DNA of 45,523 nt from a virus: the IMG/VR virus record IMGVR_UViG_3300031857_000372, positions 1 through 45,523 of that record; one strand, written 5' to 3'. Made by a program: the position numbers and the translations under genes. Below are positions 1 through 45,523 of the stretch, piece by piece. Numbering within the stretch: the stretch's first letter is position 1; every line of letters starts with the position of its first letter. The notes under the pieces were generated by a model, which was not told the origin of the DNA, made no database searches, and was given only the letters and a program-made list of their open reading frames with translations.

Positions 1-117
1 GTACACCCAAGCCCCGGCAAGCTGGCCGACATTGCGGCCCTCGTGCTGGCGGCTTCCTTTGAGCAAGGTCGCCCACCAGCAGACCACATCAAGCAGATCG
101 TCAACCTGCTGAAGTGA
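1..117 (+). CDS. C-terminal fragment of an unknown protein (5' end outside window)
   Basis: Frame 1 is open from the first base and closes with TGA at 115-117, giving a 38-residue tail that ends ...IVNLLK. Codon use is like the neighbouring phage genes. It converges on the leftward HD-domain gene, whose stop lies 3 bp further on. Too little is visible to name a family, and an out-of-window start is assumed. Confidence 0.55.
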   Translation, partial: VHPSPGKLADIAALVLAASFEQGRPPADHIKQIVNLLK

Positions 118-120
118 GGC

Positions 121-690
121 TCATGATTCATCCCCGGCGCAGGCCAGAAGGGCACGAGCAACGGCGCGAGCCTGCGTGAGTTCGAGGAACCGCGACAGGA
201 ACATCTCTTCGGCGTACATGGGCGGCCACGGCATGATCCGGTCTTCAATCGGCGTGATGCCTTCCAGCGCCAGCCAATCGCCGTCGTAGCTCACGAGGTC
301 TCGCTTCTCGGTCGCCAACATGCGGAGGTCGGCGGCCTTGATGCACGGGTGGATCGCGTCGCTGACGGGAATCTTGAAGGCCACCCACAGCGCCATCTCG
401 ACCTCGTGCTCGATGCGCTTGTATTCCGGCAGCAGCGCCTTCAGCGGTGCCGAGACATCGCCCAGGTAGGCTTCGGCGGCGTCGTGCATGAGTCCCGCCA
501 GGGCGTACCGAGGCGGCACGATGTTGCTCACATAGACCGAGTGCTGCGCCACGCTGTACGGCTGATCCGTGTGGCCGGTGAAGCGGTTGATGTGGGCCAG
601 CGCGTGCGCGATGTCGTGAATGTCGAATGTGTTGTCGAACGGCTGCGTGAAGTCGAATCGCTTTCCGCTGTTCGTGGTGATCCAAGTCAT
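121..690 (-). CDS. HD-domain phosphohydrolase (YfbR/5'-nucleotidase-like)
   Basis: 189 residues from an ATG at 690 preceded by AAAGGA; an upstream in-frame start at 723 has no better ribosome site. The protein carries an HD-superfamily metal-binding pattern: a conserved His in YSVAQHSVYVS (about residue 50), the HD pair in LMHDAAEAYLGD (about residue 70), and later Asp residues. YfbR-like HD proteins dephosphorylate deoxynucleoside monophosphates, and phages carry relatives that adjust nucleotide pools; that role is inferred here. It is the last gene of the leftward accessory cluster and its start overlaps the stop of the preceding gene. The superfamily is secure, the substrate is not. Confidence 0.8.
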   Translation of the reverse strand: MTWITTNSGKRFDFTQPFDNTFDIHDIAHALAHINRFTGHTDQPYSVAQHSVYVSNIVPPRYALAGLMHDAAEAYLGDVSAPLKALLPEYKRIEHEVEMALWVAFKIPVSDAIHPCIKAADLRMLATEKRDLVSYDGDWLALEGITPIEDRIMPWPPMYAEEMFLSRFLELTQARAVARALLACAGDES

Positions 691-1025
691 ACCAATCCTT
701 TCGCCGCACGCCACCCATACCAAGCGGCGTTGAACATGAGTACGCCGTACTCACCGTTCGGTTGTTTCCAAAACAGGGCTTCCGGCGTCCCATCGCCCGC
801 CTGCGTCATGTCGAGCTTCCCTGCGGCGAATTGGTTCAGGTAGTGCTGAAACATCGCGTCCTCGAACAGCTTGCGTTCGGCGTCCATCTCGGCCTGCTGA
901 CTCAGCAGGATTTCATGGGCTTGCGAGCAGATCACTGGCGGCGGTGCGTCGCACGGCGTCTCGACGTTCAGGCCGCAGAAGGCGCAGCGTTCGAGGTCTT
1001 CGGTGCCGATTTTGTGTGGGGTCAT
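687..1025 (-). CDS. Unknown phage protein with CxxC motif
   Basis: 112 residues from ATG 1025. The N-terminal part has CAFCGLN followed by two further Cys, a possible zinc site. The middle is helical and charged. The C-terminus (GEYGVLMFNAAWYGWRAAKGL) resembles a short aromatic tail seen on several unrelated small phage proteins. It overlaps both neighbours by 4 bp, indicating translational coupling in a leftward operon. No function can be assigned. Confidence 0.65.
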   Translation of the reverse strand: MTPHKIGTEDLERCAFCGLNVETPCDAPPPVICSQAHEILLSQQAEMDAERKLFEDAMFQHYLNQFAAGKLDMTQAGDGTPEALFWKQPNGEYGVLMFNAAWYGWRAAKGLV

Positions 1026-1270
1026 TCCGGCTGCTCCGCGAGGCCGCGCCAGGGCAGGTCTTGGATGTGCGACCAAAGGGTTTGGCGCACGATGCCGAGC
1101 GTTGCGTAACCCATACCCCATCGCGAACCGTCCCAATAGCTGTAGTAATTGCCATTCGGATACTCGCGCTCGTAGATGCCGATACGCGCGGGCTTGACGC
1201 TACCGTCGAACCACGGGGTCACGAGGATGTAGCGTTTCGTCTCACGGTCGAAGACGCGGATCGCTTTCAT
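1022..1270 (-). CDS. Small 'WRGLAEQP' protein, copy A
   Basis: 82 residues from ATG 1270. The sequence runs TPWFDGSVKPARIGIYERE, then an aromatic YYSYWDGSRWG segment, and ends WRGLAEQPE. The same elements occur in the adjacent gene at 1267-1503, so these are tandem paralogues. This kind of short protein is common in phages of Gram-negative bacteria and has no established biochemical role that I know of. Start and stop overlap the neighbours by 4 bp. Confidence 0.65.
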   Translation of the reverse strand: MKAIRVFDRETKRYILVTPWFDGSVKPARIGIYEREYPNGNYYSYWDGSRWGMGYATLGIVRQTLWSHIQDLPWRGLAEQPE

Positions 1271-1503
1271 TTCGGCTGCTCCGCGAGGCCGCGCCAATAC
1301 TTTTTCTGCAAGCCCACCACAGGTGCGCGACGCATCGCTTCCTCGCGAGTCGGCGCGGAGTCGGACCACATAACCCCGCTCCAATATGAGAACTTCTGAA
1401 CGTCGATTTCACCGTTACTAAAGACCAGCTTTGTTTGGTAGAGCCCCGTCCGACCCGGCACAACACTCGGATCAAACCACGGGGTCAACTTGATCGCTTT
1501 CAC
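1267..1503 (-). CDS. Small 'WRGLAEQP' protein, copy B
   Basis: 78 residues from a GTG at 1503. It shares with its downstream neighbour the pattern TPWFD-SV-P-R-G-Y, a central FSYWSGVMW segment and the terminal WRGLAEQPK. The two copies differ in spacing and in most other residues, so the duplication is old. It overlaps the upstream HTH gene by 4 bp. Function unknown. Confidence 0.65.
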   Translation of the reverse strand: MKAIKLTPWFDPSVVPGRTGLYQTKLVFSNGEIDVQKFSYWSGVMWSDSAPTREEAMRRAPVVGLQKKYWRGLAEQPK

Positions 1504-1832
1504 TTCAGACCTTTCTTGCGGTCTTCCCGCAGCTTTGCCATGCGCTCTTGAGGGGTGATCGCGTCACCAGGGCGCTCGACGTTCTGGCCGTTACCGAAGC
1601 GCCACACAGGCACGAACAGCCGACCCCGGGCATCTGGCCCGAAGTCCTCGACGTAGACCGTGCCGGTCTCTTCGGCGAGCTTGCGCCGCCAGCGGCCAGC
1701 GGTCGCACTGGACATCCCGAATGCGACACCCAGTTCGGCGTCGGTGTACCCGCGCTTCTTCAGCGCCTCGGTCATCGCCAGCGTCTCGCTGATCGACACG
1801 CGGCGACGGGTTTGGATGATGCGTTGCTTCAT
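1500..1832 (-). CDS. Helix-turn-helix DNA-binding protein
   Basis: 110 residues from ATG 1832. Residues about 17-55 form a helix-turn-helix: MTEALKKRGYTDAEL then GVAFGMSSATAGRWRRKL, the latter matching a recognition helix. The rest is a basic region rich in Arg and Lys with a hydrophobic core. It may regulate the leftward cluster or the divergent early operon, but nothing in the sequence shows its target. It overlaps both neighbours by 4 bp. Confidence 0.7.
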   Translation of the reverse strand: MKQRIIQTRRRVSISETLAMTEALKKRGYTDAELGVAFGMSSATAGRWRRKLAEETGTVYVEDFGPDARGRLFVPVWRFGNGQNVERPGDAITPQERMAKLREDRKKGLK

Positions 1833-2116
1833 CGTTCGATTCCTAGCTTCTTCTTGATGTCGTCCCACTCCAACCGAGTCATCTTGAAACAGAACTCGGT
1901 GTAGACACCCACGCTGACGCGGTGAACTTCGAGCGTGAATCGCCGAAGGACAACCTGAACGCCGCGCATGTGCCCGCTCGCGATGACCACTTTGTCGGGG
2001 TACTGAAACTCGACGCGCTCGCGCTGACCGATGGCGGCCTCGTAACTAACCGCGATTTGACCGAGGACGACGCTCAGGTTGTTGGCGTCTCGAACCTTGA
2101 GGCAGTAGTCGCTCAT
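1829..2116 (-). CDS. Unknown phage protein
   Basis: 95 residues from ATG 2116. No domain recognised. Alternating hydrophobic stretches (VVIASGHMRGVQVVLRRFTLEVHRVSVGVYTEF) suggest a small beta-rich fold. Four-base overlaps on both sides place it in the leftward accessory operon. Confidence 0.6.
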   Translation of the reverse strand: MSDYCLKVRDANNLSVVLGQIAVSYEAAIGQRERVEFQYPDKVVIASGHMRGVQVVLRRFTLEVHRVSVGVYTEFCFKMTRLEWDDIKKKLGIER

Positions 2117-2406
2117 GCCAACCCCCGCTTCTTGCGCTCGGCGAGCATCGCGTCGGCCATCGCGTAGCTAATGCTCGCGTAGTAGTCCATCATGACGACG
2201 CGATTTGGGTCACGGCCAGCAAGCAGACCGATCAGCGCCTCACCAGCGAACTTGCCGAGCAGCGTTGCGCCGTAGAACTCGTGCGTCCGCGTGACACCTC
2301 CTGGCACCTCACCGCCGCCCAATTGGTCTTCGCACGGGCCGACGAACGTGGTCTTGAACGGTGCGGCAGGCCCGCCCGCGTCGAGCAGTTTTTGACCGAC
2401 GCTCAT
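2113..2406 (-). CDS. Unknown phage protein
   Basis: 97 residues from ATG 2406. The C-terminal half (YYASISYAMADAMLAERKK) matches a sequence style frequent in small phage proteins of unknown role, in which a conserved A-D-AML-ERKK helix ends the protein. The N-terminal part is Gly/Pro-rich. Coupled by overlap to both neighbours. Confidence 0.65.
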   Translation of the reverse strand: MSVGQKLLDAGGPAAPFKTTFVGPCEDQLGGGEVPGGVTRTHEFYGATLLGKFAGEALIGLLAGRDPNRVVMMDYYASISYAMADAMLAERKKRGLA

Positions 2407-2600
2407 GCCTCGCCACCCTCCGCACGCAGTCCCAGGTAACGCTCCAAGCGTTCGATGCGATGGAGGTTGTACGCGACCGTGGCGGCGGCGCTGTCACGGT
2501 GCGTCTCGGCCACCAGCAGTTCGCGGTGCGCCTCGTCCAACTCGGCTTGCGCCAGGACGGCCGCGCTCGGCTTTTGGAAGAGTCGTTTCAGGAAGTTCAT
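2403..2600 (-). CDS. Small coiled-coil protein
   Basis: 65 residues from ATG 2600, chosen because AGGAGA lies 4 bp upstream. After MNFLKRLFQKP the protein is a continuous amphipathic helix with heptad character (LAQAELDEAHRELLVAETHR). Function unknown. A 61-bp gap separates it from the next upstream gene. Confidence 0.65.
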   Translation of the reverse strand: MNFLKRLFQKPSAAVLAQAELDEAHRELLVAETHRDSAAATVAYNLHRIERLERYLGLRAEGGEA

Positions 2601-2661
2601 CGGGTCTCCTTGTGGTGTGTTTGGAAGAGGCCCCGCGCCCGGTGCAGGACGCGGGTGCGGG

Positions 2662-2820
2662 TCAGTCAAATTGCGAGTCGTACAACTCGCGGATGGCAGA
2701 GCACGAGAAGCCGGTCTCACGGCTCACCGCCCACTCGGCTTCGGGGTACTCCCAGCCCTGGCTGATGAGTCGGTTCATGAGTCGCAGCACGCGCTGCTCG
2801 TTGGGGGTCAGGTGGCTCAT
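2662..2820 (-). CDS. Very small HTH-like protein
   Basis: 52 residues from ATG 2820, with GGAGA 8 bp upstream and a promoter about 30 bp further upstream, so this is the first gene of a transcript. LTPNEQRVLRLMNRLISQG and AEWAVSRETGFSCSAIRELY look like two helices of a winged or helix-turn-helix domain with a recognition-helix-like end. Possibly a regulator; too short for a firm call. Confidence 0.6.
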   Translation of the reverse strand: MSHLTPNEQRVLRLMNRLISQGWEYPEAEWAVSRETGFSCSAIRELYDSQFD

Positions 2821-2851
2821 CGCGGTCTCCGGTTGCGTTGCGATGAAGCAA

Positions 2852-2879
2852 ACTATAAAGCAGGTTTGGCAAACGCTAA
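2852..2879 (-). promoter_or_regulatory. Leftward promoter P1
   Basis: On the minus strand a -35 TTAGCG (2874-2879) and -10 TATAGT (2852-2857) are separated by 16 bp. The spacer begins TTTGCCAAA. Directly upstream lies TAGGGTTTGTCCC, a relative of the element found before P3 and P6. It sits just before the 52-residue gene. Confidence 0.65.
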
Positions 2880-3109
2880 CGGGGACAAACCCTAAGTGGG
2901 AACATCGCCTCGATCTGCCCTGCCGTGAGCCCTTCGAGCATCGCTTCGGCCTCGGGGTAGCCGGCGCGGAGCAGTTCGTAATACTTCCGGCGCGGGCTGT
3001 GCTCGCAGGCACCCCCGCCCTTGCGGTGCGGGAACCAATAGCCCATGCAGTCGCAGCGGAGCCGGGTTGCGCGCCACTTGCTCAGGTGGCGGGGGAGCTT
3101 GTTTTTCAC
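2876..3109 (-). CDS. Small Cys/His-containing phage protein
   Basis: 77 residues from a GTG at 3109 that overlaps the upstream stop as GTGA. The pattern CDCMGYWFPHRKGGGAC followed by EHSPRRKYYELLRAGYPEAEA contains three Cys and two His and matches a short family common in phages of proteobacteria, possibly metal-binding. Its 3' end overlaps promoter P1's upstream element. Function unknown. Confidence 0.65.
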   Translation of the reverse strand: MKNKLPRHLSKWRATRLRCDCMGYWFPHRKGGGACEHSPRRKYYELLRAGYPEAEAMLEGLTAGQIEAMFPLRVCPR

Positions 3110-3336
3110 TCTCGACCCAGGTAGTCGAGGTTGAACCACTGACCGCGATCAATCAGTTGCTCGTAGCCCATCGGCGACCCGAAGGTGAACGTGCGCGCCT
3201 CGTTGTCCCAGCCGAACGTGCCGCCCAGGGCACCATCGCCCGCCAGTCGCTTCAACATGCGGTTCGCCTTGGCGACGATCTCTTCGGCGTGCGCGCCGTG
3301 CATCGGGCGCTCCAACTCGATCCAGACTCGGTTCAT
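3106..3336 (-). CDS. Unknown phage protein
   Basis: 76 residues from ATG 3336; an earlier in-frame ATG at 3369 is less likely because a GAGAG ribosome site fits 3336. A basic amphipathic helix (AEEIVAKANRMLKRL) is followed by a Gly/aromatic segment. No family recognised. Confidence 0.55.
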   Translation of the reverse strand: MNRVWIELERPMHGAHAEEIVAKANRMLKRLAGDGALGGTFGWDNEARTFTFGSPMGYEQLIDRGQWFNLDYLGRE

Positions 3337-3370
3337 TTGACTCTCACAGGGTTGTGTGCGGGATTGCACT

Positions 3371-3394
3371 CGGGAGCCCTCCGCAGAAGGCTCC
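3371..3394. repeat. Small inverted repeat
   Basis: GGAGCC and GGCTCC pair across a 10-nt loop between two leftward genes. No U-run follows on either strand, so it is not a typical intrinsic terminator; it could still stabilise an mRNA end. Confidence 0.35.
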
Positions 3395-3399
3395 GGGGT

Positions 3400-3603
3400 T
3401 CACTCGCGCAGCTTTCGCTTGATGTCGCCTGCCAGATGCTTGCTGGCGAACTGGCAGGACGGCGTGAGGCTGCAATGCACCTTCCTCCTGTTCGGCAAGA
3501 CGATCTCGATGTGACCTTTGCCGGTGGTGCCCAGCAGCACGTCGCTGACGGTGAGGTTGTTCTTCTTGAGGGCCACGACCACATGCTCGGGGATTCGCTT
3601 CAC
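3400..3603 (-). CDS. Small basic protein
   Basis: 67 residues from GTG 3603, with GGAGCG 7 bp upstream and promoter P2 further upstream. Basic, with IEIVLPNRRKVHCSL and two Cys; resembles a HicA-like or small nucleic-acid-binding fold in composition (KRIPEHVVVALKKNNLT), but no motif decides this. It is the only gene before a 63-bp gap. Confidence 0.55.
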   Translation of the reverse strand: MKRIPEHVVVALKKNNLTVSDVLLGTTGKGHIEIVLPNRRKVHCSLTPSCQFASKHLAGDIKRKLRE

Positions 3604-3631
3604 AGTTCGCTCCGGGGTTGCTACGAAGCGA

Positions 3632-3659
3632 ACTGTAGCGTTGCTTTGGCAAACGCTAA
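3632..3659 (-). promoter_or_regulatory. Leftward promoter P2
   Basis: Minus-strand -35 TTAGCG (3654-3659), 16-bp spacer starting TTTGCCAAA, and -10 TACAGT (3632-3637). The 15 bp covering the -35 and start of the spacer are identical to P1. GGGTTTTCAC lies upstream. Confidence 0.6.
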
Positions 3660-4010
3660 TCAGTGAAAACCCGAAGAAGCATGACGCTCGCGGGCCTCGC
3701 GCATCTGGCGGGCGCTGTAGATGAGCTTGCGACCCAGGGCGTCAGTGACCTCCATGCGGTAGGTCAGGTGTTCCAGCAGGTACTCGGCGTACCCGACGAC
3801 GAACTCGTGACCCTCGAAGGCGAAGGTCTCTTGGCCGTTCTTGCCGGCCTCGACGGTGGCCTTGTGCAAGGCGACGACGAGCTTGGGAGTGAAGTTGATG
3901 GTTGGATTGGTCACGGCTACTTTCGCGATGGCGATGGTTTGTTTGAAGTGCTGCTGGATGCTGAGTGCATCGCGCAGGATCAGGCTCAGAAGTCCCTTGT
4001 CGTTGTTCAT
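3660..4010 (-). CDS. Unknown phage protein
   Basis: 116 residues from ATG 4010. Helical throughout, moderately basic; the centre holds ALHKATVEAGKNGQETF. No family recognised. It overlaps its upstream neighbour by 4 bp and probably shares promoter P3. Confidence 0.6.
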   Translation of the reverse strand: MNNDKGLLSLILRDALSIQQHFKQTIAIAKVAVTNPTINFTPKLVVALHKATVEAGKNGQETFAFEGHEFVVGYAEYLLEHLTYRMEVTDALGRKLIYSARQMREARERHASSGFH

Positions 4011-4321
4011 GCTTCCCCCGTGTCGGCAGGGCCGTAGGGCTCGCGGCGGTTGACCTCGGGGACGAGTTCGGCGCGGCCCGGGGTCCAGCGGTCGAAGCCG
4101 ACAGGCAGCTTGCCCAGGTTGTCGAAGCGAGCCTGAAGGCGTTCGGCCAACTTCACCGCCTCACCCTCCCCATCGACACCGAACTCGAAGGTGTCGCCGT
4201 GATCGTTGCTCGCCGAAACCACCCAACGCTCGCCGAAGACATGGCCGCGAGGGTTGTCGTAGTCGGCGTTCTCGGGGTTGGTGCCGACGATCACGATGTC
4301 TGAGCGAGCGGTGAAGTTCAT
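4007..4321 (-). CDS. Unknown acidic phage protein
   Basis: 104 residues from ATG 4321, with GGAG 7 bp upstream and promoter P3 close by, so it is first in its transcript. Starts MNFTARSDIVIVGTNPEN and is acidic (pattern DTFEFGVDGEGEAVKLAERL). No known domain. Confidence 0.6.
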   Translation of the reverse strand: MNFTARSDIVIVGTNPENADYDNPRGHVFGERWVVSASNDHGDTFEFGVDGEGEAVKLAERLQARFDNLGKLPVGFDRWTPGRAELVPEVNRREPYGPADTGEA

Positions 4322-4347
4322 TTCGATCTCCGGTTGCGATAGATCGA

Positions 4348-4376
4348 ACTGTAGAGACCTTTTAGCGAACGCACAA
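4348..4376 (-). promoter_or_regulatory. Leftward promoter P3
   Basis: Minus-strand -35 TTGTGC (4371-4376), 17-bp spacer and -10 TACAGT (4348-4353). The element TAGGGTTTGCACC (4380-4392) lies 3 bp upstream of the -35 and is identical to that before the non-coding RNA promoter P6. P3 is back to back with P4. Confidence 0.65.
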
Positions 4377-4414
4377 GTCGGTGCAAACCCTAAGCGAAAT
4401 CTTCTGATGTTGTG

Positions 4415-4443
4415 TTGCATTTGCGAACCAACGTCGCTAAAGT
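4415..4443 (+). promoter_or_regulatory. Rightward early promoter P4
   Basis: -35 TTGCAT (4415-4420), 17-bp spacer, -10 TAAAGT (4438-4443). It precedes the first gene of the replication operon by about 45 bp. CGCTAAA overlaps the -10, the reverse complement of a word repeated at the other promoters. Confidence 0.6.
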
Positions 4444-4487
4444 CCGCAACCTCTTAGACGCTTTCCTCAACCGACTACGGAGCCTTC

Positions 4488-5219
4488 ATGAGCCTCGAAC
4501 AGACCCTCGCGCAAACCAACGAACTGCTGACCAACCTCATCAACATCCTGAACACCGGCATCCAGGCCCAGGGCACGCTCGGCAAGCCCGAAGTCGCCGT
4601 CGCCGAGACCACGAAGCGCGGCCCGGGTCGCCCCAAGAAGGACGCCGCCGCGCCCGCTGAGAAGCCCGCTGGCACGGTCTACTGGCATGTGCCGCGCTAC
4701 AACACCGTCTTCGCCCAGGAGCCGGGTATGTCGGCCCCGACGAGCGACGACGCGGTGCAGATCACCCAGGAGGAATACATCGCAAAAAAAGCGGAGCAGG
4801 TGCGTCTGACGGACGCCGCGATTGCCAACCACTCGAAGCCCGCGACCACCACCTCTGCGACGCCCTCGCCGAGCCCGGCCCCTGCCCCTTCCCAGCCTAC
4901 TGCCGAGGTGGCGGTGGCCGCTGCGCCCGCTCCGAGCACCGCGCAGCCGGCACCCCAGCCCAGCACGGACCAAGCTGCCGCTGCCAACTCTGCCAGCGAT
5001 GACGTGCCCTTCTCGGCGGTCATGGAAGCCGCCAAGGCCGTCAACGGTGTCCCCGGCAAGGGTCGCGAACTGCTGATGGGCGTGCTCAAGTCGCTGCTGC
5101 CCAACGAAGCACAGCCGACCGTGACGAAGCTGCAAGGCAACGTGGCGAACAGTGCGGCCGTGGCCGCTCTGAAGGCCGCTCTGCCTGCCGCCGAAGCCGA
5201 CTTCGATCCGCTGGCCTAA
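4488..5219 (+). CDS. AT-hook, Ala/Pro-rich early protein
   Basis: 243 residues from ATG 4488 with GGAG 7 bp upstream; first gene of the rightward operon. The N-terminal 30 residues form a helix. KRGPGRPKKD at about residue 44 is an AT-hook-like minor-groove binding motif. Residues about 115-170 are a low-complexity Ala/Pro/Ser/Thr linker, followed by a helical C-terminal domain ending ADFDPLA. Its position just ahead of the DUF2800 and DUF2815 genes suggests an accessory role in DNA replication or recombination, which is inference. Confidence 0.7.
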   Translation: MSLEQTLAQTNELLTNLINILNTGIQAQGTLGKPEVAVAETTKRGPGRPKKDAAAPAEKPAGTVYWHVPRYNTVFAQEPGMSAPTSDDAVQITQEEYIAKKAEQVRLTDAAIANHSKPATTTSATPSPSPAPAPSQPTAEVAVAAAPAPSTAQPAPQPSTDQAAAANSASDDVPFSAVMEAAKAVNGVPGKGRELLMGVLKSLLPNEAQPTVTKLQGNVANSAAVAALKAALPAAEADFDPLA

Positions 5220-5222
5220 GCG

Positions 5223-6584
5223 ATGGGATACCACGCGAAGCTGTCGCCATCGTCGGCCTCGCGGTGGACCTCCTGCACGGCCTCACCCGCTGCGCAGGAG
5301 GGCCTGCCGAACGAGAGCCGCGAGGCATCCCGCATGGGCACTTGCGGTCACCAAATGGCCGCTGAGTGCTTGATCGAAGGACACGATCCGCAGACCTACC
5401 TCGGTCGGCAGATGGGCTTCCCATTCAACGGCAACGAGGATTGGGCTGACAAGTTCCCGGTCGGTGTGCAGTTCGAGTTCACCCACACGGTTGACCAAGA
5501 CCTGATCGACGCGGTTAGCACCTACGTGAACTTCGTGAAACAGCAGCGCGATCTGCTGGGCGCGGAGATGTTCGTGGAGCAGTCGGTGCCCATCGGCCAC
5601 ATCACCGGCGAGCAGGACGCAACTGGCTCGTCGGACGTGGTGCTGATTGCTGGCGACACCATCTGCATCATCGACGCGAAGTTCGGCCGTGGCCGCGTGT
5701 ACGCCTACGACATCCTTGAAGCCGAGGAAGTCGATCTGCTGACCGGCGAGGTGATTCCACCGAAGCGCCGGATGAACTTGCAGATGGGTATGTACGCGCT
5801 CGGCAGCTACGAGAAGTTCGGCCTGCTCGCTGACATCAAGCGCGTGCGCGGGATCATCGTCCAGCCGTTCCTCGGTGTTGTGAGCGAGTACGAATGCGAC
5901 CTCGATGAACTGCTGGCCCTGGGTCGGTGGTTGAGCGAGCGCGCTGCGCTGACGTTCAAGGCCCCCGAGTTCGTTCCCAACAACAAGAACTGCTTCTTCT
6001 GTCGCGCACGCTTCAACTGCCACGCCCGCAACGCCGAAGTCCTGAGCACCGCGCTCGACGGATTCGATGATGTGGACTCGCTGGTGGCGGCGAAGGTCAC
6101 GCCGATCTTCATGCCCTCTGTCGGCCAACTTTGGTCGAAGGTGGAAATGATTCGCCAGTGGTGCGACGACATCGACGCCGCCGTCCAGGCCCAGCTTGAG
6201 CGCGGCGAGACGGTCATCGGTATCGACGGTCAGCCGATGAAGCTGGTCGAAGGTCGCAAGCCGGCTAAAGCGTGGAGCGACGAGCAAGAAGCGATGGAGA
6301 TGATGACCAAGTTCCGCCTCAAAGATTTGATGTGGAACAAGAAGCTCATCTCGCCGTCACAAGCTGAAAAGCTCGCACCGAAAAAGAAGAAGCACAAGGA
6401 AGCTGGCTTCGAGGAAAAAACGCCCCTGGGCAAAATCCAGTGGACAAAGCTCTCTGCGCTGGTCACGCAGGGACGCGGCAAACCTGTCGCGGCTCTTTCG
6501 ACCGATCCCCGCTTGCCGTTGGTTGACGCTGCGGCTGGCATGTCCGATGAACCTGAACAACTCCCCAACTCCGATCTTTTCTGA
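5223..6584 (+). CDS. DUF2800-family protein, RecB/Cas4-like nuclease fold
   Basis: 453 residues. Opens with the family-typical GYHAKLSPSSASRWTSCTAS. A PD-(D/E)xK-type core is visible around residues 137-155 (VVLIAGDTICIIDAKFGRG), with Asp and the D-x-K pair. Near residue 258 NKNCFFCRARFNCHARN supplies clustered Cys residues like the iron-sulfur site of Cas4/AddB nucleases. DUF2800 genes usually sit beside DUF2815 in phage replication operons, as here. A recombination exonuclease role is likely but not proved. Confidence 0.82.
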   Translation: MGYHAKLSPSSASRWTSCTASPAAQEGLPNESREASRMGTCGHQMAAECLIEGHDPQTYLGRQMGFPFNGNEDWADKFPVGVQFEFTHTVDQDLIDAVSTYVNFVKQQRDLLGAEMFVEQSVPIGHITGEQDATGSSDVVLIAGDTICIIDAKFGRGRVYAYDILEAEEVDLLTGEVIPPKRRMNLQMGMYALGSYEKFGLLADIKRVRGIIVQPFLGVVSEYECDLDELLALGRWLSERAALTFKAPEFVPNNKNCFFCRARFNCHARNAEVLSTALDGFDDVDSLVAAKVTPIFMPSVGQLWSKVEMIRQWCDDIDAAVQAQLERGETVIGIDGQPMKLVEGRKPAKAWSDEQEAMEMMTKFRLKDLMWNKKLISPSQAEKLAPKKKKHKEAGFEEKTPLGKIQWTKLSALVTQGRGKPVAALSTDPRLPLVDAAAGMSDEPEQLPNSDLF

Positions 6585-6593
6585 AAGCACCAA

Positions 6594-7253
6594 ATGGCCG
6601 AAATCATTCTGAAGAACCTCCGTCTCGCATTCCCTGATCTGCACAAGCGCGGTCGTCCCCCGAAGGACAAGCCGAACGAACCCGGCAAGTACGGCGGCTC
6701 GTTCATCTTCGCGCCCGACTCCGAAGCCAACGCGAAAGCCACGGCAGCACTGGTCGAAGCCGCCAAGGCTGAGTTCGGTGAGCACTGGCAGAACATCGTC
6801 AAGGTGATGGAGAAGTCCAAGAAGTTCTTGCGCAAGGGTGACGAGAACCTGACGGCCAACGGAGAAATCCGCAACGGCTTCGCTGGCAACAACTACGTTG
6901 TGGCTCGCAACAAGGTTCAGCCACTCATCATCGGCCCACGTCGCACCGAGCCTGCCGGCACCAACCGCAAGGACGCCACCGGCAAGCTGGTGGTGGCTGA
7001 CGGCTTCCCGGTGCTGGATGAAGCGAGCGGCAAGCCTTACGGCGGCTGCTACGTCAACCTCAAGATTGACGTGCGCGCCATGAAGGCCAAGGGCGATCTG
7101 CCGAATCAGGTGTACGCGCAACTGCTGACCGTGCAGTTCGTGGCTGACGGCGAATCGTTCGGCGCTTCGACCGGCACTGCCGAAGGCTTCGAGGAAGAGG
7201 GCGAAGAACCCGTGGCGCAAGCCGCTGCCGACGAAGGCGCAGACCTGTTCTAA
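6594..7253 (+). CDS. DUF2815-family ssDNA-binding-like protein
   Basis: 219 residues from ATG 6594, 9 bp after the DUF2800 stop. The opening AEIILKNLRLAFPDL, the region KYGGSFIFAPDSEAN, the central GGCYVNLKIDVRAMK and an acidic Glu/Asp tail ending DLF are typical of DUF2815, thought to be single-stranded DNA-binding proteins related to T7 gp2.5 in style. The acidic tail would recruit partners such as polymerase. Conserved pairing with DUF2800 supports a replication/recombination role. Confidence 0.82.
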   Translation: MAEIILKNLRLAFPDLHKRGRPPKDKPNEPGKYGGSFIFAPDSEANAKATAALVEAAKAEFGEHWQNIVKVMEKSKKFLRKGDENLTANGEIRNGFAGNNYVVARNKVQPLIIGPRRTEPAGTNRKDATGKLVVADGFPVLDEASGKPYGGCYVNLKIDVRAMKAKGDLPNQVYAQLLTVQFVADGESFGASTGTAEGFEEEGEEPVAQAAADEGADLF

Positions 7254-7259
7254 GGGTAA

Positions 7260-7292
7260 GTCCCCGGGTGTTCTTCGCGGAACCTCGGGGAC
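7260..7292 (+). promoter_or_regulatory. Intergenic stem-loop
   Basis: GTCCCCG (7260-7266) pairs with CGGGGAC (7286-7292); inside, GG-TTC pairs with GAA-CC around a TTCGCG loop. No U-run follows, so it may act as an mRNA processing or stability element between the highly expressed DUF2815 gene and the next gene. Confidence 0.4.
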
Positions 7293-7334
7293 ACTCCGAA
7301 CGCTGTTTTCCCAAACCACTTAAAGGTAATCCTC

Positions 7335-7610
7335 GTGACCAAGATTTACGACAACATCCCCGTCCCGACCAACGCTCGCGCCGGTCGTCCGACCATCGCC
7401 GACTTCGGTGCCCTCGGCCACGGCCAGTGCCTCTTCGTTGAGTTGGGCGAAGACGAGCCCGCGAAGAAGGTTGAGAAGGTTCGCGGTGCCATCGCTCGCT
7501 GGCGCAAGGCTGACGCGGCACGCGCCGCGATCAAGTTCACCGTTGCCCTGGCGGACATCCCAGAAGACCCGATGGGTGCCAAGGGCGTCGGCGTGTGGCG
7601 CACGGCCTGA
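7335..7610 (+). CDS. Unknown early protein
   Basis: 91 residues from GTG 7335 (AAAGGT upstream). Begins TKIYDNIPVPTNARAGRPT and has a basic middle helix (VRGAIARWRKADAARAAI) and the end GVGVWRTA. It looks like a small DNA-associated phage protein found near replication genes, but no domain is certain. Confidence 0.65.
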   Translation: MTKIYDNIPVPTNARAGRPTIADFGALGHGQCLFVELGEDEPAKKVEKVRGAIARWRKADAARAAIKFTVALADIPEDPMGAKGVGVWRTA

Positions 7611-7785
7611 TCTGAGTTCTTGGGGTGAATGCGCAGGCTGATGCGCTAAGACGGTGGCAGTGACGCCGTGCGCGGTGTGGATCGCGTGAGAGTCGTGGGA
7701 TACGCCTGCCAGAAACCACGAACATAAGCCGGAGATCAGCACCGGCCACCCCAACCCAAAAACCTCGAACGAATAGGAGCCCCTT
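7611..7785. other. Non-coding gap in the early operon
   Basis: 175 bp without a credible gene. It ends in a clear AGGAG ribosome site for the next gene. No promoter or terminator stands out. Confidence 0.5.
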
Positions 7786-7974
7786 ATGGCAACCAAGCAA
7801 GCCCCCAAGAAGCCCTTCAAAGTCGGCCAGAAGATCAACTTCGTGAGCCGCACTCGCAAGGGTGTCGGCAAGATCATCGCAATCCGCCCGATGCTGACAG
7901 GCGATTGGTATGACGTGCGCTATGACAACGACAACGTGGTCAGTGTCCGCGCCTCGCAACTGTCGGCCATCTGA
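7786..7974 (+). CDS. Small basic SH3/KOW-like protein
   Basis: 62 residues from ATG 7786 with AGGAG 7 bp upstream. KVGQKINFVSRTRKGVGKIIAI and the following strands (DWYDVRYDNDNVVSVRAS) fit a small SH3-like barrel as found in KOW or chromatin-type modules. Probable nucleic-acid or protein binder; inference from pattern only. Confidence 0.6.
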   Translation: MATKQAPKKPFKVGQKINFVSRTRKGVGKIIAIRPMLTGDWYDVRYDNDNVVSVRASQLSAI

Positions 7975-8038
7975 TCGTCGGTTTCACTCAGCCCGTTGCG
8001 ATGGGCTGACTAAAACCATCGAACTGCCGAACCGCTTC

Positions 8039-8950
8039 ATGTCTTCTTTCGACATCTTCAACATCGACGCTCGCGACTTAGACCTGTGGGTCGAACCTGG
8101 GGCCGTGCAAACTTGCGTTACCTCGCCGCCCTACTTCGGCCTGCGTGACTACGGGGTTGATGGTCAGTTGGGCCTTGAGCCGACGCCCGATGAGTACGTG
8201 GCGAAGATGGTCGATGTCTTCCGCGTTGTTCATCGCCTGCTGCGCGATGACGGGACTCTGTGGCTGAACATTGGTGACAGTTACGCGAGGACTGGCGGAA
8301 CAGATCGGAAAGTCTCGGTCAGCGCCAAGGTTGGGAGTACGCGCAACTCGATGGAGCAGATGAGCGACCGGACCAGCAAGGCTTCGACGATGGGGCTTAA
8401 AGATAAAGACCTGATCGGCATTCCCTGGATGCTGGCGTTCGCCCTGCGCTCTGACGGTTGGTACTTGCGCCAGGACATCATCTGGCACAAGCCAAACCCG
8501 ATGCCGGAGAGCGTTCAAGACCGCTGCACGAAGGCTCACGAGTACGTTTTCTTGCTGTCTAAGTCGGCGAAGTATTTTTTTGACAGTGGGGCGATGCGCG
8601 AAGACGCGGTGAAGGGGTCTGCCGGTTCATCGTTCAGCAAGGGTAAGACTGCCGAGCATCAACTTGGAAGAAGCAGCGACGCCGAGCGGGTTGAAGACGG
8701 GAAGCGGAATCGCCGTAGCGTATGGTCGATTGCGACGCGACCCTACAAAGGCGCGCACTTCGCGACATTCCCCCCGACATTGATCGAGCCCTGCATCTTG
8801 GCCGGCTCGCGCCCAGGTGATCTCGTGCTTGATCCGTTCATGGGTAGCGGAACCACCGCCCAAGTTGCCTTGCAGCACGGTCGGCGTGCTGTCGGCAGCG
8901 AACTGAACCCGGAATACATCAAGCTCATTGAACAGCGTCTCGCAGCATGA
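8039..8950 (+). CDS. DNA methyltransferase, beta class (N4-cytosine or N6-adenine)
   Basis: 303 residues from ATG 8039; the frame is open earlier but homology begins here. Motif IV is TSPPY at residues 28-32 and motif I is DPFMGSGTT at about 265-273, so motif IV precedes motif I, the beta-class order. The TSPPY form is common in N4-cytosine enzymes but not exclusive to them. No partner restriction gene is visible, so it is most likely an orphan enzyme protecting phage DNA from host restriction. It overlaps the polymerase start by ATGA. Confidence 0.9.
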   Translation: MSSFDIFNIDARDLDLWVEPGAVQTCVTSPPYFGLRDYGVDGQLGLEPTPDEYVAKMVDVFRVVHRLLRDDGTLWLNIGDSYARTGGTDRKVSVSAKVGSTRNSMEQMSDRTSKASTMGLKDKDLIGIPWMLAFALRSDGWYLRQDIIWHKPNPMPESVQDRCTKAHEYVFLLSKSAKYFFDSGAMREDAVKGSAGSSFSKGKTAEHQLGRSSDAERVEDGKRNRRSVWSIATRPYKGAHFATFPPTLIEPCILAGSRPGDLVLDPFMGSGTTAQVALQHGRRAVGSELNPEYIKLIEQRLAA

Positions 8951-10929
8951 GCGACCCGCAGAAAAGCACCGTCACGCTCGACGTTGAGTGCTACATCGAC
9001 TACTTCCTCATCAAGTTCAAGTCGGTGGACACCGGCAAAGTGCGCGAGTACGAGTTGTTCCCCGGCAGCGAGCCGCTGAACTACGGACAGATTCGGCACA
9101 TCCTTGAGAGCTACCTGATCGTCACGTTCAACGGCATGAGTTACGACTTGCCGATGACGCTGCTGGCGCTGACCGGCGTGGACTGCGAAGCACTGAAGCA
9201 GGCCAGCGATCAGATCATCGTTGGTGGCATGAAGTCGTGGGAGTTCTACCGCGCCTACAACCTGAGCGAGCCGACCTATTGCGACCACATCGACCTGATC
9301 GAAGTGGCGTTCGGCGACGGGTCGCTGAAGCTGTACGGCGGGCGCTTGCACAGCCGCAAGCTGCAAGACCTACCCCTACCCCCTGACGCTCGCATTTCAG
9401 CGCAGCAGCGGCCCGTTTTGAGCGCCTACTGCGGCAACGACCACGACACCACGGCTGACCTTTTCCACCACTTGAAGGGGCCGCTCGATCTGCGGGCGCA
9501 GATGAGCGAGATGTACGGCGTCGATCTGCGGAGCAAGTCAGACGCGCAGATCGCCGAGGCCGTGATCCGCAAGGAGATCGAAGACCGCCTCGGTCGGCGC
9601 GTCAGCAAGCCCAGCATCCCACCGGGCACGCGGTTCCGCTACAAGGCCCCGGCGTTCATCAAGTTCCAGACCGAGCAGCTTCAGTTGCGGCTGGCCGAGA
9701 TTCAGGACTCGGCGTTCATCATCGGCGAGAACGGGTCGCCCATCGAACCGAAGGCGCTCGACGGCATGGCCGTGAAGATCGCCAGCGGCCTTTACCGCAT
9801 GGGTATTGGTGGCCTGCATAGCAGCGAGACCAATACGGCGCACCACGCCGGCCACGGCACCGTGCTGATGGACGCGGACGTGACGAGTTACTACCCCTCG
9901 ATCATCCTGGGTTGCGAGCTTTTCCCCGAGCACTTGACCCGCGAGTTTCTGACTGTCTACCGCAGCATCTTCGAGCGTCGCGTTGCCGCCAAGAAGGCCG
10001 GCGACAAGGTGGTCAACGAGGTGCTAAAGATTGTTTTGAACGGATCGTTCGGCAAGTTCGGCTCACGCTACTCGGTGCTCTACTCGCCGAACCTGATGCT
10101 GCAAGTGACGATCACCGGGCAGCTTGCGCTGCTCATGCTGATCGAAGCTCTACACCTCGACGGCATCGGCTGCGTGTCGGCGAACACGGACGGCATCGTG
10201 TTGAAGTTTCACGAGTCACGCATGGGCGACGTGAGGGCGCACATCACCGAGTGGAGCGAGCGCACCGGCTTCGGGATGGAAGAGACGTTCTACAAGGCGC
10301 TGTTCTCGCGCGACGTGAACAACTACATCGCCGTGAAGGACAAGGGTGTCAAGGGCAAGGGTGATTACGCCGAACCCAGCATCTCGAAGAACCCGGACAA
10401 AGCCATCGTCAACGAGGCCGTGAAGCAATTCTTGGAGAAGGGCACGCCCATCGAGGACACGATCTGCGGGTGTCAGGACATTCGCAAGTTCGTGGTCGTC
10501 CAGCGCGTCACGGGCGGCGCGGTGAAGATTCTGCGCACGAACTACGACGACACACTGAAGCCGAGCCAGATGCGAACCCTGCTGCTGGCTAACGGCTGGC
10601 GCATGAGCGTCGAGGGGCCGCTGACCAGGGCTCGCTTCGTTCAGTCCGACTTCGACCTCGGCATGGACGTGGAGACGGCCTACCGCACGCACTGCGGCGA
10701 CGACGAGGTTGAGTTTGTCGGCAAGGTCGTTCGCTTCTACATCGGTCGCGGCGTAACTGGCGCACTCCACACGAACCGCAAGAACAACAAGGGTAACCGT
10801 AGCAAGGTTCCCGGCAGCGATGGTGCAGTGCCCTGCATGGAGCTTCCCGACACGCTACCCAACGACATCGACTATGACCATTACATCGACTATGCGCGGC
10901 GCGTGCTGCGCGACATTGGAGCCTGCTGA
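8947..10929 (+). CDS. Family-B-like DNA polymerase with 3'-5' exonuclease domain
   Basis: 660 residues. The N-terminal proofreading domain shows Exo I (TLDVECY, D12/E14), Exo II (TFNGMSYD, N62/D67) and a candidate Exo III (YCGNDHDTT, about 161-169). The palm has motif A DADVTSYYPSI (309-319), motif B LKIVLNGSFGKFG (360-372) and motif C SANTDGI (411-417). Motif C is NTD rather than the usual DTD; the metal-binding second Asp is kept. Spacing between A and B is short, so the fingers are compact. It is the main replicase candidate of this phage. Confidence 0.88.
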   Translation: MSDPQKSTVTLDVECYIDYFLIKFKSVDTGKVREYELFPGSEPLNYGQIRHILESYLIVTFNGMSYDLPMTLLALTGVDCEALKQASDQIIVGGMKSWEFYRAYNLSEPTYCDHIDLIEVAFGDGSLKLYGGRLHSRKLQDLPLPPDARISAQQRPVLSAYCGNDHDTTADLFHHLKGPLDLRAQMSEMYGVDLRSKSDAQIAEAVIRKEIEDRLGRRVSKPSIPPGTRFRYKAPAFIKFQTEQLQLRLAEIQDSAFIIGENGSPIEPKALDGMAVKIASGLYRMGIGGLHSSETNTAHHAGHGTVLMDADVTSYYPSIILGCELFPEHLTREFLTVYRSIFERRVAAKKAGDKVVNEVLKIVLNGSFGKFGSRYSVLYSPNLMLQVTITGQLALLMLIEALHLDGIGCVSANTDGIVLKFHESRMGDVRAHITEWSERTGFGMEETFYKALFSRDVNNYIAVKDKGVKGKGDYAEPSISKNPDKAIVNEAVKQFLEKGTPIEDTICGCQDIRKFVVVQRVTGGAVKILRTNYDDTLKPSQMRTLLLANGWRMSVEGPLTRARFVQSDFDLGMDVETAYRTHCGDDEVEFVGKVVRFYIGRGVTGALHTNRKNNKGNRSKVPGSDGAVPCMELPDTLPNDIDYDHYIDYARRVLRDIGAC

Positions 10930-11477
10930 TGTGGATTGACCTGATGATTGACTTGGAGACGATGGGCCTGCCGCCAGATGGCGCAGTGGTGTCCATCGGT
11001 GCCTGCTTCTTCGACCTCGACGCGCTGACCATCGGCCCCACGTTCAAGAAGAACGTCAACCTCGCCACCGCAGTGCGCGATGGCGGAACGCTCACGCCGA
11101 GCACGATCATGTGGTGGATGGGTCAGGGTGACGAGGCTCGCAAGTCGGTGCTGTACGACACCTACGATGTTCGGCAGGTGCTCCAAGAACTCAGCGACTT
11201 CATCGCCGAGCACAGCCGTCACCAAGACGTGCGCGTGTGGGGTAACGGCGCTGACTTCGACGTGACGATCATGAACAGCGCCTACCTGCGCGCCGGAATG
11301 AAGACGCCCTGGGGCCCATTCCGCGTTCGCTGTTTCCGCACCGTGCGCAATATGTACCCCAGCGTCGAATACAACACCGATGAGAAGGGTGACGGCGCAC
11401 ACAACGCGCTGACCGACGCGATCTTCCAGGCCCTCCACCTCTTCAAGATCAAGAACCGCAACAAGACCCATGCGTGA
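10929..11477 (+). CDS. DEDDh 3'-5' exonuclease
   Basis: 182 residues; the ATG overlaps the polymerase stop (TGATG). MIDLETMG supplies the first Asp/Glu, NGADFDVTIM the second Asp, and HNALTDAIFQ the His and final Asp, a complete DEDDh set of the DnaQ/RNase T superfamily, close in style to the Rv2179c-like exonucleases. It may trim or proofread during phage replication, or degrade RNA; substrate unknown. Confidence 0.85.
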   Translation: MWIDLMIDLETMGLPPDGAVVSIGACFFDLDALTIGPTFKKNVNLATAVRDGGTLTPSTIMWWMGQGDEARKSVLYDTYDVRQVLQELSDFIAEHSRHQDVRVWGNGADFDVTIMNSAYLRAGMKTPWGPFRVRCFRTVRNMYPSVEYNTDEKGDGAHNALTDAIFQALHLFKIKNRNKTHA

Positions 11478-11781
11478 GTCAAAAATAGAGGGTCTGCTGC
11501 ACGACCGGATCAACGACCTCGACGGTGAGTACCGGCGCGTCAAGTGGCTCGGCCGGCGCTCCGCGCCTGACGATTTCATCATGCTGCTGCCGAAACGGAG
11601 CCCGCGCTGGTGGGCCAACGGCTTCGTCGGCTTCGTTGAAACGAAGGCCCCCAAACGGGGGCCTAGACCCGACCAAGAGCGTGAGCACAATCGGATGCGT
11701 GCATTCGGTGTGCAAGTGCTGGTCATCAACTCCGTCGAACTGATCGACTTCTACTTCCCACTCCCTGAAAGCAAGACATGA
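11470..11781 (+). CDS. VRR-NUC domain nuclease
   Basis: 103 residues, overlapping the exonuclease gene by 8 bp. WLGRRSAPDDFIM gives the catalytic Asp and FVETKAPKRGPRPDQERE gives the E-x-K plus the Gln of stand-alone VRR-NUC (PD-(D/E)xK) proteins. Such small enzymes cleave Holliday junctions or other branched DNA in several phages. Position within the replication operon agrees. Confidence 0.85.
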   Translation: MRESKIEGLLHDRINDLDGEYRRVKWLGRRSAPDDFIMLLPKRSPRWWANGFVGFVETKAPKRGPRPDQEREHNRMRAFGVQVLVINSVELIDFYFPLPESKT

Positions 11782-12218
11782 GCAACCCGATCTCTGCCGA
11801 CATTTCGATCATCAAGCTGTGGTTCGAGCGTGCCGTACCCGAGCCCACCGACAAGAATCGCGCCGTGCAGATTGGCGTTCACTTCGAGGAGGTGGCTGAG
11901 ATGGCTGAGTCGCTTTCGCAAGAAGGACTCGCTGGCGACCTGAACCAAATCTCGGGATACTTCAAAGAGTGTCTGACCCTGACCCGCGACCACAAGCTGA
12001 TCGACCGCAAAGAACTACTCGACAGCCTGTGCGATCAGATCGTCACGGCGGTCGGTGTGGCCCATATGTTCGGCCTCGACATCGCCGGTGCCCTGTCCGA
12101 AGTGAACCGCTCGAATTGGTCGAAGTTCGACTCGAACGGACAACCGATCTTCGACGCCAACGGCAAGATCGCCAAGGGGCCGAACTACTCGAAGCCGAAT
12201 TTGGAGCCCTTTTTGTGA
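11778..12218 (+). CDS. MazG-like nucleotide pyrophosphohydrolase
   Basis: 146 residues, ATGA overlap with the nuclease gene. FEEVAEMAESL (about 35-45) is the E-x-x-E helix and a second helix near residue 80 (KELLDSLCDQIVTAVGVAHM) carries the E...D pair of the all-alpha NTP pyrophosphohydrolase fold. Phage MazG-type enzymes hydrolyse (d)NTPs or ppGpp. The C-terminus (PIFDANGKIAKGPNYSKPNL) matches the family tail. Confidence 0.8.
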   Translation: MSNPISADISIIKLWFERAVPEPTDKNRAVQIGVHFEEVAEMAESLSQEGLAGDLNQISGYFKECLTLTRDHKLIDRKELLDSLCDQIVTAVGVAHMFGLDIAGALSEVNRSNWSKFDSNGQPIFDANGKIAKGPNYSKPNLEPFL

Positions 12219-12763
12219 TCGAGGTTTGGCGAAAGGTGCCCGACCTAGCTGACAGGTTTGAAGTGAGCAACCTTGGTTCGGTTCGCACGCTTGCGCACAC
12301 CTATACTCGTGTCGATCCATTGCGCGGGACGGTGTGTGTTCGGTTACCCGGACGCCTCCTGAAATGCACCCCAACAAACCAGGGGTACTTAACCGTCAAT
12401 GTTGGGTCAGCGGGTCGCTGCCACAACGTATTGGCGCACACCCTTGTTGCTAAAGCGTTCTTCGGCGCTCCGCTTCCGGGGCAAGAGGTCAACCACAAAA
12501 ATGGCAACAAGAAGGACAACCGTGCTATCAACCTAGAGTGGGTAACACGATCCGAGAACGTCGCGCACAGCCACCGTGAACTAACTCGTGCCTTACCTAA
12601 GAGCGCGCGTAAGGTGACTGTTATTCATAAGGACGGCTCTGTCCTCTTCTTTGGCTCTATGAGTGAGGTTGCTCGGTACTTCGGTGTCACAGTTCGCACC
12701 GTCGCCATCTGGTTGGCAGGTGGTGGTAACCGACGCGGGCTGACCGTCAAGGGGCAACATTGA
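12215..12763 (+). CDS. NUMOD4-HNH homing endonuclease
   Basis: 182 residues from GTG 12215 (GTGA overlap with the MazG-like stop). The N-terminal VWRKVPDLADRFEVSNLG is a NUMOD4 DNA-binding motif. The HNH core is VAKAFFGAPLPGQEVNHKNG with DNRAINLEWVTRSENVAH (about residues 70-120). A C-terminal NUMOD1-like helix-turn-helix (FGSMSEVARYFGVTVRTV) ends the protein. Base composition is visibly less GC-rich than the genes to its left, and it is inserted between two operon genes without breaking them, as expected of a mobile free-standing endonuclease. Confidence 0.9.
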   Translation: MIEVWRKVPDLADRFEVSNLGSVRTLAHTYTRVDPLRGTVCVRLPGRLLKCTPTNQGYLTVNVGSAGRCHNVLAHTLVAKAFFGAPLPGQEVNHKNGNKKDNRAINLEWVTRSENVAHSHRELTRALPKSARKVTVIHKDGSVLFFGSMSEVARYFGVTVRTVAIWLAGGGNRRGLTVKGQH

Positions 12764-14175
12764 CACGCTACGTTCCGCGCTCTTACCAACACGCAATCAG
12801 CCAATTTATCCGCGAGACCCCAAGAGGTTTAGTTCTCGCGGGGATGGGTACGGGTAAGACTCCATCGACGCTTGACGCGCTAGCAGACCTACTACTGCTC
12901 GGCGAGGTGAGTAACATACTTGTGCTTGCCCCCAAGCGCGTGGCGTTGTCGACATGGCCCGGTGAGGTCCGAAAGTTCACTAACTTGTCGCACCTAGACA
13001 TGGCAGTCGCCGTTGGAGACGCTGCCAGCCGTCGAGCAGCCCTCGCTCGCCGAGCGCAGATCACCGTCTGCACTTACGACTTGATCCCTTGGCTAGACGA
13101 AGTTCTAGGTGGCGATTGGTTCTTCGACATGATTGTCTGCGATGAAGTTAGCAAGCTGAAGGGTTTGCGCGTCAGCCTTCAGCGAAGCAAGACCGGAAAA
13201 CTCTTCCTAAACGGCCAGGGTAGTGTGCGCGCCAAGACTTTAGCGAAGTACGCACTCGGTAAGACCAAGAGGTTTATCGGACTCACGGGCACGCCAGCAC
13301 CAAACGGCATCGAAGACCTGTGGGGTCAGGTGTTCTTTGTGGACATGGGGCGTCGTCTAGGCACTAACTTCAACGCCTATGTTGACCGATTCTTTCAGCG
13401 CGTACCGGGCGGCGACGGCTATACGCAGATTCGTCCGCTGAAGCACGCGCAAGCCGAGGTCGAGTCGCTTATCAAAGACATCACGATAACGATAGAGGCC
13501 AAGGACTACTTCGATCTGCCGCCGCTAGTCGAGAACATCATCAAGGTCAACCTACCGAACTCGGCTCGGAAGATGTATCTGGACATGGAAAAGAAGATGT
13601 TCACCGAGATTGCCGGTCATGAAATCGAAGCGTTCTCGGCTGCGGCGAAGTCGGTGAAGTGTCTTCAGATCGCATCCGGGGCAGCGTATACGGACGACTC
13701 CGGTGCTTGGGAGGAAGTTCACGACGCCAAGCTCGACGCGCTGGACTCGATCATCGAAGAGGCCAACGGGATGCCGGTGCTGGTGGCATATCAGTTCAAG
13801 AGCGATTTAGCACGCATCCTCAAGCGGTTCAAGCAGGCTCGCGCACTTAGCCAAGACCCAAAGATGGTTGACGAGTGGAACGATGGTCGCATCCCTGTGC
13901 TCGTCGTTCACCCCGCCAGCGCCGGTCACGGGCTGAGTTTGCAACACGGATCGAACATTCTCGCGTTCTTCTCGACGGGCTGGAACCTCGAAAACGACCA
14001 ACAAGTGATCGAACGCATAGGGCCGACGCGACAGGCCCAGAGTGGCTACAACCGCTCGGTGTTCGTGCATCGCATCGTCGCCGAAGACACACTCGAAGAG
14101 GTTGTCGTTGAACGGCTGAAGTCGAAGGCCAGCGTTCAGGACTCGTTGTTGCAGGCGCTCAAGCGTCGCGGGTAA
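12760..14175 (+). CDS. SNF2/superfamily-2 DNA helicase
   Basis: 471 residues from TTG 12760, overlapping the HNH stop by 4 bp. Walker A is GMGTGKT (28-34); motif Ia region VLAPKRVALSTWP; motif II is CDEVSKLKG (about 126-134, DEVS box); motif III GLTGTPAPN; and the C-terminal arginine-finger region is ERIGPTRQAQSG (about 420). Phage proteins of this type are annotated as helicases of the replication fork or recombination. The first two thirds have lower GC and more TTA/CTA/GTA codons than the last third, suggesting a recombination patch beside the homing gene. Confidence 0.85.
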   Translation: MTRYVPRSYQHAISQFIRETPRGLVLAGMGTGKTPSTLDALADLLLLGEVSNILVLAPKRVALSTWPGEVRKFTNLSHLDMAVAVGDAASRRAALARRAQITVCTYDLIPWLDEVLGGDWFFDMIVCDEVSKLKGLRVSLQRSKTGKLFLNGQGSVRAKTLAKYALGKTKRFIGLTGTPAPNGIEDLWGQVFFVDMGRRLGTNFNAYVDRFFQRVPGGDGYTQIRPLKHAQAEVESLIKDITITIEAKDYFDLPPLVENIIKVNLPNSARKMYLDMEKKMFTEIAGHEIEAFSAAAKSVKCLQIASGAAYTDDSGAWEEVHDAKLDALDSIIEEANGMPVLVAYQFKSDLARILKRFKQARALSQDPKMVDEWNDGRIPVLVVHPASAGHGLSLQHGSNILAFFSTGWNLENDQQVIERIGPTRQAQSGYNRSVFVHRIVAEDTLEEVVVERLKSKASVQDSLLQALKRRG

Positions 14176-14179
14176 ACCC

Positions 14180-14209
14180 TTGTGGACGTTGTTTAGCGTT
14201 TGCGATAGT
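14180..14209 (+). promoter_or_regulatory. Rightward promoter P5 (candidate)
   Basis: TTGTGG (14180-14185), 18-bp spacer containing TTTAGCGTTTGC, and GATAGT (14204-14209). The spacer word TTAGCGTTTGC is the same as at P1 and P2 in the same orientation relative to transcription. It precedes the DUF3310 gene in the only sizeable gap of this part of the operon. Confidence 0.5.
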
Positions 14210-14240
14210 ATTGTTTTGCCAAACACCTGTGGAGGACAAC

Positions 14241-14843
14241 ATGGCATTTGAGAAAGTGGAGATCGAAGCCGGCCAGATTTGGGTCACGCGCTCGGGTGAG
14301 CAAGTGCTGATCGAGCACAACCCGAGCAGCAAGCTGTTCCCCTGGACCCTGAAGAACGAGGACGACGCCGAGATCGGCAGCGTGACGCAGACGGGCAACG
14401 AGTTCGCCAACGACGACGAGGGCGCGAACGACCTGATGCACCTCGTCGGTCTTGAGAGCAAGCCGGGTGATCGGCGCACAACCCGAGACCCGATGGCTCA
14501 GATCAGCGGCCCGCTGCGCCGCAAGAGCGACTGGCCGAGCGTCGCGCCGCCCGTGCCCGACCTCGCAAGCGACGCCGAGACCTTTCGCAACTCGCTGCCC
14601 GCACCGATGGGCGACTCGCCTCGTTCCAACTCGGCTCTGAGCATCCAGATTGCCGGCTCGCACTACAAGAACTTCGTCATCCAGCCGGTCGAGTTCATCC
14701 ACCGCAACGGCATCGGCTTTCCCGAAGGAAACGCGATCAAGTACCTGTGCCGTTGGCGCGAGAAGGGCGGCGTGAAGGACTTGGAGAAGGCGAAGCACTA
14801 CATCGACCTTCTGATTGAAATGGAAAACCTCAAGGGAGCATGA
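14241..14843 (+). CDS. DUF3310-domain protein
   Basis: 200 residues from ATG 14241, chosen because GGAGGA lies 5 bp upstream; the open frame begins 30 bp earlier. The C-terminal part (residues about 140-197) is DUF3310: QIAGSHYKNFVIQPVEFIHR then GNAIKYLCRWREKGGVKDL. An N-terminal YodC-like segment (AGQIWVTRSGEQVLIEHNP) is joined by a Ser/Pro-rich linker. DUF3310 is widespread in phages and is sometimes annotated as a nucleotide-kinase-like or SaV protein; no activity can be claimed. Confidence 0.8.
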   Translation: MAFEKVEIEAGQIWVTRSGEQVLIEHNPSSKLFPWTLKNEDDAEIGSVTQTGNEFANDDEGANDLMHLVGLESKPGDRRTTRDPMAQISGPLRRKSDWPSVAPPVPDLASDAETFRNSLPAPMGDSPRSNSALSIQIAGSHYKNFVIQPVEFIHRNGIGFPEGNAIKYLCRWREKGGVKDLEKAKHYIDLLIEMENLKGA

Positions 14844-15160
14844 CCGTGCCGTACCTACAAACCATTGGCCTGCTGATCCTCGGTGCCACGCTCGGCTTCG
14901 CCTTCTGCGCAATCTTGCAGATGGCGCGATACCGCGACGAGCTTGCGCCGCCGCAAGAGTGCGAGGACAAGGGCCGCATCGACTTCCTCGAAGGCGCGAA
15001 CCTGAACCTCGCGTACACGCGGCTCGGCGACAAGGATTGGTGGACGCTCGTTGAGGGTGAGCGGTACACGCACGTCTGCGTCGCGCACACGATTCGCGAC
15101 GCTATCGACGGTGCTAAATTCCGCGCCAACGAAACGCAACAAGCAGTGCAACATGGCTGA
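14840..15160 (+). CDS. Small membrane-anchored protein
   Basis: 106 residues, ATGA overlap with the previous gene. Residues 7-28 (TIGLLILGATLGFAFCAIL) form one membrane segment. The rest is soluble: a helix then GDKDWWTLVEGERYTHVC with DAIDGA, reminiscent of small phage proteins of unknown role. Confidence 0.65.
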   Translation: MTVPYLQTIGLLILGATLGFAFCAILQMARYRDELAPPQECEDKGRIDFLEGANLNLAYTRLGDKDWWTLVEGERYTHVCVAHTIRDAIDGAKFRANETQQAVQHG

Positions 15161-15362
15161 CGAGATCGACAAGACAATGGAGCGCGACGAGTTGGAAGCG
15201 CCCGCACGCATGGCCGCTACCAAGCGCCCGGTCGGCCCCGAGGCCAATGGTCACTGCCATTGGTGCTCCGAGCGCATCCCTGAGCCGATGCGCTGGTGCG
15301 ACGCTGACTGCCGCAACGAGTACGACGAGGCGCTGCGGCGGGCGCTGATGCGTGGGTCGTGA
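15153..15362 (+). CDS. Small zinc-ribbon protein
   Basis: 69 residues from ATG 15153 (8-bp overlap with the previous gene). CHWCSERIPEPMRWCDADC gives a C-x2-C ... C-x3-C zinc site followed by RNEYDEALRR. This is a compact Zn-ribbon type frequent in phages; it probably binds DNA, RNA or a host protein. Confidence 0.7.
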   Translation: MADEIDKTMERDELEAPARMAATKRPVGPEANGHCHWCSERIPEPMRWCDADCRNEYDEALRRALMRGS

Positions 15363-15601
15363 TGCGGGGACCAATCCTTCGCCTGTTCAGCGGCCCACTC
15401 CCGCAAAGCCCCACGGACACGGCACAGGGGCAACTTCTCATGGAGTACGAGCTTCCGACCGGGACGACTGCGACTGTTGCCGCAGACGGCCGACTGACGT
15501 TCGTTGAGGCTCCCGTGGCTGCGGACAACTGCGCTATGACATTCACTCGCCCCAAGGGCGCTCAGTGGAAGCGCGAGACGCGCGGCCGGGGGCGTCGATG
15601 A
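15359..15601 (+). CDS. Unknown small protein
   Basis: 80 residues from GTG 15359 (or ATG 15362), overlapping the zinc-ribbon stop. Sequence is beta-rich (MEYELPTGTTATVAADGRL) with a basic end (WKRETRGRGRR). No known family. Confidence 0.55.
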   Translation: MMRGPILRLFSGPLPQSPTDTAQGQLLMEYELPTGTTATVAADGRLTFVEAPVAADNCAMTFTRPKGAQWKRETRGRGRR

Positions 15602-15822
15602 GCCGCATCCTCACCCCCGAGCAAGTGGCCGAAATGCTGCACTGCTCGGCCGACACGGTGCGCGAGAAGACACCCCACATCATCCCCGGCGCGAAGTTCG
15701 GCCGGGATTGGGTCTACAGCGAAGACCTCGTGGTGACATTGCCACCCGTTCGGGGTGGTGTCAAACCCGCTTGGATACCCCTGGCACCCAGGTTATCCAA
15801 GAATCCAACGCTAAGTCATTGA
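15598..15822 (+). CDS. MerR/excisionase-type HTH protein
   Basis: 74 residues, ATGA overlap. The first 50 residues, ILTPEQVAEMLHCSADTV and following VREKTPHIIPGAKFG, are the helix-turn-helix of the excisionase/helix-turn-helix-17 family. In temperate phages such proteins act as Xis or as small regulators. It is the last gene of the rightward operon, next to the odd tRNA-Cys element. No integrase is present in the window to pair with it. Confidence 0.75.
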   Translation: MSRILTPEQVAEMLHCSADTVREKTPHIIPGAKFGRDWVYSEDLVVTLPPVRGGVKPAWIPLAPRLSKNPTLSH

Positions 15823-15832
15823 TTCGTTGGAG
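15771..15832. repeat. Two stem-loops at the convergent junction
   Basis: TTGGATA ... TATCCAA with inner CCTGG-CAC-CCAGG forms one hairpin (about 15771-15801). TCCAACG (from 15803) pairs with CGTTGGA near 15825-15831 to form a second. They lie where rightward and leftward transcription meet and may help both strands terminate, though neither has a U-run. Confidence 0.45.
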
Positions 15833-15883
15833 GCGCGAGCCGGAATCGAACCGACGTACACGGCTTTGCAGGCCGTTCGCCCC
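15828..15883 (-). tRNA. tRNA-Cys(GCA), apparently without D-arm
   Basis: On the minus strand: acceptor GGGGCGA (15883-15877) pairs 6 of 7 with TCGCGCC (15838-15832); anticodon arm ACGGC-CTGCAAA-GCCGT carries anticodon GCA; variable GTAC; T-arm GTCGG-TTCGATT-CCGGC; discriminator T and encoded CCA. The anticodon, T-arm and 3' end are typical of bacterial tRNA-Cys. Positions 8-26 are missing. If instead a full-length molecule is forced (5' end near 15901, inside the spanin gene), the acceptor pairs at only two of seven positions. It may be a minimal tRNA or only the 3' portion of one. Confidence 0.5.
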
Positions 15884-15892
15884 CTTTAGAAA

Positions 15893-16465
15893 TCAAGGCG
15901 CTGCGGCGCTTGTCACCCGTGCGTCGCACAAAGCGCGGTCGGCGTATAGCTGATCGACCAGCCTCTTCACTTCGATGTCGCGCCGTTCAATGATCCCTCG
16001 GCCTTCGACAAGTAGGTCGAGACTTTCCGCGTATAGGATTCCGATGGCTTCGAGTCGATCTGCGTAACGCTCGGCGGGAGCGGCGGTAGGATCGCCGAGC
16101 GCGCCACCTCGGGCGGTGAAGGCGGCGATTTGCTTGCGCAGCCGGTCAAGAGCAGCAGCGTCAGCAGCAGCACGAGCTTGGGCGACAGCAGTTTGTTTGG
16201 CGTGGTCATTTTCGATCCCCTGAAGTTGGGCGGCATGTTGGCGTTCACGTTCGGCCAGGGCGCGCTCGTGTTCGAGCACCTTGGCGATGCGGGCGGCGCG
16301 TTCCTGGGCGGCTTGGCTTTCGGCCTCGGCGGCTTGCGTGCGCAGTTCCGCGACGGTGAGTTCGAGGCGGTGGGCTTTACCGGCTGAGTAGGCCCAACCG
16401 GCACCCAGGATCAAGCACAGCGCCAGCAGAACCGGGCGCGGGATGAGGTCGATCAGGCCAACCAT
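15893..16465 (-). CDS. Rz: i-spanin (Rz-like, DUF2514-type)
   Basis: 190 residues from ATG 16465. One N-terminal membrane anchor (PRPVLLALCLILGAGWAY) is followed by a long periplasmic coiled coil rich in Ala, Glu and Arg, the layout of inner-membrane spanins that disrupt the outer membrane at lysis. It lies directly after the endolysin and contains the o-spanin gene in another frame, a classic Rz/Rz1 arrangement. Confidence 0.85.
   Translation of the reverse strand: MVGLIDLIPRPVLLALCLILGAGWAYSAGKAHRLELTVAELRTQAAEAESQAAQERAARIAKVLEHERALAERERQHAAQLQGIENDHAKQTAVAQARAAADAAALDRLRKQIAAFTARGGALGDPTAAPAERYADRLEAIGILYAESLDLLVEGRGIIERRDIEVKRLVDQLYADRALCDARVTSAAAP
15967..16209 (-). CDS. Rz1: o-spanin lipoprotein (Rz1-like), nested in the i-spanin gene
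   Basis: 80 residues from ATG 16209, wholly inside the i-spanin gene in a different frame. KLVLLLTLLLLTGCASK is a lipoprotein signal with lipobox LTGC. The mature part is Pro/Ser-rich (SKSPPSPPEVARSAILPPLP), as in Rz1. Expected to be lipidated, held in the outer membrane inner leaflet, and to bind the i-spanin. Confidence 0.85.
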   Translation of the reverse strand: MTTPNKLLSPKLVLLLTLLLLTGCASKSPPSPPEVARSAILPPLPPSVTQIDSKPSESYTRKVSTYLSKAEGSLNGATSK

Positions 16466-17034
16466 TGCATCGCCTTGTCGTAGCTCGCCACACGCTCGGC
16501 GAGGTGGAGCTTCTTCGGGCCGTTCACCACGCGGGTGATGGCGTCCATGTCACCCCGGTCGGCGAGTTCGTTGCAACCGTTGGTCTTCCAGAACCAGCCC
16601 GCCGACAGAGCGGCCCACTTTGGATTGACCAGCAAGTCAGGCGTCTGCACGAAGTCCATGCCGACCGCCTTGCCGAACGCCTCGTAGTTTTTCTGCCAAG
16701 TTAGCTGGATCAATCCGCGCCCGTGGTAACCCTCGTACAGCAGCTTGCTCAGTGCGTGCGGGTTCTTGGTGTAGGGCTGTGCGGCCTCGACGGTCTTGAA
16801 TGCGCGAGGGAAGATCGCCACGAGCCTCGCGGGGTCGCGGTAGAACAGACCCTCTTGCACCTTGGACAGATAGGCCGACTCCACTGCCACGGTCGCCAGG
16901 AAGGCGGCGCGGCGCTGCTTGGTGTTGATGTCGTAGCGCGCCATCGCTTCGTTCAGGGCCTCGCCATACAGCAGCGCGTCGGCCGGCAGTGCCCCGCAGG
17001 CGCGGGCGATCTCGGGGGCGGTCATTGGCTTCAT
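16453..17034 (-). CDS. Endolysin, glycoside hydrolase family 19 type
   Basis: 193 residues from ATG 17034. FLATVAVESAYLSKVQEG holds the catalytic Glu (E52), and YHGRGLIQLTWQKNYEAFG (from about 101) is the GH19 signature region; WFWKTNGCNELAD follows. GH19 phage enzymes cleave the peptidoglycan glycan strand. No signal peptide is seen, so a holin must export it. It overlaps both neighbours by a few bases. Confidence 0.9.
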   Translation of the reverse strand: MKPMTAPEIARACGALPADALLYGEALNEAMARYDINTKQRRAAFLATVAVESAYLSKVQEGLFYRDPARLVAIFPRAFKTVEAAQPYTKNPHALSKLLYEGYHGRGLIQLTWQKNYEAFGKAVGMDFVQTPDLLVNPKWAALSAGWFWKTNGCNELADRGDMDAITRVVNGPKKLHLAERVASYDKAMQWLA

Positions 17035-17255
17035 ACGGTGATGTCCTCGAAGGTGAGATCGGGTGCCGGCCCCTCGATGACGCCATCTCGGAAAAACACA
17101 CGGTCGTTGAGAATGGCTTCGCCGCGAGCAGAGTCGCGACCGCCGCCAGGGAGTTCGATGGTGCAGACGCCGTTGTCCACGGCGATGACGTTGCCGACTT
17201 GTAGTGGCCGCTGCGGCAGTAGGCCAAGCAGCTTGGTGTACGGGTTGTAGCTCAC
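17031..17255 (-). CDS. Small tail-end protein
   Basis: 74 residues from GTG 17255, which overlaps the hub gene stop (GTGA). Content (VGNVIAVDNGVCTIELPGGG then NDRVFFRDGVIEGPAPDL) suggests a small beta-barrel structural protein found at the end of tail operons. No firm family. Confidence 0.65.
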   Translation of the reverse strand: MSYNPYTKLLGLLPQRPLQVGNVIAVDNGVCTIELPGGGRDSARGEAILNDRVFFRDGVIEGPAPDLTFEDITV

Positions 17256-19264
17256 AGGTGCGTCTCCACGGTGATCTGCTGTCGCAAGTCGGTGGCCCCT
17301 GCCCCGAAGCTGACGCTGACGGCCCGCGTGATACCCAGGCGTGTCGTCGCGCCGTCCACGTAGCGCACGAACTTCCCGGGCTCGATGACGCCGGTTTCGG
17401 CCAGCACGGGCAGGCTCAAGTTCACGATGGCTTGGCGTCCGGTGTCGGCCAGGATGGCGGTGCCGCGTTGGCGTGCAGCGATGGGGCTGGTGATGAGTGG
17501 GTCCGTGACCATCGGGGCCAGCAAGTCGCCGGCAGTGCCACTGCGCGTGACTCGGCCAAGTACGCCGGTCTGTTGGCCGCTGACGAACACGCGGTTGTAG
17601 TCGGGGCGCGTGCGCCACTCGATCCCCTCGCGCAGCATCACGGCGCTCGGCAACTCGAAGTCCGGTGTGACCGAACCCCAGGCCCAGGGCGCGACCGGGT
17701 AGCGCAGCAGCGCGCTGAGTTCCTGGCTGACCGGGTGGGGGCGCAGGTACGCGCCAGCCGCACCGACGATGGTGTTGAGCGCGTCCATGTAGCTGCCTTG
17801 GACGGCAAATGTTTCGGCGGGCACGAGCCAGTCTTCCAACTGCCAGTCGATGTCCCAACCGAGCGGCACGCCGTTGAACGTCAGCACGTCGGCCATCAAC
17901 TGCTGCGCCGTGCGCTCGATGGCGTTGGCGAAGGTCAAGGTCGGCGCATACGGTGCCGCAAGCAACGCACTCTTGCCGCGACCGTTGATGCGGATGCTGT
18001 CGGAGCCGAAGGTGCGCTCGCGGCTGACTTGCTCCACCAGCACGCGGTACAGACTGCCGTTGACGTTGACCTCAAGCTCGGTCGGCTGGCCGCTGACAGG
18101 CTCAACGTCGCCCTGCGCTTGGCTCGGCAGGGTGGCGCTGAACGCCCATGTCCACGAGTCAACGTCGATGCTCAAGCTGACGCTGGTGGCGGGCAACATG
18201 ACGTTGCCGACCACACGCTTTAGGTAAACGTCATTGAGCACGATGTAAACACTCCGAATCGGAACAACCACCTGACCGGGTGGCAACGGATCGGTGTGAT
18301 TGTCGCAAATGAACAGCAAATGCGAACCACCCGGGGCATCCTTAAAGAGCAGATGTGGGCTCGGGGTGTAGCAGTCGCTACCGGGGATCGGCGGGTTGAC
18401 AGGCGTGTAGCGCCCTGCCGGTGGCCGCATCGCTTCTTGCGCTCGCGTTCGACGCACAGTGCGGATCGAAATTCCACGCCCGCTCAAGTCCTGATTGCGG
18501 AGCCACAGTGGCATCGCCGTCTGAGCGCGGGTGTTGAGCGACGGGCGACGGTCACGGAAACGCTCTTGGTGCCGCGTCGTGATAGGTCGCAGGCCCAGGC
18601 GGATAGCCTCTTGCGCTTGCGTCGTGACGGCTGGGCGGCGATCCCGCAGCATCTCTTGGTGTAGCGTCCTGGCGCTCACGCGGAGGTCGTCGGCCTCTTG
18701 GTGGCCGGGTGTGCTGGCCGAGCGCAGCGGCCCCAGGCTGTCAGGCTGTACGGCCTGTGTCCAGCTTGTCAGCGGCATCGCAACCTGATGGTGCACCGTT
18801 GGGCCAGGACGCACGCCGTTGATGCCGTTGTGGGGCGATTGCGCCCCGGCGTTCAACGACTGCGCGACTTGCTGGGGCAGGCGCGTGTGCCCAACGACCG
18901 GGCGCTCGGTGTTGGTGTCGTAAGTCGTCGTCGCAGCGAAGCCCAGCCCAGGCAGGGCGGCGACGAAGGTGCCGTCCAGTGGCTCCGCGACACGACCGAC
19001 GAAGCCCAGCACGGGCATAGCCGCGTTCAGCGTTACATCGTTCGGCGGGCAGACGACCGCTGAGAACCCGAGCGTGGGCAGCGCAACGACAGCCGTGGCT
19101 GCGTTGACGAACTCGACATCTGCCGAGAACCCAAGCTCAGGTAGCCCGATGTTCGCTGTGGCGATGTTGACGAGGATCGAACCCTCACCATCGCCAAAAA
19201 CAAGGTCTACCGGCCCCGGCGTCGCAATCTGTGATTGCGAAAAAACGAGGTCGGTTGCCGCCAT
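17252..19264 (-). CDS. Tail hub/tip-associated protein with repetitive N-terminal half
   Basis: 670 residues. The first 110 residues hold four loose repeats of the form LPxLGFSA (LPELGFSADV, LPTLGFSAVV, MPVLGFVGRV, LPGLGFAAT). About 150-300 is an unusual basic region with repeated (Q/R)xQEAxR and DRRPxxxTRxQ words. From about 330 the protein becomes a conventional hub-like domain with VSLSIDVDSWTWAFSATLP and EQVSRERTFG, as in phage tail proteins that sit below the tape measure. Likely baseplate hub or receptor-binding platform. Confidence 0.7.
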   Translation of the reverse strand: MAATDLVFSQSQIATPGPVDLVFGDGEGSILVNIATANIGLPELGFSADVEFVNAATAVVALPTLGFSAVVCPPNDVTLNAAMPVLGFVGRVAEPLDGTFVAALPGLGFAATTTYDTNTERPVVGHTRLPQQVAQSLNAGAQSPHNGINGVRPGPTVHHQVAMPLTSWTQAVQPDSLGPLRSASTPGHQEADDLRVSARTLHQEMLRDRRPAVTTQAQEAIRLGLRPITTRHQERFRDRRPSLNTRAQTAMPLWLRNQDLSGRGISIRTVRRTRAQEAMRPPAGRYTPVNPPIPGSDCYTPSPHLLFKDAPGGSHLLFICDNHTDPLPPGQVVVPIRSVYIVLNDVYLKRVVGNVMLPATSVSLSIDVDSWTWAFSATLPSQAQGDVEPVSGQPTELEVNVNGSLYRVLVEQVSRERTFGSDSIRINGRGKSALLAAPYAPTLTFANAIERTAQQLMADVLTFNGVPLGWDIDWQLEDWLVPAETFAVQGSYMDALNTIVGAAGAYLRPHPVSQELSALLRYPVAPWAWGSVTPDFELPSAVMLREGIEWRTRPDYNRVFVSGQQTGVLGRVTRSGTAGDLLAPMVTDPLITSPIAARQRGTAILADTGRQAIVNLSLPVLAETGVIEPGKFVRYVDGATTRLGITRAVSVSFGAGATDLRQQITVETHL

Positions 19265-19265
19265 G

Positions 19266-19664
19266 TCAGGTGAACTTGGCGAGGGTCAGGCGCACGGACG
19301 CACCGGAGAGCAGCGACACGGTTTGCAGCTTGACCTCGCCCGAGCCTGCGGTGTCTGAGCAGTCGCAATCGAACGATGCGTCACCGTCACCATTGATGCC
19401 GCGAGCCCATACGGCGGTGCCGTCCGCGAGGACGAGCGCGTCGTCCACAGGGGTCAGCACCAACTCGTTCGAGGACACGGCACCCGGGGGGTCGTCCAAA
19501 GTGAACTCGGCAAGCAGAGTCGCAGCACCAACGGCTGCGCTCGCATTGGCTGGGCGCGGAGCACCGTAGATGCGCAACTTGGCAGCGGCGGGGCCGCGAT
19601 TGAGGTTGCTCAACGTGCCGTTAAGTCGGTCTTCGTTGTGCAGTTGAGTGATCGAGACGGTCAT
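19266..19664 (-). CDS. Unknown structural protein
   Basis: 132 residues from ATG 19664. Beta-rich with Gly/Ala/Asp turns (NGDGDASFDCDCSDTAGSG) and no membrane segment. Its place between the LamG fibre and the hub points to a tail-tip component. Confidence 0.6.
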   Translation of the reverse strand: MTVSITQLHNEDRLNGTLSNLNRGPAAAKLRIYGAPRPANASAAVGAATLLAEFTLDDPPGAVSSNELVLTPVDDALVLADGTAVWARGINGDGDASFDCDCSDTAGSGEVKLQTVSLLSGASVRLTLAKFT

Positions 19665-20713
19665 GGTGTGTAGACCTCCGGCAGCAGGTTGTCCGCGACC
19701 ACGGCGCGGTAGGTGTTGGTGTAGTCGTAGGTGACGACCGTGTACCGCTGAGTCGGGTCGATACCGACGAACTCATAGTTGCCGGTAGCGGCGTCGCTCC
19801 ACGTCTCGCGGATCAAGCGCCCAGTGAACTCATGGATGAGTCGCACGCGCCGCCGCAGCGGCAAATTGGTCGGCGCACCCTTCTCTTTGACGGTGCCGAG
19901 GATGCGGCCGAAACCTGCATCGTGTACGTCACGAACCAAGACTGGGGTTTGTGCCGTTCGCCAGTTCGGCGTGGCGACAGGACTGGTCACCAGCAGGGTC
20001 GGCGCTGGCTGCGCTGAAAGGCTCGGTATTTCAAAGAACGTGCCCGTGCGCTGCGGCGTAAACGCCACGCCTCCGCGATAGCGGCACCGCCCGACTGTCA
20101 GGCGGAAGTCGTCCATGTACCCACGGAAATTCCTCAGACCGTCAGACCCCATGCCGACCGTTAGCGTCGTATGCGAACCAACTCCACCACCCGAATACTG
20201 ACTGTGAACGCTCGGATTTCCGTTGACAAAAAACCGACGATTGAATTGTGATGGCCCAACAAGCTCGTTGACGAGACAAACGTGAGTCCACTGATTTAGC
20301 GGAACGGAACCTGCCGACACCACAGGCCCGCCAGCAACCCAGGCCCACAACGAATACAAGCTACCGTCGCTGTTTATGCCAAACCGAACACCCCCGGTTT
20401 GCCCCGAGGTCATGGTCGAGCAGACCTCTGAACCGCCAGCCCCAAGAGCCAATGGGTAGACCCACGCCTCCATAGTCATCTCGGCGCTTGAGTTGACGAT
20501 TTGCGAGCCGGTAATCGTCAGGTAGTTACTCGCAGCGTCGTTTGGGAAAAGAGCCGAAGTCCCGCCGTAGACTGATTGCGCATTCGAGGCCACGACGCCA
20601 CCGAAGCGCGACACCGTGGCGGCATGGCGGGAGCTATCTACGAACGCAGTCTCTCCATTCACCTCGTCAAAGCGAAGCTGCGCACCAACATCATTGAACA
20701 GCGCGTCACTCAC
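19661..20713 (-). CDS. LamG-like domain tail fibre protein
   Basis: 350 residues from GTG 20713. Residues about 35-215 form a concanavalin/LamG fold: AEMTMEAWVYPL, then NQWTHVCLVNE and GYMDDFRLTVGRCRY are the family's typical strands. The C-terminal part (about 275-350) resembles a carboxypeptidase-regulatory-like beta-sandwich (TWSDAATGNYEFVGIDP). Such combinations bind surface carbohydrates. Codon use is less GC-rich than the tail genes upstream, suggesting exchange of host-range parts. Confidence 0.75.
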   Translation of the reverse strand: MSDALFNDVGAQLRFDEVNGETAFVDSSRHAATVSRFGGVVASNAQSVYGGTSALFPNDAASNYLTITGSQIVNSSAEMTMEAWVYPLALGAGGSEVCSTMTSGQTGGVRFGINSDGSLYSLWAWVAGGPVVSAGSVPLNQWTHVCLVNELVGPSQFNRRFFVNGNPSVHSQYSGGGVGSHTTLTVGMGSDGLRNFRGYMDDFRLTVGRCRYRGGVAFTPQRTGTFFEIPSLSAQPAPTLLVTSPVATPNWRTAQTPVLVRDVHDAGFGRILGTVKEKGAPTNLPLRRRVRLIHEFTGRLIRETWSDAATGNYEFVGIDPTQRYTVVTYDYTNTYRAVVADNLLPEVYTP

Positions 20714-20716
20714 CGC

Positions 20717-21916
20717 TTACACCCAAGGGCCAGTCACGTCGAAGAACGTAACACCGCTGGCGCTGTTGATGGCACTGAAGCGTCGTCCTGCATAGCCTGT
20801 CACACCGGCAATGGTGTTCAGGTGTGGGAATGTCGAATTGCCGACAAATTGAGGGACGCAAAATGCACCAGGGAATCGCCCACGAAGCTGCCCAACACCC
20901 GCAGTCGTGGTGCCTGAAGTTGCTACGAGCGGACTTAGGTACAACCCCCCGTCCGAAGTATTGGGAAACGCGATGTTCCCGTTAGTTGCCGCCCCAGACT
21001 CGTAGGCTGACCCGAGCGGGGACATGAATTGGAAATACTGGCGAGCGCCGTTGACGCTACCGCCCAACCCAGATGGTGCCCTTGCCAGCGCCATGTGCCC
21101 GACAGGGCTGGAAAGAACTGGCAAATAGTTGTTGCTTTGAGACCCCGGGGTACTGGCCTCAAGGCTGCTGTCGGCCCCAAAACAAACAGTCGCATAGACA
21201 TCCGTGCCGGATCGCCCTGCCAGATCACCGAACGCCGCGCTCAGGCTGAAGTTGATCGCAGTAAGTGAGTTTGCTTGGGAGACTGCGATGTAGAAAAACT
21301 TCGCATCTGCAAAAACGACCCATCGACGCGGAGTTGCGTCAGCGGCGTTTGACTTAACCCAAAACACCCCACCGTTGACTTGGGCGTCGGTCGGGAAAAG
21401 TCCAGTGCCCGTGTTGATGTCGGTCATGGCTTCGTAACCACGGACGCGAGCGTTTCGAGCGCCCGTGTCGTCAACGCGACAGTAGAAGCGCGAGCCGGTG
21501 ACATCGCTCGAACGGTAAGCCGCGAGGTTGGTTCCGCTGAACGCCTTGGCCCAACCTGCGGGAGCGACCTTGTGCGTGATCGTGCCGGTCGCCGTTTGGT
21601 TCGGGATGCCTTCAGCGTCGATGGTGTATTGCGTCGCGCTAACGACCGACATCACCTTGCGTTGACCGTTTAGCGACCCGCCCGTAACGCTCGCGCCTGC
21701 GATTTCGCAAACCATGTCGGCCTCGAACGGGTGACCCGCACCGCGAGTCACGGTGGCGATGCCACTTGCAATCACGACTGAATCGACGGTGGCCGTACCC
21801 CATCCGTTGACAAGGCAGGCGTCGAGCACGCCGATCATTGCGCCCGCCGTGCCACTGAGCACTGGGGCACCACTCATTCCCGAGTGGAAAATCTTGACGG
21901 TGGTATCGAGGGGCAT
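20717..21916 (-). CDS. Tail fibre/virion protein, unknown family
   Basis: 399 residues from ATG 21916. A short beta-hairpin-rich N-terminus (ATVDSVVIASGIATVTRG) is followed by a beta-rich body with many Ser/Gly/Asn turns and aromatic strands. Context between the 1217-residue tail protein and LamG fibre indicates a tail-tip or fibre part. Composition is lower in GC than the core tail genes, like its LamG neighbour. Confidence 0.65.
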   Translation of the reverse strand: MPLDTTVKIFHSGMSGAPVLSGTAGAMIGVLDACLVNGWGTATVDSVVIASGIATVTRGAGHPFEADMVCEIAGASVTGGSLNGQRKVMSVVSATQYTIDAEGIPNQTATGTITHKVAPAGWAKAFSGTNLAAYRSSDVTGSRFYCRVDDTGARNARVRGYEAMTDINTGTGLFPTDAQVNGGVFWVKSNAADATPRRWVVFADAKFFYIAVSQANSLTAINFSLSAAFGDLAGRSGTDVYATVCFGADSSLEASTPGSQSNNYLPVLSSPVGHMALARAPSGLGGSVNGARQYFQFMSPLGSAYESGAATNGNIAFPNTSDGGLYLSPLVATSGTTTAGVGQLRGRFPGAFCVPQFVGNSTFPHLNTIAGVTGYAGRRFSAINSASGVTFFDVTGPWV

Positions 21917-21925
21917 GTCTTTCCT

Positions 21926-24900
21926 TTACGGGCGATCCACGTCGCCGCGAACCAAGATGGTGAAGTCGTCGTCAGGCACGGTCTCCGGCCCTTGCAAGAT
22001 GGTGCGAGCCACCCACACAGGCACCACAGCGCCGACCGTGTTGAAGCGCAGCACGTTGCCGGTGGCCCAGCCCAGACCCCAACCCGCAGATGGGATCGTG
22101 AAGTACGGCTGGCCCGTGGCCGGGTTCGTCGGTGCGCAGTTCGTGCCGGTGTTGCCCGTGGCGATCACACCCACGTTCTCACCGATGACGTTGAAGCTGG
22201 TGGTGTTGGTGAACACCACGGCCCAACGCTCAGTCAGCGCACCGAGGTTCGTGACGGTGATCGGGTAGGTCGTGTCATCGAACGTGCCGGTGGCAGGGGA
22301 GCCGATGATTGCGTCAGACCAAGTGTTGTTCCACGTCGCTTGGTCGAACGTGATCGAGGTGCGTGCGGCCACGTCACCGGCCACCAGGGCGCTACTGATG
22401 TAGCTGCCAGGAACCGGGTAGATGTGCGTACTCGGGCGAGTGAACGTGATCTGGCCGCTGATCTGCGCATCACTCACCAGCACCGTGTCCTCGATGCGGT
22501 GCTGCACCGTCACCGGCTGCGAGTAACCCGTGACGTTGGTGAAGGTCACCGTACCCAGGTCGAGGTCGGTCGTATAGCCGGTGTCGATGACGTTGCCATC
22601 GTTACCGATCACGCGAACGCGGGAGAGGCGCGTGCGTGCGCAGTTGACGGTCTGCCCGTTGGTCACCGTGGCGGTGATTTCGCCAGTGTGCCCAAGCACC
22701 GCGAAAGTACCCGGACGGAAGATAGGCACTCGACCGTCAGCGGGCAGGCGCACCGGGTTCAGGCCGAGGATGTCCGGGTCGAGCGGCAGGTAGCTGTAGC
22801 CGACTGCGTTGTAGCGCAGCGTGTCGGCGGCGACGGGTTCCAACAGGATCGTGCTGACCCCGGCAATGCCGAGAGCCGTGATGTCGTAGACCAGCGGATT
22901 CGTGGCAGGGTTCTTCAGCGTGCGACGACCGAAGTAGACCTCGCAGATGCCCGACTCGTAATCGACGTAGGCAAAGATGCCACGCGAGCCGTCAGTGTCC
23001 ACATCGACCGCAGCACTGCCGGTGCTGATGATGCCCGCAGCGTTGGCCGTGCTGCTGAAGGCCACACCGTCAATCCAGTTCCCGGCGATGTTGAAGCCGC
23101 TGTTGACCAGCGGAGAGACCGCCGTGCGGAAGGTGGCGTTCGCCACTTCGGCGTCGTACAGCGGGCTTGATGGGGCGACAACGGCACCGGGGTTGGTGAC
23201 GATTGGGGTCGTGACTGCACCCCACTCCGTCACGGTGGCGATGCCGTTGGTGTAGGTGCCTGCGGAAGTGCCGACACCCGTGGTTGGGTCTACGTTCAGT
23301 CGAACTTGATCGCCAATGACCACATACCTGTTCGTGCCGACAGTGAACTCTTTGAGGTAGTACGCATCACCCGGTGACCACAGACCGCCAAAGCTAAATG
23401 TGTTCCGCTGCTCAAGACGGTACTCCATGTAGTCAAGCGTAATGTTCGTGACCTGGGCCGTATCGCTGGTGCTGTTGGTGTAGCTGATGTAGGAGAGTTG
23501 ATTGGTCAGACTGATGTTCTGCGCGGCTGTCTGCGTGATGATGTCCGATGCACCGTACTGCGCTTGGTAGAACGAGTAGGTGACGCTCACCGAGTTGACC
23601 GTCTTGCTGATTGCGATTGCGCCGGTTGCGTAGGTGATCGTGCCGACCGTGTATTCAATGCCGTTTGACTTGAACAGCAGCACGCCGCTGCCGTTGTCGT
23701 AGATGTTGGCAACGCGGTTCGTGCCGGTGTTGTTGTAGGCAGGTTGACCTGCAACCGTGAAGTTGAAAAGCGCCGAGGCTTTGAAGGTGTTGGCTTGCAC
23801 GGCACCGAGCGTGGCCGTCCAGTTCGCACCACCATCGGTCAGGGTCAGCGACGTGGTTTCCACGGCGGCAACTTCGCCAATGGTCAGCGTGACCACGGTG
23901 CCCTTCGGAGGCAGCACATTCGGTTGCCAAAACACCTTCCCGGTCGCGTAGTCCACGCTACCCTTGGCCGCGCCAGTAAGCCCGCGTGTCGAGTTGTCGG
24001 TGGCGCTGCGTGCCGTGCCGTCATTCCAAGTGATCGACACCGTACCGGGCTTGATCGGCCGAGCGGTCGGGAAGGTCAACACGCGGCCCAGGCCGTTGTT
24101 GATGGCAGTGCTCGGCGGGGCAGGATCGGTAGCGCCCCCGCTGGTGCCGGTGGGCTGCGGCACAGGGCGCACCTTGCTTGGCGAGCCCCAGGTGTAGACG
24201 ACCGCAGTACCCACGTCAGGTAGAGCACCAAGCGTGACCGAGACCGTGCCGGTGGTGCGGTTCAGCGTACCGGCCCCTGCGCTCGAATCAGAGCCGCGCA
24301 GTGCGCCAGAGCCATCGTCCTTGAGGACGTACCAGCGACCAAGGGCGCGGAAGCTCACAGAGAGCGATCCCGCCACCGGGATCGGGTCAAGGCTCGTCAC
24401 ATAAGACAGGCGTTGCGTCTCAGCCGTCACCTTGTCGGCGCGGCTGCGGTTGACGAGCGACGGTGACGCGGCTGCGGTGTACGCGACCGTGTGTGTGCCT
24501 GCGCTTGTGCCGAAGACATCGGTGCTCAAGGTCAGCACGCCGTTCGCATAGTCCACGGTGCCGACCTGGGTTGAACCGTTGACCAGCAGACCACCCTTGT
24601 CAGTAATGGTCGTGCCCGAACGGCTGATCGACAGCGTGTTCGGCGCGATGGCACCGCCGATGAACATGGCGCTGCTGGTCGTGAACCCCATCGTGATCGA
24701 CAGACTGATGTTGGCGCTCGTTGCGATCTGAGGGGTCAACTGCTGATTCATTCGCGCATCGGCAATCGGCACTTCGATGCGCGTGCTCGGCACAAGCTGG
24801 GTGAAGATGCCCTCTGCCTGCACCGAAAAGTCGCCCACTGCCACCGCTTCTTCCAACGGCACGATGCCGTAGTAGCGGGCTGCGTCGGCCACGATGGTTT

Positions 24901-25579
24901 CGTTAACCTTGGTCTTGCCGGTGTAGTTCAGCGATGCGTCGAGGTATTTGGCATCGAAGCCCGGGAAGTCGTCTTGCAGTTGATCGCTGATCGACAGCAC
25001 ACACTGCAAGCGCGTGAACGTCACGGGCGAACCTGTCTCGTTCGTGGTGAACGAGCGCACCGAGGTCTCGACGCCAGTGATTCGGACGTACTGCACGACC
25101 TCGTTCGACAGGCCGATGTTTTTGGTGAGCACCAGGGTTTGACCCACGACCGGCGCTGGCACTTCCTCGCGCTGCAAGATCGTCACACTCATCTGACCGG
25201 CGATGTGGTCACCGAACAGGTAGCCGGAGTAGGTGGCACCCTTCGCCAAATAGGACTCAAGGCGCGATGCGGCCTCGGCACGGGTGTCGAAAAAGTCCTG
25301 CGTGGTGAACAGCGTGGCGCTGACACGCGGGTCTTCAAACGGCTCGGCCACGATGATGTTGACACCGTAAAAGCCCTCGGTGTCAGGCGTGCGAACCGTT
25401 GCGAAAACCTTGCGCAAATTGATGCGACCACCGGCGCGGTCAATCTCGCTTATGTCAGGGAAGATGCTGTTGCTGGTGCCGTCGAGAATGATGTTCGCGG
25501 TCGGAGCGCCGCCGCCTTCCGGCACGTCACTCATGACCGCCGACTTCACGAGCTTGATGTCGCCTGCGCTGATCGTCAC
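21926..25579 (-). CDS. Large distal tail protein (1217 residues)
   Basis: GTG 25579 start, overlapping the upstream stop (GTGA). Long beta-sandwich-rich protein with many Thr/Val/Gly strands; phrases such as GTVDYANGVLTLS, GSVDYATGKVFW and GTITYATGAIAIS recur, marking internally repeated beta modules. The N-terminal 330 residues are less repetitive. Large proteins of this type follow the small distal tail gene in siphophages of proteobacteria and form the tail tip. Exact role uncertain. Confidence 0.75.
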   Translation of the reverse strand: MTISAGDIKLVKSAVMSDVPEGGGAPTANIILDGTSNSIFPDISEIDRAGGRINLRKVFATVRTPDTEGFYGVNIIVAEPFEDPRVSATLFTTQDFFDTRAEAASRLESYLAKGATYSGYLFGDHIAGQMSVTILQREEVPAPVVGQTLVLTKNIGLSNEVVQYVRITGVETSVRSFTTNETGSPVTFTRLQCVLSISDQLQDDFPGFDAKYLDASLNYTGKTKVNETIVADAARYYGIVPLEEAVAVGDFSVQAEGIFTQLVPSTRIEVPIADARMNQQLTPQIATSANISLSITMGFTTSSAMFIGGAIAPNTLSISRSGTTITDKGGLLVNGSTQVGTVDYANGVLTLSTDVFGTSAGTHTVAYTAAASPSLVNRSRADKVTAETQRLSYVTSLDPIPVAGSLSVSFRALGRWYVLKDDGSGALRGSDSSAGAGTLNRTTGTVSVTLGALPDVGTAVVYTWGSPSKVRPVPQPTGTSGGATDPAPPSTAINNGLGRVLTFPTARPIKPGTVSITWNDGTARSATDNSTRGLTGAAKGSVDYATGKVFWQPNVLPPKGTVVTLTIGEVAAVETTSLTLTDGGANWTATLGAVQANTFKASALFNFTVAGQPAYNNTGTNRVANIYDNGSGVLLFKSNGIEYTVGTITYATGAIAISKTVNSVSVTYSFYQAQYGASDIITQTAAQNISLTNQLSYISYTNSTSDTAQVTNITLDYMEYRLEQRNTFSFGGLWSPGDAYYLKEFTVGTNRYVVIGDQVRLNVDPTTGVGTSAGTYTNGIATVTEWGAVTTPIVTNPGAVVAPSSPLYDAEVANATFRTAVSPLVNSGFNIAGNWIDGVAFSSTANAAGIISTGSAAVDVDTDGSRGIFAYVDYESGICEVYFGRRTLKNPATNPLVYDITALGIAGVSTILLEPVAADTLRYNAVGYSYLPLDPDILGLNPVRLPADGRVPIFRPGTFAVLGHTGEITATVTNGQTVNCARTRLSRVRVIGNDGNVIDTGYTTDLDLGTVTFTNVTGYSQPVTVQHRIEDTVLVSDAQISGQITFTRPSTHIYPVPGSYISSALVAGDVAARTSITFDQATWNNTWSDAIIGSPATGTFDDTTYPITVTNLGALTERWAVVFTNTTSFNVIGENVGVIATGNTGTNCAPTNPATGQPYFTIPSAGWGLGWATGNVLRFNTVGAVVPVWVARTILQGPETVPDDDFTILVRGDVDRP

Positions 25580-25980
25580 GGGGTTACTTCCATGAATCGC
25601 AACGTGGCTCGGTAGTAGTCACCGGAAACCACATCGCTGTAATGAACAACGGGCGAGGCGTTCACCGCTTCGCCGTCTTGGTGCCGGAACATCACGGTTC
25701 GAGCAACCCCGCGCATTGTCAGGGTCAATGTCTTGCCGGGAACTGCGGCCCAATTTCGCAGTTGCTCGATGGTCCCGTGGGTCATCCAGCCGCTATTGGC
25801 ATCCTCGGGCTCCAAGGTGATCGGCCGCCCACCGACCAGCGCATTGACGCTCACGATCAACGCGCCTGTGATCGTTCGCTCGGCGCTCTGCTGAACAGGG
25901 TGCCAAGCGTTCTCATCGGTCCAGAAAAGGTCCGGGTTGAGTTGGAGGACGGTTGCGCCGTCAGCCAAAGAAATACTCAT
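25576..25980 (-). CDS. Small distal tail-like protein
   Basis: 134 residues from ATG 25980, directly after the tape measure. Sequence such as LNPDLFWTDENAWHPVQQS and the closing YYRATLRFMEVTP fits small beta proteins that start the tail tip in siphophages. Family not proved. Confidence 0.65.
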   Translation of the reverse strand: MSISLADGATVLQLNPDLFWTDENAWHPVQQSAERTITGALIVSVNALVGGRPITLEPEDANSGWMTHGTIEQLRNWAAVPGKTLTLTMRGVARTVMFRHQDGEAVNASPVVHYSDVVSGDYYRATLRFMEVTP

Positions 25981-25983
25981 CGT

Positions 25984-28900
25984 TTATCCCCCAACGCGAG
26001 CCGTCGAAGTGCTCGCTGCGTTACCCAAGCCCGCCAACAAACGGGCAAGCGCGTCCGCGTCGGATTGTGACGCGGTGTTGATCTTGGTCATGCTGCCGTT
26101 CAAGTTCACGTTGACGGTGTAACCGCCACCGCTCGAACTCGGGCTCGGAGACTGTTGGCCGGCGCGACGGCCGGTGTTGCCGAAGAAGGAGCCGCCTGCG
26201 AAGCCGCTGGGATTGTTGGCAACCTGTGCTGCACCCTCTGCGCGTTCCAGGGCACGGCGGAAGACCTCAACCCACTCGTCGTCGCTGCGCATACCCTCCA
26301 GCGAAGTCAGGCCCGCAGAGTTGCGACCGAGCATTTGGTTGCTCAACGAAACCTGCAAGCCGTTGCGCAAGGCCGCAATCTCGTCAGGGCTGAACGATTC
26401 ACCCCGGTTGAGTCGTTCGCGCACTTGGAAGTTGTAGCTCGCATCGACCGGCCCGCCCTGCTGCATCAAGCGGTTCACTTGATCGTAGGTTCGGCCGTAG
26501 GGGTCGCCGGGTACGGTGTCGCTGCCGTTCGGTGTTGAATTACGCGAGGGGCTTCCGAGGTTAGAACCGCGACCGAGATTCAGGCCGCCACCCCGCAAGT
26601 CGCTGCCACTGCTGGAGTTGGAGCCGCGACCGCCCGAAGAAGAAGACACAAGCGGCACGCTGTTCGAGTCCTTCTTCGCTTTGGTTAGATTGCGGATCGC
26701 GATGATCTCGGCTTCGATAGCCTTCACGCTTGCTTCACCTGCTTTGGCTTCGATCAACTTTGCCTTCTCATTGAGTAGGCGAAGCTCGTATTCCTTTCGC
26801 TTTTCCTCCGTCAAGCCGACAGTGCGTTCTTCTTCGTCACGTTTCGCCTTGATCGCCAGAATTGTTGCTTCGACCTCTTCGACCTTGGCGCGAGCCGTCA
26901 GCGTCGTGATCTGTGCTTCGAGATTCTTCTGTTCAATGACGGCGCGTGTCGCGGCAACTTCATCCCCCTTGAGCCGAGCAATCCGTTCGGCCGAACGAGC
27001 TTCTTCGAGCTTCGCTTGCAAACCGGCGATTACGATGCGGTTCTCGGCGCTCTTGATTTGAATGCTCAGGTCAAGGTTTGCGTTTTGATCCTTAACGGCG
27101 TCGCGGTACTTGCCCGTTGCAAACGCCGCCGCTTCCATCGACTTGTTCAGTTGATCCTGCGTGATGCGACCTTCGGCATACAGCCGTGACGCACGAAGCA
27201 TCTCGGCGTTCGCCAGTTCCATGTCAGCGCGGAAGGCTTTGACCGACTTGCTGTTGTCTTCGTAGGCGACACGCTTCAGTTCAAGGGCACGGCGCGTTGC
27301 TTCGAGATTGTTTAGTTCTTCGCGTGACGCAACGGCCTCGGCATTGGCCGTCTCCAGCTTCTTCGCAATCGCTTCGAGTTCGGCGCGGCGCGACTCAAGC
27401 GTCTTGTCTTGCTGTAGAGCGAGCTTCTGCTTGGCGTCGAGTTCGACAGCCAAGGATGCGGCCACAGCTTCGCGAGCCGTAGCCTCTTGCTGCTGCGCGT
27501 TGATGAGAAGCTGATTGCCTTGCAGCGATGCGTCGATGGCGTCACGCTCGGTGCCGCGAAGACTCGCGATCTGCGCAATCGCTTCGGCTTGCTCCTTTGC
27601 AGCCTTGATCCCTTGGGTTGCAACAAGAACCTCAACCTTCTGCTGCTCGACAAGGTTCGCGATGTCTTTGCCGAGCGCCACATAACGCGAACTCAATTCC
27701 GCGTTCGTGTCGGAGTTGGCCTTGGCTGCGATCTGAGCGGCGCTGCTCGCACTCGAATACGCGAGGGCCTGCTTCGTCACGCTGTCGATCTCTGCGCCCA
27801 GGCTCGTGGTTGCCGCCACTTGCTGCCCGGTGGCCTTCGCTTCGGCCTCTTTCTGACGAGCAAGGGCTGCGGTCTGCGCTTCGGCCTCGGTCATGACCCC
27901 GAGCGCAACCTTCAATCGGTCCTCGTAGCCCGTCACCCGGTTCGTCGTCTCGCCGAAAAGGTCTTTCAGCTTCTCCATCGGGTTCGTCAGCGTGACGACC
28001 GCCCCGGCAAGAACGCCCAGGCCGCGAGCCAGCAGCGTGACGGCCTCGAATGCCTTGAGCACCGGCAGAAGCAAAGCGACCATGCCGACTTCAAGCGCCT
28101 TGATCGCGCCGCGCAGGATGTCGATTGCACCGGCTGCACCAGCGTCCTGTGCGAAGCCCGTCAGCGTGTTCTTGAACCGCTCCCACGAGTTGACGATGCC
28201 GTCAGTCGAACCCTGAAGTTCTTGCAGCCCTTTGGTCAGCGCGGGGAAGAAGTCGCGTGAAGCCAGCCGCCCGGTCTCCACGAGCTTGATGAGTTCGGCG
28301 TCGGTGACACCAAGGCCCTTGGCCGTCAGCGACAGAGCACCCGGCAGCGAGTCGCCCAACTGCTGCCGCAACTCTTCCATGCTCACCGTACCCTTGCTGG
28401 CGATCTGCCCGAGGGCATCGAGAGCAAGCTGCGTCCGCTGGGTGGACAGACCCAAGGTGGCCGAGGCGCGGACAAGGCCCTCGAACAGCGCATTCGTCTG
28501 CTCGATTGGGATGTTCGAGGACTTCGTAGCGGCCGAGAACTTGACGAACGACTCGCTCAGTCCACTGAACGACACACCCGCGCTTGTCGCGGTGTTGCGC
28601 AGGAAATTGATCTGCTGCGCAGCCACTTCCGAGCTTTTGTAGACCGCCGTTAGGGCGCGGTTCATCGTCTCGGCTTGGATGTTCACGCGAACGAACTCGC
28701 GTGCCATCTCCTTGACCTTCTCGACAATCGCCGCGATGCCGTCCGCGATCAGGTTACCGGCCGCGATCTGCCCCATCGAGTTCTTGAACAGCGATGCGGC
28801 CTTGTCGCTCGCCGTCAGCGACCCGCTGAGTTCACGAACCTCACGCTGAAGCTCCTTGATCCGCGCCTCGCCGGCCTGCATCGCGCCAGCGATGGAGCGC

Positions 28901-30174
28901 CCGGTCTGCGCGGCTTCGGTTTGGACGCGGACCATCGCGGCCTCGACATCCTTGATCTCGGCCTCGACTTGTTGGACGCTGCGCACCCCAAGCGTCGAGA
29001 ACGCCCGGTCCATTTCCTCCGCAGCCTGCTGTGCTGCGGCTGCGGCTCGGCGAGCCGTCTCTTCCGTCTTCTGAGCCTGCTCGCGGTTGAGTTCGATGAG
29101 GCGCTGCGTGATCGCTTGTTTGAGCGCCGCCACACGACGGGCTTCGGCGTCCTCGCGGGCATAGGCTTCATTCGTCGCGCGAATCTGTTCTTCCGCCGCT
29201 CGGCGGGTAGCCGCAGATTCCTCGTTGCGCATCGCAATGATGCGGGCGCTGATGGCTTCCTTGAGTGCGCCGACCCGCTGCGCCTCTTGTGCGGTCGCCC
29301 GAAGGGCCTTCGCTTCTTCCTCGGCCCAAAGTTCGGCTGTCCGCGCCACGCGGGCTTGTTCCTCCGCGTAGGCTTCTTGCGCGGTCTGAAGCTGCTTGTA
29401 GCCTTCCTTTGCCAGATCGAGCTTGACGCGGGCCTCATCGAAGCTGCTGTTCGCCGCATCGACAAGCTGCTTCAGTCGCGCCTGCGATGCGGCAGCGTCG
29501 TCAGCGACGAGCCCTACGTCGCCCAGGGCCTTACCAGCCTGATCCAGCGCGAACTTCTGCTTCTCGGCGGCACGCGCAAGGTCGTCAATCTTTCGGGCGC
29601 TCGATTCGAGTGCGCTGCTGACCTTGTTCTCAGCCGCGACGGCGGCACTGGCCGAACGGTTGGCCTCAGTGCGTGCGGCGGCGAGTTGATCGAGCGACTT
29701 CTTGGCCTCGTTTTGGCGCGTGATGAGATCGTTGAACGAAGCCTTGTAGGCGTCCTGGCTGATCTCGCCCTGGCGGTACGACTCCTTCAGGCGGGTCAAC
29801 TCCGTGGCGAGATCGCGCACCTCGGCCTTGCCCTGAAGCCACGCATCCTTGGCCTGCTTCTGCGTAGCCTCTGCGGCCTCTGTAGCGGCCCGCAGTTCGT
29901 TTAATTTCGTCGCCAGGGTCTCGGATGCCGCCGCAGCGTCGCGTTGCTCTGCGGCCGTTTCCTCGAACTTGGCGGCCAGGGCTTCAAACGCGCGCAGGGT
30001 CTCGGCGCTGGCACCCAGCTTTCCAATCTCGGCCGCAAGCTGCTCGAACTCGGGCGCGGCGTCACCGGCCTCTTTGCCGAGATTCAGGATGCCGGTTTGC
30101 AGCTTCTTGACATCCTCGGCCCCGAGCGTTTCCACGCTCAGGGTCATCTTCACGTCGCGATTGTTTGTTGCCAT
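25984..30174 (-). CDS. Tape measure protein
   Basis: 1396 residues from ATG 30174. Residues 1-440 are almost entirely coiled coil rich in Ala, Glu, Lys and Arg. About 480-690 is the conserved tape-measure domain, with QAETMNRALTAVYKSSEVA and SMEELRQQLGDSLPGAL. A hydrophobic stretch follows (about 700-750), then more coiled coil and a Gly/Ser/Asn-rich end. It sets tail length and is threaded through the tube. At about 1.5 A per residue, length predicts a tail near 200 nm (family rule of thumb). Confidence 0.92.
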   Translation of the reverse strand: MATNNRDVKMTLSVETLGAEDVKKLQTGILNLGKEAGDAAPEFEQLAAEIGKLGASAETLRAFEALAAKFEETAAEQRDAAAASETLATKLNELRAATEAAEATQKQAKDAWLQGKAEVRDLATELTRLKESYRQGEISQDAYKASFNDLITRQNEAKKSLDQLAAARTEANRSASAAVAAENKVSSALESSARKIDDLARAAEKQKFALDQAGKALGDVGLVADDAAASQARLKQLVDAANSSFDEARVKLDLAKEGYKQLQTAQEAYAEEQARVARTAELWAEEEAKALRATAQEAQRVGALKEAISARIIAMRNEESAATRRAAEEQIRATNEAYAREDAEARRVAALKQAITQRLIELNREQAQKTEETARRAAAAAQQAAEEMDRAFSTLGVRSVQQVEAEIKDVEAAMVRVQTEAAQTGRSIAGAMQAGEARIKELQREVRELSGSLTASDKAASLFKNSMGQIAAGNLIADGIAAIVEKVKEMAREFVRVNIQAETMNRALTAVYKSSEVAAQQINFLRNTATSAGVSFSGLSESFVKFSAATKSSNIPIEQTNALFEGLVRASATLGLSTQRTQLALDALGQIASKGTVSMEELRQQLGDSLPGALSLTAKGLGVTDAELIKLVETGRLASRDFFPALTKGLQELQGSTDGIVNSWERFKNTLTGFAQDAGAAGAIDILRGAIKALEVGMVALLLPVLKAFEAVTLLARGLGVLAGAVVTLTNPMEKLKDLFGETTNRVTGYEDRLKVALGVMTEAEAQTAALARQKEAEAKATGQQVAATTSLGAEIDSVTKQALAYSSASSAAQIAAKANSDTNAELSSRYVALGKDIANLVEQQKVEVLVATQGIKAAKEQAEAIAQIASLRGTERDAIDASLQGNQLLINAQQQEATAREAVAASLAVELDAKQKLALQQDKTLESRRAELEAIAKKLETANAEAVASREELNNLEATRRALELKRVAYEDNSKSVKAFRADMELANAEMLRASRLYAEGRITQDQLNKSMEAAAFATGKYRDAVKDQNANLDLSIQIKSAENRIVIAGLQAKLEEARSAERIARLKGDEVAATRAVIEQKNLEAQITTLTARAKVEEVEATILAIKAKRDEEERTVGLTEEKRKEYELRLLNEKAKLIEAKAGEASVKAIEAEIIAIRNLTKAKKDSNSVPLVSSSSGGRGSNSSSGSDLRGGGLNLGRGSNLGSPSRNSTPNGSDTVPGDPYGRTYDQVNRLMQQGGPVDASYNFQVRERLNRGESFSPDEIAALRNGLQVSLSNQMLGRNSAGLTSLEGMRSDDEWVEVFRRALERAEGAAQVANNPSGFAGGSFFGNTGRRAGQQSPSPSSSGGGYTVNVNLNGSMTKINTASQSDADALARLLAGLGNAASTSTARVGG

Positions 30175-30186
30175 GTCGTACCCTGG

Positions 30187-30226
30187 AAAAAAGAGAACCC
30201 GCCAGTCCTCGAAGGCGTGGCGGGTT
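30187..30226 (-). terminator. Intrinsic terminator between tail tube and tape measure
   Basis: On the minus strand AACCCGCCA (30226-30218) pairs perfectly with TGGCGGGTT (30204-30196), followed by CTC and UUUUUU. It ends 13 bp before the tape measure ATG, so part of the transcripts made for the tail tube should stop here. Confidence 0.8.
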
Positions 30227-30269
30227 CCTGTCGCGGGCGCTCAGTCCCGCCCTGCTGCGTCTCGTTGGA

Positions 30270-31025
30270 TTACGAGATCGTGGCGGTCTGAACCACGGTG
30301 AAGGGCTCGGTGAATCCGGTCGGCGTCTTCATGCGACCCGGCAGCGAGATGCTGGCGAAGTCGTCTTGCAAGAAGTCGAAGGCGCTGTCGGCAGCGATGA
30401 TGGCCTCGTGAACCGTCACCACGAAGGGCAGATCGTCCGCGAAGTTCTTACCCACCAGCTTGAAGCGAGCACGCAGTTGCGCGTTGGTCGAGCCCTTGAT
30501 TTCGTCGCCGGTCGTGGTGCTGTAGACACCCGACACCTTGATGACTTCGCCGGCAGTCACCAGCGTCGAGTCAGGCAGCACCTTGATCCAGCCGAGCACC
30601 TTGTCGGTGATGAAGTCCACGCCTTCGATCAGCGTGGTGTTGCCGGCGTCCTTGGCGGTGATGCTGGTGAAGTGCGACTTCGGCAGCGCGTACCACACGC
30701 CCTTGGCGGTGATGGTCACGTTTTGATCGACCAGGGAGCCGCCCACCTGCGAGACGCCCGCCACCGTACCCAGCAGGGCGATGGACAGCGACTCCTTGTT
30801 GACTTCGGGCATGTCGATGGTCAGGTCGGCCGGCTGCGGGATCGCCACCGATTCGATCACCTGACCGTAGGTGCTGCGCCCCTTCGAGGTCATTTCCTTC
30901 AACTCGACGTTGGGCTTGATCTCGAACTTGGTGCATTCGTAGGGGCCTTCATAGGCCGCGAAAACACCGTTGACTTGCCGAGCGATGTAGAGGTCGCCGG
31001 CACCAATAAAGCCGCGTGCTGCCAT
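30270..31025 (-). CDS. Major tail tube protein
   Basis: 251 residues from ATG 31025, with GGAGA 8 bp upstream. Starts MAARGFIGAGDLYIARQVNG and has alternating strands with a PADLTIDMPEVNKESL stretch, typical of siphovirus tail tube subunits of the non-lambda-V type. Placed before the tape measure. It should be abundantly made, and a strong terminator follows it. Confidence 0.82.
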   Translation of the reverse strand: MAARGFIGAGDLYIARQVNGVFAAYEGPYECTKFEIKPNVELKEMTSKGRSTYGQVIESVAIPQPADLTIDMPEVNKESLSIALLGTVAGVSQVGGSLVDQNVTITAKGVWYALPKSHFTSITAKDAGNTTLIEGVDFITDKVLGWIKVLPDSTLVTAGEVIKVSGVYSTTTGDEIKGSTNAQLRARFKLVGKNFADDLPFVVTVHEAIIAADSAFDFLQDDFASISLPGRMKTPTGFTEPFTVVQTATIS

Positions 31026-31065
31026 GTTTGTTTCTCCAAGAAGTGCCGTTACGGCAGACAACCAA

Positions 31066-31119
31066 TTTCAGGGTGCAGTGTCACGCGGGCCGGTCGCCTA
31101 TACCTGCGGCACGATTTCG
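31066..31119 (-). promoter_or_regulatory. Conserved intergenic element, copy 1 (before tail tube)
   Basis: Plus-strand reading: TTTCAGGGTGCAGTGT (31066-31081), 18 bp, then ATACCTGCGGCACGATTTCG (31100-31119). The same two blocks with the same 18-bp spacing occur before the protease gene (35387-35440). Could be a late promoter or regulatory site, or a remnant of a shared gene end. Confidence 0.5.
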
Positions 31120-31584
31120 TTAAGGATTCGCCAAGTCCTCGGCGAAACTCACTCGGATGGTCACGCGGGCTTGCACCATCGCCACACCATCGCTACGCGG
31201 GCCGATGTCCCGGCCCAGGTACTCGACTTCTGAGACCGTTCCGCCCAGCGTGCGACCACCCGCGAAGATCACGCGCTTGATGTCGCGGATCATTTTGTGG
31301 GCTTGCACATTGGGGTTGTCGGGGTCGCAGAGCGAGAAGGCGTCGATGACATACACCTGAGCGACCTTCGCGAGCGAACTCTGCGTCTTGCCGGCCAAGT
31401 CTTCGACCTCATCGCCACCTTCGACAAACTGGATCAGCGGCACCTCGTCTTCGGCCGGGATACGACGACGACCGCGCTGGATGTTCAAGCCGATGTCAGT
31501 CTCCGCGCCCTGCGCGACGGCGATGGTGGCGAGGCGGGCCACAACGGCATTCGCCACGTCTTCGGATTTGACATAGACCGTCAT
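31120..31584 (-). CDS. Tail completion/terminator-like protein
   Basis: 154 residues from ATG 31584. Pattern EDVANAVVARLATIAV, EDEVPLIQFVEGGDEVED and ARVTIRVSFAED fits tail terminator (gpU-like) proteins, which cap the tail tube in lambda-like phages. It lies between the gpZ-like gene and the tube gene, the expected place. In the +1 frame its end reads RILNEIVPQV-stop, so a different C-terminus may have existed. Confidence 0.7.
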   Translation of the reverse strand: MTVYVKSEDVANAVVARLATIAVAQGAETDIGLNIQRGRRRIPAEDEVPLIQFVEGGDEVEDLAGKTQSSLAKVAQVYVIDAFSLCDPDNPNVQAHKMIRDIKRVIFAGGRTLGGTVSEVEYLGRDIGPRSDGVAMVQARVTIRVSFAEDLANP

Positions 31585-32288
31585 TTCAAGACCTTCTCAA
31601 GTTCCTTCTCGGCGGTGAGGATCACCGCTGCGCGGAGGTCGGCGTAAACGCCGTCCTCGATCTTCCCGGCCGCCACGCGGAACAGTTGAAACACCGAGGG
31701 GCCGAGCAGTGCGTCGATACGCGCTGACTTCGGCTGGCGCTGGAACACCAGGGGGTTCCCGTCGTTGTCAGTCTTGCCAGGAAGGGTGAAGGTGAACGCC
31801 ACGTTCTTGCGTTGACCGCGCAGCACCTCGACGGACAAACTCGCAGCCTTCTCGCCCGCGTCGATGCCGCGCTTCTCATCGCCGTCACGAGGCGTCCACT
31901 TGCGCCACTTGCCGAATGCGTTCGGACCCTTCTCTTTGGCGATCCGCTCGTTTGTCCAATTCACCGGCTTTGCCCGCTGCTGCGCGTTGTAGTGCGACAG
32001 GTTCGTGAAGGGGTTAGACCGCCCCTTCCTCTTCGTAGCAGGCGCGACGATCTCGGCGGTCGGGGATGTCTTCGATGCCTTCTTGAACTCCATCTTGCGC
32101 AGGACGTAAGACTCGTTCATGTTGATCGCGCCCAACATCGTTTTGCGCGCCAGCAAGAACGTGCGCTCGGCGGCATCGTTGACGGTATCGACCATCGCTT
32201 CGCCCAACGCGGACGGGTCGATTTGGTCGAGCGCCTTGGCGAAGCCGTCGATCTCGCTCGTGTCGAGCTTGATGCTGAATCCCGCCAT
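31581..32288 (-). CDS. Minor tail protein Z-like
   Basis: 235 residues from ATG 32288 (GTG 32291 is an alternative). FSIKLDTSEIDGFAKALDQI, an Ala-rich helix with AERTFLLARKTML, and a C-terminal LGPSVFQLFRVAAGKI match the gpZ family that joins head to tail in lambdoid phages. Overlaps both neighbours by a few bases. Confidence 0.75.
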   Translation of the reverse strand: MAGFSIKLDTSEIDGFAKALDQIDPSALGEAMVDTVNDAAERTFLLARKTMLGAINMNESYVLRKMEFKKASKTSPTAEIVAPATKRKGRSNPFTNLSHYNAQQRAKPVNWTNERIAKEKGPNAFGKWRKWTPRDGDEKRGIDAGEKAASLSVEVLRGQRKNVAFTFTLPGKTDNDGNPLVFQRQPKSARIDALLGPSVFQLFRVAAGKIEDGVYADLRAAVILTAEKELEKVLK

Positions 32289-32599
32289 CACGCCACCTTG
32301 ATGAGCGTGTAGCGCCGGAACGCGCCCGTGTCCTCCAGCAGCGCATCGAGGCGGTAGTTGGCCGCACCCTGCGTCAGCGCATCACCGCCACGCGGCTCAT
32401 GCACGCTGGCGATGGTTGCCACCGAGCGGGTCGTTGCGGCGGCGCGGGTGTCGCGCGTGGCCTCGAATGCGGTGTCCATGCCTGTCAACTGAACACCGTG
32501 CTCGATGTTCACTTGACAAACGACGTTGCCACGCAAAAGGGCGCTCTCCCCAAGCAGGGAGAGCGCACTTTCAGTTGCCTGTCGGAACAGGTCGATCAT
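32288..32599 (-). CDS. Head-tail joining-like protein
   Basis: 103 residues from ATG 32599, which overlaps the capsid gene stop (TAATG). Helical N-terminus (MIDLFRQATESALSLLGE) then a beta-rich part ending RRYTLIKVA, like small head completion proteins such as lambda FII types. Context between capsid and tail genes supports this. Confidence 0.65.
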   Translation of the reverse strand: MIDLFRQATESALSLLGESALLRGNVVCQVNIEHGVQLTGMDTAFEATRDTRAAATTRSVATIASVHEPRGGDALTQGAANYRLDALLEDTGAFRRYTLIKVA

Positions 32600-33612
32600 T
32601 AGCTCGCAGCGACGGAGAGCTTGAACACTGCTTCGGGCAGGGTGTTCAGGCACACGGGGTTCGACTGCGACTCCATGTGGATGCCCTTGTTCATCGGCAG
32701 AGCCTCTTGCTTCGCGTAGTACGGCACGCCCAGGGTGTTGACCGTTTCCATGTAGTCAGCCGGCGCGAAGGCGGTCTGGAACATATTGGGCACACCCTCG
32801 GGCATCGCGTAGGCGAAGCCGTCCTCGATCACTTGCGAGCCGCCGATCTCACCCTCGTAGACGGTGTAGACCACGCCCGCGAACTCGAAGTCCGAGGTCG
32901 ATTGGTCGGTGCGAGCGAACGCGCCTTGGTTCCACAGTTCCCAGGCGGCCTTCATCTTGTCGTGACCGACCAGCTTGTCGAAGTACGACTCGCTGCACAG
33001 CACGCGAACACGGCTGAAGGAACGGCCGCCCAGCTTGGAGCGCATTTTGCGCTTCAGGGCGGTGCTGTTTTGCTTGGGATCGGCGGCGCTGTTGGCGGCG
33101 TTGATGTTCGAGAACACCGTTTCCTGGGTCATGTTGAACAGGTCGTAGATGTCCAGGATTTCGGTCACGCCGTCAGCGTCCATCACCTTGCCCTTGATGG
33201 CACCGATGCGGTGGTACTCCATCGTCAGGTCGATGTTGGCCTTCATGAGTTCGAGGCGCTGACGCACCACACCCTGCATGGCTTGCACCTCGGTCTCGCT
33301 GCCGAACGCACGCACGCCGTAGACCACATCCGCGAGGATGGTGTCGGTTTGCGGCAGGTGCGTGGTGCTGACCGGGATCAGCTTGCGGTTCGTGCGCTGC
33401 AAGGTGTTGCCCACACCACCGCGAGGCGCGGCCGGCACGAGGTTCAGCTTGGAACCCTGGCGCTCGATCATCATGGTCGGCGTGTTGATGCCGTACTCAC
33501 GGAACAAGCCCATGTCGCCGATCATGGTCGGCACGCGGGGGATGTCAACGATGGTCTGCGTCAGTTGGCTGACGGAGAAGGCGTCGTTGTTGAAGATGTC
33601 AAAGGTTGCCAT
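32599..33612 (-). CDS. Major capsid protein (lambda gpE type)
   Basis: 337 residues from ATG 33612, with AGGAG 12 bp upstream. MATFDIFNNDAFSVSQLTQ and the E-loop-like GSKLNLVPAAPRGGVG belong to the lambda gpE family of HK97-fold capsid proteins. The region DYMETVNTLGVPYYAKQEAL and NPVCLNTLPEAVFKL close the protein. It follows the decoration gene, as in lambda. Confidence 0.92.
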   Translation of the reverse strand: MATFDIFNNDAFSVSQLTQTIVDIPRVPTMIGDMGLFREYGINTPTMMIERQGSKLNLVPAAPRGGVGNTLQRTNRKLIPVSTTHLPQTDTILADVVYGVRAFGSETEVQAMQGVVRQRLELMKANIDLTMEYHRIGAIKGKVMDADGVTEILDIYDLFNMTQETVFSNINAANSAADPKQNSTALKRKMRSKLGGRSFSRVRVLCSESYFDKLVGHDKMKAAWELWNQGAFARTDQSTSDFEFAGVVYTVYEGEIGGSQVIEDGFAYAMPEGVPNMFQTAFAPADYMETVNTLGVPYYAKQEALPMNKGIHMESQSNPVCLNTLPEAVFKLSVAAS

Positions 33613-33652
33613 GTTTCTAGTGCTCCTATTGCTCTGAGTCGTTGATGAAGGC

Positions 33653-34303
33653 TCAGAGAGCCGGGGTGCTGACGCCCAGCGTGGACTTGCCACGCACCTT
33701 GATACCGAGCTTCAGCAGATCGGCTTCGGCGGCGGCGTCCAGACCCGTCAACTCGAAGCGGTTCACTTCACAGTCGGCGTTGAACACCACGGCGCGGCTG
33801 TCGCCGGTCTTGGCAGGCAGGTAGTTGTAGAGGATCGCCACGGCGGGGCCAGCAGTGCCGTTTGCGGCGTAAGCCACATACTTGCCGGTGCCGGCAGCGA
33901 CGGTGATGGTGAACGAGTCACCGGCCACGGCAGCGGTGCCACCAGCGGTGATGGTGAAGCTCAGGCCACCTTGGTTGAAGACCGTGCCCACGGTGCCAAC
34001 GCCGAGCGTCACGCCGTTGGGAGCCTCGATCTCATACTTCGTGGCCGACTCGAAGATGGCGCGGTACACACCGGGCAGCGCGGGGCCGCTGACGGTGATA
34101 GCGCCGCAAGTGGGGTTGCCGGTGGAGCCAGCGACCATTGCGTAGGTGCCGGTGCCGGTGTCCGATTGGGCCAGCAGTTGACCCGAAACCAACTCGACGC
34201 CGGTTTGGGTGATGACGGCGTTGTCACGCGAACCGCTGTTGGGCGCTTCGCTCAAGACGAACGGCTTGAGGTGCTTGTGCGTGTCGTACAGGTGGGTTGC
34301 CAT
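33653..34303 (-). CDS. Head decoration protein (gpD-like)
   Basis: 216 residues from ATG 34303. The N-terminus (FVLSEAPNSGSRDNAVI) and the C-terminal region VAILYNYLPAKTGDSRAVV belong to the lambda gpD family. Between them are Gly/Thr-rich strands that look like an inserted beta domain, making it longer than lambda gpD (110). It trims or stabilises the expanded capsid. Confidence 0.85.
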   Translation of the reverse strand: MATHLYDTHKHLKPFVLSEAPNSGSRDNAVITQTGVELVSGQLLAQSDTGTGTYAMVAGSTGNPTCGAITVSGPALPGVYRAIFESATKYEIEAPNGVTLGVGTVGTVFNQGGLSFTITAGGTAAVAGDSFTITVAAGTGKYVAYAANGTAGPAVAILYNYLPAKTGDSRAVVFNADCEVNRFELTGLDAAAEADLLKLGIKVRGKSTLGVSTPAL

Positions 34304-34315
34304 GTCGGAGACTCC

Positions 34316-35371
34316 TTATTTGGCGTGCTTGTTGTGGGAAGCCCAAAGACCCTGCGAAGAGACCGGGGGCTTCTCCGATGAGCCGGTCGTCTGCGACTGA
34401 TGCGCCTGCGGCTTGATGCCGCTGGTGTGCGTGCGTTCGTCTTCGGCGGCCATCGCGGCGACGAGCGAGGCGCGGAAGTCGGAAACCGAGGTGCCAGCTT
34501 TGATCGCGGAGTCGGCCAGATCAGCTTTTCCGGCAACCACCGACAGAGCCTTGATCTCGCGGGCGTCGGCGATGCGGGCGCGCACGGTGTCGAGGTCGAG
34601 TCCTGCGAGTGCCCAGGCCGCCGCGTAGGCGTCCATGCCGCTCGCTTTCGCAAGAGCGACGATCTTCTCGGTGCCGGTCGCCACGGGAGCCTCGGGCTCA
34701 ACGGACGGCTGCGGATCGTCTTGTGCGGGATCGGCTTCCGGCTCCACCTTGGTCTCGGCGCGAGGCTTCAGCGTAGCGAGGTAAGCGGCCTTCACGTTCT
34801 CAGGCAGATCGGCGCGGTCCATGTCGAACTTCGCCTTGGCTTCCACCGCGTCGATCACTTCGGTCGCGAAGCCCAACTCCAGCGCCTCGTCGGCACTCAG
34901 CCACGTCTCGGCGTCGAGCATTGACTTCAGTTCGTCCTCGGCCATGCCGGTGCGCGCTGCGTAGGTAGCCAGCAGCGAGCCGCCAATCTTTTCGAGCACG
35001 TCGGCCTGAGCCCGCAACTCATCCGCGTCACCCATGGCGAAGGACCAGGGGTTGTGGATCATCATGAACGAGTTCTTCGGCATGACGATCTTGTCGCCAG
35101 CCATCGCGATCAGCGAGGCAGCGGAAGCGGCCATGCCCATCACCTTCACAACGATCTCTTTGCCGCTGGCCTTGAGCGCGTTGTAGATGGCGATGCCGGC
35201 GAAAACGTCGCCACCTGGAGAACTGATTTCGACGTTCAGCACCGGGGCTTTCACGCCCTTCAGTTGGGTGATGAACTCTTTGGCCTGAACGCCCCAAAAG
35301 CCAATCTCGTCGTAGATTTCGAGAGTGGCTTCCGTGTCGGTCGCGGCATTGAATGCAAAGCAGGGGCGCAT
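34316..35371 (-). CDS. ClpP-type prohead protease with scaffold-like C-terminus
   Basis: 351 residues from ATG 35371. Residues 15-190 are a ClpP/S49-like serine protease: Gly-rich SSPGGDVFAG, nucleophile S83 in GMAASAAS, His106 in MMIHNPW, and Asp near 157 (LDAETWLSADEALELGF). Residues about 200-351 are charged and Ala-rich with helical segments, resembling an internal scaffold, as in lambda gpC/Nu3. It should process the prohead. Confidence 0.88.
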   Translation of the reverse strand: MRPCFAFNAATDTEATLEIYDEIGFWGVQAKEFITQLKGVKAPVLNVEISSPGGDVFAGIAIYNALKASGKEIVVKVMGMAASAASLIAMAGDKIVMPKNSFMMIHNPWSFAMGDADELRAQADVLEKIGGSLLATYAARTGMAEDELKSMLDAETWLSADEALELGFATEVIDAVEAKAKFDMDRADLPENVKAAYLATLKPRAETKVEPEADPAQDDPQPSVEPEAPVATGTEKIVALAKASGMDAYAAAWALAGLDLDTVRARIADAREIKALSVVAGKADLADSAIKAGTSVSDFRASLVAAMAAEDERTHTSGIKPQAHQSQTTGSSEKPPVSSQGLWASHNKHAK

Positions 35372-35386
35372 GAGCGATCCTTAGAT

Positions 35387-35440
35387 TTTCAGGCTGCAAT
35401 GTATTTGCGCGGTGTGCCGCATACCTGCGGCACGATTTCG
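35387..35440 (-). promoter_or_regulatory. Conserved intergenic element, copy 2 (before protease)
   Basis: TTTCAGGCTGCAATGT (35387-35402), 18 bp, ATACCTGCGGCACGATTTCG (35421-35440). The second block is identical, and the first differs at two positions, from copy 1 near 31.1 kb. Within it TGCCGCA-TACC-TGCGGCA forms a 7-bp hairpin. Minus-strand translation of the region reads EIVPQVCGTPRKYIAA-stop after the upstream gene's own stop. Confidence 0.5.
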
Positions 35441-35454
35441 CGCACGCTTCTTTC

Positions 35455-35964
35455 TTACTTACCTTCTTCCTCAGGTAAGCGGCTCGAAAGCTGCGAGTCA
35501 GGCAACCGGCTCGGAAGCTGCGAGTCGCGGGGGCGACCGCCGAGCATCAAAGACATGCGATCCACCAGACTTTCGACCGCGCCTTCCATCGTCCGCTCGA
35601 TCAGTCGAGCGCCGACGTAGCTCGCGCCGATGACCACGGCAGCTTCGAGGAAGTCGGGGGTCTCGAAGTGCTGGCACACGAGGAAGAAGAACAAGCCGGT
35701 AAGCCACGAGCCGAACAAGTTCGACGCTACGAACAACCACATGCTCGGAATGCTTTTACCGTTGTCCTCTTGCAAGGCCGTCGCGATGCGATTCAGCAGC
35801 GCGGTCATGCCGGCAACGGTGGACAAGACCAACACCATCACCCAGGAGAGGACACCAACGACCTCGAAGCTGGCACCAAAGGTCGAGCCCGCCGCGTAGG
35901 TGACGGTCGGCCACAGGACACACAGAAAGAGGTGGATGCTGCGGAGCACATACTTCGCATTCAT
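35455..35964 (-). CDS. Membrane protein, holin-like candidate
   Basis: 169 residues from ATG 35964. An N-terminal signal-like segment (SIHLFLCVLWPTVTYAAGS) and two further hydrophobic helices (VVGVLSWVMVLVLSTVAGM; WLFVASNLFGSWLTGLFFFLV) suggest three membrane passes. The C-terminus is charged with a repeat (DSQLPSRLPDSQLSSRLPEEE). This fits holin or antiholin-like proteins. It is remote from the endolysin, so the call rests on topology only. Confidence 0.6.
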   Translation of the reverse strand: MNAKYVLRSIHLFLCVLWPTVTYAAGSTFGASFEVVGVLSWVMVLVLSTVAGMTALLNRIATALQEDNGKSIPSMWLFVASNLFGSWLTGLFFFLVCQHFETPDFLEAAVVIGASYVGARLIERTMEGAVESLVDRMSLMLGGRPRDSQLPSRLPDSQLSSRLPEEEGK

Positions 35965-36368
35965 TTCTTCCCTACCTTCATTCGATCTCGTACATCAAGG
36001 ACGGCGATCAGCATTGCCGCCCAAGCGACGAGGCCGAAGTGAATAAGGCCGCTGTAGGGTCCGTGCGCCCGCACGATGACGAAGATCATGCTCAAGCACC
36101 CGAGGCTCATGAGCATGTAGATCGTGTGTCGGTATCGAATCGCACACTGGAGGACGTACCTTTTCGGCAGCAGATCGTTGATGAGCACGTCAAGCAAGGC
36201 GAGCACAGTCACGAAGACCAAGCTGCCGGTCGCTATCTGACCGAGAAGCCCTGCTCGATCAATAGTCCGGTGCATCAACGACTCGGGTTCGGCGAACATG
36301 ACGAACGTGCTCCCGAGCAGCGTCGTGCCGACAAATAGTCGAGCCAACCATTTGCGCGACGGGTTCAT
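35961..36368 (-). CDS. Membrane protein with about four helices
   Basis: 135 residues from ATG 36368 (GTG 36377 possible). Hydrophobic segments near 8-25, 40-65, 80-100 and 105-125 (HTIYMLMSLGCLSMIFVIV, GLIHFGLVAWAAMLIAVLD). Translationally coupled to the preceding holin-like gene by ATGA. Together they may be a holin/antiholin pair; inference only. Confidence 0.6.
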   Translation of the reverse strand: MNPSRKWLARLFVGTTLLGSTFVMFAEPESLMHRTIDRAGLLGQIATGSLVFVTVLALLDVLINDLLPKRYVLQCAIRYRHTIYMLMSLGCLSMIFVIVRAHGPYSGLIHFGLVAWAAMLIAVLDVRDRMKVGKK

Positions 36369-36464
36369 TTCCGACACCCCTTACTAAACGACACGCGACA
36401 ACCCCCTAGTTTGAAATTTGCCGGATTGTCGAGAATTTGTTAGCCGCTCGCCTGCGCTACGATT

Positions 36465-36656
36465 TCAGAGACCCAGCGCCAAAATGAGGGCCACGTCGTC
36501 GTCTTTGTGCTTCTTGCGTTTGCGGCGCGGCGGTTGGCGAAGCCAATTCGGACGCTCCGTGTCCTGTTCTTCGCGCTCGAACAATCCTTGCAGTGCAACG
36601 AGCTTGCGACCGAAGCCGATGCCCTGAACTGCAATGGCGCGGCGGTCGAGCGTCAT
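36465..36656 (-). CDS. Small basic fibre-operon protein
   Basis: 63 residues from ATG 36656, overlapping the upstream stop by 4 bp. TLDRRAIAVQGIGFGRKLVALQGL followed by a basic RQPPRRKRKKHKDDD and a hydrophobic tail matches small proteins next to fibre-like genes in related phages. Competing overlapping frames (for example 36440-36634) lack a coupled start. Confidence 0.65.
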   Translation of the reverse strand: MTLDRRAIAVQGIGFGRKLVALQGLFEREEQDTERPNWLRQPPRRKRKKHKDDDVALILALGL

Positions 36657-37522
36657 GGCTGGCGTTGGACCGTGACGACCCCGCCCTCGTCAGTGATCGA
36701 CTGAACGACACCACCGGCCGCCCGCTGCGTGGCGCTAACCGTCAGCGGCGAGCTTGCGATTAGACCGTGGATGCGCGACAGGTCGAGCAGGTAGCGATGG
36801 ATGTCGGCGAGCGTCTGTTCGGCACTCAGTCCGTTCGGCAGGACGTAGCCCCAAATTTCCGCCACCGACGCGCCACCGCCGCCCGCGCTGACGAAGCCGA
36901 GGATCGCGGACAGGTCAGGCTGATCCGTAGCGCCGAGAGCGCCCGTGACGATGATCTGACCCGCCATGCTGGCGGTGTCATCTACCCCGCCCTCAACTGC
37001 TGAAAGCAGGCCGGCGACCAGCACGCTGCCCGGGATGACGGCGCTGTCGCCCTGCTCCGTCGCCGCGCAAGTACCCTGCACTCGTACACCGCCAGCGAGC
37101 GCGGCGGTGTCTGCCCCGGCCTCGACGCCCGCGAGAGTGCCCTGGATGGACGAAGCGCCGCCTAAGACGCTTGCCGCGTCTGCACCGACCTCGACTGCCG
37201 CCAGCACCCCGTTGGTGGACACGAAGCCCGCCAGCGCGGCGGCGTCTGCCCCGACCTCGACGCCCGCGAGAGTGCCCTGTACCAGCACCGTGCCGGCGAG
37301 CGCGGCGGTGTCAGCGCCAACCTCGACGCCCGCGAGCGTGCCCTGGATGGCCGAAGCGCCGCCTAAGACGCTTGCCGTGTCTGCACCGACCTCGACGCCA
37401 GCGAGCGCCCCTTGGACGAGCACACCCCCGCTGATCGCGGCGGTGTCCGAGCCAGTCTCGGTCGCCGCCAGGAAGGCGTTACCTGAGCCGGAGGGGTCGA
37501 GGTTGAGGGTCCAGAGAATCAC
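36653..37522 (-). CDS. Tandem-repeat virion protein (fibre-like)
   Basis: 289 residues from GTG 37522. Residues about 25-235 consist of roughly nine repeats of about 23 residues built on GTLAGVEVGADTAALAG with VLVQ or ASAIQ between units. A higher-order 201-bp (67-residue) repeat is nearly identical in DNA, as at 37141 and 37342. The C-terminal 55 residues (LADIHRYLLDLSRIHGLIASS) are a conserved helix-containing domain. Likely a beta-helical or fibre spacer; length could vary by recombination. Confidence 0.7.
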   Translation of the reverse strand: MILWTLNLDPSGSGNAFLAATETGSDTAAISGGVLVQGALAGVEVGADTASVLGGASAIQGTLAGVEVGADTAALAGTVLVQGTLAGVEVGADAAALAGFVSTNGVLAAVEVGADAASVLGGASSIQGTLAGVEAGADTAALAGGVRVQGTCAATEQGDSAVIPGSVLVAGLLSAVEGGVDDTASMAGQIIVTGALGATDQPDLSAILGFVSAGGGGASVAEIWGYVLPNGLSAEQTLADIHRYLLDLSRIHGLIASSPLTVSATQRAAGGVVQSITDEGGVVTVQRQP

Positions 37523-37525
37523 GGC

Positions 37526-39085
37526 TTAGGCGATGATGAAGCAGCCAGAAACGTCGTTCAGCGCGAGTCCGGTGCTGTCGTTGTTCGTCAGCCCCTTGCC
37601 TGCGGTCACGGTGAACGTCGCGGCAGTGGCGATGCCGATGCCGCCCTCGAATTTCACTTCCGAGCGCCCGCCTGCGGGAATGTCGATCTCGAAGGCCGCC
37701 GCAGTAGTGCCCAGGATGGGCGATGCGCTCATGTAGACCTTCACCGACCGTAGCGCGGTTGCCGAGTTCTGAAGCTGCCATCCGATGATCCGGCCCGCCG
37801 ATGCCTTGATGGTCGTCACGGTCGGATTGGTAGGCGACATCACGGCCACCGGCGTACCGGCTCCCGTCGCGCTGGCCCGGTACTGCACACCAACGTCACC
37901 GATGGCGTTCGTGCCAGCGGCAAGCGCACCCGTGCCGATGTTGGCCGTCACAGTGCCCGTCACGGCGGTCGTGCCGCCCAGGAGTTGCACCGGGACCGGG
38001 TGCGAGCCAGCCGGATCGGCCGAGGCAAGCCGCACTTTTTGGCGCGGTTGATCCTCAACCTGCATGAAGCCGACCGTCAGCGTCGTCGTGCTGGCCGGGA
38101 CCGTGCTGCCGTTTTGAACGACGAGCAAGAAGTAAAGCTCGACATCCTCGTCAGGGATGTTCTCGATGCGGCTTGCGCGGTTTGCCCATTGGTAGCCGGT
38201 GTTTGAGGCCACCAAGGAGTCCGAGAAACCTGCGGCGAGCACGTCAAACGCGATCTGCCCGACGTGCCCAGGGCTCGCCGTGGTGTTGATCGTGGCCGTC
38301 GTGTTACCGCTGGCCCAGCCGCGCCGCTGACAGTCGAAGAAGCTGTTCGTCGCAGTCGCGCCGCTGTATTCGTTGGCGAGCCAGTTGTGACCGTAGAGCG
38401 TCAGCGTACCCGTGCCGGTCGCAGGCCAAGCGGCCACCGTGAAAGTGACGGTGAGACCGGAGACAGAGGCAATCGCATAGCGGCCCGGGACGCCGGCCGC
38501 GCCCGTGATCCGCGAAAGGCGAATCGACTGACCGACGTTAGCCGCTGTGAACGGGTTCGTCGTCGGGAAGGTGACGGTGACGCTCGTGGCGCTGTTGATC
38601 GTGTAGCTCAAGCCCTCGCCGACCAGATCGGCCAACTCGAAGCGGAAAATCTGGTTGACGATCCGCTGCGACAGGATCGCTTTGTAGCGAGCCAGCAGTG
38701 CGCCCTTGAACTTCAGCTTCGAGCGGATGACCGTTTCGGAGTTGGCGGTCGTGCCGGTCGTGATGACGAGGTTGCCGCCCGACTGGTTGACTGCCATCCC
38801 CGCGCCGGTCTGCAACAGGTCAAGTTCCGCAGCCGCAAGCCCTTGCAGCCCCGAACCGACCTCTGCAAAGCCAACGCGCCAAAACGGCGCTGACGCAGAC
38901 GCCACCGGCATCGGGCTTGTGCTGCTGACCATGACGGCATCGCCCTGCGCGCCGTATGCCATCTTCATGACTTGGGCGCGGGCGTCAGTCGGTGCGGCGG
39001 CGCTGTCCACCGTGACCAGCGTATCGGTCAGGAGCTTGTCGCCGGCTGTCGTCGCGGCGTTCAGGGTCGTTGTCGTTGCGGCCAT
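37526..39085 (-). CDS. Virion protein, fibre or head-associated
   Basis: 519 residues from ATG 39085, with GAGGT 7 bp upstream; a TTG at 39124 is also in frame. Middle part GPAVTFP-type strands (SYTINSATSVTVTFPTTNPF) and NWLANEYSGATATNSFFDC are beta-rich; a region near 340 (ENIPDEDVELYFLLVVQNGS) and the C-terminal NDVSGCFIIA are typical of phage structural beta sandwiches. Located in an inserted block between portal and protease. No certain family. Confidence 0.65.
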   Translation of the reverse strand: MAATTTTLNAATTAGDKLLTDTLVTVDSAAAPTDARAQVMKMAYGAQGDAVMVSSTSPMPVASASAPFWRVGFAEVGSGLQGLAAAELDLLQTGAGMAVNQSGGNLVITTGTTANSETVIRSKLKFKGALLARYKAILSQRIVNQIFRFELADLVGEGLSYTINSATSVTVTFPTTNPFTAANVGQSIRLSRITGAAGVPGRYAIASVSGLTVTFTVAAWPATGTGTLTLYGHNWLANEYSGATATNSFFDCQRRGWASGNTTATINTTASPGHVGQIAFDVLAAGFSDSLVASNTGYQWANRASRIENIPDEDVELYFLLVVQNGSTVPASTTTLTVGFMQVEDQPRQKVRLASADPAGSHPVPVQLLGGTTAVTGTVTANIGTGALAAGTNAIGDVGVQYRASATGAGTPVAVMSPTNPTVTTIKASAGRIIGWQLQNSATALRSVKVYMSASPILGTTAAAFEIDIPAGGRSEVKFEGGIGIATAATFTVTAGKGLTNNDSTGLALNDVSGCFIIA

Positions 39086-39118
39086 GCGTGGACCTCGTTT
39101 CGTGAATGTGAAGCAGCG

Positions 39119-39143
39119 ACCCAACCACCGCAGGCGGCTGGGT
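39119..39143 (-). promoter_or_regulatory. Intergenic stem-loop
   Basis: On the minus strand ACCCAGCCGCC and GGTGGTTGGGT form an 11-bp helix (two G-U pairs) with loop TGC, lying between two structural genes. The G-U pairs suit the transcribed strand. No U-run follows, so it may protect the 3' end of the upstream mRNA or attenuate rather than terminate. Confidence 0.55.
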
Positions 39144-39159
39144 CAGCTAAGTCCACAAG

Positions 39160-39534
39160 TTAGGCGTGCGTGAAGGTGGCGCTGTTGATCGTGACGTTTT
39201 GGCCCAGCGTGATGCTCAGGCTGTCCAGTTGCACGTCGCCACCGCCGCCAGTGGCGGTCACGGTCAGCCCGGTGATGACATCGGCGTTGGCCGAGGTGCA
39301 AATGCGAGCGGCGGCGGCGGTGCCGGTGGCATCGGCGGCCGAGTCGCTGCGGGGGAAACCGCTCAGGGTCAGCACGTTGCCCGAGACGGTGCCCGAGGTT
39401 GCACCCAGGGTGATCGTCGCCAGCACGGTCGTCATGCCGGTCGTTCCGATTTCGAGTTTGCCGTTCGCACCGATGGCGTCGGCAACGGCTTGCATACGGG
39501 CCGTCTTGACGGCGGCGGAATAAACGACAGCCAT
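39160..39534 (-). CDS. Small structural protein
   Basis: 124 residues from ATG 39534. MAVVYSAAVKTARMQAVADAI starts it, followed by Thr/Gly-rich beta strands (SGTVSGNVLTLSGFP) and a closing NVTINSATFTHA. Similar small proteins lie next to portal genes in siphophages of proteobacteria; family unnamed. Confidence 0.65.
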   Translation of the reverse strand: MAVVYSAAVKTARMQAVADAIGANGKLEIGTTGMTTVLATITLGATSGTVSGNVLTLSGFPRSDSAADATGTAAAARICTSANADVITGLTVTATGGGGDVQLDSLSITLGQNVTINSATFTHA

Positions 39535-39552
39535 GGGGCTCTCCTTCTTAGG

Positions 39553-41523
39553 TTAGTCGATGTCTTTTTCGATGGTCGTGCTGCGCACGATGTCGCCGTC
39601 CGCGTTGCGCGAGATGTTGGTCTCGCTCATGCGCTTGGGCAGGCTCACGTTGACGTTGACAGGAGGTTGATCGACCTCGTTGTTGACGGTCACGTTAGGT
39701 GCGGCCACGCTCACGTTCATGGGCGTCGGCTCGACGGTGTTGGTCACGTTGACGACGGGCGCGGGCACGTCCACGTTCGGCGCTGCGACGTTGACGACCG
39801 GCGCAGGTACGTCCACGGCGTTGTTGACCGTGGTGGCGGGCATGTGGTTCGTGACGTTGATCGTGGGTGCGGCGGCCTGCGGCGCGGGCGCGGGGGCGCT
39901 CAAACGGCCCTCCAGGCGCGCGAAAGCGGTCAGGAGGGAGTTGGTTACCTGCTGCTGCGGATCGTCGGCCAGCGGGTCTTCTGGCGGCTCCACGGGGTTG
40001 CCGTTGGCATCCAGCGCACCGCTGGGGTCCGTGAACAGACCCATCTCCATCTCGCGCTCGCGGTCGGCTGCGCGCTCGGCATCGACCACCTCGGCGTCGT
40101 CACCGCGCTCGCTGATGACGCTGGTGCGACTGCGGAAGCCGTTATCGACCTCCATCTGCTTGCCCTGCACGTCCTGCACCGGATGGATGTAGGCCCAGCC
40201 GTGAGGTGCCCACTCGACGCGGCGCACGCTGTCGAACTCGTCGGCAGTGATGGAACCGGCCAGCAGCGCGGCCTCGGCGAACCAGCGGATGCACGGGTCG
40301 CACATCATCGGGATAACGACTTGCCACTGGCGCTGCTCGGCCAAGCGACGGAACTCGTTGATGATGACGCGCAGGGTGCGGTCGCTGATGTCCTTGATGT
40401 CGCCCGAGAAGATTTCGTAGGGTAGACCCGCAGCGGCGCTCGTACCGAGGTGCTGCGTCCGCATGTAGTCGCTGTACGTCGTACCGGCCTCGGGCGGGTT
40501 CGACCACTGCACCTCTTGCCCGTCTTCGAGTTCCTGAACCAAGCCCGGTTGCAGGCCCACGAGCGGTCGGCCCTCATCGTCCACACCCTCGTCCTGGCCG
40601 GTGAGTCCGTTCACGTCCTCGTCGCCGGTCATGGGCGGCAGCTTGCGGCTGATGAAGGCCACGAGCATGTTCGCCAACTGCTGACGGGTCAGCGTGGCGT
40701 CGTCGTAATTCTCGATGTTGCGCAGGCGCGTGAGCACTGGAGCCAGCATCGAGACGCCGCGCAGTTGCCCAGGTCGCACCGGCTCGAAGATGTGGCACAT
40801 TTCGGAAGCCGCCACACGGACCAGGGTGTCCGCGCTCGGCGTGGCCGTCATGAAGCCCTTGTCCTCGCCCGGGTGCTCCTTGTAGACCCAATAGGCCACG
40901 CGGCGACCGCGCTTGTTGAACTCGATGCCGAGCTTGATGACGTTGCCGGCCGGCAAACCCTCGTAGGTGTCGGCGTTGAACAGCGGCACCATGTCAGCTT
41001 CGAGCACTTGGAACTGCACGGGCACAGGCAGGCCCTCGTCCAGGAAGCGAGCGCGGCGGCGCACGAAGCACTCGCCTGCATCCATCCACGAGCGCACGAC
41101 CAGCGTTTGCAGGCCGTAGAAGTTCAGCACGCAGTCCGCGTCAGCCGAGGCGACGAAATCCGTCCACAGATCGACAATCGCGGCCTTGCGGCTCTTGCTC
41201 GCGATCCGCTTGAAGCGCGGCGTGATGCCGATGCCGATGAGGTTGGTCGCCCACTTCTGGTTGGCGCTCGCGCCGGTCCAGTCGTTGCGCGACGAGTCGC
41301 GGGCGCGGTTGCGGATCGTTTGCAGCCCGCTTAGGGCCGCATTTGGCCCGCTGCTGGGTGGATTCCACCCCGCGATGCGCGGCCCGTTGCCTGCGGCGTT
41401 ATAGCGCGCACGGATTTGCGGGTTGCGCACGGCTTGCGGCCCCGCCTCGCGACCGAGTTCGGTGGCGATGGCGCGAGCGATCCGCGTTTCGAGCTTCGGG
41501 GGACGACCGACCGGGTTGCTCAT
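39553..41523 (-). CDS. Portal protein (lambda gpB type)
   Basis: 656 residues from ATG 41523, overlapping the gpW-like stop. Signature segments include NDWTGASANQKWATNLIGIG, ARFLDEGLPVPVQFQVLEADM and SAAAGLPYEIFSGDIKDI, all typical of lambda-family portals. The last 110 residues form repeated short strands such as VDVPAPVVNVAAPNVDVPAP, a common portal tail. It forms the dodecameric DNA channel and binds terminase. Confidence 0.92.
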   Translation of the reverse strand: MSNPVGRPPKLETRIARAIATELGREAGPQAVRNPQIRARYNAAGNGPRIAGWNPPSSGPNAALSGLQTIRNRARDSSRNDWTGASANQKWATNLIGIGITPRFKRIASKSRKAAIVDLWTDFVASADADCVLNFYGLQTLVVRSWMDAGECFVRRRARFLDEGLPVPVQFQVLEADMVPLFNADTYEGLPAGNVIKLGIEFNKRGRRVAYWVYKEHPGEDKGFMTATPSADTLVRVAASEMCHIFEPVRPGQLRGVSMLAPVLTRLRNIENYDDATLTRQQLANMLVAFISRKLPPMTGDEDVNGLTGQDEGVDDEGRPLVGLQPGLVQELEDGQEVQWSNPPEAGTTYSDYMRTQHLGTSAAAGLPYEIFSGDIKDISDRTLRVIINEFRRLAEQRQWQVVIPMMCDPCIRWFAEAALLAGSITADEFDSVRRVEWAPHGWAYIHPVQDVQGKQMEVDNGFRSRTSVISERGDDAEVVDAERAADREREMEMGLFTDPSGALDANGNPVEPPEDPLADDPQQQVTNSLLTAFARLEGRLSAPAPAPQAAAPTINVTNHMPATTVNNAVDVPAPVVNVAAPNVDVPAPVVNVTNTVEPTPMNVSVAAPNVTVNNEVDQPPVNVNVSLPKRMSETNISRNADGDIVRSTTIEKDID

Positions 41524-41744
41524 TCGTAGCCCCGGCTCGATTGAACGAGCACCATTTGCTTGTGACGGCGCGTGCCAGCCGCTTGCGCGTTTTGCGCGTT
41601 GAGCGTGGTCTGCATGTCGTTGCGCGCCTTGATGAGCGATTCGGTCGTGTTGTAGATGACCGTTTGCCCACCAATCGTCACCGAGCGAACGCCGGCCTTG
41701 ATCGCGTTGTTGAGCGCGTCGATGTCTGCTTGGGTGACTGCCAT
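41520..41744 (-). CDS. gpW-like head-tail joining protein
   Basis: 74 residues from ATG 41744. AVTQADIDALNNAIKAGVRSV then IGGQTVIYNTTESLIKARNDM matches the alpha-beta-beta-alpha gpW fold placed next to the portal gene in lambda-like phages. It is the first protein gene after the non-coding block, 84 bp downstream of the terminator U-tract. Confidence 0.85.
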   Translation of the reverse strand: MAVTQADIDALNNAIKAGVRSVTIGGQTVIYNTTESLIKARNDMQTTLNAQNAQAAGTRRHKQMVLVQSSRGYE

Positions 41745-41827
41745 AGTCCCGGCAGTGTCCGCGAGCCAGTGGCTTAGTCGCCTGCGGCTTAATTTCGCCC
41801 GAAATTCAGCGGAAATTCGTCGGGGGC

Positions 41828-41855
41828 AAAAAAGAACCCGGCACAGGGCCGGGTT
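41828..41855 (-). terminator. Intrinsic terminator of the non-coding unit
   Basis: Minus strand: AACCCGGC (41855-41848) pairs perfectly with GCCGGGTT (41842-41835) around a 5-nt loop, followed by C and UUUUUU (41833-41828). It separates the tRNA/RNA block from the gpW-like gene. Confidence 0.88.
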
Positions 41856-41903
41856 GAGGTTCTACAACGTCGGAGATGAGGGTGCGGCCCCGTTACTTGC
41901 TGC

Positions 41904-41978
41904 ACCCTCAAGTCTGCCGCCACCCGCTTAGGGCCTGCCTTCTTGGACAGGAACAGGAAGCAGCAGACTTGAAGGTTG
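41904..41978 (-). repeat. 75-bp hairpin repeat, copy 1
   Basis: Identical over 75 bp to 42066-42140, 162 bp away. On the minus strand CCTTCAAGTCTGC pairs with GCAGACTTGAGGG (13 bp, one U-G), with inner GCTT/AAGC and CCTG/CAGG helices. The U-G pair is a C-A mismatch on the plus strand, so the minus strand is the likely RNA. Confidence 0.85.
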
Positions 41979-42069
41979 AGGGTTTTGGTGGGGATCGAAC
42001 CCACACGCGAGCCGTTACCGGCATCGCCCCCATATCATTGGGGTGGCTGTACCTATTCGCCTACAACCC
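41979..42069 (-). tRNA. Class II tRNA-like element, anticodon probably GAU
   Basis: 91 nt between the two 75-bp repeats. T-arm GTGGG-TTCGATC-CCCAC is canonical. D-arm GGC-GAATAGGTACA-GCC resembles leucine tRNAs. A long variable arm (CGA-T-GCCG-GTAA-CGGC-TCG) marks class II (Leu/Ser/Tyr). The anticodon arm CCCCA-ATGATAT-GGGGG has U33 and GAU, an isoleucine anticodon, but its last stem pair is A-G; 6- or 8-nt loops are alternatives. Acceptor GGGTTGT/AAAACCC has one mismatch and an extra C. No CCA encoded. May be non-functional as a tRNA. Confidence 0.5.
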
Positions 42070-42140
42070 TCAAGTCTGCCGCCACCCGCTTAGGGCCTGC
42101 CTTCTTGGACAGGAACAGGAAGCAGCAGACTTGAAGGTTG
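42066..42140 (-). repeat. 75-bp hairpin repeat, copy 2
   Basis: Perfect duplicate of 41904-41978. Its left end supplies the first bases of the class II tRNA-like acceptor stem, so repeat and tRNA-like element overlap by 4 bp. Confidence 0.85.
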
Positions 42141-42292
42141 CCCCTTACGGGAGCAAATCGGCACTCACTGAAACCCTTACGGCTGTGCTCGCCTGTCGCC
42201 ACGTCTTTCAGTTGACGCCCGAGCGTTAGACGACTCATCTCGGGAATGCTGTTTTTACGGCAGTTGGTTGCCAGCCCGTCAGCAAGAATCGT
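42141..42292 (-). other. Structured non-coding spacer
   Basis: No gene. Several stem-loops can be drawn: ACTGAAA/TTTCAGT across 34 nt and CCCGAG/CTCGGG across 15 nt. The word CCCTTACGG occurs twice. Probably part of the same non-coding transcript. Confidence 0.5.
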
Positions 42293-42362
42293 TGGCGCCC
42301 CTAGTGGGAATCGAACCCACCCACTGCACCGATAGACAAGTCAGCCGTGACCGATCCGGGGC
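42293..42362 (-). tRNA. tRNA-like element with reduced D-arm
   Basis: 70 nt including an encoded CCA. Acceptor GCCCCGG/TAGGGGC pairs at five positions plus G-U with one mismatch; discriminator G. T-arm GTGGG-TTCGATT-CCCAC is canonical. Only 33 nt remain between positions 10 and 48 (39 is usual). The best anticodon arm GCTGA/TCGGT has an 8-nt loop CTTGTCTA, so TGT (Thr) or GTC (Asp) readings are both possible. It may be a degenerate or specialised tRNA. Confidence 0.45.
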
Positions 42363-42372
42363 GTTGAATTCT

Positions 42373-42448
42373 TGGTTGCGAGTGCTGGATTTGAACCAAC
42401 GACAATCGGCGTATGAAGCCGCTGCTCTACCAACTGAGCTAACTCGCA
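42373..42448 (-). tRNA. tRNA-Met(CAT)
   Basis: Complete cloverleaf with encoded CCA: acceptor TGCGAGT/ACTCGCA, D-arm GCTC-AGTTGGTA-GAGC, anticodon arm GCGGC-TTCATAC-GCCGA, T-arm GTTGG-TTCAAAT-CCAGC, discriminator A. The T1-A72 pair argues against an initiator. CAT can also mean an isoleucine tRNA after lysidine modification. The only defect is G27-A43. Confidence 0.92.
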
Positions 42449-42450
42449 CC

Positions 42451-42993
42451 TTTAAGACAGCCCACTGCTCTCCCACCGAGTACGGTGCTTCCCCTTGCGG
42501 AGCGGCCCCGATCATGGGCCGTAGTTTGGGCTGACTTAAAAGTAGAGTGCCGCCGCTATGCGCTGCGCCTTGTGGAGACCACGAACTGTGGAGGGAACGG
42601 CGGCACTCTAGGGATGGCTGTGAACCCTGGTTTGCTCGATCTACTTGAGGCGGGGTTCAATCCGCTTTCTTCGATCTTGCGGCGTCGTCGGATTTCCGCC
42701 CGCGTTTCGCCCCAGCAGCCATCTCTAGAAGGTCGCCCGTCTAGTCTGAACCTCTCGCTGTCAGCGTAGCGCCCAAGTTTTAGCCGTTGGGGTGGCTTTG
42801 ACAGATGGCGCTGTCGCGCCCTCTTGTCCCTGTTCGTGCCGGTCTTCCCCGACTGCCATCTCGCTTTCTCTGGCTTGTGGCCCCAAGGAGAACGGGTCCG
42901 CGCTTCCTCACCAGCTTTGGGGGCTTTGCCTGCCGGCTAACCCATCTTTCAACTCTTTGGCGTTACCGCGTAGCGGGGTTGTGCATCGACAAG
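42451..42993 (-). ncRNA. Large structured non-coding RNA candidate
   Basis: About 540 nt with no leftward reading frame, between promoter P6 and tRNA-Met. Helices: 42451-42464/42527-42540 (13 of 14), 42543-42555/42598-42610 (13 perfect), 42609-42620/42716-42727 (11-12), 42621-42627/42653-42659 (7), 42780-42786/42934-42940 (7) enclosing 42787-42792/42881-42886 (6) and 42803-42809/42855-42861 (7). On the minus strand there is a GCAA tetraloop in CUCC-GCAA-GGGG, and unpaired stretches are A/G-rich (GAAA, GGAAG), as in real structured RNAs. Some helices have G-U on the plus strand instead. Resembles GOLLD/ROOL in size and context; family unproved. Confidence 0.7.
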
Positions 42994-42999
42994 GACTTC

Positions 43000-43027
43000 A
43001 CTCTATCGCATTTGCTAAAGGTGTCAA
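43000..43027 (-). promoter_or_regulatory. Leftward promoter P6 of the non-coding unit
   Basis: Minus-strand -35 TTGACA (43022-43027), 16-bp spacer and -10 TAGAGT (43000-43005), the closest match to the sigma-70 consensus in the window. TAGGGTTTGCACC (43031-43043) lies 3 bp upstream and overlaps the terL stop codon. Predicted start near 42993. Confidence 0.78.
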
Positions 43028-43040
43028 CTAGGTGCAAACC

Positions 43041-45185
43041 CTACCTCAGATATGGCGACGGGATCGACCGGCGCGGGCGCTTCTTGGGACCAACAATCCG
43101 CACCTTGGGTTGCACGCTCATCACCACGTCCTCGGCGGTGTTCGCCTTCATCTCGCGGCGGTCTTCGACGGCCAAGATTTCGCTGTTGAGTTCGAGCGGC
43201 GCGAGCCACGCAGGTACGGCGTTCCAGTCCTTGATCTTGTCCAGGCCCAGGATCAGGCTCAGGGCGCGGATCATCCGGCACAAGTCGAATGACTCGTTGC
43301 GCTTGCGAACCTGCTTCCAGACACCGCTCGCTTGGCGAACTTCGGCCCCGAGTTCATCGAAAAACGCCTGCGGCAACCAACCTTCCGGGTTGAGTGTTGG
43401 GTGCTTCGGCTTGGGGAAATGGATGTACCAGGGGCCAGGGGTCTGCCGGCGAAGGCCCGCGTCCACCGCATCGCTCAGTAGGTTCGGGTTGCAGACGTAC
43501 AGCGGCACGTCGCCCTTGTCCTTCTCTTTGCGCTTACCGACCCAGGTGCGCTTGAGTGTCGGCGCGGTCGGCGTGCTGGCACCTTTGTAGAGGTGCGCCC
43601 GAGCGGAAATACCCTCGGTGCGAAGCCGTCGCCACCACGCATAGGCGTTGGCGGCCACGCCGTCCTCGCCGCCCGTGTCCACGATGATCGACTTCAGCTT
43701 GATCTCGCGGGTTGGGTCGTTCGTGCGCCACGTTGCCCGTAGCAGTTTTTCGGTTAGCTGGTCCCAATCCTCGGGGTAGCCGCCCGGGTCGATGGGCGCA
43801 AACTCTTCGCCCATGCCCTCACGGCGCGAGTGCCGGATGTCGAAGCGGTCCACCAGCCATTGCTCGCCGTGCGCGCCAACCGCGTGAACTTGAACGACGA
43901 ACCGGGCAGCAGCGCCACCCTGCACGTCAACCGCCGCGAGGACGCACCGGGTCTCGTCAGGCACCACATAGCGCGGCAAGTCCTCGGCGCGTTCCTGGGG
44001 GCTGCTGGCGCTGGCGCGCATCTCGACCAAGTGCCGCGCCATGTACGGCATCCCCTGGTCGGTGTTGATGGTCGCCTTCAGTGCTTCTTCGGAGCCCGTC
44101 AGCGCGTAGTCGCGCAGCCCTTGCAGGTAGCGCAGGATCAGGCTCTCCCAGGTTTGGTAGGCGGCGGCTACACCGCCGAGCCAGTACCCTGCGATCTTGC
44201 TGCTGGCCTCGCCGTCCGTCACCCAGCGCCCGGTGCGGTTCATCTCGGTGCGCTTCGCGAATGGAATTTCCACGCCGCAGTGCGGGCAGATGATCCGACG
44301 GCCGTACTGCTTGGCGATGGCTGTGATGTCGGCGGTTCGCGCCAACTCCACAAGCTCCCGGTCTTCCGGCAGGTTGAACAGCCCCAGGCCAGGAGCCGCC
44401 TCGAACTCGCTGTCGCAGTCAGGGCAAGTCCAGTACCAGCGTCGGCGGTCGGATCGGTTGTAGATGCCCAGGATGCCCGTCACGGGCGGCGCTTCGTGGC
44501 GCGTGGCCGGCGTCCAGCCGGGGTCCGTGATCTCGATGCCGGGGCTCGACTCGGCCAAGCACATGCCACGGCTCAAAAGCGTGGTCGTCCGCTTGCGGGC
44601 TAGGTCGAAAAGCGGCCCCTCCCCTTCGATGTTTTCGGCGTTGGGGATTCGATCTAGGTCGGTGATGAAGGCGAATCGGTAGGTCGAACCCGAGACGTTG
44701 GAAACGGTCGGCCACGCGATGCGCAACCACACGCCGTTTCTGAACATGATGTCGTGGGTGTTGCGGTCAGCCGCGTTGACGCTCAGCATCGCCCGCAGCG
44801 ACGGCGAGTTGTCGATTGCTCGGCGCACGTCGGTCTTGGAAAACTCCCGCGCTTTGTCCTGCGTCATCTGCACGAACAGGATGTCGCCGGGGTCGTTGAC
44901 GACGAAGTGCGCGGCAGCGCCGATCAGCAAGCCCATCGTCTTGCCGGTACGCGCAGGGCCAGCAAAAACCACCGCCTCGTGGAGCCGACTGGCGAGCATG
45001 TTCATCGGCTCGACCATGTAGGGCGTTTCGTCAGGGCTCCAGGGACCGCCCGCAGCCCCCGGCTGCTTGATGATGAGTACCTGCTGCGCACCCTCGGCAA
45101 CCGTCGTGGCGCTGGGTGGCGTGAATGCGTGGTGCGATGCGCAAATATCCGCGATGGCGGCTGCGAAATGCCAGTCGTCAGTCAT
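43041..45185 (-). CDS. terL: Terminase large subunit (GpA type)
   Basis: 714 residues from ATG 45185; the frame opens 33 bp earlier but MTDDWHFAA overlaps the terS stop as expected. Walker A is AGPARTGKT (75-83); the Walker B region reads FAFITDLDR (about 171-179), with D-L-D in place of the usual D-E. Two CxxC pairs (CPDC at 254, CPHC at 300) form the zinc ribbon of GpA-type terminases. The C-terminal nuclease region contains VDVQGG and VDTGGED with Asp residues. It pumps and cuts DNA. Confidence 0.93.
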   Translation of the reverse strand: MTDDWHFAAAIADICASHHAFTPPSATTVAEGAQQVLIIKQPGAAGGPWSPDETPYMVEPMNMLASRLHEAVVFAGPARTGKTMGLLIGAAAHFVVNDPGDILFVQMTQDKAREFSKTDVRRAIDNSPSLRAMLSVNAADRNTHDIMFRNGVWLRIAWPTVSNVSGSTYRFAFITDLDRIPNAENIEGEGPLFDLARKRTTTLLSRGMCLAESSPGIEITDPGWTPATRHEAPPVTGILGIYNRSDRRRWYWTCPDCDSEFEAAPGLGLFNLPEDRELVELARTADITAIAKQYGRRIICPHCGVEIPFAKRTEMNRTGRWVTDGEASSKIAGYWLGGVAAAYQTWESLILRYLQGLRDYALTGSEEALKATINTDQGMPYMARHLVEMRASASSPQERAEDLPRYVVPDETRCVLAAVDVQGGAAARFVVQVHAVGAHGEQWLVDRFDIRHSRREGMGEEFAPIDPGGYPEDWDQLTEKLLRATWRTNDPTREIKLKSIIVDTGGEDGVAANAYAWWRRLRTEGISARAHLYKGASTPTAPTLKRTWVGKRKEKDKGDVPLYVCNPNLLSDAVDAGLRRQTPGPWYIHFPKPKHPTLNPEGWLPQAFFDELGAEVRQASGVWKQVRKRNESFDLCRMIRALSLILGLDKIKDWNAVPAWLAPLELNSEILAVEDRREMKANTAEDVVMSVQPKVRIVGPKKRPRRSIPSPYLR

Positions 45186-45523
45186 CGCCACCGAGCATCT
45201 GGAGGTCTCGGCCAACATCGGCCAGGGCGTCGTTGATTACCGCATCAACCTGCACGCAGAGATCAGGGGAAACCCCCTTGCGTTCTAGGTTGTCGCTGAC
45301 GCTACGCATGGTCTGCACGAAGCCCGCCATGACCGTAGCCACCGCCTGACGCACCGAGGCACGGCTGACGTACTCCCCCGACTTGATCTTGTAGTCCAGT
45401 TCGGCGAGATCGGCTTTTGCGGCCTCGTGGCGGGCCTTCGCCTTCTCGTAATCGACTACCTCTTCGGGTTTTTGATACCCGGCTGGTTTTCGACCGGCCC
45501 CTGCTCGGGCTCCACCGTGGGTG
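45178..45523 (-). CDS. terS: Terminase small subunit (DUF1441-like), N-terminus outside window
   Basis: The minus frame is open from the right edge to TGA at 45178, about 114 residues. GGARAGAGRKPAGYQKPEEV is a basic DNA-binding-like linker; the rest is a helical domain EKAKARHEAAKADLAELDY then SGEYVSRASVRQAVATVMAG and NLERKGVSPDL, as in DUF1441 small terminases. It overlaps terL by 8 bp. It recognises the packaging site. Confidence 0.85.
   Translation of the reverse strand, partial: THGGARAGAGRKPAGYQKPEEVVDYEKAKARHEAAKADLAELDYKIKSGEYVSRASVRQAVATVMAGFVQTMRSVSDNLERKGVSPDLCVQVDAVINDALADVGRDLQMLGGDD

Follow-up and report, generated by a model that had tools for sequence, protein, structure and literature searches.

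Giant phage RNAs of the GOLLD and ROOL kind have one conserved global secondary structure and form homo-oligomeric assemblies made only of RNA. The put RNA of phage HK022 works differently, causing factor-independent antitermination by binding RNA polymerase. GOLLD and ROOL are phage-borne, hundreds of nucleotides long, and adjoin tRNAs, with the tRNA sometimes lying inside (PMC12286853). In HK022, putL is located between cI and the left operon, and put is defined by its own sequence and two-stem structure (PMC9378689). HDV-like theta ribozymes also adjoin phage tRNAs, according to one report (PMC10879173).

Here we analyse a non-coding interval on the minus strand of a viral DNA of 45,523 nucleotides, the whole of which is called the window below. 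The interval lies between terL (45218-43041; PHROG terminase large subunit) and a gene for a 74-residue head-tail adaptor (41744-41520), with the portal gene at 41523-39553, all on the minus strand. An earlier note on this DNA had proposed one large ornate RNA at 42451-42993, perhaps of the GOLLD or ROOL type. That this region makes up a structured unit of non-coding RNA can be said with high confidence. It is probably an optional, modular phage operon of RNAs and tRNAs, and we have moderate confidence in such an operon rather than one giant RNA.

The unit resembles GOLLD and ROOL in being phage-borne, hundreds of nucleotides long and tRNA-linked, but it is a modular chain of hairpins with swappable cargo and no evident shared global fold. 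Like phage tRNA islands it has a tRNA-Met and tRNA-like elements in one operon; here, however, long clamp hairpins separate the tRNAs and the tRNA-like cargo is irregular. With theta ribozymes it has in common that small structured RNAs are linked to phage tRNA genes, as the same report describes (PMC10879173). Rfam 15 was searched at gathering and relaxed thresholds. Among matches up to an E value of 10 in the region only tRNA was found, everything else being far below the cut-offs, and no ribozyme family matched in the loci scanned. The GOLLD and ROOL covariance models matched neither the region (E up to 10) nor four relatives (at gathering thresholds), which gives an assignment to these families no support. 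Searches of phage DNA collections with the window's unit gave best matches that, among those listed, were all at the tRNA, while one relative's unit gave none. The unit adds a phage-encoded, tRNA-linked structured RNA that is described by no Rfam family.

Relatives were found by TerL searches in viral contigs (given L-numbers here) and genomes. The nearest cultured phages by TerL identity are Acidovorax phage ACF1 (64%) and Curvibacter phage PCA1 (60%), and the matches in genomes include Glaciimonas and Cupriavidus, which suggests that the hosts are Burkholderiales.

Organisation of the unit

The unit covers about 1.16 kb of the minus strand, from a promoter at 43027 to a rho-independent terminator at 41835. 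The order of modules is a leader, long hairpins 1 to 3, tRNA-Met, tRNA-like element 2, and then the copies of a 73-nt hairpin. The minus strand has no evident gene from terL to the head-tail adaptor, in line with the earlier note, which had seen no leftward ORF over about 540 nt, and six ORFs tested here gave no match to any PHROGs family. A protein-coding explanation was therefore rejected, there being no recognisable frame that could be a conserved protein.

The promoter (TTGACA-16-TAGAGT, 43000-43027) is of the sigma-70 type. It is the best-scoring site in the whole window (12.1, against 11.2 for the runner-up), in agreement with the earlier claim that the RNA is started by the best promoter present, and from its position transcription would start near 43027. 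A dyad-like sequence, AGCAAATGCG (43016-43007), overlaps the promoter and is a possible operator for a phage regulator. The sequence GCAAnTGCGATA recurs behind terL in relatives; most of their unit promoters carry it, or a close form, across the spacer and the -10 region. It is an imperfect dyad, and may also be an operator. The dyad-like form seen at 43016-43007, CGCA-N2-TGCG, also overlies the spacer of the promoter that follows terL in several phages. At the other end the unit is closed by the terminator AACCCGGCCCTGTGCCGGGTTCTTTTTT (41855-41829), which consists of AACCCGGCCCTGTGCCGGGTT followed by CTTTTTT.

The 5' leader (42746-42993) has no excess folding as a whole (z +0.12, with 102 of 200 dinucleotide shuffles as good). 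The stretch 42745-42449 folds much better than its shuffles (z -4.0, 0 of 200 as good), and so does 42448-41835, which lies beyond the end given in the earlier note (z -7.6, 0 of 20). For the whole 592-nt stretch the value is modest (z -2.0) and that of the plus strand is similar (z -1.9), so that fold energy alone was rejected as proof, which has to come from comparison with relatives.

Long hairpins 1 to 3 abut, each beginning about where the preceding one finishes. Hairpin 1 (42606-42730) has the stem TTCTAGAGATGGCTG/CAGCCATCCCTAGAG. Hairpin 2 (42543-42610) has a perfect 13-bp stem, TAGAGTGCCGCCG/CGGCGGCACTCTA, and is the only perfect hairpin of at least 13 bp with a loop of at most 150 nt in the whole window. 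Hairpin 3 (42448-42543; stem ACTTTTAAGTCAGCCCA/TGGGCTGTCTTAAAGGT) ends at the tRNA. The region had been described as holding at least seven long helices, some perfect over 13 bp. The perfect stem at 42610-42543 and the stems on either side of it (42730-42606 and 42543-42448) are indeed there; the half at 42993-42746 folds no better than shuffled sequence.

The tRNA-Met (CAT anticodon, 42373-42448) was called by ARAGORN and scores 65.5 bits with the Rfam tRNA model, above the gathering score; CCA is apparently encoded after the acceptor. The RNA had been thought to end here, and hairpin 3 does stop at the first base of the tRNA, but the unit continues past it with two tRNA-like elements, two hairpin copies and the terminator (41855-41835). 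The interval 42451-42993 thus includes a part without excess structure, and misses the second half of the unit.

tRNA-like element 2 (42296-42363) has a T-arm and a GGGGC-G-CCA 3' end, with no canonical D-arm; its match to the Rfam tRNA-Sec model (20.7 bits) is below the gathering score of 47. It is related to a sequence in contig L212 (about 4536-4610). The 73-nt hairpin is duplicated (42138-42064 and 41976-41904), giving long hairpin 4 (42064-42138, base ACCTTCAAGTCTGC) and long hairpin 5 (41904-41976). A short hairpin, TGCTCC(CGTAA)GGGGCA (42139-42155), abuts hairpin 4. Between the two copies is tRNA-like element 3 (41980-42068), which has a long variable arm and an irregular anticodon loop, is conserved in L003, and scores 25.6 bits with the Rfam tRNA model, below the gathering score of 29. 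Both elements could be decaying tRNAs. It is worth adding that the window and L212, whose TerL proteins are 64% identical, share element 2 together with its encoded CCA and a conserved string, GACTTGTCTATC, and that element 3 is strongly conserved between the window and L003 (about 3350-3440), with an anticodon loop that is 6-nt or irregular.

The P2 hairpin

The leader contains a small hairpin, here called P2, with the sequence TGGCA-GTCGG-GGAAGA-CCGGC and a fully paired stem (42831-42861). Its consensus is TGRCR-stem-GAAAGA-stem, in which the stem covaries, and over 100 viral contigs contain it. The relatives L003, L006 and L067 have forms of CACCYCGGAA(n)AGACGRGG in common, and a scan of viral contigs with this pattern gave at least 120 stretches. 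An invariant G two bases upstream, outside the query, and the usual TGA or TGG before the pattern make chance unlikely. At sites of the form [TG]G[AG]CA-N5-G[AG]A(n)AGA-N5 the stem is fully paired in 122 of 138, most of the paired sites having been fetched using the CCYCG stem. Paired stems that were not selected in this way are GCCTG/CAGGC, GCCGG/CCGGC, GCCCG/CGGGC, CCGTG/CACGG, TCTCG/CGAGA and, in the window, GTCGG/CCGGC.

A covariance model, R1, was built from 30 P2 sites, leaving out the window and L002, the input sequences being picked also for a paired stem. Its best match in the window is 42861-42831 (19.0 bits, E 0.0026; the next has E 0.25). The window copy is a weak variant, seen in the unfiltered model search and missed when the genome was searched on its own. 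Eleven relatives gave eight matches with E below 0.01, all within the unit. No Rfam family overlaps P2 at gathering scores in the loci tested, and no description of its sequence was found in the papers searched. Among 200 genomes of the Cupriavidus family there was one match, which resembles an ordinary terminator, and P2 was therefore rejected as a genomic element of the host.

P2 is located on the sense strand of intergenic leaders. Promoters scoring above 10.5 were found upstream of 30 of 115 sites in the sense direction, compared to 4 of 115 in the antisense direction, and the distance from promoter to P2 is usually 83-195 nt. The genes downstream are unrelated, coding for a SNF2-type helicase, DNA polymerase A or the small terminase, or are tRNAs. 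Terminators downstream are not enriched (12, against 7-10 per 100), and the idea that P2 is an attenuator was rejected for this reason; what suggests antitermination is the position of P2.

In that position P2 resembles put, which is also an RNA element in a promoter-proximal untranslated phage leader, and in Klebsiella phage ST101-KPC2phi6.3 it occupies the place of putL, with cI on one side and the left operon on the other. The sequence and loop of P2 are different, and no P2 match was found in the HK022 region. Homology was rejected because P2 has neither the sequence nor the two-stem structure of put (PMC9378689), and the likeness would be one of function only. By this analogy P2 may be an element near the promoter that affects RNA polymerase or the stability of the RNA.

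A wider reading, which we put forward tentatively, is that P2 is a virus-restricted RNA signal, present in many phages that are not related to each other, by which host RNA polymerase is modified or the leaders of early and untranslated phage transcripts are protected, and that in the window it stands at the head of a new class of modular RNA operon with tRNA mimics as exchangeable cargo. Somewhat less probable is that P2 is an RNA-processing element, either a nuclease site or an unknown ribozyme, that separates the modules of untranslated transcripts. In various phages it is found between tRNAs or modules, or a little ahead of ribosome-binding sites, which would fit this; the bias towards promoters would not, nor would the lack of any Rfam ribozyme match in the loci scanned. 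The question is of some importance, as P2 precedes very different genes and tRNAs in over 100 viral contigs and is effectively absent from the 200 genomes of the host family. An action on RNA polymerase would make it a common phage equivalent of put RNA, which is rare; as a processing signal, it would help to account for the way in which phage tRNA and RNA operons are cut.

Several further features were noted. Some contigs have two P2 copies 100-250 nt apart, and in many a YAACAnGnATGrGnnTTG element lies downstream; examples of P2 among contigs L071-L192 are L178:240-480, L123:2325, L163:5410 and L186:1323-1467. Between two copies in L178 (339-421) there is a sub-threshold match to IMES-4 (30 of 48 bits), which was rejected since it was not repeated in 36 records, although the control genomes gave no match either. 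In a group resembling enterobacterial prophages (L094, L105, L122, L125, L171, L172, L076 and L136) P2 ends a conserved leader of about 200 nt, with a tRNA-Arg 73-136 nt downstream. In the Uetakevirus phages phiV10, SPN1S and BUCT711 (L193, L194 and L195) P2 again lies between the genes for the terminase and the head-tail connector, but it is on the other strand.

Relatives, stem covariation and the nature of the unit

Hairpin units are found behind terL in the window, in L002, L003, L006, L008, L015, L045, L067, L224, L252, L255 and L266, and in ACF1, at least ten related phages having the unit in the same slot behind a similar promoter. In several other relatives no more than 49-90 nt precede the adaptor gene, and others have longer intervals without such hairpins; PCA1 lacks the unit. 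Its length in relatives ranges from about 0.3 to 1.4 kb, and the number of hairpins varies.

L002 is nearly identical to the window across terL and portal. In its hairpin 1 the stem is kept and the loop is different. The tRNA-Met is also kept, and a different tRNA block replaces tRNA-like element 2, bringing its own P2 copy (TGACG-GCGTG-GAAAGA-CACGC), which is directly 5' of a long hairpin that encloses a tRNA-like T-arm.

The units differ in length and number of hairpins and could not be aligned as wholes. MAFFT misaligned groups among the compact units, and stems were therefore compared using arms extracted by hand. Two styles of stem can be recognised. Style A (base CYTTCAAG...CTTGARRG) comprises 13 stems with 95.1% of cells paired, and style B (base CCATCA...TGATGG) 6 stems with 96.4% paired, percentages that are biased upward because the arms come from hairpins found by a stem search. 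In style A, which mixes different hairpins of one array and so compares helices that are only partly orthologous, 10 of 14 pairs have changed on both sides, and the covariation score is 0.60, against 0.20 when shuffled and at most 0.20 in slid registers. In style B 9 of 14 pairs are doubly changed and the score is 0.74. Comparable positions also covary, as in hairpin 1 of the window (CTAGAGATGGCTG/CAGCCATCCCTAG) and its counterpart in L003 (CAAGAGAGTGCGG/CCGCACTCCCTTG). Position 9 of style A is often mismatched, and the wobbles are U-G on the transcribed strand, which fits a function as RNA rather than DNA. A short hairpin abuts the 5' side of the long stem (P3) in 10 of 20 cases, compared to 8.7% at control positions.

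These comparisons show that the hairpins are under selection for pairing. Helix covariation in homologous phages had been named as a check to make, and with the stems covarying, the unit present in relatives and no recognisable protein frame, the reading as a conserved, structured, tRNA-linked phage non-coding RNA stands.

On the basis of the sequence comparisons, we propose that the unit is an operon devoted to non-coding RNA and tRNA in a phage of the lambda type (with a gpA-like terminase). The slot that it occupies, between the genes for terL and the head-tail adaptor, is optional. RNA polymerase would start near 43027 and make one RNA of about 1.16 kb ending at 41835. This RNA would be a string of modules, with variable cargo enclosed by long clamp stems (P3) of 13-27 bp. 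The short hairpin P2 often abuts the 5' side of a clamp, and tRNA and tRNA-like elements lie between or inside the stems. The clamps may insulate the cargoes of this untranslated transcript, so that each folds on its own. The tRNAs would be released by RNase P and other nucleases; P2, as a promoter-proximal leader element, would act in cis on elongation or RNA stability in a put-like manner; and the products would supply tRNA or tRNA-like RNAs during infection.

Two other explanations of the unit are both unlikely, to a similar degree. The first is a single giant RNA, a third class beside GOLLD and ROOL, functioning as a whole fold and perhaps as a multimer or cage around tRNA cargo. The size, the phage setting, the adjacent tRNA and the tRNA-like cargo inside hairpins are all similar. 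However, the relatives share a promoter, modules and a style of stem, with no one global architecture evident among them; they differ several-fold in length; the first 250 nt have no excess folding; and compact units such as L045 and L255 have a single long hairpin. That L002 has exchanged the inside of one hairpin also speaks against the one large ornate RNA proposed earlier. The second is a decaying tRNA island with selfish or recombinogenic hairpins, that is, a hot spot for cassette exchange in which the hairpins have no function as RNA. This would account for the exchange of cargo between phages that are almost identical, for the exact copies of a repeat, for the irregular tRNA-like elements and for the unit being optional, but is difficult to reconcile with the strong stem covariation, the wobbles on the transcribed strand, the recurring promoter and terminator, and the fact that diverged phages have kept tRNA-like elements 2 and 3. 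A packaging role, or a cos, pac or similar DNA-level site adjoining terL, is suggested by the position between terL and the head-tail adaptor, and is very improbable because many relatives have only 49-90 nt there, and because P2 is also found away from terL in other phages.

The modular operon can be tested, since ACF1, a phage in culture, has a related unit. Its promoter is TTGACGGGCGTTTCGCAATCGCGATAAT, and the unit also comprises two long CCTTCGAG hairpins, a terminator and a gene annotated as 'tRNA-Ala'.
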